DNA from: Ignavibacterium sp.
GTDB taxonomy: Bacteria > Bacteroidota > Ignavibacteria > Ignavibacteriales > Ignavibacteriaceae
NCBI GenBank assembly: GCA_025056745.1
Contig: JANWVQ010000031.1
Location: 1-41,737, forward strand
Direction: 5' to 3'
Length of the DNA stretch: 41,737 nt
Positions 1 to 41,737 of the stretch are shown here, piece by piece. Positions within the stretch are counted from its first letter, which is position 1; each line of letters starts with the position of its first letter. Position numbers and translations under genes: made by a program. The notes under the pieces were generated by a model, which was given only the letters and a program-made list of their open reading frames with translations, had not been told where the DNA came from and did no database searches.

Positions 1-267
<267 letters not shown>

Positions 268-389
268 GATTAATGTTTATTTATAAATTGAATCTAATGT
301 TAATTGATTTAGTAATTAAAATAACAAAAGTTTTTTAGTTATCAGTCAATCAAATTTTATGAAAATAAAAAACTTGAATGGACTAAAAA

Positions 390-1001
390 TTGGAAAGAAC
401 GGAAGCTTATAATAAACTTGTCGAATTAAAAAATATAGACTTGAGGAAATTAGCAGATAAATATGGAATTACCGTATTTAAAGGTGATAAGAAAAATAAA
501 GGTTGGGCAGGTCAGGTTATAGAACGCTATTTGGGTTTACCTTTAAATTCAAGTCAATCTCCTAATTTTGGTTCTTGGGAATTAAAAACAATTTCGTTAA
601 AAAGATTAAAAGACAACTCTTTAACAATAAAAGAAACAATGGCAATTACGATGATTGATCCTGTAAATGTTTCAAACACTGAATTTGAGAAAAGTCATTT
701 GCTTCTGAAAATGAGGAAAATATTAATACTCTCAAGAATTTGGGAATCAAAACTTGAACCTTCTTCAATAGTATTTGGTGTTCATACTTTTGATATTGAT
801 AATAAAGAGATTTATGAGCAAGTTAAAAAAGATTATGAATTAGTAAGGAATACCATATTAAATTATGGTTTTGAAAGCTTAACTGGAAAAATGGGAGTTT
901 TTATTCAACCACGCACCAAAGGAATTGGTCACGGTTCGATTTCAAGAGCTTTTTATGCAAGGGTTCCATTCTTAAAGAAAATAATTTTGGGAAATGATTA
1001 A
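390..1001 (+). CDS. MutH/Sau3AI-family restriction endonuclease
   Basis: 203 residues, similar in size to MutH (229 aa). Landmarks follow MutH in order: KGWAGQVIERYLG (residues 37-49, with the metal-site Glu45), WELKT (63-67, Glu64 and Lys66 of the E-x-K core), FEKSHLLLKMRKIL (about 99-112, with the family lysine) and a C-terminal GVFIQPRTKG stretch. By alignment, the first catalytic Asp of the PD-(D/E)xK core falls at or near Asn59 in the segment PNFGSWELK, so the acid may be replaced; this could be a subfamily trait or a loss of activity. The start is TTG at 390: an in-frame stop at 384 excludes anything upstream, and the nearby ATG at 378 runs straight into a stop. It overlaps the methyltransferase gene by 8 bases, which marks the pair as a type II restriction-modification system. 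Relatives cut GATC or CCSGG; GATC is inferred from the partner. Confidence 0.82.
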   Translation: MERTEAYNKLVELKNIDLRKLADKYGITVFKGDKKNKGWAGQVIERYLGLPLNSSQSPNFGSWELKTISLKRLKDNSLTIKETMAITMIDPVNVSNTEFEKSHLLLKMRKILILSRIWESKLEPSSIVFGVHTFDIDNKEIYEQVKKDYELVRNTILNYGFESLTGKMGVFIQPRTKGIGHGSISRAFYARVPFLKKIILGND

Positions 1002-1872
1002 ACCTTATTTCAAATCACAAGATAAAAACTTTATTTTATTGTTAGGGGATGTTTTTGACGTTTTACAGGAATTCGATTTTAAGTTTGATATGGTTTTCGC
1101 GGACCCTCCATATTTTTTGTCTAATGATGGACTTACAATTAAAAACGGTAAAATAACAAGTGTAAATAAGGGTGAATGGGATAAATCTTTTGGAATTGAA
1201 TTCATAAACGAATTTAATAGGAAATGGTTAAAACTTATTCGAGATAAGATGAAAGAAGATGCAACAATTTGGATTAGTGGAACTATGCATAACATTTTTA
1301 GTATTGGTCAGATACTCACAGAATTGGGCTTCAGGATATTGAATGTTATCACTTGGCAAAAAACAAATCCTCCGCCAAATTTTTCTTGTAGATATTTTAC
1401 GCACTCTACTGAGCAAATAATATGGGCAAGAAAAAATGAAAAAGTTGCACATTTCTTTAACTATGATCTGATGAAAGAAATAAATCAAGGAAAACAAATG
1501 AGTGATGTTTGGTTATTACCATCTGTAGCCAAATGGGAAAAATCTTGCGGTAAACATCCCACTCAAAAACCGTTAATACTTTTATCAAGAATTATTCTTT
1601 CATCAACTAAAAAAGGCGCTTGGATTCTTGATCCCTTTACTGGAAGTAGTACTACAGGTATTGCTGCTAATTTATTAGAGAGGAGATTTGTAGGAATAGA
1701 TAATAATGAAGATTATTTAAAGTTAAGCAAATGCAGAAAACTAGAAATTGAAAATGATATTAAATTTCGCAGATTACAAAATAAAATACAGGGTTTAAAG
1801 GAAAGAGAACAACTTCAGCTTTTTCTAACAAATGAACCAAAAGTTGATTATAATATTTCTCCTGAGTTTTGA
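994..1872 (+). CDS. DNA adenine methyltransferase, beta class, DpnA (M.DpnIIB)-like
   Basis: 292 residues. The catalytic motif DPPY (37-40) comes first and the AdoMet-binding motif DPFTGSSTTG (213-222) last, the order of beta-class amino-methyltransferases. The stretches between them, including TNPPPNFSCRYFTHSTE (124-140) and GKHPTQKP (186-193), resemble the second methyltransferase of the DpnII system, which makes N6-methyladenine in GATC and can act on single-stranded DNA. It is the protective partner of the MutH-like nuclease just upstream: the start ATG lies inside the last codons of that gene (overlap ATGATTAA), implying translational coupling. A C-terminal basic, helical tail follows motif I. 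GATC specificity is inferred from homology of both partners, not read from the sequence; an m4C activity is less likely given DPPY rather than SPPY. Confidence 0.9.
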   Translation: MIKPYFKSQDKNFILLLGDVFDVLQEFDFKFDMVFADPPYFLSNDGLTIKNGKITSVNKGEWDKSFGIEFINEFNRKWLKLIRDKMKEDATIWISGTMHNIFSIGQILTELGFRILNVITWQKTNPPPNFSCRYFTHSTEQIIWARKNEKVAHFFNYDLMKEINQGKQMSDVWLLPSVAKWEKSCGKHPTQKPLILLSRIILSSTKKGAWILDPFTGSSTTGIAANLLERRFVGIDNNEDYLKLSKCRKLEIENDIKFRRLQNKIQGLKEREQLQLFLTNEPKVDYNISPEF

Positions 1873-1898
1873 TTAAAACAAATATTATAACAAAAATT

Positions 1899-1921
1899 AA
1901 AAGTCATTTTAGAGACTTTTT
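1899..1921 (+). terminator. weak hairpin after the restriction-modification pair
   Basis: A 7-bp stem AAAAGTC/GACTTTT with loop ATTTTAGA lies 26 bases after the methyltransferase stop and runs into a short T tract. The stem has only two G-C pairs, so the terminator call is tentative. The rest of the 183-base gap to the next gene holds a slightly more GC-rich stretch (about 1935-2000) of unknown role. Confidence 0.35.
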
Positions 1922-2055
1922 AAGAATATCTTCTCATCATCCCCAAGTCCTCTTTACCGATAATTTACTGCCTTCTGCCGAATTTCTTTTCCACAGATAG
2001 GTTTTTGAATTTAGATTAGCTCTAAGAAAAATAAAAATTTATAATAGGAGTTAAA

Positions 2056-2745
2056 ATGGATAATAATATTGATAGAAGAGTTTGGCTTGGAATGATCTTT
2101 ATCTTTTTAGGAATTCTTTTTCTTCTTAACTCATTAGAGATAATAAGCTTTAATATCACTAATATAATCTTTACCTGGCAGTTTTTCTTTATAGTTATCG
2201 GACTAATTATAACTATAAATACAAATAAAAAATTACTTGGTGGAATATTATCAGGTATCGGTGTTGTCTTCATAATTCCAGAGATTTTCCCAACCATCGA
2301 ATATGATTTTACAGTTGTATTAGCAATTATTTTTATAGCCTTAGGTTTATACATAATTCTCAATAAAGTTGAAAAAGAAAGAAGTTCTTTTTTAGCAGAA
2401 AGTCAAGATACAATAAATGATATATCTATCTTTGGTGGAAGCGAAAAATCATTAAAGTCAGATAACTTTAAGGGTGGAAGTATAACCGCTATTTTCGGAG
2501 GTTCAGAGATTAACTTAAAAGAATGCAAACTCTCTGAAGGGAATAACATAATTGATATACTTTGTGTCTTTGGTGGAACGACGATTAAAGTACCAAGTGA
2601 CTGGAATGTTATAATAAATATAACACCGATCTTTGGTGGTTTTTCAAATAAGATTATTAAAGATCCATTAGTTCAAGTTGATACAAATAAAAAAATTATT
2701 GTGAAAGGTCTGGTGATATTTGGTGGCGGGGAAATTAAATCTTAA
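2056..2745 (+). CDS. LiaF-like membrane protein
   Basis: 229 residues in two parts. Residues about 9-110 are four hydrophobic segments, starting with WLGMIFIFLGILFLLNS, the LiaI/LiaF-type (DUF5668-like) membrane domain. Residues about 118-229 form a soluble beta repeat in which IFGG or VFGG returns five times (ISIFGGSEK, AIFGGSEIN, CVFGGTTIK, PIFGGFSNK, VIFGGGEIK), the mark of the LiaF C-terminal domain (cell wall-active antibiotics response family). A good ribosome site (AGGAG near 2046) precedes the ATG. In Firmicutes LiaF restrains the LiaSR envelope-stress pair; here the next two genes are also a kinase and a regulator, but of LytS/LytTR type. A sensing or restraining role for this protein is inferred from that neighbourhood. 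Confidence 0.82.
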   Translation: MDNNIDRRVWLGMIFIFLGILFLLNSLEIISFNITNIIFTWQFFFIVIGLIITINTNKKLLGGILSGIGVVFIIPEIFPTIEYDFTVVLAIIFIALGLYIILNKVEKERSSFLAESQDTINDISIFGGSEKSLKSDNFKGGSITAIFGGSEINLKECKLSEGNNIIDILCVFGGTTIKVPSDWNVIINITPIFGGFSNKIIKDPLVQVDTNKKIIVKGLVIFGGGEIKS

Positions 2746-2754
2746 TCAGATTTT

Positions 2755-3828
2755 ATGTCACAACATCCAATATTAAATAGTCCAAAGAACTTTTTTTTAT
2801 ACTTACTTTTTTCATCTGTATTAATTCTCGTTTATACGATTCTAATTATTTACGATAGTAATGTTGATTTAAGCGTTGCAATTACAGATTTAATGGTTTT
2901 TAATTTGCTGCTGATTGGAATCGGTCTTAGTTTTTGGTTTTCTGCGAAATATCTTTCCTTAGAAGTTCGAAAAATTTCAAAAATTGTATTGAGTCATTTT
3001 TTAGGATTTTTTCTTTTAACAAGTTTTTGGCTATTAATTGGATATTATATCACTTATTTGATTACTCAAGATAAGCTGGATTATAATTCTTATTTCACAA
3101 CTACCTTAAAAGAAAGAGTAGTGATTAGTTTTCTTCATTACTTTTTACTGACATTATTTTACTATATCGTAATTTATTATTCCGGTTTTCAAGAAAAACT
3201 AATTAAAGAAGCTGAATTGAAAAATTTGGTAACAGAAGCAGAATTAAAATCGCTCAAGTTTCAGATAAATCCGCACTTTGTTTTTAATGCATTAAATTCA
3301 ATGAGTGCTTTAACAGAAATTGATCCTATAAGAGCAAAGCAAATGATTATTAAACTAGCTGATTTTTTAAGATACACCCTTGCGAATAATGACAGACAAA
3401 AAAATACCCTTTCTGAAGAATTGAAAAATGTCAAACTCTATCTTGATATTGAAAAAATTAGATTTGAAGATAAATTTGATTTTGTTGAAGAAATTGACGA
3501 TGCTTGTAGTAATATCGAAATTCCTTCTATGATTCTACAACCTTTATTTGAAAATGCTATCAAACACGCTGTTTATGAAACTCTTGATAAAGTAATCATT
3601 AAATTAAAATGTGAACCAATTGATGGCTTTATGAAAATATCTTTGATTAATAATTATGAAGGTGAATCTTATAAAAAAGGAGCTGGAGTTGGCTTGAAAA
3701 ACATAAAAGACAGACTTACTTTAATTTACAATCAGAATAATCTTTTAGAAGTTAAAAAAGAAAATGGAGTTTTTAGAGTAAACATATTTATTCCAATAAA
3801 AAATAATAATTGTAATCAGAGTGAATAA
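2755..3828 (+). CDS. LytS-type sensor histidine kinase (His_kinase family, four membrane segments)
   Basis: 357 residues. Four hydrophobic segments (about 13-33, 45-65, 78-103, 125-145) are followed by a short charged helix and the phosphoacceptor motif FQINPHFVFNALNS, with His174. The ATP-binding half has LQPLFENAIKHAV (N box, about residues 258-270) and GAGVGLKNIKDRL (G box, about 309-321). There is no separate extracellular sensor domain, so a signal would have to enter through the membrane segments or through a partner such as the LiaF-like protein encoded 9 bases upstream. It overlaps the response-regulator gene by 8 bases, so the two are almost certainly translated together. Family members of this layout phosphorylate a LytTR regulator; that pairing is directly encoded here. 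Confidence 0.93.
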   Translation: MSQHPILNSPKNFFLYLLFSSVLILVYTILIIYDSNVDLSVAITDLMVFNLLLIGIGLSFWFSAKYLSLEVRKISKIVLSHFLGFFLLTSFWLLIGYYITYLITQDKLDYNSYFTTTLKERVVISFLHYFLLTLFYYIVIYYSGFQEKLIKEAELKNLVTEAELKSLKFQINPHFVFNALNSMSALTEIDPIRAKQMIIKLADFLRYTLANNDRQKNTLSEELKNVKLYLDIEKIRFEDKFDFVEEIDDACSNIEIPSMILQPLFENAIKHAVYETLDKVIIKLKCEPIDGFMKISLINNYEGESYKKGAGVGLKNIKDRLTLIYNQNNLLEVKKENGVFRVNIFIPIKNNNCNQSE

Positions 3829-4570
3829 GAAAATTAAAGTAATCATAATTGATGATGAAGTTCTTGCTCGACAAATAATAAAAAATTATTTAAGTAAGCA
3901 CAGCGAAATTGAGATCATCGCTGAATGCTCAGATGGTTTTGATGCAGTTAAAAAAATTAATCAACTAAAACCAGATTTGATTTTTCTTGACATTCAAATG
4001 CCTAAAATAACTGGTTTTGAGATGCTTGAGTTAATTGAAAATCCTCCCCAAATAATTTTTACTACAGCCTATGATCAATTTGCAATACGTGCTTTTGAGG
4101 TAAACGCAGTTGATTATCTATTAAAGCCCTTTTCTGAAGATAGATTTAATTTCTCTCTTGAGAAAGCTATCGTTAGGTTAAATGATCCCTCAAATCAAGA
4201 GAAAGAAATCAAAAACATTTTGAATATAACAGATGAAAAAACTGAAATTTTAGAAAGAGTCATTATTAAAGATGGTTCAAAGATAAATGTTATTCCTGTA
4301 GATGAAATATTATATATTGAGGCTCAGGATGACTATGTTTTAATTAACTCAGAAAAAGGAAAATTTCTTAAACAAAAAACAATGAAATATTTTGAAAATC
4401 ACTTAAACGAAAATCAATTCGTGAGGGTTCATCGATCTTTTATTGTTAACTTAAATTTTATTGAACATCTTTTTCAAACCGAAACCGAATCTCATAGGTT
4501 AGTTTTGAAAAATGGCAAGGAAATTCCTGTCAGTAAAAACGGACTCCAAAAATTAAAAAACATTTTGTAG
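3821..4570 (+). CDS. LytTR response regulator
   Basis: 249 residues: a receiver domain (1-120) with acidic pocket Asp11/Asp12 and phosphorylation site Asp57 (IFLDIQMP), followed by a LytTR DNA-binding domain (about 148-249) with VRVHRSFIVN and a C-terminal ISKN-like PVSKNGLQKLK. The start is GTG at 3821, inside the end of the kinase gene (overlap GTGAATAA). It is the output protein of the LiaF-like/LytS/LytTR set. LytTR proteins bind short direct repeats upstream of their targets; no such site was identified in the window, and autoregulation upstream of 2056 is possible but not shown. Confidence 0.94.
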   Translation: MNKKIKVIIIDDEVLARQIIKNYLSKHSEIEIIAECSDGFDAVKKINQLKPDLIFLDIQMPKITGFEMLELIENPPQIIFTTAYDQFAIRAFEVNAVDYLLKPFSEDRFNFSLEKAIVRLNDPSNQEKEIKNILNITDEKTEILERVIIKDGSKINVIPVDEILYIEAQDDYVLINSEKGKFLKQKTMKYFENHLNENQFVRVHRSFIVNLNFIEHLFQTETESHRLVLKNGKEIPVSKNGLQKLKNIL

Positions 4571-4586
4571 TGTTTATTAAAAACAC

Positions 4587-4617
4587 TTGACTTTAAATAT
4601 TTTATACACTAAGTTTC
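4587..4617 (+). promoter_or_regulatory. candidate promoter of the GbsR/MarR regulator gene
   Basis: TTG (4587-4589), a 20-base spacer and TAAGTTTC (4610-4617) fit the Bacteroidota-type promoter layout TTG-N20-TAnnTTTG with one mismatch. The same spacing occurs upstream of rpmH. The downstream element overlaps the palindrome at 4614-4629, so a repressor bound there would block it. No experiment supports this; it is read from spacing and consensus only. Confidence 0.4.
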
Positions 4618-4629
4618 AAACGTTTGAAA
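4614..4629. promoter_or_regulatory. 16-bp perfect palindrome, candidate operator 1
   Basis: TTTCAAACGTTTGAAA is a perfect inverted repeat ending 19 bases before the regulator's start codon. It shares the 11-mer AACGTTTGAAA with the second palindrome at 5157-5174, just before the downstream fabG-like gene. The pairing of two related palindromes around a MarR-type regulator gene points to autoregulation plus control of the following operon. Confidence 0.6.
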
Positions 4630-4648
4630 AATAAAAAACGATAGAAAC

Positions 4649-5137
4649 TTGACCACCGAAGAAAAAATTAAAAAAGAACTCATTCAAAGATTCGGTGATG
4701 CTTATAAAGCTTTTGGGCTTAATAAGCTTATGGGACACATAATCGCCCTTTTGCTATTCTCATCTCAACCCCTTTCACTTGATGATATTACAAAACAACT
4801 CGGAAGAAGTAAAGGTCCTATTAGTCAAATAGTCCGTCGATTGCGTGACAGAAGATTAATCAGAAAAGCTTGGATGCCTGAGAACAATCGAAAGGATTAT
4901 TATGAAATAGAACCAGAAGTTTTTGAGCACGCATTTCGTAATAATCTTGAATTGATAAAAAACAACAGGAGAATTGCAACTCAATTAAAAGATAAAATCA
5001 AATCAGCGAATAAACCATCGCTTGAAACAATAAATATCAGGATGAAAGAGATGGAAATGTTCTATACTTTAATGGAGGAGCATTATAATAGATTTCTAAA
5101 CGAGTGGATAAAGGAAAGAGCAAAACTTTATAAGTAA
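4649..5137 (+). CDS. GbsR/MarR-family transcriptional regulator
   Basis: 162 residues. A winged helix-turn-helix (about 30-90) contains LSLDDITKQLGRSKGPISQIVRRL, with the wing near NNRKDYYEI, followed by a long charged helical tail (about 105-155) likely used for dimerisation. This layout is that of GbsR-type MarR relatives, which sense small molecules and usually repress adjacent transport or metabolic genes. The start is uncertain: TTG at 4649 is the first recognised start codon after an in-frame stop at 4625, but no clear ribosome site precedes it. The gene stands at the head of the accessory run to 14468 and is bracketed by the two palindromes. Effector unknown; an acyl-CoA or carboxylate would fit the downstream genes, by inference only. 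Confidence 0.86.
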   Translation: MTTEEKIKKELIQRFGDAYKAFGLNKLMGHIIALLLFSSQPLSLDDITKQLGRSKGPISQIVRRLRDRRLIRKAWMPENNRKDYYEIEPEVFEHAFRNNLELIKNNRRIATQLKDKIKSANKPSLETINIRMKEMEMFYTLMEEHYNRFLNEWIKERAKLYK

Positions 5138-5156
5138 TTTATTTTTATTAATCAAC

Positions 5157-5174
5157 GTTTGAAATATTTCAAAC
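5157..5174. promoter_or_regulatory. 18-bp perfect palindrome, candidate operator 2
   Basis: GTTTGAAATATTTCAAAC is a perfect inverted repeat, built from the same 8-base half as operator 1 but with the halves in the opposite order around a TA centre. It ends 21 bases before the fabG-like start, immediately upstream of its ribosome site (AAGGAG, 5184-5189), a position where a bound repressor would stop transcription of the operon. Confidence 0.65.
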
Positions 5175-5195
5175 AATGAAAACAAGGAGAGTTTT

Positions 5196-5939
5196 ATGAA
5201 AAGATTAGAAAACAAAATTGCAATAATTACTGGTGGCGCACAGGGAATCGGAAAAGCTGCTGTTAAAAAATTTGCCGAGGAAGATTCAGTGGTCATTATT
5301 TGGGACGTTAATGAAGAAAAGGCAACATCAACGATTAATGAACTTAAAGACTTAAGTAATAAAATTGAGTTTCAAAAAGTTGATGTAACAAAACTTGAAT
5401 CAGTATCAGAAGCAGCAAAGCAAATAATAGAAAAACATAAAAAGATTGATATCTTGATTAACAATGCTGGTATAACAAGAGATGCTTCATTTCTTAAAAT
5501 GACTACTGAACAATGGCAACAGGTAATTGATGTGAATTTAACTGGTGTATTTAATTGCACGAAAGCTGTTGCACCCTACATGGTTGAAAAACTTTATGGA
5601 AAGATTATTAATACTTCTTCAGTTGTTGGTATTTATGGAAATTTTGGACAAACAAATTATGTCGCAACGAAATCGGGAATAATAGGAATGACAAAAGTTT
5701 GGGCACGAGAGCTTGGAAGAAAAGGAATAAATGTTAACGCAGTTGCTCCTGGATTCATTGCAACTGAAATGGTCTCAACTGTTCCTGAGAAAATTCTCGA
5801 AATGTTGAAAGAAAGAACTCCTCTTGGCAGACTTGGAGAACCAGAGGATATAGCTAATGCTTATCTTTTCCTCGCATCTGATGAAGCTAAATTTATTAAT
5901 GGCGCAGTTCTCAGCGTTGATGGTGGATTAGTTCTATGA
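5196..5939 (+). CDS. FabG-type short-chain dehydrogenase/reductase (3-oxoacyl reductase)
   Basis: 247 residues, the usual FabG/PhaB length. Visible: nucleotide-binding TGGAQGIG (12-19), NNAG (89-92), active-site Asn114, Ser142, Tyr155 and Lys159 (TSSVVG and YVATK), and PGFIATEM typical of 3-oxoacyl-ACP/CoA reductases. Asp37 sits at the end of the second beta strand, the position where an acid usually favours NAD(H) over NADP(H); E. coli FabG lacks it. This may mean a role in oxidation of a 3-hydroxyacyl thioester rather than fatty-acid synthesis, which is inference. Strong ribosome site AAGGAG. Its last codons overlap the KAS III-like gene by 4 bases (ATGA), so the two are coupled. It is probably not the housekeeping fabG, as no acpP, fabD or fabF lies nearby. 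Confidence 0.9.
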   Translation: MKRLENKIAIITGGAQGIGKAAVKKFAEEDSVVIIWDVNEEKATSTINELKDLSNKIEFQKVDVTKLESVSEAAKQIIEKHKKIDILINNAGITRDASFLKMTTEQWQQVIDVNLTGVFNCTKAVAPYMVEKLYGKIINTSSVVGIYGNFGQTNYVATKSGIIGMTKVWARELGRKGINVNAVAPGFIATEMVSTVPEKILEMLKERTPLGRLGEPEDIANAYLFLASDEAKFINGAVLSVDGGLVL

Positions 5940-6928
5940 TAAGAAATGCTAATATAGTTGCATCGGGAATGTATGTCCCTGAAAGAATTTTGCCTAATTC
6001 TTATTTCAATGAATTACTTGGTGAAGATGTAGATACTTGGTTGAGAGAAAATCTTACAATAAGAGAAAGAAGATGGTGCAATGAAAATCAATCAACAGCG
6101 GATCTTTGTGTTGAAGCTGCAAAAAATATACTTGATGATGCTAAAGTAAAACCCGAACAGATTGATTTACTTATAATTGCAACCGATACACCAGAATATA
6201 TATCACCTTCTACAGCATCTGTAGTTCAATACAGAATTGGTGCTGTGAATGCAGGAACGTTTGACATCAATACAGCTTGTGCGGGCTTTGTAACAGCCTT
6301 GGATGTCGGTTCTAAATTTATTATCGCAGATAAAAAATATCAGAATGTTTTGATAATTGGTGCTTATGCAATGAGTAAATATTTAAATCTTCAGGATAAA
6401 AAGACAGTAACACTTTTTGCTGATGGTGCAGCTGGTGTGCTTTTACAACCAACCGAAAATCAAAATAAAGGATTTTTAATAAGTAAACTTTTTACTGATG
6501 GTCAATATTGTGATTGGATGGGTATTTATGCGGGAGGAACTCATACGCCAATCACTCACGAGGTGATTGATAGAAAAGATCATTTGCTAAAGTTTGTTAA
6601 AAAGTTTCCAAAAGAAACTAATCCTACTACCTGGACAAAAATGATTAAAGAAGCTTGTTATGAGTTAAATATTAAACCACCTGAAATTGATCATTATTTC
6701 TTTACACAAATAAACATCAATTCGATTTGGGAAACGCTTGATAATCTCGGAGTAACAAGAGAAAAAGGCTATGCTATTATGGATAAATATGGCTACACGG
6801 GCTCTGCTTGTATTCCAATGACATTCGATGTGATAAGAAAAAAAGGTTTGATTAAAGAGAATGATTTATGTCTCTTTATTGGCAGTGGTGGTGGATTAGC
6901 ATTTGCATTAACAATATTCAGGATGTAA
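5936..6928 (+). CDS. KAS III (FabH)-like thiolase-fold protein lacking the catalytic His and Asn
   Basis: 330 residues, full KAS III length. The nucleophile Cys115 is intact in FDINTACAGF, as are the FADGAAGVLL strand and the C-terminal GSGGGLAF loop. Aligned to E. coli FabH without gaps in the key segments, His244 of HQAN becomes Thr257 (FFTQIN) and Asn274 of GNTSAAS becomes Tyr287 (GYTGSAC). Decarboxylative condensation needs both residues, so ordinary FabH activity is unlikely; an acyltransferase, a condensation without decarboxylation, or a thioesterase-like role are possible, as known for divergent KAS III relatives in secondary metabolism. Start ATG 5936 overlaps the reductase gene. It lies between a reductase and a carboxylate transporter plus CoA ligase, so acyl-CoA is the likely substrate type (inference). 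Confidence 0.85.
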   Translation: MIRNANIVASGMYVPERILPNSYFNELLGEDVDTWLRENLTIRERRWCNENQSTADLCVEAAKNILDDAKVKPEQIDLLIIATDTPEYISPSTASVVQYRIGAVNAGTFDINTACAGFVTALDVGSKFIIADKKYQNVLIIGAYAMSKYLNLQDKKTVTLFADGAAGVLLQPTENQNKGFLISKLFTDGQYCDWMGIYAGGTHTPITHEVIDRKDHLLKFVKKFPKETNPTTWTKMIKEACYELNIKPPEIDHYFFTQININSIWETLDNLGVTREKGYAIMDKYGYTGSACIPMTFDVIRKKGLIKENDLCLFIGSGGGLAFALTIFRM

Positions 6929-6933
6929 GAAAA

Positions 6934-8451
6934 ATGGATATTGCATCAAAAGAACTAGTAACAGCAGGTTGGATTTTGGTTTTAGCTTATTGTGCAGTTA
7001 TTTTGTTTTTTGTTTTTCGTGGGGCAAAAAAAACTAAAGATATAAATGATTACGCACTTGGAAATATTTTATTTTCTCCTATTGCAGTTGGATTATCATT
7101 AGCTGCATCAATGACAAGTGCCGCAACATTTATTATAAATCCTGGTTTCATTGCTTTTTATGGATTGAGTGCTTTTTTATCTTATGGAATATTTCTCCCA
7201 GTTGCTGCTATTACATCTTTGATAATTCTTAGCAAAAAATTTCGACATCACGGAAAGAGTGTTAAAGCTCTTACAATGGCACAATGGATGGGAACAAGAT
7301 ATCAAAGTAAAGGTTATTCATTATTCTTTGCTTTTCTCTCTTTGTTGCTCATAACATTCATAGTTTTAATTTGCGTAGGTTTAACAAAAGTTCTTTCAAA
7401 AACTTTGAATGTAGATGAGTTTACGATTCTTATTGGAATAGTTGTCTTCATATTTGGATATATGATGTTTGGTGGTGCAAATTCGATGGTCTATACTAAT
7501 ACTGTTCAGGCTATTATAATGCTTGCAGTAGCATTCATCCTATTAGGCTCAGGATATGAACATTTCAGTAACGGCATAGAAAATTTCCTAAATAAACTTG
7601 GGTCAATTGATCCTAAGCTCGTGCAAACAACAAACGATTCAAGCTTTCTTTTTCGTGATTACTTTGAAATAATAATTGCTCAGATGGTTGTTGGTGTTGC
7701 GATTGTTTGTCAACCTCATATAATTACTAAATCTTTATTGTTGAAAAATGATAGAGATGTTAATCGTTATCTTGTTACAGCAGCAATTGTACAGATGATT
7801 TTCTTTCTTGTTGTGTTCACTGGTTTATATGCGAGAATTGAATTCCCCAACCTTATGATTAATGGAACCCCACTTAAACTTGATGGAGTAATCTCTGCTT
7901 ATGTAGTTAAAAAATTTCCAGTATTCATAGGATTGATTGTCGTAATGGGACTTATCTCTGCAGGGATTTCAACTCTTGAAGGATTAATTCAATCTGTTTC
8001 AACAACAATCACTACAGATATAATAAAACCTCTTTTTGAAAGATTTTTACCAAAAGATGAAAAAGAAAGATCTTCATTGTTAATTGTAATTAATAAAATT
8101 GTTATAACAGTTGTTGGATTAGTCTCTATTTTCTTGTCTTATGATCAACTTGTTAATCCTAAACTGAGTGTTGGAATATTTGCACAGAATGGAGTTTATG
8201 CTTATTTCTCTGCTGCATTTGTTCCAATATTATTTGGAATGTTCTTTAATAATGTTTCTAAAACTGCAGTTATATCAGCATCAATAACAGCAATAATAGT
8301 ACATTTCAGTTTTTTCTATGGACAAATAAAGGTACCTTTCAGTGTTGCTACCGGTGAAAATCCCGGGGTTGCTGCAGCTATTGCAATTATATCTTCTGTA
8401 ATTGTTGGAGGTATAGTTCATTTAGTAAATAGGAGAAAATCCAATGAATAA
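6934..8451 (+). CDS. sodium:solute symporter (SSS family)
   Basis: 505 residues with about 13 hydrophobic segments. The stretch AASMTSAATFIINPGFIA near the N-terminus matches the SSS second helix that carries the sodium site, and GLISAGISTLEGLIQSVSTT (about residues 325-344) matches the conserved eighth helix with its Ser/Thr sodium ligands. An upstream ATG at 6868 would make a Trp-rich leader inside the previous gene, so ATG 6934 is chosen, 5 bases after that gene ends. Relatives import acetate, pantothenate, proline and other small molecules with Na+. With an acyl-CoA ligase directly behind it (8-base overlap), a monocarboxylate substrate is the best guess, by inference. Confidence 0.9.
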   Translation: MDIASKELVTAGWILVLAYCAVILFFVFRGAKKTKDINDYALGNILFSPIAVGLSLAASMTSAATFIINPGFIAFYGLSAFLSYGIFLPVAAITSLIILSKKFRHHGKSVKALTMAQWMGTRYQSKGYSLFFAFLSLLLITFIVLICVGLTKVLSKTLNVDEFTILIGIVVFIFGYMMFGGANSMVYTNTVQAIIMLAVAFILLGSGYEHFSNGIENFLNKLGSIDPKLVQTTNDSSFLFRDYFEIIIAQMVVGVAIVCQPHIITKSLLLKNDRDVNRYLVTAAIVQMIFFLVVFTGLYARIEFPNLMINGTPLKLDGVISAYVVKKFPVFIGLIVVMGLISAGISTLEGLIQSVSTTITTDIIKPLFERFLPKDEKERSSLLIVINKIVITVVGLVSIFLSYDQLVNPKLSVGIFAQNGVYAYFSAAFVPILFGMFFNNVSKTAVISASITAIIVHFSFFYGQIKVPFSVATGENPGVAAAIAIISSVIVGGIVHLVNRRKSNE

Positions 8452-9976
8452 CTTCCAAACCGATTGGCTTGCAAAATGGGCTAAATATACTCCTAATAGA
8501 ATGTTTATTAGAGAACATCAAAGAGATTTGCAATGGAGTTATTCGGATTTTAATAAAAGAACCAATGCTCTTGCTGAATATCTTGCTAATCAATACAAAA
8601 TAGGAAAAGGTGATAGAGTAGCTATATATTCAAGGAATAAATCTGAACACGTAATCTTATTCCTTGCTTGTATTAAAATTGGAGCAATACTTGTCCCACT
8701 TAATTTTAGACTTACTCCTAGAGAATTAGATATTTTAATCAATGACGCTGAACCATCAATATTCTATTACGATGAGGAATTCTCTGAACACATACCAAAG
8801 ATTTCTTCAGTTGAAAAAATAAAGTTTGTAATAAAGCTAAATGAATTAGAAAAATTTCTTGTGGATAGTTCCATCAAATCAGAATTTAATCCCTCTGAGA
8901 TTTTTTCTGAAGACACTGCTGTGATGATCCTTTACACAGCAGGCACAACAGGTTTATCTAAGGGAGTGATAATCACTCACAAAATGTTGTTCTGGAATTC
9001 TGTCAATACGGGTTTAAGATTGGATTTAACATCAAAAGATCATACTCAAAGTTTTGCTCCATTCTTTCACACTAGTGGTTGGAATGTTTTATTTACGCCA
9101 TTTCTTCATCACGGTGCGTCACACACATTATTAACTCAATTTGATGCTGATTTAATTTTACAACTGATGGAAAGAGAAAGATCAACAATATTGTTTGGTG
9201 TACCTACGATGTTACAAATGATGGCTGATTCGCCTTACTTCAATAAAGTTGATTTATCTTCTGTAAGATATGCAATTGTTGGTGGGGCACCAATGCCGAT
9301 TCCTCTTATTAATATTTGGCACCAAAAAGGTATTTTCATTAGACAGGGATATGGTCTTACTGAAGTGGGACCAAATTGTTTTTCACTACATCAAGATGAT
9401 GCAATAAGAAAAAAAGGTTCAATTGGTTTCCCTAATTTTTATATTGATGCTAAAGTTATGAAAGATGATAATACTGAATGCAATGTTGATGAAGTTGGAG
9501 AACTTTGGCTCCGCTCACCTGTTGTTACTCCAGGTTATTGGAGGAAAACAAAAGAAACTTCAGAAGCAATCACCGACGGTTGGTTTCATACTGGTGACTT
9601 AGTGAAGAAAGACAATGAAGGATATTTCTTTGTTGTTGACAGAAAAAAGAATATGTACATAAGTGGCGGAGAAAACGTTTATCCTGCAGAGATTGAATCA
9701 TTTCTTTATACAAATAATTCGATTAAAGAAGTTGCTATAATTGGTGTTCCAGACGAAAAATGGGGTGAAGTAGGAAAAGCTTATATAGTATTGAAAGAAA
9801 ATTCAATATTAACTACTGATGATGTCATCAATTATTGCTTGGGCAATCTTGCTAAATATAAAATTCCTAAATATGTAGAATTTCTGAAAGAATTACCTAA
9901 AAATGATGCTGGAAAAATAGATAAAAAGAAACTACTTGAATTACATTTCAATTCATTTAACAAATCAAATAACTAA
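8444..9976 (+). CDS. AMP-forming acyl-CoA synthetase (ligase)
   Basis: 510 residues, typical length. Motifs of the ANL superfamily in order: phosphate-binding loop YTAGTTGLSKG (164-174), YGLTEVGPN (about 303-311), GWFHTGDL, the hinge DRKKNMYISGGENVYP, and the C-terminal catalytic Lys491 in AGKIDK. The enzyme would adenylate a carboxylate and transfer it to CoA. The overall sequence resembles the long- and medium-chain fatty acid/aryl acid CoA ligases, but chain length cannot be read. Its ATG overlaps the symporter stop by 8 bases (ATGAATAA), so import and activation are translationally coupled. No adjacent acyl-CoA dehydrogenase or thiolase is present, so this is not a complete beta-oxidation operon. 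Confidence 0.93.
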   Translation: MNNFQTDWLAKWAKYTPNRMFIREHQRDLQWSYSDFNKRTNALAEYLANQYKIGKGDRVAIYSRNKSEHVILFLACIKIGAILVPLNFRLTPRELDILINDAEPSIFYYDEEFSEHIPKISSVEKIKFVIKLNELEKFLVDSSIKSEFNPSEIFSEDTAVMILYTAGTTGLSKGVIITHKMLFWNSVNTGLRLDLTSKDHTQSFAPFFHTSGWNVLFTPFLHHGASHTLLTQFDADLILQLMERERSTILFGVPTMLQMMADSPYFNKVDLSSVRYAIVGGAPMPIPLINIWHQKGIFIRQGYGLTEVGPNCFSLHQDDAIRKKGSIGFPNFYIDAKVMKDDNTECNVDEVGELWLRSPVVTPGYWRKTKETSEAITDGWFHTGDLVKKDNEGYFFVVDRKKNMYISGGENVYPAEIESFLYTNNSIKEVAIIGVPDEKWGEVGKAYIVLKENSILTTDDVINYCLGNLAKYKIPKYVEFLKELPKNDAGKIDKKKLLELHFNSFNKSNN

Positions 9977-9991
9977 CAGAAAGGAGTCACT

Positions 9992-10921
9992 ATGAAAAAG
10001 CTCATTTTATCTTTGCTCATTTCATCATCGTTCTTATTTTTCTTTAGTTGCAGTAAAGATGATGATAATGGAACAAATCCAACTCCACCCGAAGATCCAA
10101 TAGTTGGAACTTGGATCTCTGAAGGTGCTGACGTAGCTCCCGGATTGGTCTCAACTTTAAAAACAGTGAGAATTGTTGCTACATTTAATTCCAACAAAAC
10201 ATATAATGTTGTTGCTACCGATAGTGCTGGTGCTCAAGTTACTTATTCCGGTACATATTCTGTAACAGAAAATGCAGGCACGACTATAAGATCAATTACT
10301 CTTAATCAAACTCAACCAACCTCTGTTACTTCTCAAGGTATTTACCAGGTTGGATCAAATGGATTTTTGAAGTATGAAGTTATCCAGACAACTCCTGCGA
10401 TCCCCGGTTTCACACCACCAACAGCAGCAGAAGGTTTTGGAAGTACAAAATATAATAACACATCACTTGGACAAACTTGGGTTCAAAATTTTGTTCCTGC
10501 AAATCCAAAATCAGAGTTGTTAGTTGGTACTTGGGTTTCTGAGGGTGCTAACGTTGCTCCAGGATTAAGATCAACTCTTAAAACCAAAAAAATTGTTGCA
10601 ACCTTTAACGCAAATAATACATATACTGTTGTTGCAACAGATAGCAACAATGTCAATGTAACTTACTCAGGAACTTTCACAACTCAAGCAAACTCAAATA
10701 TGTCAATAAGAAATATAACATTAAATCAGACAACCCCAACTTCAGTTACATCTCAAGGCATATACAGAGTTACTACAAAAGACCTCACATACGAAGTTAT
10801 TCAAACTTCACCAGCTATATCGGGATTTACTGCTCCTGTTGCTACAGAAGGTTTTGGAAGTACTAAATACAATAACGTTAAATTAGGTCCTACTTGGATA
10901 CAAAAATTTGTTAAGCAATAA
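9992..10921 (+). CDS. lipoprotein with two near-identical beta-rich domains
   Basis: 309 residues. A hydrophobic signal ends in FFFSC, with lipidation expected at Cys20, followed by an acidic Ser/Asp linker. The body is two copies of one domain of about 130 residues (38-168 and 178-307), each opening VGTW, with SEGA(D/N)VAPGL, VVATDS, VTYSG, LNQT, PTSVTSQGIY and EGFGSTKYNN in both. The domain is rich in alternating hydrophobic/Thr residues, suggesting a lipocalin-like or calycin-like beta barrel; VGTW is a common opening of such folds, but I do not recognise the family. Ribosome site AAAGGAG precedes the ATG. It sits 15 bases behind the acyl-CoA ligase and is followed by a terminator. A role in binding a hydrophobic ligand is conjecture. 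Confidence 0.8.
   Translation: MKKLILSLLISSSFLFFFSCSKDDDNGTNPTPPEDPIVGTWISEGADVAPGLVSTLKTVRIVATFNSNKTYNVVATDSAGAQVTYSGTYSVTENAGTTIRSITLNQTQPTSVTSQGIYQVGSNGFLKYEVIQTTPAIPGFTPPTAAEGFGSTKYNNTSLGQTWVQNFVPANPKSELLVGTWVSEGANVAPGLRSTLKTKKIVATFNANNTYTVVATDSNNVNVTYSGTFTTQANSNMSIRNITLNQTTPTSVTSQGIYRVTTKDLTYEVIQTSPAISGFTAPVATEGFGSTKYNNVKLGPTWIQKFVKQ
10103..10912 (+). repeat. in-gene tandem duplication of a domain
   Basis: Bases 10103-10495 and about 10523-10912 encode the two copies of the lipoprotein domain. Most residues are identical by eye and the order of motifs is the same without large gaps, which indicates a fairly recent duplication within the gene. The two copies differ more at synonymous positions than in protein, so they are not an assembly artefact. 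Confidence 0.85.
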
Positions 10922-10932
10922 ATTATAATCAC

Positions 10933-10961
10933 AGGACGACTGAAATAAGTCGTCCTTTTTT
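10933..10961 (+). terminator. intrinsic terminator after the duplicated lipoprotein gene
   Basis: A perfect 9-bp stem AGGACGACT/AGTCGTCCT with loop GAAATA is followed by a run of T. It begins 12 bases after the lipoprotein stop codon and lies before the outer-membrane protein gene, so it either ends the first transcript or lowers expression of the downstream genes. Confidence 0.88.
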
Positions 10962-10987
10962 ATTTAATAATCATTGGAGGATAACCA

Positions 10988-12532
10988 ATGAAAAAATTAT
11001 CGCTGCTATTTTTTTTAGGAATTCTCAACATAATTTCTTTTGCACAAGATGATAATAGATTAAAAGATCCACCACCAAAAGAATTTCAATTTATTGGTTA
11101 TTCTTTTACTAGAATGACAGCATCTAATGTCACCCCAACGAATGATATACTTCAGGGGCAAGTGATTGGAAGATTATTCGGACAAAATTCTACAAACACA
11201 CTCCCACAAACATCTTCCTATTTAGAACAGCGTTTTGTTCCATTTATGGTTTACAAACCATCCATTCTTGATGGTTTTGCAACTTTTAGAGCATTATTCA
11301 AAATTGATTATACTTGGGGTGATCAAGCTTATGGAGTAGGAAATAACAGAGGTGGTGCAATAAATGCTGGACAGGTTAATATGCAAACTCTACTTGCAAA
11401 CGTTGAAATAAAACCTGAAGAAAGTAATTGGAATGTAGTTGTTGGTTTACAAAGACTTTTTGATAACGTGAGAGATCCAAATGTCAATACTCTTCAAACA
11501 GCGCAAACAAGCGGATACAAACTTTCATTCTGGGGCACACAAGCAGTTGGAATTAATATCTTCGCAGATATTTCACCTGTTACAAAAGGAAGATTTGGAT
11601 ATTTTCAATTATGGGAAAACGAGATAAGCAAAAATGATGATGTATCACTTTGGATGCTTGATGTTGAATCGCGAGTTGCCCCTCTGCTCGAAGTTGGAGG
11701 GAGTTTATGGTATGTTTGGGATAGAGGAAAAGCCTCTGGTGGCATTTCTGTCCTCGGACAAGGATTAAATAGTGCACTTGCAGAATATAATGGTGCAACA
11801 AGAATAAAACTTCCGGGAAATATTCAAAAGTATGAAGCGGACATTTTCTGGCTGGGCGGAAGATTTTCTTATAACAGAGATTTTCTCGCCGGTAGATGGT
11901 GGATTGATGGTTTTTTGATGAGTAATCTTGGAGTTATTGATACTGTTGGAGTTAAGAATGGAAAGGTTTCAGATTTAATAGCTTTAACTGCAAATGCATC
12001 AATTGCTTACAAATATGGAATGACAGCAAATGACAAAATTTCTTTCGAGGCTATATATACTACAGGAGATAAAAATGGTGTAAGTGATGGAACATTAAAA
12101 AGTGTAATTACTGGAAATGTTTATGGCTCGCCTGTTGGAATCTACAGTGCTCACAGAGCTTTATTACTTTTTCCTGATCCACAAGTTGTAAATAGATATT
12201 ATTCTGCTGTCCACGATATTTCAAATATGGGACTTGGTGTTACTGCAGCATTCTTAAATCTATCAAAAGATTTCATTCCAAATCGATTTACAGGAAAACT
12301 AGGAATTGCTTCAGCATTATCTAACATCAAACCCGATGGTGGTGATTCTTATATGGGGACTGAGATAAACGTTGAATTAAAATACAACCTTAAAGTATTT
12401 CTAACTTTAGGAGTAAGTGCTGGTTATCTTGTTCTTGGTGATTTTTATAATTCACCAAATGTAACTTATGATAGAAAGCGTCCAAAAGATCCGTGGACAT
12501 TTTTTACAACTCTAAGCTGGTTAATGTTTTAG
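10988..12532 (+). CDS. outer-membrane beta-barrel protein of unknown family
   Basis: 514 residues with a signal peptide cut after ISFA (about residue 19). The mature part is a series of alternating, aromatic-bordered strands and glycine-rich turns, and it ends in the aromatic LSWLMF, consistent with a barrel inserted by BamA. The size fits a 14-18 stranded porin such as alginate-export or FadL-like channels, but no diagnostic motif was recognised. Good ribosome site (GGAGG at 10976-10980). It follows the terminator at 10933 and precedes a lipoprotein hydrolase by 10 bases. A channel for the substrate or product of the hydrolase and symporter is a reasonable inference. Confidence 0.75.
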   Translation: MKKLSLLFFLGILNIISFAQDDNRLKDPPPKEFQFIGYSFTRMTASNVTPTNDILQGQVIGRLFGQNSTNTLPQTSSYLEQRFVPFMVYKPSILDGFATFRALFKIDYTWGDQAYGVGNNRGGAINAGQVNMQTLLANVEIKPEESNWNVVVGLQRLFDNVRDPNVNTLQTAQTSGYKLSFWGTQAVGINIFADISPVTKGRFGYFQLWENEISKNDDVSLWMLDVESRVAPLLEVGGSLWYVWDRGKASGGISVLGQGLNSALAEYNGATRIKLPGNIQKYEADIFWLGGRFSYNRDFLAGRWWIDGFLMSNLGVIDTVGVKNGKVSDLIALTANASIAYKYGMTANDKISFEAIYTTGDKNGVSDGTLKSVITGNVYGSPVGIYSAHRALLLFPDPQVVNRYYSAVHDISNMGLGVTAAFLNLSKDFIPNRFTGKLGIASALSNIKPDGGDSYMGTEINVELKYNLKVFLTLGVSAGYLVLGDFYNSPNVTYDRKRPKDPWTFFTTLSWLMF

Positions 12533-12542
12533 GAGGTTAGAT

Positions 12543-13481
12543 ATGAAAAACATTTTTCTTTTGATCACTATTATAATCTTTCAAGCTTGTTCAGGTGGAT
12601 ATCTTTATTGGGATAAACCAGCACTAGAATTTGATCAAATTGATTATGGATTTAATACTAAAAAAGCACTAAAAAATCCTTACGTGACTTACATTGATGA
12701 GGGAAGTGGAGAAAAAACATTAATTCTAATTCACGGACTTGCGAGCAATGCAGGATTTTGGAGATATAATATCCCTGAACTTTCAAAGCATTTCAGAGTT
12801 ATTGCTTTCGATCTACCTGGTTACGGAAAGTCTCAGAAAGGCAATTTCCCCTATACTCTTTCGTTTTATGCTGAAATAATAAAAAATTTGATCGATGAAT
12901 TAAATTTGACAAATGTCAGTCTTGTTGGACATTCGATGGGAGGGCAAATTTCTATAATATTCGCTTTGAAATATCCAAATAAAATATCAAATATTATTCT
13001 TGCTGCACCAGCTGGCTTTGAAGAATTTCAAAAAGGTGAAGGCGATTGGTTGAGAAGTGTAATTACTATGAGTGGAGTTAAATCAACAACAGAAGAAGGT
13101 ATCAGAAGAAATTTGTCGAATAATTTCTATAATTGGTCTGATAAATTTGAATGGATGGTTGAAGAAAGAGTTAGAATGAGAAAAGCGAAAGATTTTGATG
13201 AATTCACTTACACTGTTGATCGATGCGTAGATGCAATGCTTGATGAACCAACTTTCAATAAGCTAACAGAAATAAAAGTTCCGGCTTTAATAATTCATGG
13301 TAAATATGATGGATTGATTCCAAATCCATATCTAAATCCAGGTTTTCCTTCTGATGTATTTGCAAAAGGTGAGAAAGAAATTCCAAATGCTAAAAGAATT
13401 GAAATAGACTTTGCTGGCCATATGATTATGATGGAAAAATCAGAAGAATTTAATAATGCTGTGATTGATTTCTTGAAATAA
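12543..13481 (+). CDS. alpha/beta hydrolase, lipoprotein (envelope-facing esterase)
   Basis: 312 residues. The N-terminus is a lipoprotein signal with lipobox FQAC (Cys16). The hydrolase core shows oxyanion segment HGLASNAGFW, LPGYGKS, nucleophile elbow GHSMGG, acid HGKYDGLIPN and a His in FAGHMIMMEK, a complete Ser-Asp-His triad. Closest general types are carboxylesterases, lipases and C-C hydrolases of the BioH/MhpC kind; substrate not readable. A strong ribosome site (AGGAGG) starts 10 bases after the barrel gene. The encoded protein would act at the outer or inner membrane on the periplasmic or outer face. It is clearly paralogous to the cytosolic hydrolase at 13599-14468. Confidence 0.9.
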   Translation: MKNIFLLITIIIFQACSGGYLYWDKPALEFDQIDYGFNTKKALKNPYVTYIDEGSGEKTLILIHGLASNAGFWRYNIPELSKHFRVIAFDLPGYGKSQKGNFPYTLSFYAEIIKNLIDELNLTNVSLVGHSMGGQISIIFALKYPNKISNIILAAPAGFEEFQKGEGDWLRSVITMSGVKSTTEEGIRRNLSNNFYNWSDKFEWMVEERVRMRKAKDFDEFTYTVDRCVDAMLDEPTFNKLTEIKVPALIIHGKYDGLIPNPYLNPGFPSDVFAKGEKEIPNAKRIEIDFAGHMIMMEKSEEFNNAVIDFLK

Positions 13482-13495
13482 CCCTTAAGTCTAAT

Positions 13496-13565
13496 CCTTC
13501 GTGTCTTTGTGACTTAGTGGCGATGCTAATAAATTTCTTGCCACAAAGTCTCTAAGGCACGAAGG
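13496..13565. repeat. extragenic inverted repeat, 26-bp arms
   Basis: Left arm 13496-13521 and right arm 13540-13565 pair as inverted repeats with 22 of 26 positions matching, around an 18-base loop. The arms contain the CTTCGTG and CTTTGTG/TTAGTGGC words of an extragenic repeat I know from many AT-rich bacterial genomes. The block is more GC-rich than its surroundings, non-coding, and separates the two paralogous hydrolase genes. It could fold as a stable RNA hairpin and act as a terminator or mRNA stabiliser; no T run follows directly. Confidence 0.75.
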
Positions 13566-13598
13566 AAAAATTTTAGTAATAATCAAATTTATTCTTTT

Positions 13599-14468
13599 AT
13601 GCCAGACGTATTTTCAAATCTTAAATATCCTTTCGAAACAAAGTTTACTCAAATAGATAATTACAAAATTGCTTATGTTGATGAAGGGGAAAGTGATAAA
13701 GTAATTTTATTTCTGCACGGCTTAGGAAGTTACATCCCAGCTTGGAAGTTCAACATAGAAGATTTGAAAAAAGATTTTAGATGTGTTGCAATTGATTTAC
13801 CTGGTTTTGGGAAGTCTGATAAGAAGATTCATTCTGGCAAAATGGGATTTTATGCTGATGTCGTAAAGAAATTCATTCAATTAATCGGAATTGATAAAGT
13901 CAATCTTGTTGGACATTCGATGGGTGGACAAGTGGCAATTAATTTAGCATTAAATAACTTAAATTCAATCGAAAAGTTAATCCTTTTAGCCCCAGCAGGT
14001 TTTGAGAGATTTACTAATGAAGAAATTCAGATTATTAGGAACATCACAAAACCTGAAAACTTTTTAAACAATGATATTCAACAAATTAAAGCAAACTATG
14101 AGTTAAGCTTTTTCAAATTTCCTCATAAAGCGAAATTCATTATTGAAGACAGAATAAAAATTTCTGAAGATGATCACTTTTATAATTATTGTGTTGCAAT
14201 ATCAAATTCGATTTCCGGAATGCTTGAACAACCAATATTTGAGCATTTAAAGAATATAAAGCAAAAAACGCTTGTTATTTTCGGAAAGGATGATTCATTA
14301 ATCCCGAATAAGTATTTACATAAAACTACAACCGAAGAGATAGCAAGAGAATCTTTAAATCAAATTCCGAATTGTGAACTGATTATGCTTGAAAATTGTG
14401 GACATTTTGTTCAAATAGAAAAGTCAAAAGAGATCAATGAAGCTATAAGAAATTTTATTTTGAATTAG
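13599..14468 (+). CDS. alpha/beta hydrolase, cytosolic paralogue
   Basis: 289 residues with no signal peptide. It repeats the layout of the preceding hydrolase: HGLGSYIPAW, LPGFGKS, GHSMGGQ, APAGFE, acid FGKDDSLIPN and His in NCGHFVQIEK, so the Ser-Asp-His triad is complete. Similarity runs over nearly the whole length, pointing to gene duplication followed by a change of compartment. No convincing ribosome site precedes ATG 13599, and the repeat at 13496-13565 lies in between, so expression may depend on its own promoter or on read-through. Its end overlaps the convergent fcl gene by 14 bases. Substrate unknown; it may act on the same ester class after import. Confidence 0.9.
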   Translation: MPDVFSNLKYPFETKFTQIDNYKIAYVDEGESDKVILFLHGLGSYIPAWKFNIEDLKKDFRCVAIDLPGFGKSDKKIHSGKMGFYADVVKKFIQLIGIDKVNLVGHSMGGQVAINLALNNLNSIEKLILLAPAGFERFTNEEIQIIRNITKPENFLNNDIQQIKANYELSFFKFPHKAKFIIEDRIKISEDDHFYNYCVAISNSISGMLEQPIFEHLKNIKQKTLVIFGKDDSLIPNKYLHKTTTEEIARESLNQIPNCELIMLENCGHFVQIEKSKEINEAIRNFILN

Positions 14469-15420
14469 CGATATTGTTCAAAAACCATTCATAAGTCTTA
14501 GCTATACCTTCCTCGAGCTCTGTTTTATAAGTCCAACCAAGTTGATTTATCCTACTTACATCCATCAGTTTTCGGGGAGTGCCATCAGGTTTTGATGTAT
14601 CAAATTCTATTTTACCATTATACCCGAGGATTTCTGATATTAAGTTTGCTAAATCTTTAATTGAAATATCTTTTCCAGTTCCAATATTAATTTGACTTAT
14701 TCCGTTTTCATAGAGATCAGGAGCATTTATTTTTTCCATAAGATATAAAATTGCTTCAGCTAAATCATCAACATATAAAAATTCTCTTAGTGGACTTCCT
14801 GTTCCCCAAACAACTACTGAATCTTTATTCTCTGTTTTTGCTTCGTGAAATTTTCTTATCAAAGCAGGAAGAACGTGAGAACTATACAGATCGAAATTGT
14901 CATAAGGTCCATAAAGATTTGTTGGCATTGCTGAATAAAAATTACAACCATATTGCTTGTAATAATTTTCACATAATTTTATTCCAGCAATTTTGGCAAT
15001 AGCGTAAGGTTCATTTGTATATTCTAAATATCCTGATAATAGATATTCTTCTTTTAATGGTTGTGGAGCGAGTTTAGGATAAATGCAAGAACTTCCCAAG
15101 AAAATTAATTTTTCAACTTTATTAATGAAAGAAGCGTGAATTAGATTTGCCTCAATCATCAAATTATCATAAATAAATTCAGCTCTGTAAGTGTTGTTCG
15201 CTAAAATACCACCGACTTTTGCTGCAGCAATTATTACTATATCCGGTTTTGTTGAAGATATAAATTCATCCGTCTGATTCTGATTTCTTAAATCGAGCTT
15301 AGAAAATTCAGCTGTAATTACATTTTTATATCCATCTGCTAAAAGTTTTCTTAAAATAGCAGAACCAACCATTCCACGATGGCCAGCAACATAAATTTTT
15401 TTTTCTTTTAGTTCACTCAT
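14455..15420 (-). CDS. fcl: GDP-L-fucose synthase
   Basis: 321 residues, the standard length. It converts GDP-4-keto-6-deoxy-mannose to GDP-L-fucose with NADPH. Visible: Rossmann motif GHRGMVGS (13-20), active-site GSSCIYPK with Ser110/111 and Cys112, then Tyr139 and Lys143 of the YxxxK pair in NEPYAIAK, and the family segment MPTNLYGPYDNF. This is the last gene of the minus-strand polysaccharide operon, 2 bases after the Wzi-like gene. No gmd (GDP-mannose 4,6-dehydratase) is in the window, so its substrate must be made elsewhere. It overlaps the convergent hydrolase gene. Confidence 0.96.
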   Translation of the reverse strand: MSELKEKKIYVAGHRGMVGSAILRKLLADGYKNVITAEFSKLDLRNQNQTDEFISSTKPDIVIIAAAKVGGILANNTYRAEFIYDNLMIEANLIHASFINKVEKLIFLGSSCIYPKLAPQPLKEEYLLSGYLEYTNEPYAIAKIAGIKLCENYYKQYGCNFYSAMPTNLYGPYDNFDLYSSHVLPALIRKFHEAKTENKDSVVVWGTGSPLREFLYVDDLAEAILYLMEKINAPDLYENGISQINIGTGKDISIKDLANLISEILGYNGKIEFDTSKPDGTPRKLMDVSRINQLGWTYKTELEEGIAKTYEWFLNNIANSK

Positions 15421-15422
15421 TA

Positions 15423-17048
15423 CTATAATCCGTAATAAAGAGAGAAATAAAATTCGTTTAGATTTTTATCAATAAAAGTTAAATCTGGCTGTTGAGTAGA
15501 AATTTTGTTTGATTGAAAACGAAATCTTGCAAAAAGTTCGTGAATTATTTCATATTTTACTTCACCTCCAAAGTAAGAGTAATTTTTTCTCAAACCAAAA
15601 AGAAATGGAGGTTGTGGTTGAACATATTGTTGAATTACTCGTCCTTCATCTCCTTTTCTTATGTATTGAAAATATAATTCTGTTTGCAATCCACGAATAA
15701 TTCTATAATTCAATGATGCATAAATCTGATCAGCATTATAACCCATCCAATGGCCAAGAGGATATGAAGCGTGTTGATAAGTCTGTGTTTGAATATAGTG
15801 TGAATAAACGAATGGATAAATTTTTGTGTATTCTAAATGAAATGTCAAATTATTTATTGGTAAATCTGTTGTTGATGCTCCAAGACTAAATGCAAATTGA
15901 TTTCTTTGTTTTTCTTTATCAAAAAGATTAGCAATTGTTATTTCATCAATAAATATTGTTCCGTAAAGATGAGTTTTAGGTATATGATTTCTTGAACTTA
16001 AATTAAAGAAAAATTGCGAATTGCTTCCTGCATCGTTACTTTGTCTACTAAGATTATGATCATTAACTCTGTAAAACATTAAAGGGAATAAATATGAAAA
16101 TTCTAATTTATCAGAATAAACAACTGATTCACCAAAAGATAGACTTAAGCCCTTGAATGGTTTAAGTGTCAAAGTGTGAGAAGCTAAAAATTTATCACGA
16201 TAAATTGTTCGTGTCCAACCAAGAGAATGATAATATGTTCTTTGAGAGTCAACAACATCAGATGAAAGGAAAGCGTGAAAATAATTGAAACTTAACCAAT
16301 CTACTGGGTGAATGTCCAGTCTCAAAAATGGGAAAGAAGGTGCTTTTTGAGATAAAACTAAAAGTCCGCTTTTACCATAACCCCATTCCATAAAATCTCG
16401 TCCAAAAGAAAATGAACCCCAAGACCAATCTAAGCCCAAAACTGTTTTTGCTTCTGCATATTCAATTTGATTCGGTTTTGGAAATCTTGTATGAGTGCCT
16501 GTTACTGGAGTAAAAGTTTTAAACTTGTCAATTGTCTCTCCAGTTTCGTTGTTGTCTCTGAAGTCAAAGCTGAATCCTAACCAAGCGAGATTACCATAAA
16601 AATATAAACCGTTCCAAATATGCCTATAAGATTTTCCATCGCGGGATCCGAAAGTTGCTCCAAATATTGGTGAGACATTTAAAGAAAATAATTTATCACG
16701 ATATGAAAATAATCTAATTCTTCCATAATTATCTTTTCCTAAATAGTTTATTTCCGAACCCTCTGATGAATTTTGATGAATTAAATCTTTTTCTCTTCCA
16801 AATTCAGAGTTATAAAATTCTAATTCATCTATTTCAAGAGGAGTAAGTTTATTTTTTATTGAGTTTAACTCAGAGATTTTTTCTGCAATATATTTCCTAG
16901 TTAAAGGTCTGATTAAATCATCATATTCAATCAATCCTTTTTGAGCTATTCGGCTTAGAAAAGAATAAACGTCCCGATGTAAAGGTTCGTAAACAACTTG
17001 AGCGAGCGTAATAGTTGTTAATACAATTGATAAGAAAATTATTTTCAT
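15423..17048 (-). CDS. Wzi-like outer-membrane capsule assembly protein
   Basis: 541 residues with a signal peptide ending near TLA (about residue 16). The mature N-terminus reads PLHRDVYSFLSRIAQKGLIEY, the helical opening typical of the Wzi capsule-assembly family in Bacteroidota, followed by a long beta-barrel region with repeated aromatic strand ends and a terminal SLYYGL. Wzi in E. coli is an outer-membrane lectin that holds capsular polysaccharide on the surface. The gene overlaps the aminotransferase gene by 4 bases and lies among sugar-nucleotide genes, which supports a surface-glycan role. Assignment rests on the N-terminal pattern and context rather than catalytic residues. Confidence 0.75.
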   Translation of the reverse strand: MKIIFLSIVLTTITLAQVVYEPLHRDVYSFLSRIAQKGLIEYDDLIRPLTRKYIAEKISELNSIKNKLTPLEIDELEFYNSEFGREKDLIHQNSSEGSEINYLGKDNYGRIRLFSYRDKLFSLNVSPIFGATFGSRDGKSYRHIWNGLYFYGNLAWLGFSFDFRDNNETGETIDKFKTFTPVTGTHTRFPKPNQIEYAEAKTVLGLDWSWGSFSFGRDFMEWGYGKSGLLVLSQKAPSFPFLRLDIHPVDWLSFNYFHAFLSSDVVDSQRTYYHSLGWTRTIYRDKFLASHTLTLKPFKGLSLSFGESVVYSDKLEFSYLFPLMFYRVNDHNLSRQSNDAGSNSQFFFNLSSRNHIPKTHLYGTIFIDEITIANLFDKEKQRNQFAFSLGASTTDLPINNLTFHLEYTKIYPFVYSHYIQTQTYQHASYPLGHWMGYNADQIYASLNYRIIRGLQTELYFQYIRKGDEGRVIQQYVQPQPPFLFGLRKNYSYFGGEVKYEIIHELFARFRFQSNKISTQQPDLTFIDKNLNEFYFSLYYGL

Positions 17049-18214
17049 TGATTAAAAAACTCCTTTATTTTTTGAACAACGTAACTTATTTGCTCTTCTG
17101 TCAGCTCAGGATAAATCGGAATAGCAAGAGAAGTATCAGCAGAAAATTCAGAAATTGGGAAATCACCTTTTTTATGATTCAAATATGCAAAGCATTCTTG
17201 TAAATGAAAAGGGACAGGATAATAAATTTCCGTACCAATTTCATTCTTTGTAAGAAATTCTCTTAATTCATCTCTCTTTTCAACTCGAATAATATATTGA
17301 TTGTAAATATGATAATTTTTCAGATCTTGAATGTTTTCGTAAATAGCCTTTGGTAGGAGAACTTTATTATTTGCGTCAAATTTTATTCTTCCCGGTTCTT
17401 CGGCCAATCCAGCTTCAATGAAAAGTTTATTATATAAGTTAGCGTTATATTTTCTTTTATCAGTCCAAGATTGAAGATAAGGCAATTTTACTCTTAATAC
17501 TGCAGCTTGCAAAGCATCAAGTCTGAAATTACCACCGATCACTTTGTGGTAATATTTTGGCTCGCCACCGTGAACTCTTTTAATGCGAATTATTTCAGCA
17601 AGTTTATCATCATTTGTAGTAATTAATCCACCATCACCAAAACACCCAAGATTTTTACTTGGGAAAAATGAAAAGCAACCAATATGCCCAATTGTTCCAA
17701 CGAAACGACCGTCTTTGTATTGAGTGCCGATTGCTTGTGCGGCATCTTCGATTACGATCAAATTATATTCTTCAGCTAATTTCATTATTTCGTTCATCTC
17801 AGCGCTTTGCCCAAACAAATGAACAGGTATAATAGCTTTAGTTTTGGAAGTAATTTTTTTCTTTACATCTTGAGGATCAATATTGAATGTAATTGGATCA
17901 TTGTCAACAAAAATCGGTTTTGCAAATAATCGTGCAACAACTCCTGCTGTTGCGAAAAAAGAATATGTGGGGACGATAACCTCATCTTCTGGCTTAATAT
18001 CAATAGCCATTAGAGCTAAAAGTAATGCATCTGTTCCTGAAGATACTCCATAAGCGTGTTTACAATTTAAATAGTTCTCAAATTCCTCTTCCATCTTTGA
18101 AACTTCATTACCAAGAATGAATTGTTGGGATTCAGATACTCTTAATATTGCTTCATCTAATTCTTTTTTAATTGATTTGTATTGAGGCTTTAAATCTAAT
18201 AGTGGAACTTTCAT
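17045..18214 (-). CDS. DegT/DnrJ/EryC1-family sugar aminotransferase
   Basis: 389 residues. PLP-binding Lys187 lies in SFFPSKNLG, Asp157 and Gln160 in IEDAAQ, and the SSGTDALLLAL phosphate-binding segment at 58-68, all standard for the family. These enzymes transfer an amino group from glutamate to a keto-sugar nucleotide. Following rfbA and rfbC it probably works on a dTDP-keto-deoxy sugar, giving a 3- or 4-amino-deoxy sugar for the O-antigen or capsule; the overall sequence resembles the FdtB/QdtB type that makes 3-amino sugars, with moderate certainty. Starts 17 bases after rfbC. Confidence 0.93.
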   Translation of the reverse strand: MKVPLLDLKPQYKSIKKELDEAILRVSESQQFILGNEVSKMEEEFENYLNCKHAYGVSSGTDALLLALMAIDIKPEDEVIVPTYSFFATAGVVARLFAKPIFVDNDPITFNIDPQDVKKKITSKTKAIIPVHLFGQSAEMNEIMKLAEEYNLIVIEDAAQAIGTQYKDGRFVGTIGHIGCFSFFPSKNLGCFGDGGLITTNDDKLAEIIRIKRVHGGEPKYYHKVIGGNFRLDALQAAVLRVKLPYLQSWTDKRKYNANLYNKLFIEAGLAEEPGRIKFDANNKVLLPKAIYENIQDLKNYHIYNQYIIRVEKRDELREFLTKNEIGTEIYYPVPFHLQECFAYLNHKKGDFPISEFSADTSLAIPIYPELTEEQISYVVQKIKEFFNQ

Positions 18215-18231
18215 AATATTCTTTAAATTGA

Positions 18232-18780
18232 TTAATAAATAAAATCTTTTTCTATCTGACTAAATAGTTTTCCATTAGAATCTTTTTCTGAAACAATTGG
18301 ATTTTCTACTTTCCAATCTATTTTCAATTGTGGGTCGTCGTAACGGATTGATCTTTCGTGTTCTTTACTGTAGTATTGAGTGCAATTGTAATAAAAAATC
18401 GCTTCATCAGATAAGACAGAAAACCCATGAGCAAAACCAGGGGGAATCCATATTTGAGTGTGATTTTCCTCTGAAAGAATTTGAGTAAAATACTGCCCAA
18501 AAGTTGGTGAGCCAAATCTTATGTCTAAAGCAACATCTAAAACTTCTCCGTAAATTACTTGACACAATTTCCCTTGAGCCATTTCACCAATTTGATAATG
18601 TAATCCTCTAATTGTTCCCCTTTTTGATTTTGAGATGTTTGACTGAACAAACTTGTAATCTAATCCATTTATTCTAAAAATATTTTCTCTAAAAGATTCG
18701 AGAAAGTAACCTCGACTATCAGAAAAAACTTTGGGTTTAATAATTATTAAACCATCTATGGGTGTTTTTATAAATTCCAT
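18232..18780 (-). CDS. rfbC: dTDP-4-dehydrorhamnose 3,5-epimerase
   Basis: 182 residues, full family length. Shows DSRGYFLESF, the catalytic base His61 in IRGLHYQ, substrate-binding GKLCQVIYGEVLDVALDIR, IPPGFAHGF and the catalytic Tyr at 130/131. The protein epimerises dTDP-4-keto-6-deoxy-glucose at C3 and C5. Directly abuts rfbA (no intergenic base). The partners rfbB and rfbD are not in the window, so rhamnose synthesis cannot be completed from this cluster alone. Confidence 0.95.
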   Translation of the reverse strand: MEFIKTPIDGLIIIKPKVFSDSRGYFLESFRENIFRINGLDYKFVQSNISKSKRGTIRGLHYQIGEMAQGKLCQVIYGEVLDVALDIRFGSPTFGQYFTQILSEENHTQIWIPPGFAHGFSVLSDEAIFYYNCTQYYSKEHERSIRYDDPQLKIDWKVENPIVSEKDSNGKLFSQIEKDFIY

Positions 18781-19644
18781 CTAAGCTTCTTTTAATATTT
18801 TCAATAAATAATCTTTATACATTGAATTTGGGATTGTTCCAATAAGTTTTTCGAATTGTTTTTTAGATATAAAACCTTTATTAAAAGCAATTTCCTCTAT
18901 ACAAGCAACTTTAAGCCCTTGTCTGTCTTCGATGACACCAAAGAAATTTGAAGCTTGCAACAAAGCCTCAGGAGTTCCGGTATCCAACCAAGCTATACCT
19001 CTTCCAATTTTTTCTACTTTTAATTCTCCTAATTCAAGATATTTTTTATTTACATCTGTTATTTCTAATTCACCTCTGGCTGAAGGTTTGAGATTTTTTG
19101 ATATTTCTATTACTCTGTTATCGTAAATATAAAGACCAGGAACAGCGTAGTGAGACTTAGGATTCTTGGGCTTTTCTTCAATTGAAATTGCTTTACCGTT
19201 CTCATCAAATTCAATAATTCCATACCTCTGTGGGTCGTTAACTTGATAGCCAAAAATTGTAGCACCTTTTTCTTGTTCCAAGGCTTTATAAAAAAAGCTT
19301 AGATCACCATAAAAAATATTATCACCTAAAATTAAAGTTACACTATCTTTTCCGATAAATTTCTCGCCGAGTATAAACGCCTCCGCAATTCCATTAGGTG
19401 CAGGCTGAACTTTATAAGATATTTCCAGACCAAGAAGCTTTCCATCGCCAAAAAGTTTTTTGTAAAGTGGTATTGTTTCCTTGTTTGAAATAATTAAAAT
19501 TTTTCTTATACCACCAAGCATTAAAATTGATAAAGGGTAGTAAATTAAAGGTTTATCATATATAACAGTAAGCTGTTTACTATAAACTTTAGTTATTGGA
19601 TATAAACGAGAGCCTGAACCTCCAGCTAAAATTATTCCTTTCAT
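18781..19644 (-). CDS. rfbA: glucose-1-phosphate thymidylyltransferase
   Basis: 287 residues, typical of RmlA. Signature GGSGSRLYPIT (8-18), KQLTVIYDKPLIYYPLS, the metal site LILGDNIFYGD, and EKPKNPKSHYAVPGLYIYD. It makes dTDP-glucose from glucose-1-phosphate and dTTP, the entry step for dTDP-deoxy and amino sugars. It is the first gene of the minus-strand operon rfbA-rfbC-aminotransferase-wzi-fcl, divergent from rpmH across a 218-base gap that must hold its promoter; no clear consensus was seen on this strand. Confidence 0.97.
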   Translation of the reverse strand: MKGIILAGGSGSRLYPITKVYSKQLTVIYDKPLIYYPLSILMLGGIRKILIISNKETIPLYKKLFGDGKLLGLEISYKVQPAPNGIAEAFILGEKFIGKDSVTLILGDNIFYGDLSFFYKALEQEKGATIFGYQVNDPQRYGIIEFDENGKAISIEEKPKNPKSHYAVPGLYIYDNRVIEISKNLKPSARGELEITDVNKKYLELGELKVEKIGRGIAWLDTGTPEALLQASNFFGVIEDRQGLKVACIEEIAFNKGFISKKQFEKLIGTIPNSMYKDYLLKILKEA

Positions 19645-19800
19645 ATTTCATTTATTGTTGTTTCAGAAAAAATAAAATTGTCTCTGAAATATAAAGATTA
19701 CTAATCAACTATAATTAAATAAATTTCAAAAATGCTACTTAAAGAGTTTTTTTAGAAAAAATAATATCAAAGCAAACCAGATTTATGGCTTTTTCTTTCC

Positions 19801-19831
19801 TTGTTAAATAGCTTCTGAATGTCTATTTTTG
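19801..19831 (+). promoter_or_regulatory. candidate promoter of rpmH
   Basis: TTG (19801-19803), a 20-base spacer and TATTTTTG (19824-19831) match the Bacteroidota-type consensus TTG-N20-TAnnTTTG exactly, 31 bases before the rpmH start. The rest of the gap 19645-19862 between rfbA and rpmH is AT-rich, has a short TTTCAGA/TCTGAAA inverted repeat near 19660-19690, and no recognisable DnaA boxes. Confidence 0.5.
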
Positions 19832-19862
19832 CTCACTTTATAAATTAAATTTTGGAGAAAAT

Positions 19863-20009
19863 ATGAAAAGAACATTTCAGCCAAGTAACAGAAAAAGAAA
19901 AAATAAACACGGATTTAGAGAAAGAATGAAAACCAAAGATGGTAGAGCTGTTCTGGCAAGAAGAAGAGCTAAAGGTAGAAAAAAATTAACTGTAAGCGAC
20001 GAAAAATAA
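19863..20009 (+). CDS. rpmH: ribosomal protein bL34
   Basis: A 48-residue, highly basic protein beginning [18 protein letters not shown] and continuing [23 protein letters not shown] in overlapping register, which is the invariant L34 sequence. It is a component of the large ribosomal subunit. Ribosome site TGGAGA lies 7 bases upstream. The gene starts the conserved block rpmH-rnpA-yidC, with rnpA 7 bases downstream. Confidence 0.98.
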
Positions 20010-20016
20010 TATTGCT

Positions 20017-20427
20017 GTGAAAAAGTTCTCTCTTTCAAAAAATGAGAGAATTAAAGAGAAAAAAATTTTTGATAAACTTTATAAGTCAGGAAAGATTGTT
20101 CTCTCAAAAAATAAATCTATTAAAGCAATTTATCTGGCTGAAAAATCTCAAGAACCTTGCGCAAAAATCGCTATAGGAATTTCGAAAAAGGCTGGTAAAG
20201 CTGTGTGGAGGAATAGACTTAAAAGATTGATTCGAAATGCTTACAGATTAAATAAACTACAGCTTTTGGATCTTGCTAAACAGAAAAATTTAAATATCTA
20301 TGTTTTATTCTCTTCTTTAAGTCTAAATCAAATAAACTGTCCAAAAGTGAAATACGATTTTATTGAATTGGAAGTTATTTCACTTCTGGAGTTAATTCAT
20401 AAAAAAATAAATTCACTTTTCAATTGA
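20017..20427 (+). CDS. rnpA: ribonuclease P protein component
   Basis: 136 residues starting with GTG at 20017, 7 bases after rpmH. The RNR signature KAGKAVWRNRLKRLIRNAYR (in two overlapping parts: KAGKAVWRNRLKR and RLIRNAYR, about residues 59-77) is clear, along with the N-terminal LSKNERIKEKKIFDKLYKSG. The protein assists the catalytic RNA in removing 5' leaders of tRNA precursors. Position after rpmH is the usual one. The gene yidD, commonly found next, is absent: yidC follows after 15 bases. Confidence 0.96.
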   Translation: MKKFSLSKNERIKEKKIFDKLYKSGKIVLSKNKSIKAIYLAEKSQEPCAKIAIGISKKAGKAVWRNRLKRLIRNAYRLNKLQLLDLAKQKNLNIYVLFSSLSLNQINCPKVKYDFIELEVISLLELIHKKINSLFN

Positions 20428-20442
20428 GTTTTTGGGTAAAAA

Positions 20443-22278
20443 ATGGATAGGCAAACAACTTTAGCTTTTATTTTAATTGGTATAATCTTAATGATTTGGC
20501 TTTACATTACAGCACCAAATCCTCCCCAACAAGTTCAAAATCAAAATAAACAAAATGATACGCTTCAAGTTGAGAATAAAGAACAAATTAAAAGCTCTAA
20601 ACAGTTAAGTTCACCCATCAAAAAAAATAATGAAGCTTTTGTTTCTAAATCAGATACTATTCCAGTTAAAACAATTGTAATTGAAACTAAACTTGCGAGA
20701 TATGAATTAACCTCGCTTGGAGCCAATTTCAAAAAAGTATTCTTGAAAAAATTTAGGAATTGGTATTCAGCCGACTCTAAAGAAAATAAAATCGAAAATT
20801 TTGTTCAGTTAATTAATTACAGTAAAGGTAATTCTTACGGATTAGTATTAGTAACTCAAGATGGAATAGGAATAAACACCTCAGAAATTAAATTTGATTA
20901 TAATGGTTCAACTTATTACAGTTTAAAGGAAAATGATTCAATAACAATTACCTTTAAGTCAAATTTCGAAAACAATCGTAGCATTCAAAAAAGTTATACA
21001 TTTTATTCAAACAGTTATGAAATAAAATCAGATATAGAGTTTATTAATTTTCAAAACCACATCAGCAATAATTTGTTTGATATAACTTGGGAAAATGGAA
21101 TTCGTTTTGTTGAGCATAATTCAGTTGACGAAGCTAACTACTCAGATGCAAGTGTTTTTTCAGGTGGCGAAAATGTTATTGTTGATGCTTCCTCTGTTGG
21201 AGAGAAAATTTCCAAAAATTTTGGCGGTCGAATAGATTGGATAGCTGTAAGAAACAAATATTTTGCTTCTGTGATTATTCCATCTAATCCAGATAAAATT
21301 GAATCTGCATACATTGAAGGGATTAGAAACAAAGTTGGTTTTGATGGATTAGTAGAAAGATATGATTTAAGATTAACAGTTCCATTTGAAAATCAAATTA
21401 ATGAAAGAAAATCATTCTCAATATTTATTGGACCTGTTGATTACGATGTTTTGGAAGGTCTCGGTAGAAATTTAGTTGAACTTGTAAACTTTGGTAGCTT
21501 TTTTGGATTAACTTTTGTTGTTAGACCAATTGCAGAATATGTCCTATTACCATTATTTCAATTTTTACATTCATTTATTCCTAATTATGGAATTGTGATT
21601 ATCATCTTTTCATTGATTATAAAAATTCTGGTTTACCCGCTTACAAAATCAAGTTATCAATCAATGAAAAAAATTCAGGCTTTGCAACCAAAAATTGCTG
21701 AGTTGAAAGAGAAATTTAAAGATGATCCCCAAAAACTTAATAAAGAGACAATGAAACTTTACTCTACCTATGGGATTAACCCTGCAGGAGGCTGTTTACC
21801 AATTCTATTGCAAATGCCAATTTTCATTGCTCTTTGGGGAATGTTTCAATCTGCTATTGATCTCAGATTACAACCTTTTGTCTGGTGGATTAAAGATTTA
21901 TCAAATCCAGATGTAATCTATGATCTTGGGTTTAAGATACCTTTGTTTGGAGTTCAACAGGTCAGTGGTCTTGCACTTTTGATGGGTATTACAACTTTTA
22001 TTCAACAAAAAATGACAGTCAAAGATCCGACTCAAAAGGCTCTTGTTTATATAATGCCAATATTTTTAACTATACTGTTTATGTCATTCCCTTCTGGCTT
22101 GAATCTTTATTACTTTATGTTCAATTTATTTTCAATAATTCAACAATGGTATATAAATAGAAATGCAGATGAAGTTGTGCTCGTTCCTGTTGCTAATCCA
22201 AATAAAAAAGGATTTATGGCTCGTATGTTAGAAGCTGCCGAGCAACAGGCAAAACAACAACAGAAAAAAAAGAAATAG
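20443..22278 (+). CDS. yidC: membrane protein insertase YidC
   Basis: 611 residues: N-terminal membrane anchor (about 5-22), a linker rich in Gln/Asn/Lys, a large periplasmic domain (about 75-335), then the five-helix insertase core. Core landmarks are YPLTKSSYQSMKKIQALQPK, GINPAGGCLPILLQMPIF and PSGLNLYYFMFN, followed by a basic Gln/Lys-rich tail. The conserved basic residue in the hydrophilic groove, Arg in E. coli, is Lys here (SLIIKILVYPLT). The protein inserts and folds inner-membrane proteins with or without SecYEG. It follows rnpA in the common order and is the last housekeeping gene before the patatin fusion. Confidence 0.97.
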   Translation: MDRQTTLAFILIGIILMIWLYITAPNPPQQVQNQNKQNDTLQVENKEQIKSSKQLSSPIKKNNEAFVSKSDTIPVKTIVIETKLARYELTSLGANFKKVFLKKFRNWYSADSKENKIENFVQLINYSKGNSYGLVLVTQDGIGINTSEIKFDYNGSTYYSLKENDSITITFKSNFENNRSIQKSYTFYSNSYEIKSDIEFINFQNHISNNLFDITWENGIRFVEHNSVDEANYSDASVFSGGENVIVDASSVGEKISKNFGGRIDWIAVRNKYFASVIIPSNPDKIESAYIEGIRNKVGFDGLVERYDLRLTVPFENQINERKSFSIFIGPVDYDVLEGLGRNLVELVNFGSFFGLTFVVRPIAEYVLLPLFQFLHSFIPNYGIVIIIFSLIIKILVYPLTKSSYQSMKKIQALQPKIAELKEKFKDDPQKLNKETMKLYSTYGINPAGGCLPILLQMPIFIALWGMFQSAIDLRLQPFVWWIKDLSNPDVIYDLGFKIPLFGVQQVSGLALLMGITTFIQQKMTVKDPTQKALVYIMPIFLTILFMSFPSGLNLYYFMFNLFSIIQQWYINRNADEVVLVPVANPNKKGFMARMLEAAEQQAKQQQKKKK

Positions 22279-22298
22279 TTCTCTGTTGAAGAACTTTG

Positions 22299-25007
22299 AT
22301 GAAAAATTTTATTAAGTATATAATAATTCTTCTATTAGCATTAAAATTCAATATCAAATCTCAAACGGAGTATATATTTAAGTTTGAAACAAAGGAAAAA
22401 TTCCTTCCACATAATTTGATTGCAAACTTTCCAGTTAATAAGCCAACAATCTCTCTTGCTTTAAGTGGTGGCGGTGCAAGAGGCATCTCTCAAATTGGTG
22501 TACTAAAAGCTTTAGTTGAAAATGGAATTGAACCAGATATAATCGTAGGAACAAGTATGGGAGGAATCATTGGAGGATTATACTCAGCTGGTTATTCAGT
22601 AGAACAGCTTGAAAAGATTGCTATCAACACAAACTGGAACGAATTGCTAACTTTCAATAACAGAGATACGAGAAAAGATCTATTTATAGATCAAAAAATT
22701 GCTCAAGATAGATCTCTTCTTACTTTAAGATTAGAAGGACTTACACCAATAATTCCCACATCTTTTAATGATGGACAAAAATTATCAAATTACTTAAACA
22801 TTCTAACTTTTGAAGCACCAATTCACTCAGATGAAGATTTCGATAAATTAAAAGTTAAATTCAGAGCAGTATGTACTAATTTAGTAACAGGGGAAATGGT
22901 TGAAATTAAAAAAGGTTCACTTAGTAAAGCTCTTCGCGCAAGTTCATCTGTAACTTTTTTCTTAGCTCCTGTTAAATATGATTCTTTGATTCTTGTTGAT
23001 GGTGGATTAGTAGCTAATGTACCTGTGGAATCTGCATTAAAGGAAAATGCTGATATTGTAATTGCAGTGGATGTTACAAGTCCGCTTTGGAAAGAATCTG
23101 ACCTTGAATATCCCTGGATTGTTGCAGACCAGATTGTTAGTATTCCAATTAGAAAGTTAAACAAAAAACAAATTGATCTTGCAGATTTTGTTATAACTCC
23201 AGATCTAAAAAATTTTAGTGCTACAAATTTCGAAAAGATTGATAGTTTAATTTATCTCGGCTATGCTTTTTCAACTAAAATAGCAAAAAAGATTAAAAAT
23301 AAAATTCATAGTATCTATGAAAGTAAAATATCTAAAGAGAAAATTTACTTTAGTAACATAACGTATGATGAAAGCTTTGATTCCACAGAGGTTGAATTTT
23401 TTAGAAATGAATTACTCCAAGAAGATTTTGTTTCAAATACTGATATTCAGATTTGCTTAGAGAAACTTTTCTTAACTGGATATTACAAAAACCTCTCTCT
23501 AAAAGCTTCAGTCTCTCCTGAAAAAACTATTTTAAGTTTGATTAAAGAAAAAAATCCGATCGTAAAAAATTTAATGTTAATCGGGATATCAAAAATTCCA
23601 ACTGAAACTATCAATGAAATATTCAAAGATGTAAATAAACAGCCTCTCAATAATATCAAATTATCAGAGGCATTAACAAAACTTATTTCAATTTATAGAC
23701 AAGAAGGACTATCCTTAGCTAAAGTTCAAGAAATTAAATATGATGAGGATAATAACAGATTAATAGTTTTTATAGATGAAGGAATCATTTCTGAAATTAA
23801 AGTTTGGGGAAATAATAAAACTGAAACTAATGTTATTTTAAGAGAGTTACCTTTCGATGTGGGTGATTTCTTCAAAATAGTTGATATAGATAAAGGACTT
23901 AGAAATCTTAGAAGCACAGGACTTTTTGAATTTGTTGAAATTACTGTAGAAGAAATTTCAGGAAGGAATGTGTTAAATGTTTACGTTACCGAAAGACCTA
24001 CTGGACTTATCAGAATTTTCAATAGAACAGATAACGATTATAAATTTCAGTTAGGAATTGATATTAGAGAAGAGAATCTATTTGGGACTGGAAGTGAAGT
24101 AGGATTGACTTTCTTTACTGGTTCACGAAACAGATCTTTATTACTTGAGAATAAATCAAACAGAATTTTTAATACTTATCTTACTTACAAATTAAGTATC
24201 TTTCATTCATTTAGAGATATCTACACATTTGAAACTAAACAAATTAATGATACTCGCTTTTCAAGAAATGTGAATGGTGAATATCGACAAATTGAATATG
24301 GAGCGTCAATCTCAGTTGGGACTCAGGTTGAGAGATTTGGGAATTTGATTTTTGAGGGTAAGTATAAAATTGATCAAATAAAAAATCTTATTAATAACAA
24401 TGTGCTTCCTTATAACACAAAGTTCTTTTCGTTAAAGATTAGTTCAACTGTTGATACTCAAGATAAATTCCCGTTTCCTGAAAAGGGGATTTACTTCAAC
24501 GGCTACTATGAAACTGCGCAATCATTTTTAATAAGCGATTTTGGTTATACTGTATTTTCTTTTGATTACAAAAACTATTTGAAAATATTTAATGACAACG
24601 TAATATCAACAAAATTCAAATGGGGATTCGCTGACAAAACTCTTCCTCTTTCTCAACATTTTTCTATTGGTGGACAAGATTCTTTCTTCGGGTTGAGAGA
24701 TTTTGAGTCAAGAGGAAGACAAATATTTCTTACTTCATTGTCATATCGTTTGAAAGTACCTTTTAAGATTTTTTTCCCAACTTATTTATCTGCTAGATAT
24801 GATTTAGGAAATGTTTGGGAAAATCAAGAGCAAATACGATTCAAAGACTTGAAACACGGTATCGGTGCTTCAATTTCTTTGGATACTCCAATCGGACCGG
24901 CTGAATTTTCTATTGGAAGAAGTTTTATTATTAAAAATACTATTCCTAAAAATCAACTAATGTGGGGTGATTTGTTGTTTTATTTTTCAATTGGATATTA
25001 TTATTAA
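22299..25007 (+). CDS. patatin-like phospholipase fused to POTRA and Omp85 barrel (PlpD-like)
   Basis: 902 residues with a signal-like N-terminus. The patatin domain (about 50-330) has the oxyanion loop SGGGARG, nucleophile Ser86 in GTSMG and Asp234 in VDGGLVANVP, a complete Ser-Asp dyad. A POTRA-like region (about 400-575) with IKVWGNNKTE leads to a C-terminal Omp85 barrel with VDTQDKFPFPEKG, FGLRDFESRG and a final FYFSIGYYY. In PlpD-type proteins the barrel anchors or exports the lipase domain at the outer membrane; type Vd autotransport is the family model. ATG 22299 is chosen; TTG at 22296 is an in-frame alternative. It starts 20 bases after yidC, perhaps in the same transcript. Confidence 0.93.
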   Translation: MKNFIKYIIILLLALKFNIKSQTEYIFKFETKEKFLPHNLIANFPVNKPTISLALSGGGARGISQIGVLKALVENGIEPDIIVGTSMGGIIGGLYSAGYSVEQLEKIAINTNWNELLTFNNRDTRKDLFIDQKIAQDRSLLTLRLEGLTPIIPTSFNDGQKLSNYLNILTFEAPIHSDEDFDKLKVKFRAVCTNLVTGEMVEIKKGSLSKALRASSSVTFFLAPVKYDSLILVDGGLVANVPVESALKENADIVIAVDVTSPLWKESDLEYPWIVADQIVSIPIRKLNKKQIDLADFVITPDLKNFSATNFEKIDSLIYLGYAFSTKIAKKIKNKIHSIYESKISKEKIYFSNITYDESFDSTEVEFFRNELLQEDFVSNTDIQICLEKLFLTGYYKNLSLKASVSPEKTILSLIKEKNPIVKNLMLIGISKIPTETINEIFKDVNKQPLNNIKLSEALTKLISIYRQEGLSLAKVQEIKYDEDNNRLIVFIDEGIISEIKVWGNNKTETNVILRELPFDVGDFFKIVDIDKGLRNLRSTGLFEFVEITVEEISGRNVLNVYVTERPTGLIRIFNRTDNDYKFQLGIDIREENLFGTGSEVGLTFFTGSRNRSLLLENKSNRIFNTYLTYKLSIFHSFRDIYTFETKQINDTRFSRNVNGEYRQIEYGASISVGTQVERFGNLIFEGKYKIDQIKNLINNNVLPYNTKFFSLKISSTVDTQDKFPFPEKGIYFNGYYETAQSFLISDFGYTVFSFDYKNYLKIFNDNVISTKFKWGFADKTLPLSQHFSIGGQDSFFGLRDFESRGRQIFLTSLSYRLKVPFKIFFPTYLSARYDLGNVWENQEQIRFKDLKHGIGASISLDTPIGPAEFSIGRSFIIKNTIPKNQLMWGDLLFYFSIGYYY

Positions 25008-25127
25008 AACTTGGTCTTTAGATGTTTAGTAAGTGCATTTACAAAATAAATTCTATGATAAACAAAAGTTCATTAAAAATTTTAGAATTAACTTTACTTA
25101 AAAAAAATTATCAAATCAGGAGGTCGT

Positions 25128-26375
25128 ATGTTTGACTCAAATTATAATTTCACTTGTGTTGAAAGATTTCTGAGATATGTTAAGTATGATACTCAATCAG
25201 ATGAAGATTCGATAACTTTTCCAAGTACAGATAAGCAAAAAGTTTTGGCTGCTGATTTAGCAGAAGAACTCCGTCAGATGGGCTTGCAGGATGCAACTAT
25301 GGATGAATGGGGTTATGTAATGGCAACCCTACCATCAAATACAGAAAAGAATGTCCCACCAATTGCTTTCATTGCACATATTGACACATCTCCTGCAGTA
25401 ACTGGAGCAAACGTTAATCCAATTATTAGAAAAAATTATCAAGGTGGTGATATACAACTTGAAAACGGTGGATTTGTTATTAAAGTTGATGAAAACCCAG
25501 ATCTTAAGAATATGATAGGATATGATATTATAACAACAGATGGAACGACTTTATTAGGTGCTGACAATAAAGCAGGTGTCGCTGAAATAATGGACGCAAT
25601 AAATTATTTAATTACTCATCCTGAAATCAAACACGGAGATATTAAAGTCTGTTTTACTCCTGATGAAGAAGTCGGTAGAGGGACAGAAAAAATTGACCTT
25701 AAAAAATTAGGAGCAAAATATGCTTATACTGTTGATGGTTCATCACGTGGTGAAATAGAAGTTGAAACTTTTTCAGCCGATGCAGTCGTAATAAAATTCA
25801 TTGGTAAAAATATTCATCCCGGTTATGCAAAAGGAATTATGATTAATTCAATAAAAATTGCTGCAACTTTCATAGATTCTCTACCAAAAGACTCTCTCTC
25901 TCCTGAGACAACGGAAGGAAGAAATGGTTTCGTGCACTGTACTAGCATCCTTGGAAATGAGGAAGCAACAACATTGAAATTTATAGTAAGAGATTTTGAA
26001 ACCCCTAAATTGAAAGAATATGAAGAGATGTTAAAAAATCTCGCAGAGAAAGCAGTAGAAAAATATCCCGGTTCTAAATTTGAATTTCAAGTAATCGAGC
26101 AATATAGAAATATGAGGGAAGTTTTGGACAAGCATCCACAAGTAACAGAGTATGCCATTGAAGCTATGAATCGATTGGGAATTAAACCAATTATGCATCC
26201 AATTCGTGGTGGAACAGATGGTTCAAGATTAAGTTTTATGGGATTACCAACTCCAAATATTTTCGCTGGTGAACATAGTTTTCATTCTCAACTTGAATGG
26301 ATTGCTGTTCAAGATATGTATGAGGCAGTTAAACTAATAGTAGAAATTGCTAAAGTTTGGGAAGAGAAAAGTTAA
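25128..26375 (+). CDS. pepT: peptidase T (tripeptide aminopeptidase, M20)
   Basis: 415 residues, standard length. Zinc ligands fit M20: His84 and Asp86 in AHIDTSPA, bridging Asp146 in LLGADNKAG, the catalytic base and ligand in TPDEEVGRG (Glu180/Glu181), Asp in VDGSSRGE, and the last His in GEHSFHSQLEW. The cytosolic enzyme removes the N-terminal residue of tripeptides. A strong ribosome site (AGGAGG) precedes ATG 25128, 121 bases after the patatin gene, so it probably has its own promoter. The C-terminal segment HPIRGGTDGSRLSFMGLP is characteristic for PepT. Confidence 0.96.
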   Translation: MFDSNYNFTCVERFLRYVKYDTQSDEDSITFPSTDKQKVLAADLAEELRQMGLQDATMDEWGYVMATLPSNTEKNVPPIAFIAHIDTSPAVTGANVNPIIRKNYQGGDIQLENGGFVIKVDENPDLKNMIGYDIITTDGTTLLGADNKAGVAEIMDAINYLITHPEIKHGDIKVCFTPDEEVGRGTEKIDLKKLGAKYAYTVDGSSRGEIEVETFSADAVVIKFIGKNIHPGYAKGIMINSIKIAATFIDSLPKDSLSPETTEGRNGFVHCTSILGNEEATTLKFIVRDFETPKLKEYEEMLKNLAEKAVEKYPGSKFEFQVIEQYRNMREVLDKHPQVTEYAIEAMNRLGIKPIMHPIRGGTDGSRLSFMGLPTPNIFAGEHSFHSQLEWIAVQDMYEAVKLIVEIAKVWEEKS

Positions 26376-26450
26376 GTAAATCTCATCGTTAATTGTTTTA
26401 TTGATTATAGAGTTATTATATGAATTTTAATTGGACATTAATTGTAAAAA

Positions 26451-27695
26451 ATGATTTCTGATAATATTAATAAAGATAAAAAGTCAAGAATTAAAGTCCC
26501 TGAGTTGATGGCTCCTGCTGGTGATTGGACAATGCTTCGTACTGCAATTCAATACGGTGCTAATGCAGTTTATTTTGGCGTAGATAAATTAAATATGAGA
26601 GCGAGTGCTAAAAATTTTTCTGTTAGAGATCTACCAAAAATTTCGGAGTTCTGTCACTCAAACAATGTTCTGTCTTATTTAACACTTAATAGCATCGTTT
26701 ACGAGTCTGAATTAAAACAAGTTGAAAAAATCATTAAAATAGCAAAAGAGTCTGGTATTAGTAGAATTATTTGCTGGGATTTATCAGTTGTTGAAATTTG
26801 TAAAGAATACGAAATACCATTTTGCATTTCAACACAGGCATCTGTTTCGAATTCGTATGCAATTGATTTTTACAAAAAGATTGGAGCAACGCGAATAGTA
26901 TTAGCAAGAGAATGTACTCTCTCAGATATAAAAAAAATTAGAAAGAAAACAGATTTAGAATTAGAGGTTTTCATTCACGGTGCAATGTGTGTGGCAATAA
27001 GTGGCCGATGTTTTATGAGCCATCATTTGTTTAATAAAAGTGCAAACAGAGGAGAGTGCCTTCAACCTTGTCGAAGAGAATATGAAATTTATGATCCATC
27101 AATTGGGAAATCTCTTTTAATTGGAGAAGATTATGTTATGTCACCAAAGGATTTATGTACAATTGAATTCATCGACAAAATAATCCAAACAGGAGTTGAT
27201 TCATTAAAGATTGAGGGACGGAAAAGATCGCCTGAATATGTAGCAACTACAGTATCCGTATATAGAAAAGCGATTGATTTATACTTCGAAAAAAAATTGA
27301 CCAAAGAAGTTAAATCAATACTATTGGATGAACTAAAAACAGTTTACAATAAAGGATTTTCATCTGGTTTTTATTTTGGAACTCCATCGTCTGAAGATTA
27401 TTCATCGGTTGAAGGAAGTTTGGCGACAACGAGAAAAAAATATATTGGTAAAGTTCTGAACTTTTATAAAAAAAATAATGTAGTTCATATTTTAGTTGAA
27501 TCAGGAAGTTTAAAGTTGAATGATGATATAATTTTCATAGGCGAAACAACTGGTTTATTGAGACATAAAATCTTTTCATTTAAGGTTAATGATAAAGATG
27601 GAGTTCTTGCAAAAAAAGGTGATGAAATAACTTTAATTGTTGATTCATTAGTCAGGAGAAATGACAAGGTTTATAAAATTGAAACTGTAAATTAA
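26451..27695 (+). CDS. U32-family protein, YegQ/TrhP-like (tRNA U34 hydroxylation)
   Basis: 414 residues. The N-terminus PELMAPAGDWTMLRTAIQYGANAVYFG and the family signature EVFIHGAMCVAISGRCFMS with the further Cys in RGECLQPCRREY are those of the U32 group, whose four cysteines hold an iron-sulfur cluster. E. coli YegQ (TrhP) of this layout and length hydroxylates uridine 34 of tRNA using prephenate; older annotation calls the family collagenase-like peptidase. Assignment to TrhP rather than another U32 branch rests on length and the RREYEI/GKSLL segments, so it is fairly but not fully sure. It is followed after 13 bases by the antiporter gene. Confidence 0.88.
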   Translation: MISDNINKDKKSRIKVPELMAPAGDWTMLRTAIQYGANAVYFGVDKLNMRASAKNFSVRDLPKISEFCHSNNVLSYLTLNSIVYESELKQVEKIIKIAKESGISRIICWDLSVVEICKEYEIPFCISTQASVSNSYAIDFYKKIGATRIVLARECTLSDIKKIRKKTDLELEVFIHGAMCVAISGRCFMSHHLFNKSANRGECLQPCRREYEIYDPSIGKSLLIGEDYVMSPKDLCTIEFIDKIIQTGVDSLKIEGRKRSPEYVATTVSVYRKAIDLYFEKKLTKEVKSILLDELKTVYNKGFSSGFYFGTPSSEDYSSVEGSLATTRKKYIGKVLNFYKKNNVVHILVESGSLKLNDDIIFIGETTGLLRHKIFSFKVNDKDGVLAKKGDEITLIVDSLVRRNDKVYKIETVN

Positions 27696-27708
27696 TCAAG
27701 GAGATATC

Positions 27709-28638
27709 TTGGAAATTGTAATTCTTATTATTGCTGGTTTAGGATTATTATTCATTGGTGGGGAACTTCTCGTTAGAGGTTCATCTTCATTAGCTTTAAG
27801 TTTAGGTTTAACTCCGCTTGTTGTAGGACTAACTGTTGTTGCATTCGGAACAAGTAGTCCTGAATTAGTAGTTAGCATTCAAGCTGCTATAAAGGGCAAT
27901 AGTGCAATATCAATTGGAAACGTTGTTGGTTCTAATATTGCCAATATTGCTCTTATACTTGGTCTTTCTGCTGTTATTAGACCTGTTTCTGTGCAAGCTA
28001 GTGCAATTTACAGAGAAATTCCATTTATGATTTTTGTCAGTATTATCTTTTCATTGCTTGTATTCTTTAAACATATTGCTTTTGTAGCAGGACTATCATT
28101 TATTTTATTATTAGCTCTTTATGTTGTAGTTTCTTTGCATATATCAAAGAAAAGTCACCCTGATGAATTGGGTGATCCTGTAAAAAATAAGTACTCAACT
28201 ATTATTTCAATTGTTTTTGTAATTCTTGGACTATTGGGATTAATTTATGGTTCTGATCTGTTTATTAATGGTTCTGTGAAACTTGCAAGAATCTTAGGAG
28301 TTAGTGAATTTATAATTGGACTCACAATTGTTGCGGTTGGGACAAGCCTACCTGAATTGGTTACTTCAATAGTTGCCTCAATAAGGAAAGAATCTGATAT
28401 TTTATTAGGAAATATTGTTGGATCAAATATATTCAACATTCTTGCAATCATTGGAATAGCAGCGTTGATTACATCAATGAATTTAAATGAAGTTAATATC
28501 GTTGATTTACTTGTTATGATATTTTTTAGTGTTGTTGTTTTGCCTATGAGTTTATTCAATAAAATCATAAGCAGAATGGAAGGAATTTTTCTGTTAATTG
28601 GATATGTGGTCTATTTGGTCTATTTGACAAATACTTAA
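27709..28638 (+). CDS. calcium/sodium antiporter (CaCA family, YrbG-like)
   Basis: 309 residues, about ten hydrophobic segments arranged as two inverted halves. Each half has the alpha-repeat: VVAFGTSSPELVVSI with GNVVGSNIANIALILG, and VAVGTSLPELVTSI with GNIVGSNIFNILAIIG; the two Glu in the xPEL motifs bind cation. The start is TTG at 27709, fixed by a well-spaced ribosome site AAGGAG (27699-27704) 5 bases before. Proteins of this family exchange cytosolic Ca2+ for Na+ or H+ across the inner membrane. The 3' end overlaps the convergent Omp85-like gene by 4 bases. Confidence 0.94.
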   Translation: MEIVILIIAGLGLLFIGGELLVRGSSSLALSLGLTPLVVGLTVVAFGTSSPELVVSIQAAIKGNSAISIGNVVGSNIANIALILGLSAVIRPVSVQASAIYREIPFMIFVSIIFSLLVFFKHIAFVAGLSFILLLALYVVVSLHISKKSHPDELGDPVKNKYSTIISIVFVILGLLGLIYGSDLFINGSVKLARILGVSEFIIGLTIVAVGTSLPELVTSIVASIRKESDILLGNIVGSNIFNILAIIGIAALITSMNLNEVNIVDLLVMIFFSVVVLPMSLFNKIISRMEGIFLLIGYVVYLVYLTNT

Positions 28639-30407
28639 AATTCATTAACAATACCAAAATGAATTTTACCCTCTGAGAAGGAATCTTCTTTTCCTAATGC
28701 AAAACTAACAGCAAGTACTCCAATTGCTGTTTCAAGATTAATTCCTACTCCATATCCGTATAGAAGAGATTCCATCTTCATAATGTTTTTTGATGAATCT
28801 GCTAGTCTCAAATAATAACCAATATCAAAAAAACTAAAAACAAAAGTTCTTGCTGTTAGTAAAAATCTATATTCTAAATTAGACCAAAAAATTCTATTAC
28901 CTATAAACTGTTCCTCTCTGTATCCTCTTAATGAATTTGTTCCACCAAGTTTAAAGAGATCTGTACTTTCAAAAGATTTACCTTTTAACTCACGAAGATG
29001 AAATGATACTGCCAGAACTTGTCTGTTAAATATGGAGGTAAAAAATTCTAAGTCTGAAATGATTCTTTGTAAATTCAAATTACGAACAACTTGAGATGTG
29101 AGAAATCTTTCAGGACCAGATATATTCTTTTTGCTATAAAGATATGTATTAGTAAATGAAACTCCTTTTGTTGGAGAATATGGATCATCGCGGGTGTCGT
29201 ATTTTATACTAAATCCAGTAGTGATTAATGATGAATTAAAAACTGTAAAGACTGGTATTACTCTTTCAGTTGGAATAACTACTTCAGAGCCAACAATCAA
29301 AGATGCAGAAATATTTTCAGAAGCTAAATATTCAAAATTACTTTCAATCTTTCTTTGAACATAAGTTGTGTCCTGAATTCTTTGGTAAAAATTAAATGAT
29401 ATATTAAAAGGTAGATTAAGTAACCAAGGTTCCAAATATTTTAATTCAAGCTCTTGTGAGTTTCTTCCAAATTTATTCCATCTAAGTGCAACAGATCTGC
29501 CAGTTCCAAATAAATTTCTTAACGATATGTTTGCTAAGCCTGTAACATAACCTTTACTTTCATTTTTTGCTGGAGGAATGTATCCGATAATTCCATCAAA
29601 ATTATTTGTTTGTTTTTCTAAAACTTCAATTACTAAAACGCCTTCATTTTTTTGATTAATATAAAATGATGGATTTTTAACAGGCTCGAAGAATCTTAAT
29701 CGATTCAATCTATTGGGCAAATCATTAATTTTCTTTTGAGAATACAAATCTCCTTTTTTTAATCGAAGCTCCCGCGTAATAACGTAATCTTTAGTAGTTT
29801 CATTACCTCGAATTTCAATTAAATCAATTCTACAAAGTGCTCCTTTTTCAATTAAAAGTTTTATGTCTGCTTTTCTCTCTGAATGAATTGAATCTGAACT
29901 AAATTGAATAGATCTTACTATGACTTTAGCAAAAGGATGTCCATTGTCTTCATAATATTTTATCAAACTCTCTATAACATTTTCAAAACTATTTTTATCA
30001 AGTAAACTTCCAATTATTGAATTAAATCTTTCTTCATAAAAAATTTTATCAGTACTGTCTGCATTTAAGAATTCTATAGATGAAATTATAGTTGGAAAAT
30101 CTTCATTAATACTGATAATAATTTTAATGTTTGAAGAATCAATTTCGATTATATATATAGAATCAATCTTAGCAAAAAAATATCCATTAAGTGATAGAAA
30201 TCTTAAAATCCTATTTGATACAGAATCTAACATTCCATTGAAAGAAGATTGATTTAATTTTAATCCACTCCAATCTAAGTAATCACTTTGTGAAAAAACT
30301 TTGTTGCCCTGAACTTCTAATGATTTGATAAATTGTTTTTGAGCTAAAATTATAGTGGAAGTAAGAAATAAAGTAATAATTATTTTAATAAGAGGTCGGA
30401 CTATCAT
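28635..30407 (-). CDS. BamA/TamA-family (Omp85) outer-membrane protein
   Basis: 590 residues with a signal peptide cut near ILA-QKQ. Three POTRA-like units follow (about 25-260), recognisable by LEVQGNKVFS, an internal unit with YYEDNGHPFAKV, and IEIRGNETTKDYVITREL. The C-terminal barrel has YDTRDDPYSPTKG, GGTNSLRGYREEQFIGN (the conserved loop-6 RGY motif) and a last strand ending in Phe. It is shorter than a full BamA (five POTRA, about 800 aa), so a TamA-like or specialised assembly factor is more likely. ATG 30407 is used; TTG 30410 also exists. The start overlaps the PfkB-kinase gene by 23 bases. Confidence 0.9.
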   Translation of the reverse strand: MIVRPLIKIIITLFLTSTIILAQKQFIKSLEVQGNKVFSQSDYLDWSGLKLNQSSFNGMLDSVSNRILRFLSLNGYFFAKIDSIYIIEIDSSNIKIIISINEDFPTIISSIEFLNADSTDKIFYEERFNSIIGSLLDKNSFENVIESLIKYYEDNGHPFAKVIVRSIQFSSDSIHSERKADIKLLIEKGALCRIDLIEIRGNETTKDYVITRELRLKKGDLYSQKKINDLPNRLNRLRFFEPVKNPSFYINQKNEGVLVIEVLEKQTNNFDGIIGYIPPAKNESKGYVTGLANISLRNLFGTGRSVALRWNKFGRNSQELELKYLEPWLLNLPFNISFNFYQRIQDTTYVQRKIESNFEYLASENISASLIVGSEVVIPTERVIPVFTVFNSSLITTGFSIKYDTRDDPYSPTKGVSFTNTYLYSKKNISGPERFLTSQVVRNLNLQRIISDLEFFTSIFNRQVLAVSFHLRELKGKSFESTDLFKLGGTNSLRGYREEQFIGNRIFWSNLEYRFLLTARTFVFSFFDIGYYLRLADSSKNIMKMESLLYGYGVGINLETAIGVLAVSFALGKEDSFSEGKIHFGIVNEF

Positions 30408-31356
30408 CAATCAGTTTAATTTTTTTACCGATCTGTTCAACTCGGACTTGATCTATCAATTGCTCAAATTGATTGAGTTCAATATTACAAACTTCTGATG
30501 TAGTAGAATTAGCTGATGCAAGCGCTGTTGAAAATTTAAGTGAATGTTCAAAAACATCACCTACTTTCCATCCATAAATCAAACCAGCAACAAAAGCATC
30601 TCCACATCCGGTTGAATCAAAAGAATCAACTGATGGTGGATAAATTTTGTAGACATAATCAAAATTTTGTGCATAGAATTCTTTTTCTCCGTTTGTAAGA
30701 TAAGCTCTTTTTATCCCTTTGCTATATAAAAGTTGTAATAAATCTAAAATTGCTTCTTCGTTGTTCAAAGTAAGATTTAAATATCTTTCTAATTCTTCAT
30801 AATTATTATGAACTACAGTTGGGGCAAGATTAAATACTTCATTTAAGTTCTTTCCATAATAATCACAAATAGAAACTTTGTCTAATTTATTTGCCAAAGA
30901 AATTGCAAATTCAACTAACTCAGATGATTCCTCTGTTGGTGAACTACCTGAGATAACCATTATTTCACAATTTACAATCACTTTAGAAATTAAATTTTTC
31001 AGTGATTGAATTTCATCTTTCGAGATAATTGGATTATTTGAAAAAAAAGAAAATATTTTTTTATCATTATTTGAAATAATTACTGCAGCTTCTCTGGTTT
31101 GATCTTCTATATGGACAGAAGTAAAGTTTAAGTTTTCTTTTCTTAACAGATCGCGAAGCGTCTTACCGTTTGATCCTCCACTAAAAATTAAGTTATGAGA
31201 ATCTATTCCTAACCTTTTTAGCTGGCGTGCAACATTAATACCTTTGCCACCAGCCTGATATTTTACTTTACCTGATCTATTAACATTATTTAAGGTAACT
31301 TGGTTATAGTAAAATCTTCTTTCAAGAAGAGGATTGAGGGTTATTATTAAAACCAT
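30385..31356 (-). CDS. PfkB-family sugar-phosphate kinase (1-phosphofructokinase/tagatose-6-phosphate kinase type)
   Basis: 323 residues. Motifs: N-terminal LNPLLERRFYY, GGKGINVARQLKRLG (36-50, PfkB signature 1) and DSTGCGDAFVAG (signature 2) with catalytic Asp253. This is the layout of the hexose-phosphate kinase branch (FruK, LacC, PfkB). Two small deviations: the substrate-binding Asp of the usual NPALD motif is Glu12, and the anion-hole sequence is GCGD instead of GAGD. Both are conservative, so activity is expected, but the sugar phosphate cannot be read with confidence. It lies between the GWxTD gene (6 bases away) and the Omp85-like gene, an odd place for a sugar kinase. Confidence 0.88.
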   Translation of the reverse strand: MVLIITLNPLLERRFYYNQVTLNNVNRSGKVKYQAGGKGINVARQLKRLGIDSHNLIFSGGSNGKTLRDLLRKENLNFTSVHIEDQTREAAVIISNNDKKIFSFFSNNPIISKDEIQSLKNLISKVIVNCEIMVISGSSPTEESSELVEFAISLANKLDKVSICDYYGKNLNEVFNLAPTVVHNNYEELERYLNLTLNNEEAILDLLQLLYSKGIKRAYLTNGEKEFYAQNFDYVYKIYPPSVDSFDSTGCGDAFVAGLIYGWKVGDVFEHSLKFSTALASANSTTSEVCNIELNQFEQLIDQVRVEQIGKKIKLIDDSPTSY

Positions 31357-31362
31357 AATATA

Positions 31363-32652
31363 TCAATATCTGTATCTAAAAAGGTCACCTGATAATGGCG
31401 TGATTAATTTATAATCTCCAAAACCAGTTTGATCAACAAAGATGAAGCTTCGATTTATTTCATAATATTCCCAAATCTCATAAGGTTTAGAATCATATTC
31501 GAAAGGATGTCTATCAATATTATTTGGGCTTCCAAGAATTATATAAACCATACCGCGATCAGTTTTCCAACCTTCGTTGTAATTTGAAAAGTTTTCATTT
31601 GCATAATTAACTCTTCTGAAATATTCATCAAAAACTTCATTTTCTTCATTATTTGGAGAAGGATCTTTGCGTTTCCAGAATTCTAAAAAGTTTTTGAGTT
31701 TGTCCTCATTTGTAGTTGCGTCTTTGATTTTGCTTAATTCCTGCGGAGATGCAATGTAAATCATCTGTTCGATTGCTTTATCTAAATCCAGAACTGATGA
31801 AGGAAGACCAGCCCATCTTGAGAAAAACGGTTTGTTGAGAACGTTGATGGTTCTTAGATTTTCATCTTTAATTGTGACTCTCAAAACAAATGTTCCAAGA
31901 TTTAATTTAAGATCTGGTATGTGTTCGAGTATTTGATTCTTTCCAAACTTAATGTCTTTAACCTGACTTTTTTTGAAAAGAACTTTTGATTCTTTGTCAA
32001 TTATCTCATACTCTACAGTGCAAATGTTCTTCGAGCTATCACCTGAAAAAATATCATAATAAAATTGAAGTCCATAATTAGTAAGTGTTATATTCCTCGA
32101 AACATTTGGTAAAATTTTACTGTCAGGTAAGTCGGATTTTGTTACGAAAAGAATATCGCTGACATCTAATGTTGGATTTAATTCTCTTACTCTAAAGGTA
32201 TTCTCAGATTTGATTTCCTTTTTTGAGTCGTTGTCGATAACCCCGGTTCTAAATAAATAATTTCCTGGTTTTAATTCAAAAGAGCGAAATCCCACATTGA
32301 AATTTAATTTGGATGTTGTCTGTGAAAAATCTAAAACATTTAATGTTTCATTCCAGGTTTTTTCGACAATCAGATTTTCTTTTTTTTCATCGTAGATTGA
32401 GATAACAACAGAATATTTTGATGTAAAACCCTGTCCAGTTTTTATAAATTGAAGATTTTTAAAAGGGACAAGAATATAAACATCAACTTTGGAAAATCCT
32501 GGTTTTTCAGATTTCGTTGTTATAAAATCCTGATAAAAGAAAGCATCAGAAGATGACCTGAATTGTTTATCATAGTTCATCGATTGAGCAAACAAACAAT
32601 TCAGATTAAAAGATATTAATAGAAAAAGAAGGTTTGATATAATTATTTTCAT
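31363..32652 (-). CDS. GWxTD-domain exported protein
   Basis: 429 residues with a signal peptide (cleavage likely after LFAQ region, about residue 22). The middle is beta-rich with no known catalytic motif. The C-terminal domain carries the name-giving motif GWKTDRGMVYIILG followed by YEIWEYY and FVDQTGFGDYKL, the diagnostic pattern of the GWxTD domain found in Ignavibacteria, Acidobacteria and relatives. Its function is not established. It sits in a tight operon after rimO (10 bases) and before the PfkB kinase and an Omp85 protein; periplasmic or outer-membrane-associated location is inferred. Confidence 0.88.
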   Translation of the reverse strand: MKIIISNLLFLLISFNLNCLFAQSMNYDKQFRSSSDAFFYQDFITTKSEKPGFSKVDVYILVPFKNLQFIKTGQGFTSKYSVVISIYDEKKENLIVEKTWNETLNVLDFSQTTSKLNFNVGFRSFELKPGNYLFRTGVIDNDSKKEIKSENTFRVRELNPTLDVSDILFVTKSDLPDSKILPNVSRNITLTNYGLQFYYDIFSGDSSKNICTVEYEIIDKESKVLFKKSQVKDIKFGKNQILEHIPDLKLNLGTFVLRVTIKDENLRTINVLNKPFFSRWAGLPSSVLDLDKAIEQMIYIASPQELSKIKDATTNEDKLKNFLEFWKRKDPSPNNEENEVFDEYFRRVNYANENFSNYNEGWKTDRGMVYIILGSPNNIDRHPFEYDSKPYEIWEYYEINRSFIFVDQTGFGDYKLITPLSGDLFRYRY

Positions 32653-32662
32653 TTTATTCTCC

Positions 32663-33955
32663 CTAAATAATTAACTCTCCATACAAGTCGTATTCATCGC
32701 AATCAAAAATTTTGACATCATAAAAATTTCCAAATTTTATTTTCTTATTTGAAGTAAATAGAACTTCACCATCAACTTCTGGAGCATCACGATATGAGCG
32801 CCCAACGTAATAATCTGATTCTTTAGACTCAACTAAAACCTTCAAAGTTTTTCCAACAAAGGTTCTATTTTTTTCATAAGAAATTTCACTTTGAATTTCC
32901 ATTAAAACTCTTCTCCTTCGCTCTTTCTCTTTTTGACTTATCGGGTCGCCTAATATATAACTAGTTGTATTTTCTTCAACTGAAAAAGTGAATGTCCCAA
33001 TTCGATCAAATTCTATTTCTTTGATAAAATCAATAAGCATCTGAAAATCTTTTTCAGTTTCATTTGGATAACCAACTATAAAAGTAGTTCGAAGTGTGAT
33101 ATCAGGGATTTTAGATTTTAGCTTTTCCAAAAGTTTGTAAGTTTGCTTTGATGTAACTCCTCTTCTCATCGATTTGAGAACGCTATCAGAAATATGTTGC
33201 AAAGGTATGTCAACATAGTTAAGAATTTTGGGATTAGTTGCGATTTCATCTATTACATCGTCAGGGAAATGAGAAGGATAAGCATACATCAAACGAATCC
33301 ATTCAATGCCATCAATCTTGCTTAGTTTATTCAGTAGTTCTGCTAAGTTTTTCTTTTGGTAAATGTCTTTCCCATAATCAGTAGTATCCTGAGCAATAAT
33401 AATTAATTCTTTAACACCTTTGTCAGCAAGAAGTTTTGCTTCATTAATGAGCTGTTCCATTGGTATGGATTTATGTTTCCCTCTCATAAGTGGAATAGCA
33501 CAAAATGAACAAGGATGATCACATCCCTCAGATATTTTCAAATATGCAAGATGAGAAGGGGTTGTTAATAACCTTTCGCCGAGCAACTCATATTTAAATT
33601 TCCCGCCAAGCTCATCTATAATTTCCTGATACTTCTCTGTTCCAAAAAATACGTCAACTTCAGGAATTTCTTTTTCTAAAGTTTCTTTATATCGCTCTGA
33701 TAAACATCCAGCTACAATAAGTTTTTTTAACTTGCCTTTATTTTTGAGCTCTACTGCTTGCAAAATTGTGTTTATTGATTCTTCTTTAGCAGCTTCAATA
33801 AAACCACAAGTATTTATTATTACAGTGTCTGCTTCATTAGGATCAGATGTTATAGGCATTCTGTTAAGCTGAATCTGACGAAGCAATCTCTCAGAGTCAA
33901 CAGTATTTTTTGAGCAACCTAATGTAATAACTGAAATTTTTTCTCTTTTTCTCAT
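32663..33955 (-). CDS. rimO: ribosomal protein uS12 methylthiotransferase
   Basis: 430 residues, typical RimO length. An N-terminal MTTase domain has cysteines in LGCSKNTVDSE (Cys14), NTCGFIEAAKEE and AGCLSERY for one 4Fe-4S cluster; the radical SAM motif CDHPCSFCAIP holds the second; a TRAM-like domain ends the protein. The CxxxCxxC spacing is intact. RimO adds a methylthio group to an Asp of ribosomal protein S12. GFIEAAKEESI distinguishes it from MiaB. The ATG overlaps the cdsA stop by 4 bases (ATGA). Confidence 0.96.
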   Translation of the reverse strand: MRKREKISVITLGCSKNTVDSERLLRQIQLNRMPITSDPNEADTVIINTCGFIEAAKEESINTILQAVELKNKGKLKKLIVAGCLSERYKETLEKEIPEVDVFFGTEKYQEIIDELGGKFKYELLGERLLTTPSHLAYLKISEGCDHPCSFCAIPLMRGKHKSIPMEQLINEAKLLADKGVKELIIIAQDTTDYGKDIYQKKNLAELLNKLSKIDGIEWIRLMYAYPSHFPDDVIDEIATNPKILNYVDIPLQHISDSVLKSMRRGVTSKQTYKLLEKLKSKIPDITLRTTFIVGYPNETEKDFQMLIDFIKEIEFDRIGTFTFSVEENTTSYILGDPISQKEKERRRRVLMEIQSEISYEKNRTFVGKTLKVLVESKESDYYVGRSYRDAPEVDGEVLFTSNKKIKFGNFYDVKIFDCDEYDLYGELII

Positions 33956-34797
33956 AAGGGAACACTATTTATGAAAAAGTAAATAAAAGGAGCTGAATAA
34001 AACAATGAATCAAATCTGTCAAAAACTCCTCCGTGTCCGGGTATCAAGTTTGAGGAATCTTTAAGTCCGGCATCTCTTTTTAATAGAGATTCTATTAAGT
34101 CACCAAGTTGACCAAGAATTCCAATAATTACTCCAATATAAATTGCATTTTGAAGACTTAAAGAGTTTAACAAATAGTTTTTTAATAGTATCATACTCAG
34201 AACTGAGAAAACAAAACCAATAATTGCGCCTTCCCAGCTTTTATTTGGACTAACTCTGGGAAATAATTTGTGTTTTCCTAATTTTGTCCCACCGAAGAAA
34301 GCTGCAGTATCACATAACCAGATAGTTATCAAAATTGAAATTACTAAATATGCTCCTTCAACGTAATCAAAGTTATTGGATGAATAAAAAAACTCCCTCA
34401 ATTTGAGCAAATAAGTTCCGCTAATTGAAAAAAATAAAAATCCAAATGTTGTAAGTCCAATGTTTAACAATGCAGAGCCCTTGTTTCTAAATAATTCAAT
34501 TAACAATAAAATTAAAAACCAAACAGAAATAGTTAAAAAAGGAACATAATTATCTTGACTTAAAAAAGAGTAAGTTAAAAAAAATGAAATTCCAAAAGTT
34601 CCCCAAATTAGATTTACATTAGAACCTTTTGCCCGAGAAAGTTCATTTAACTCATAAAATGATAATAAGCTGATCAAAAGGACAAATGAGAAAAAGAACC
34701 ATCCTCCTAAGTAAGTTAAAATAAGAATTATTGGTATAGCAAAAACAGAAACTAAAATTCTGACAGTGGTATTACTCAATATTGTTCTCCTCATCAT
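33952..34797 (-). CDS. cdsA: phosphatidate cytidylyltransferase
   Basis: 281 residues, about eight hydrophobic segments. The C-terminal family signature is complete: SLLKRDAGLKDSSNL followed by IPGHGGVFDRFDS, with the two catalytic Asp of the RDxxxKD part and the DRxD part. It makes CDP-diacylglycerol from phosphatidate and CTP in the inner membrane, the branch point of phospholipid synthesis. Two adjacent ATG codons (34797 and 34794) are possible starts. The gene overlaps the zinc-ribbon gene upstream by 26 bases and rimO downstream by 4, so expression is tightly linked. Confidence 0.95.
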   Translation of the reverse strand: MMRRTILSNTTVRILVSVFAIPIILILTYLGGWFFFSFVLLISLLSFYELNELSRAKGSNVNLIWGTFGISFFLTYSFLSQDNYVPFLTISVWFLILLLIELFRNKGSALLNIGLTTFGFLFFSISGTYLLKLREFFYSSNNFDYVEGAYLVISILITIWLCDTAAFFGGTKLGKHKLFPRVSPNKSWEGAIIGFVFSVLSMILLKNYLLNSLSLQNAIYIGVIIGILGQLGDLIESLLKRDAGLKDSSNLIPGHGGVFDRFDSLFYSAPFIYFFINSVPL

Positions 34798-35131
34798 TAT
34801 CTGATAGAAGATTTTTTTTGAACTCTTCGATAAAACTTATTGCAGATTCAACATCCTCTTTTTTTACAAGTAATTTGATTATTGATAAATCTCCGGGAGC
34901 AGGGAAATTACTATCTCTTTGAGAGAGGATGTTAGCAGCAATTCCAGCACTTTCTAAATTGTCCTTTAGCATTTCAACTTCATAATCAAATGAAGAAGTA
35001 TATACAACCTGCCAGTCATCTTCGCTTAAAAGTGTTTCCTCTGGCAAAGATTCAACTAATTTCTCTCCGCAATCTGGGCAATTTAGTGTACCTTCAACAT
35101 ATTCGTATTTACAATTTGGACAATAAGGCAT
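34772..35131 (-). CDS. zinc-ribbon plus DUF2007-like small protein
   Basis: 119 residues. The N-terminus is a zinc ribbon with two CxxC pairs (YCPNCKYEY and NCPDCGEKL). The second part (about 38-105) has WQVVYTSSFDYEVEMLKDNL, SAGIAANILSQRDS and an ending VESAISFIEEF, the pattern of the DUF2007 (putative signal-transducing) family, with a ferredoxin-like fold. Function unknown. Ribosome site AGGTGA is well placed. It starts 9 bases after the CPBP protease gene and overlaps cdsA by 26 bases. Confidence 0.85.
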   Translation of the reverse strand: MPYCPNCKYEYVEGTLNCPDCGEKLVESLPEETLLSEDDWQVVYTSSFDYEVEMLKDNLESAGIAANILSQRDSNFPAPGDLSIIKLLVKKEDVESAISFIEEFKKNLLSDNDEENNIE

Positions 35132-35140
35132 ATCGTCACC

Positions 35141-36091
35141 TTATAATTTTTTTGTATTGTAATATTTTCTGATTGTAAAAATCAAAGCAACAAATAAACT
35201 TATTAAAAATATAAAATAAACAAGATAAGATGTTAAATCCTCTGGGTTCGCTTTAACATCAGACTTAATTAAATCTTCGCTTCCAATTATATGATAAACA
35301 ACAATCGCTGAAAAATTGTTTAAGAAATGAAGAATAATTGGAACAATTAAACTTTTCGAGTAATAAGCAGACAATCCAAAATAAATTCCTAAAATAGCTA
35401 AAGGTATTAAACCATAAGGATTAAAGTGATAAAGACTGAAAAAAATTGCAGTTATAAAAGATGATAAAAATGGTGATAATCTCTGTTCAAAACTTCTTTG
35501 GACAAATCCTCTGAACATTGTCTCTTCTGAAATTGCTGGAACTACAGCAACAACAAATACAATAAAAATAAATTCAAAAACATTAGATGACTGCAATAAA
35601 TTTCCATAAGTTTTTTCAACTAAGTTGTTAATATGGTCAAGCAAATCTTTGAGGACTTTTATAACACTAACTTTTTTAGCTAATAACTCAATGTAATAGT
35701 TCTGAATGTATAAGTAGATTTGAAGTAAAGGTGATAAAATTAAAAGCCCAAACGTGAATAAAAGAATTTCTTTTATGTTTGGAAGTTTAAGGCTGATAAC
35801 TCTATTAATATCAATGTAAAAATATTTAGCAAATAACAAAGCAGGTAGTAAAATGAAAAGTAGTTGCCCTGCAATTGTCATAAGTCTAATACTGTTTATT
35901 GATGCTTTTTCAAGGTCAAAACCGAAAATTAAAACTGCAAGTAAACTTCCAACTATTTGATAAAGGAAAAAGCATCCAACAAGACCAACGAATCCTGCAA
36001 ATATTGGTGAAAAACTTTGTTGTCTTGGCTCTAAATTCTCAAATTGAAAGTTATTATCTGAATCTTGCTTGTTATTATTTTCTTCAAACAT
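35141..36091 (-). CDS. CPBP-family intramembrane protease (Abi/CAAX type)
   Basis: 316 residues with about eight hydrophobic segments. The glutamic-protease motifs are present: EETMFRGFVQR (EExxxR), FSLYHFNPYG (FxxxH) and HFLNNF near the C-terminus. Start is placed at ATG 36091, which has AAGG about 8 bases upstream; an ATG at 36118 would add nine residues with no better site. Relatives process prenylated or signal peptides, or serve in phage defence and bacteriocin immunity. Here it leads a housekeeping operon (DUF2007, cdsA, rimO), which favours an envelope role. The 194 bases up to waaA's end hold no gene. Confidence 0.9.
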   Translation of the reverse strand: MFEENNNKQDSDNNFQFENLEPRQQSFSPIFAGFVGLVGCFFLYQIVGSLLAVLIFGFDLEKASINSIRLMTIAGQLLFILLPALLFAKYFYIDINRVISLKLPNIKEILLFTFGLLILSPLLQIYLYIQNYYIELLAKKVSVIKVLKDLLDHINNLVEKTYGNLLQSSNVFEFIFIVFVVAVVPAISEETMFRGFVQRSFEQRLSPFLSSFITAIFFSLYHFNPYGLIPLAILGIYFGLSAYYSKSLIVPIILHFLNNFSAIVVYHIIGSEDLIKSDVKANPEDLTSYLVYFIFLISLFVALIFTIRKYYNTKKL

Positions 36092-36285
36092 TAAACAACC
36101 TTGAATTACTAAAGTCAAAGTTAAGTTAAATTTTCTAAAAATTAAATTGAAGATAAAATCGTAGTTAAATCTTTTGAACTATTATGTCTTTACTTATTTC
36201 AAGTAATTTGTTTTGCTAGTTAATTAATGATTATCTCTAAGTAAGATTTTGATGTTTATTTTAAGAAGGGATAGTAAATTTATTT

Positions 36286-37563
36286 TTATAAATAATTATA
36301 AATCTCTTGGATGATTTTTTGAGTTGCTCCGATATTTTTATTTACAAATTCATAAGCTATTTGACCTTTTTGTTTTCTTATTTCATCATTTTGAAATAAA
36401 GTTCTTAAAGTTCTATAAGCATCTTTTTTATTCTTAATAATAATTCCACCCCCGGAATTTGCAAGAGCCTTCGCTTCCTGAGAATTATGAATTTTAGGAC
36501 CAAAGATGACGGGGATTCCATAGACAGCAGCTTCTAAGACATTATGAACGTTTTGTTTAAAGCTACCACCAACAAACGCAACATCTCCATAAGCATATAA
36601 TGTTAATAAAATTCCAATTGAATCAACTATAATTATTTGTTCGTTTTGATAATCATTTAGGTATGAAAATCGAATTGTCTTGATCTTTTTAGCAAAATAA
36701 TTCTCAATTTTTTCAATTGTTATCAAACTTGGTTCGTGAGGGACTACAATCATTATCAAATCTTTTTCGTACTTAGTCAACTTTTCAAAAGCGGGGAAGA
36801 TGACTTCTTCATCTTGTTCCCAGGTGCTTCCTGCAATAAAGACTTTTTTATCTTTCAAAATCTCAGGTTTGATGATGTTCTTTTGTTTCGCTGAAATACT
36901 TTTTTGATATACTCTATCAAATCTGGTATCACCAACAGCCCTAACCTTTTTTTCATCAACTCGAAGACTTAAAAATTCTTTTGCATCTGATTCACTTACG
37001 GTTAGAATCCTTGTAAAATAATTGAAAAGTGTGCGATGGAATGACCTTAATAATAGAGATTTACGAAGTGAGTTATGTCTTAATGTGGCATCTACTAAAA
37101 GGATCGGAATATTCTTTGAACTTATTGCTTTTATGATATTTGGCCATATATCATATCTCATTATTATTGCAAGATTAGGATTTACAATTGAAATGAATCT
37201 TTCAGCATTAAATTTTGTGTCAAATGGTATATAAGAAATTATATCAGCAAAAGGGTACTTTTTAGAATTTTCATATCCAGATGGTGAGAAGAATGTTACT
37301 AAAATATTTACATCCTGTTCAGACTTTAATTTTTCGATTATTGGTTTAGCTTGTTCAAATTCACCCATTGAAGATGAATGAAACCAGATCAACTTTTTTC
37401 TCTTATCTAATTTCGCCGCATCAATAATAATATTTTCATAAACTTTTTTTCTTCCAATAATTCCTTTTCGGATTTTTTTGTTAAATAATCCAATTATTCT
37501 AAGAAAGACAAACATTCCGGGAATTAAAATGATATTGTAGATCAAGAAGCAAATTTTATCCAT
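36286..37563 (-). CDS. waaA: 3-deoxy-D-manno-octulosonic acid transferase (Kdo transferase)
   Basis: 425 residues, GT30 family length. An N-terminal membrane anchor (about 3-23) is followed by WFHSSSMGEFEQAKP with the catalytic base Glu68, the acceptor half up to about 215, and the donor half with IAGSTWEQDEE, VPHEP and GGSFKQNVHNVLEAAVYGIPVIFGP for CMP-Kdo binding. The enzyme attaches Kdo to lipid A precursor on the cytosolic face. Together with the heptosyltransferase gene (8-base overlap, ATGGATAA) it forms an LPS-core pair. It confirms that the organism makes a Kdo-containing LPS. Confidence 0.95.
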   Translation of the reverse strand: MDKICFLIYNIILIPGMFVFLRIIGLFNKKIRKGIIGRKKVYENIIIDAAKLDKRKKLIWFHSSSMGEFEQAKPIIEKLKSEQDVNILVTFFSPSGYENSKKYPFADIISYIPFDTKFNAERFISIVNPNLAIIMRYDIWPNIIKAISSKNIPILLVDATLRHNSLRKSLLLRSFHRTLFNYFTRILTVSESDAKEFLSLRVDEKKVRAVGDTRFDRVYQKSISAKQKNIIKPEILKDKKVFIAGSTWEQDEEVIFPAFEKLTKYEKDLIMIVVPHEPSLITIEKIENYFAKKIKTIRFSYLNDYQNEQIIIVDSIGILLTLYAYGDVAFVGGSFKQNVHNVLEAAVYGIPVIFGPKIHNSQEAKALANSGGGIIIKNKKDAYRTLRTLFQNDEIRKQKGQIAYEFVNKNIGATQKIIQEIYNYL

Positions 37564-38554
37564 TAGTTTGCCTGATTAAGTTAAAAATAATTTCAGGTTT
37601 TAAGTCTTTCATACATCTAAAGTGAAATTTAGGACACGAATCTCTTCCAATATGAGAACATGGTCTGCAATTAAGATTTTCATTCTCTACTATTATAGCA
37701 TTTGGACAATTATAAGGAGTAAATCCAAATTCTTTTACAGTTGAACCAAATATAGCGATAAGTTTCTTGTTAAAAGAACTTGCAACGTGCATTAAACCCG
37801 AGTCATTACAGACGATAACATCACACATTTTCATATCTGCAACGGTTTGTAAAATATCATCATCATTTTGAAGATTTATTATATGTTGAACTCTTTCAGA
37901 AATCTCTTGACAAATTTCTTTATCTAATTTTCCACCAAACAATACAACATTGAAATTATTTTCTACTAAAAGTTTGCATAAATTTATTTGATATTCAATT
38001 GGATATCTTTTAGTAAAATGTTTCGAACCTGGGCAAATACCAATTATTTTCTTTAAGTTTTTAATTTCTTTTGAGGTTTCTTTGTACGATATTATTTCAA
38101 CTCCTTTGTCGTCCAATTTTATATCAATAGTTTCTGCATATCTTTCTGGAATAGAAGGAAAGTCTTTCATAAGATTTATTTTAGTTCTAACTAAAAGTAA
38201 CTTTCTAATAGAATATTTTTTAAACCTAACAATTTGTGTTCTTAATTTAGAGCTTATTCTTCTTGATCTAATATTATTCTGTAAATCAATTATTAAATCA
38301 TATTGTCCCAGAGTTGTGCTTGAATTTTTTTTAGCAGGATTAATAATTCCATCTTTATTTAGTAAAAATAAGTTTTCTATGTTTGGATTATTTATCATTA
38401 AATCTGAATATTCTTGTTTGGCTAAAAAATCTATCTTTACATTTGGGTATTGAGTCTTGATTGCTCTTAAAAGTGGAGTAGTCAAAAGGATATCACCAAG
38501 AGAACTTAATCTAATAACGAGAATATTTTTTATTTTCTTAAAATCAATTTTCAT
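37556..38554 (-). CDS. GT9-family LPS heptosyltransferase
   Basis: 332 residues. N-terminal IRLSSLGDILLTTPLLRAI with catalytic-site Asp21, and the donor-binding segments GICPGSKHFTKRYP and CNDSGLMHVASSF are typical of ADP-heptose transferases (WaaF/WaaC/WaaQ). A cysteine-rich end (LNCRPCSHIGRDSCPKFHFRCM) is common in bacterial family members outside Enterobacteria. Which core position it fills cannot be read. First gene of the pair with waaA; a 99-base gap upstream separates it from the divergent small gene at 38654. Confidence 0.92.
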   Translation of the reverse strand: MKIDFKKIKNILVIRLSSLGDILLTTPLLRAIKTQYPNVKIDFLAKQEYSDLMINNPNIENLFLLNKDGIINPAKKNSSTTLGQYDLIIDLQNNIRSRRISSKLRTQIVRFKKYSIRKLLLVRTKINLMKDFPSIPERYAETIDIKLDDKGVEIISYKETSKEIKNLKKIIGICPGSKHFTKRYPIEYQINLCKLLVENNFNVVLFGGKLDKEICQEISERVQHIINLQNDDDILQTVADMKMCDVIVCNDSGLMHVASSFNKKLIAIFGSTVKEFGFTPYNCPNAIIVENENLNCRPCSHIGRDSCPKFHFRCMKDLKPEIIFNLIRQTNG

Positions 38555-38653
38555 TAAGAATTAAAAGATATTATTCTTACAAAATTATTAACGTAAAATC
38601 TACTAAACTATTATTTTTGACTAAATGATAAGAATAGTTTTATAGGAATTACT

Positions 38654-38917
38654 ATGACAACTTTGCCTCCACCTAAAACAAAAGAGTTTCCACAAGATTC
38701 CCTAGAAAAAAAAGTATATAATTTAGTTGAGTCATTTAAAGATTATATTCCGATCACAAATGACAGATACAGATTAGCATTTTCTTTATTCAAGTATTTA
38801 AAGGGAGAAGGAGATGAACCACTGATAGCTGTGAAAAGTAATAAACTTAAATTGGTGAATATCTCAGAAACAGAATTAGCAATAAAATTAGCCGAAGAAT
38901 TAAATAAGTTGAAATGA
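38654..38917 (+). CDS. small protein of unknown function
   Basis: 87 residues, start ATG at 38654 with AGGA about 9 bases before. The sequence has a Pro-rich N-terminus (TLPPPKTKEFP), then amphipathic helices (DSLEKKVYNLVESFKDY, ISETELAIKLAEEL) and looks soluble. I do not recognise the family. It stands alone between divergent waa genes and the convergent carboxypeptidase gene; a hairpin overlaps its stop codon. Coding is supported by normal codon use and a recognisable ribosome site, but not by homology. Confidence 0.65.
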   Translation: MTTLPPPKTKEFPQDSLEKKVYNLVESFKDYIPITNDRYRLAFSLFKYLKGEGDEPLIAVKSNKLKLVNISETELAIKLAEELNKLK

Positions 38918-38942
38918 TTTTTTTACTTCAATAAAATCATTT
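38912..38942. terminator. bidirectional AT-rich terminator between convergent genes
   Basis: Perfect 10-bp stem AAATGATTTT/AAAATCATTT with an 11-base loop, ending in T runs on both strands. It spans the stop codons of both convergent genes. Low GC makes the stem weak, but position and symmetry fit a shared terminator. Confidence 0.65.
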
Positions 38943-40218
38943 TTTTCGTTTCGATACGGTTATCGATTTGTAATTGATAGAAATATATACCGCTTGTTAA
39001 AATATAATTACTTGCTAAACTTTTGTTTTCAATTTCAGAGGTAGAAAATTTAACTTCATAAATTCCTGGATAAACTTCATCATCAAATAAAGTGGCTACC
39101 TCTCTTCCGAGAATATCAAAAACCTTCAATGAGACTTTTTGTGAAGTATATATGTTGTTATTTAATGAATTTGGTGAGATTGAAAATTTAATTGTAGTAG
39201 AATTTCCTGATTGAGTAGCAAAACCAAAAGGATTTGGATAATTTTGAAATAGTTTAAAGTCCATATCAGCTAATTCAACTTCTTCGTAGTCGAGAGGAAT
39301 GTTCATATAGTCTAAAACACCTCGAACCAAAGCATTAGCTGTGGAATCGAATTTTCCTGTTCCGGAACATTGATACATATCTTCATAAGTCAGAGCCATA
39401 ACATTATGCCCGTAATTTATCCAGAACCAACACTCTGGATATCTCATAGGAGTGCCGTTTGTCCAACTTACGTAATAATTCCAAGGTTCGATACCGTTGG
39501 GGAAATAACTTCTTATACCGTTAATGTAGTTTTGTTGCATAATTGCAAATTGTGGAGAAGTCCCTGCTGCATCGTGATATACAAAGTATCTTTTGCAAAG
39601 CGAGGAAGAGTGCATATTGAGTTCTACCTCGATTGGATTTTGTGAGTTCATAAGTTGTAAAAATCTTGCTTTTAGAGCAGCGACTTCAGGTTGATGAGGA
39701 AAAGTGAACCAATTACTTTCTAAATCAACATTATTTGCATTGTTACGAGGTCGATTTAGTACAACTCCATCTGGATTAAACATTGGTATAATGTAAAAAA
39801 CACATCTGTTTCTGACAGTTCTTCCCAAATTAGTTTCTGAAGTAATTATTTTTATAATTTCTCTGGTAACCCAAAAACTCTCAGTTTCCTGAGGATGTGT
39901 TCTTGCGTGAATAAATACAGTCCTTTTATTTTGAAAACTATGAGGATTATCAGTGATGGTTAATTGCCATAATGGTCTTCCTTGAACGCTCAATCCGATC
40001 GAATCAACTTTAATAAAAGGATTCATTCTCCATCTGTTTAAGTCTGCTAAAAGACTATCATAACTGTAACCCCAACTATTTGTAGATTCAATTAAAACAT
40101 TTTCTTGATGATTAAATCCACATTTATCATATTCAGTTTTTATTCCATTTATATAATTAAAATTTTGAGAAAATAATAATGCAGAAGTTGATAAGATTAG
40201 CATTAATATCTTTTTCAT
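38923..40218 (-). CDS. secreted M14 zinc carboxypeptidase with type IX sorting domain
   Basis: 431 residues: signal peptide (about 1-17), M14 peptidase domain (about 50-300) and a C-terminal T9SS sorting domain (about 335-431). Zinc ligands are His108 and Glu111 in ARTHPQE and His203 in LNMHSSS; the proposed catalytic Glu is in ALTYEDMYQ near residue 277. The HPxE spacing resembles the cytosolic-carboxypeptidase branch of M14 more than pancreatic types. The tail has QNYPNPF, VFDILGREVATL, GIYEV and GIYFYQLQ, the standard Por-secretion pattern of Bacteroidota and Ignavibacteria. Product is likely released or cell-surface bound. Follows the PagL-like gene by 12 bases. Confidence 0.93.
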   Translation of the reverse strand: MKKILMLILSTSALLFSQNFNYINGIKTEYDKCGFNHQENVLIESTNSWGYSYDSLLADLNRWRMNPFIKVDSIGLSVQGRPLWQLTITDNPHSFQNKRTVFIHARTHPQETESFWVTREIIKIITSETNLGRTVRNRCVFYIIPMFNPDGVVLNRPRNNANNVDLESNWFTFPHQPEVAALKARFLQLMNSQNPIEVELNMHSSSLCKRYFVYHDAAGTSPQFAIMQQNYINGIRSYFPNGIEPWNYYVSWTNGTPMRYPECWFWINYGHNVMALTYEDMYQCSGTGKFDSTANALVRGVLDYMNIPLDYEEVELADMDFKLFQNYPNPFGFATQSGNSTTIKFSISPNSLNNNIYTSQKVSLKVFDILGREVATLFDDEVYPGIYEVKFSTSEIENKSLASNYILTSGIYFYQLQIDNRIETKKMILLK

Positions 40219-40230
40219 ATTAAAAACTCC

Positions 40231-41424
40231 CTATCTTATTGAGTAAGTAATCCTCAAACTAAAATGATCTGCAGAATTTCTATACGACTTAAAATTAATA
40301 CCTGCATAAAAATTATCAAAGACATTATAAACTAATCCCCATCTTTGATATGTCCTATCTTCAACATCTCTAAAAGGCATATAAACGTATCCTCCAAACT
40401 GGACTGAAAGGAGAGTTCTACCCATTAAAAATTCTATACCACCGAGCAATGAAAATCTCCAAGGATTAACATTATCATTAGAATAAAGTTTTCTGTAAAT
40501 AGCAATAGCTCTTCCGTTTCTTTCCAATTCTGCACCGAATAGCAAAGCCATAATTCGAAATACTTGAATACTTCTATTTATTGTAAAACCATACATTGGA
40601 ACCTGCCCTGGAGGGGGACCAAAAATATTAAAGTTGTTTGATGATATTCCATAAGAAAAAGAAAAATCCCATCTTGTTTTTTTAGGTTGATTTAGATAAG
40701 GATCATTTTCAACTTTTCTTTCAGGATATATGACAGGATTGATTTTATAATTTAATGCAGCTGATAAACCCCAATAATTTACACCTCCATTGGGTTCAAG
40801 ATAAGCTGCATTTGATTGATGATTCATACTAATTTCAACTTGCATCTCTGTTTGATTTAATAAATTGAAAGTTATTCCTGCACCAGCAGAAAGAAAAAAA
40901 TTTACGTTTGTAGCATAAGACCAATTTCGTGGATGATTGATTTTATCATAAGGTTTCGTCAGATATGCGAATCCTGCCTTCCCTTTTAGATGAAAATTAA
41001 AACTTTTAGGTAATCCAAAGAAATAAGTGAAATTTAATCCACCAGCAAAACTGTGTCCTAATAGTTCTGTTCTGTCAAGATGATAATAAGAAATAAAAGT
41101 ACCTAATCTTGGATAACATTCGCAGTCAAGCCAAACTTCATCTGAGTTCATATGGTAATAATAAGCAAGCTCAATTCCTCTTGGATTAAGCCCTCTGACA
41201 TTATTTACTTCATTTGAATGCGGAATCATATACCCCGTCAAAAATGTAATACCAATCAAATGCCCAGGGTCAGATTTCATTGTTAAGTTTTTTTCTGTTG
41301 AATCGTTTAAAATTTTTTGATCTAATATTTTTTCAATTTCATCAAATTTTTCTGAGGATTGAGCAATTGCTGTGTTAAGGTTATTTAATTGAATCAAGAC
41401 TATAAGTATTAATACTGAACGCAT
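40231..41424 (-). CDS. PagL-like acyloxyacyl hydrolase (lipid A deacylase family), extended form
   Basis: 397 residues with signal peptide ending AIAQ. Residues about 55-225 form an eight-stranded barrel of PagL type with the catalytic pair His202 and Ser204 in MNHQSNAAY. In PagL the third residue is a Glu 12 positions after the Ser; here that position is Asn216 in GGVNYWG, so activity is uncertain. A further 170 residues of beta strands follow, longer than Pseudomonas PagL (about 170 aa), as seen in Bacteroidota members. Family proteins remove the 3-position acyl chain from lipid A in the outer membrane. First gene of a pair with the carboxypeptidase. Confidence 0.82.
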   Translation of the reverse strand: MRSVLILIVLIQLNNLNTAIAQSSEKFDEIEKILDQKILNDSTEKNLTMKSDPGHLIGITFLTGYMIPHSNEVNNVRGLNPRGIELAYYYHMNSDEVWLDCECYPRLGTFISYYHLDRTELLGHSFAGGLNFTYFFGLPKSFNFHLKGKAGFAYLTKPYDKINHPRNWSYATNVNFFLSAGAGITFNLLNQTEMQVEISMNHQSNAAYLEPNGGVNYWGLSAALNYKINPVIYPERKVENDPYLNQPKKTRWDFSFSYGISSNNFNIFGPPPGQVPMYGFTINRSIQVFRIMALLFGAELERNGRAIAIYRKLYSNDNVNPWRFSLLGGIEFLMGRTLLSVQFGGYVYMPFRDVEDRTYQRWGLVYNVFDNFYAGINFKSYRNSADHFSLRITYSIR

Positions 41425-41697
41425 ATATTATTTTATTTTATGTTGAACTGAATCATTAATCATTTAAACTTGATTTAGAAAACTTATTCTACTTATGATA
41501 TTTGAAATAAGAATGTAAAATCGAGCCTCTTTATATTTAACTCATAATCTATTCTGTTATTAAACCATTAATCACGATAAAGAAAACGAATTAGTTCTTT
41601 TTAATTAAACTAAAATTTTTAATTTTTCACACAGGAAAACTATTAAACTTTCCTATTTAAAAGATAGTTATGTTTTTGGTTAAAAGGAGTAATTGTT

Positions 41698-41737
41698 ATG
41701 AAGGTGATACTGATATTATATCTTCTGCTATCATTAT
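41698..41737 (+). CDS. start of an exported protein, cut by the window end
   Basis: ATG 41698 follows a strong ribosome site (AAAGGAG) at good spacing. The 13 visible residues, MKVILILYLLLSL, are a signal-peptide start. Nothing can be said about the mature protein. The 273-base gap before it (41425-41697) is AT-rich, divergent between this gene and the PagL-like gene, and must carry both promoters; no other feature was seen in it. Confidence 0.7.
   Translation, partial: MKVILILYLLLSL

Follow-up and report, generated by a model that had tools for sequence, protein, structure and literature searches.

The analysed DNA, a 41,737-nucleotide stretch of the Ignavibacterium sp. genome (the window), contained a MutH-like nuclease gene directly followed by a DpnA-like methyltransferase gene, and the pair is probably a mobile restriction-modification system of Type II that targets GATC. 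The first metal-site position of the nuclease, Asp70 in MutH, was occupied by Asn59. This asparagine is a trait of the nuclease family and not a local lesion. A literature search, which did not extend to subscription papers or REBASE, gave no description of Asn at this position or of a MutH-like nuclease with a single domain whose partner is a DpnA-like enzyme. The nuclease family may well be annotated in REBASE. The features of the pair are listed in Table 1.

Table 1. Positions of the two genes and of their site residues in the window.
Feature	Positions	Strand	Basis
MutH-like Type II restriction endonuclease (predicted), single domain, 203 aa, TTG start	390..1001	+	ORF, Pfam and fold match
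Nuclease E45 codon (MutH E56)	522..524	+	E in 81/82, one row truncated
Nuclease N59 codon AAT (MutH D70 position)	564..566	+	N 80/82, D 2/82
Nuclease E64-L65-K66 codons (MutH E77-x-K79)	579..587	+	E64 and K66 both 82/82
Nuclease E82 codon (MutH E91)	633..635	+	82/82
Nuclease K107 codon (MutH K116)	708..710	+	82/82
Nuclease R175-T176-K177 codons (MutH R184-P-K186, DNA-contacting loop)	912..920	+	R175 and K177 82/82
DpnA-like beta-class N6-adenine DNA methyltransferase (predicted), 292 aa, ATG inside nuclease gene end	994..1872	+	ORF and Pfam
Methyltransferase motif IV DPPY	1102..1113	+	sequence
Methyltransferase motif I region DPFTGSST, 3' of DPPY (beta-class order)	1630..1653	+	sequence

Both open reading frames were as originally predicted, and they overlapped by 8 bases in the window. 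The TTG start of the nuclease was supported by its relatives, which begin at the same residue (Arg3 in 78 of 82 sequences).

The nuclease scored above the gathering cut-offs of PF02976 (MutH; 50.4 bits, cut-off 23) and PF15515 (MvaI_BcnI; 30.8 bits, cut-off 25), the latter over residues 31–80 only. No other family was found in the Pfam scan, including the DpnII-type endonuclease family PF04556. The scores were below the NCBIfam MutH equivalog cut-offs (63.1 vs 243 and 53.1 vs 229.9) and below that of NF040973 for Sau3AI (64.4 vs 300), and the 203-residue protein did not have the two-domain length of Sau3AI. An AlphaFold model, built from 51 rows, had a mean pLDDT of 91.6, with values below 50 in the loop of residues 55–58. 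When the predicted model was compared with known structures, it was well matched to MutH (2azo_B) with a Z score of 20.1 and an r.m.s.d. of 2.7 over 198 residues (Foldseek E value, 5.7e-12), and to the N-terminal half of Sau3AI with a Z score of 18.6. The match to BcnI/MvaI was weaker, with a Z score of 7.4. The sequence and model matches thus agreed with the MutH fold named in the original prediction.

The nuclease was aligned by HMMER with the solved MutH and by MAFFT with Salmonella MutH and four Sau3AI-like proteins. Both alignments agreed around the site and placed Asn59 opposite Asp70 of MutH. In the MAFFT alignment, residues Lys37, Glu45, Asn59, Glu64, Lys66, Glu82, His103, Lys107, Arg175, Lys177, and Tyr189 of the nuclease were paired with Lys48, Glu56, Asp70, Glu77, Lys79, Glu91, His112, Lys116, Arg184, Lys186, and Tyr212 of MutH, respectively. 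The earlier reading, in which Glu45, Glu64, Lys66, and Lys107 were kept and Asn took the place of the PD-type Asp, was therefore upheld. The position of Asn59 was occupied by Asp in all five comparison proteins, and MvaI and BcnI also carry Asp at the first metal-site position. The nuclease shares the single domain of MutH, but it has Ala in place of Phe94, its family is two residues shorter between the position of Asp70 and Glu77 (Glu64), and, unlike MutH, it is encoded in a pair with a methyltransferase gene. An equally short spacer, four residues long, separates the first site position from the Glu in BcnI (PMC4081073, in part).

The conservation of these residues was examined in 82 sequences, composed of the window protein, three relatives from viral contigs, one from a phage record, and 77 from the best 80 of 212 loci of a genome-contig scan, whose search patterns exclude residue 59. 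Three of the best 80 loci (L034, L068, and L075) were dropped for a broken reading frame; the viral remnant L004, the duplicates L092–L094, the own copy L005, the Sau3AI-like L007–L009, and the frameshifted L006 and L010 were left out of the counts. Viral relatives were few, and the remnant L004 also has the NFGSWELK sequence. Residue 59 was Asn in 80 of the 82 sequences, which came from many phyla, and Asp in two scattered members (L055 and L086). Residues Glu64, Lys66, Glu82, His103, Lys107, Arg175, and Lys177 were found in all 82, and Lys37 and Glu45 in 81, the remaining sequence being truncated. The MutH catalytic and DNA-contact residues were invariant in the family with the exception of Asp70 and Phe94. 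Furthermore, searches of 395 and 391 genomes with the nuclease model gave 12 further genes, one of which (L194) is probably identical to L024, and all 12 had Asn59. Most of them belonged to a second clade, whose sequence is PNGLGFELK-like where the others read PNFGSWELK. A quick tree required two changes at residue 59, and the simplest account is that Asn gave way to Asp on two occasions within the family.

Two explanations for Asn59 had been offered in the original prediction, the use of another acid by the subfamily, and a dead nuclease beside a methyltransferase that is kept alone. The first was not borne out by the alignment, since the invariant acids of the family, Glu45, Glu64, Glu82, and Asp148, all had counterparts in MutH. 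An acid both invariant and new to the family was absent; the closest candidate, Asp17 (79 of 82), was located opposite a Thr of MutH.

In the second explanation, the nuclease is catalytically inactive through Asn59, and the methyltransferase survives as an orphan. The D70A variant of MutH was inactive as an endonuclease (PMC10940147, in part), and therefore activity with Asn at this position is not a given. In addition, broken nuclease genes were found beside methyltransferases (L034, L068, L075, and G192), and the nuclease gene of G512 was split. However, Asn was the norm of the family, the other catalytic residues were kept, and Asn59 and Asp59 both occurred in otherwise alike proteins. Selection also stood against this explanation. 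The dN/dS values of 17 nuclease pairs, several with dS above 1, were calculated by the Nei-Gojobori method and were 0.044–0.167 in 10 pairs. The other seven pairs, with values of 0.25–0.62, all belonged to one Microcoleus-type cyanobacterial clade that includes the Asp-bearing L086; the methyltransferases of this clade had values of 0.08–0.22. The nuclease was therefore kept by purifying selection in most lineages, with seemingly relaxed selection in one, which makes a dead nuclease unlikely.

Asn or Gln can stand in for the acids of such sites (PMC1189080, in part), which provides a precedent for Asn59 in place of Asp70. Nothing on the MutH residues was found in the text of PMC3848065. An Asn that itself fills the metal-site position, which was outside the two options of the original prediction, is likelier than either a dead nuclease or another acid. 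The modelled geometry around Asn59 is tentative because of the low pLDDT of loop 55–58.

The methyltransferase matched PF01555 with 193 bits and had the motif order of the beta class; the GSST sequence of its motif I region is common in the methyltransferase family. It was 55.6% identical to a gene on the Lactococcus plasmid pSRQ700 and 56.4% identical to a gene of pUCCL641D. These values agreed with the DpnA-type partner of the original prediction, as judged from homology. The pSRQ700 system is named LlaDCHI, and its relatedness to DpnII appears in a cited title of the reference list (PMC6458302, in part). In both plasmids, the relative of the window methyltransferase was located between a D12 methylase gene and a PF04556 DpnII endonuclease gene, and three plasmids in addition to pSRQ700 carried this trio. 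The plasmid trios suggest that methyltransferases of one kind work with two endonuclease families, most likely with GATC as the shared target.

Among the best 80 of 212 genome loci, an m6A-type methyltransferase gene was found within 3 kb of the nuclease gene in 79, the exception being truncated by a contig end. The partner was a DpnA-like gene only in 57 loci, a DpnA-like and a Dam-type gene in three, a Dam-type gene with another methyltransferase gene in 15, and a Dam-type gene only in four. DpnA-like genes were thus present in 60 loci and Dam-type (D12) genes in 22, and the five D12 genes that were scanned all scored above the TIGR00571 cut-off of the Dam subfamily. In the nearest relative (L012; 76% identity), a Dam-type gene, the nuclease gene, and the beginning of a DpnA-like gene (78%) follow one another. 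The adjacent, co-conserved nuclease and methyltransferase genes corresponded to the gene pairing of Type II restriction-modification systems. The system resembled DpnII and LlaDCHI in its DpnA-like enzyme and in the D12 genes beside its relatives, but it differed in the endonuclease, which is MutH-like here and of the PF04556 family there, and in the own genome, where the best D12 hit remained below the cut-off (21.1 bits vs 22). The own genome had many other PF01555 genes.

The nuclease genes of two viral members, L011 in a 595-kb phage record (LR756511) and L003 in a viral contig, were located directly behind a Dam-type methyltransferase gene. In L014 (3008–3805) and 14 other Dam-type loci, a further methyltransferase of about 265 residues, with its motif I region near the N-terminus, followed the nuclease.

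Sau3AI, whose target is GATC, shares the MutH fold in its N-terminal half and a restriction role. The Sau3AI-like proteins differed from the nuclease family in their length of about 460 residues, in the Asp at the position of Asn59, and in the Cys and Ser at the positions of Arg184 and Tyr212 of MutH, where the nuclease family was MutH-like. Three Sau3AI-like loci of the phylum were compared; the neighbour was a PF00145 m5C methyltransferase gene in two and had no Pfam match in the third. The contrast with the m5C partner of Sau3AI, as drawn in the original prediction, was consistent with these loci. MvaI and BcnI are likewise MutH-like restriction enzymes of one domain, but have other target sites.

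In MutH, position 91, Phe94, and the loop of residues 184–190 are involved in GATC contacts, and residues Lys48, Glu91, Phe94, Arg184, and Tyr212 are key residues that were mutated (PMC10940147, in part). The nuclease kept the equivalents of Lys48, Glu91, Arg184, Lys186, and Tyr212 and had Ala for Phe94; GATC is therefore favoured, not proven. On the basis of this homology and the gene company, GATC is the likely target of the pair. The frequency of GATC in the own genome (221 kb) was 423 observed against 779 expected, a ratio of 0.54. The ratios in other genomes were 0.42 in G236, of the same genus and with no nuclease found, 0.64 in G132, 0.76 in G294, and 0.25 in G192. In the pooled best 80 of 212 loci, GATC (0.70) was behind CTAG (0.66) and GGCC (0.69). 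GATC avoidance was dropped as a test of specificity, because the congener without the nuclease avoided GATC more strongly. Ten cyanobacterial genomes were reported with predicted GATC restriction enzymes (PMC4390886, in part), and the best 80 of 212 loci of the nuclease family included 14 cyanobacterial loci.

CATG was almost absent from the own genome (221 kb including the window), with 9 sites observed against 467 expected (0.019), and its ratio in four related genomes was 0.25–0.68. A restriction-modification system with a target other than GATC, such as CATG, could account for this depletion. Beta-class enzymes such as the related CcrM have non-GATC targets. However, the GATC-contact residues Glu91, Arg184, and Lys186 were conserved, the genes kept Dam-type and DpnII-type company, CATG was hardly avoided in the loci of the relatives (0.87 vs 0.70 for GATC; best 80 of 212), and the own genome has many other methyltransferase genes. 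A different target is therefore improbable.

The pair was flanked by the terminal part of a methionine gamma-lyase-like gene (1–267) and by a gene at 2056–2745 that looks LiaF-like. The intervening region, 267–2056 of the window, was a variable spot with matching places in L180, L181, L182, L183, and L184. In G296, G302, and G294, the same neighbours were 157, 190, and 222 bp apart, respectively, and the spot was empty. The spot contained a Phd/YefM-ParE toxin-antitoxin pair in G298 and, in G236, two large genes within about 6 kb. These contents indicate that the pair is a local acquisition. Within the class, the nuclease model had matches in 14 of 391 genomes, one of them Sau3AI-like, which is a patchy distribution.

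The location and distribution also bear on a role in mismatch repair, in which the MutH-like protein and a Dam-like mark would serve strand discrimination and not restriction. The MutH fold, the MutH-like residues at the positions of Arg184 and Tyr212, and the occurrence of Dam-type genes next to 22 members (best 80 of 212) are compatible with such a module, but the scores were far under the MutH equivalog cut-offs, the distribution was patchy, members occurred in many phyla and on viral contigs, and the pair occupied a variable insertion spot. A repair module is very improbable.

In the restriction-modification system favoured here, the DpnA-like enzyme would place m6A on the GATC sites of the host genome; it is the sole candidate in the own genome among the two usual kinds of GATC adenine methyltransferase, D12 and DpnA-like. 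The MutH-fold nuclease would cut incoming DNA at unmethylated GATC sites. It would probably act as a monomer that nicks one strand after the other, like some other monomeric restriction enzymes such as BcnI, which cuts one strand at a time (PMC4081073, in part). The putative metal site would be composed of Glu45, Asn59, and Glu64 together with Lys66 and Lys107. Asn59, in place of Asp70 of MutH, probably coordinates the metal through its side-chain oxygen or holds the site together.

The DpnA of S. pneumoniae acts on single-stranded DNA (PMC3573125, in part), which would be a poor fit with the sole protective enzyme of a chromosome. DpnA-type enzymes here stand alone beside a probable GATC nuclease. 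As a tentative and rather doubtful suggestion, Asn may have stably replaced the essential first Asp in a widespread GATC restriction family and weakened the metal site, such that cleavage is slower, begins with a nick, or depends on Mn or an activator; this would let a DpnA-type enzyme protect alone. In PD-(D/E)XK nucleases, the first Asp is regarded as indispensable, in line with the inactive D70A variant of MutH (PMC10940147, in part). Across many phyla, the nuclease family retains the rest of the site but has Asn in place of this Asp, with two natural Asp variants, so that single substitutions, Asn to Asp or Asp to Asn, could probe the role of this metal ligand.

Next to the nuclease, a conserved protein (X178) of roughly 178 residues was encoded in 8 loci among the best 80 of 212 (L002:576-1121, L024:2113-2649, L027:4452-5000, L032:4455-4988, L039:3530-4069, L047:3511-4104, L059:5018-5554, and L088:5619-6164), and a further copy was present in L006 (2101-2628). 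X178 had no match in Pfam, NCBIfam, or PADLOC, and its predicted model (pLDDT 84.4) gave a best fold match with an unconvincing Z score of 4.2. In addition, the own genome (G000) contained genes for an MjaI-like and a BsaWI-like restriction endonuclease next to PF01555 methyltransferase genes, at L098:2511-3146 (G000:C16) and L097:737-1450 (G000:C130), respectively.
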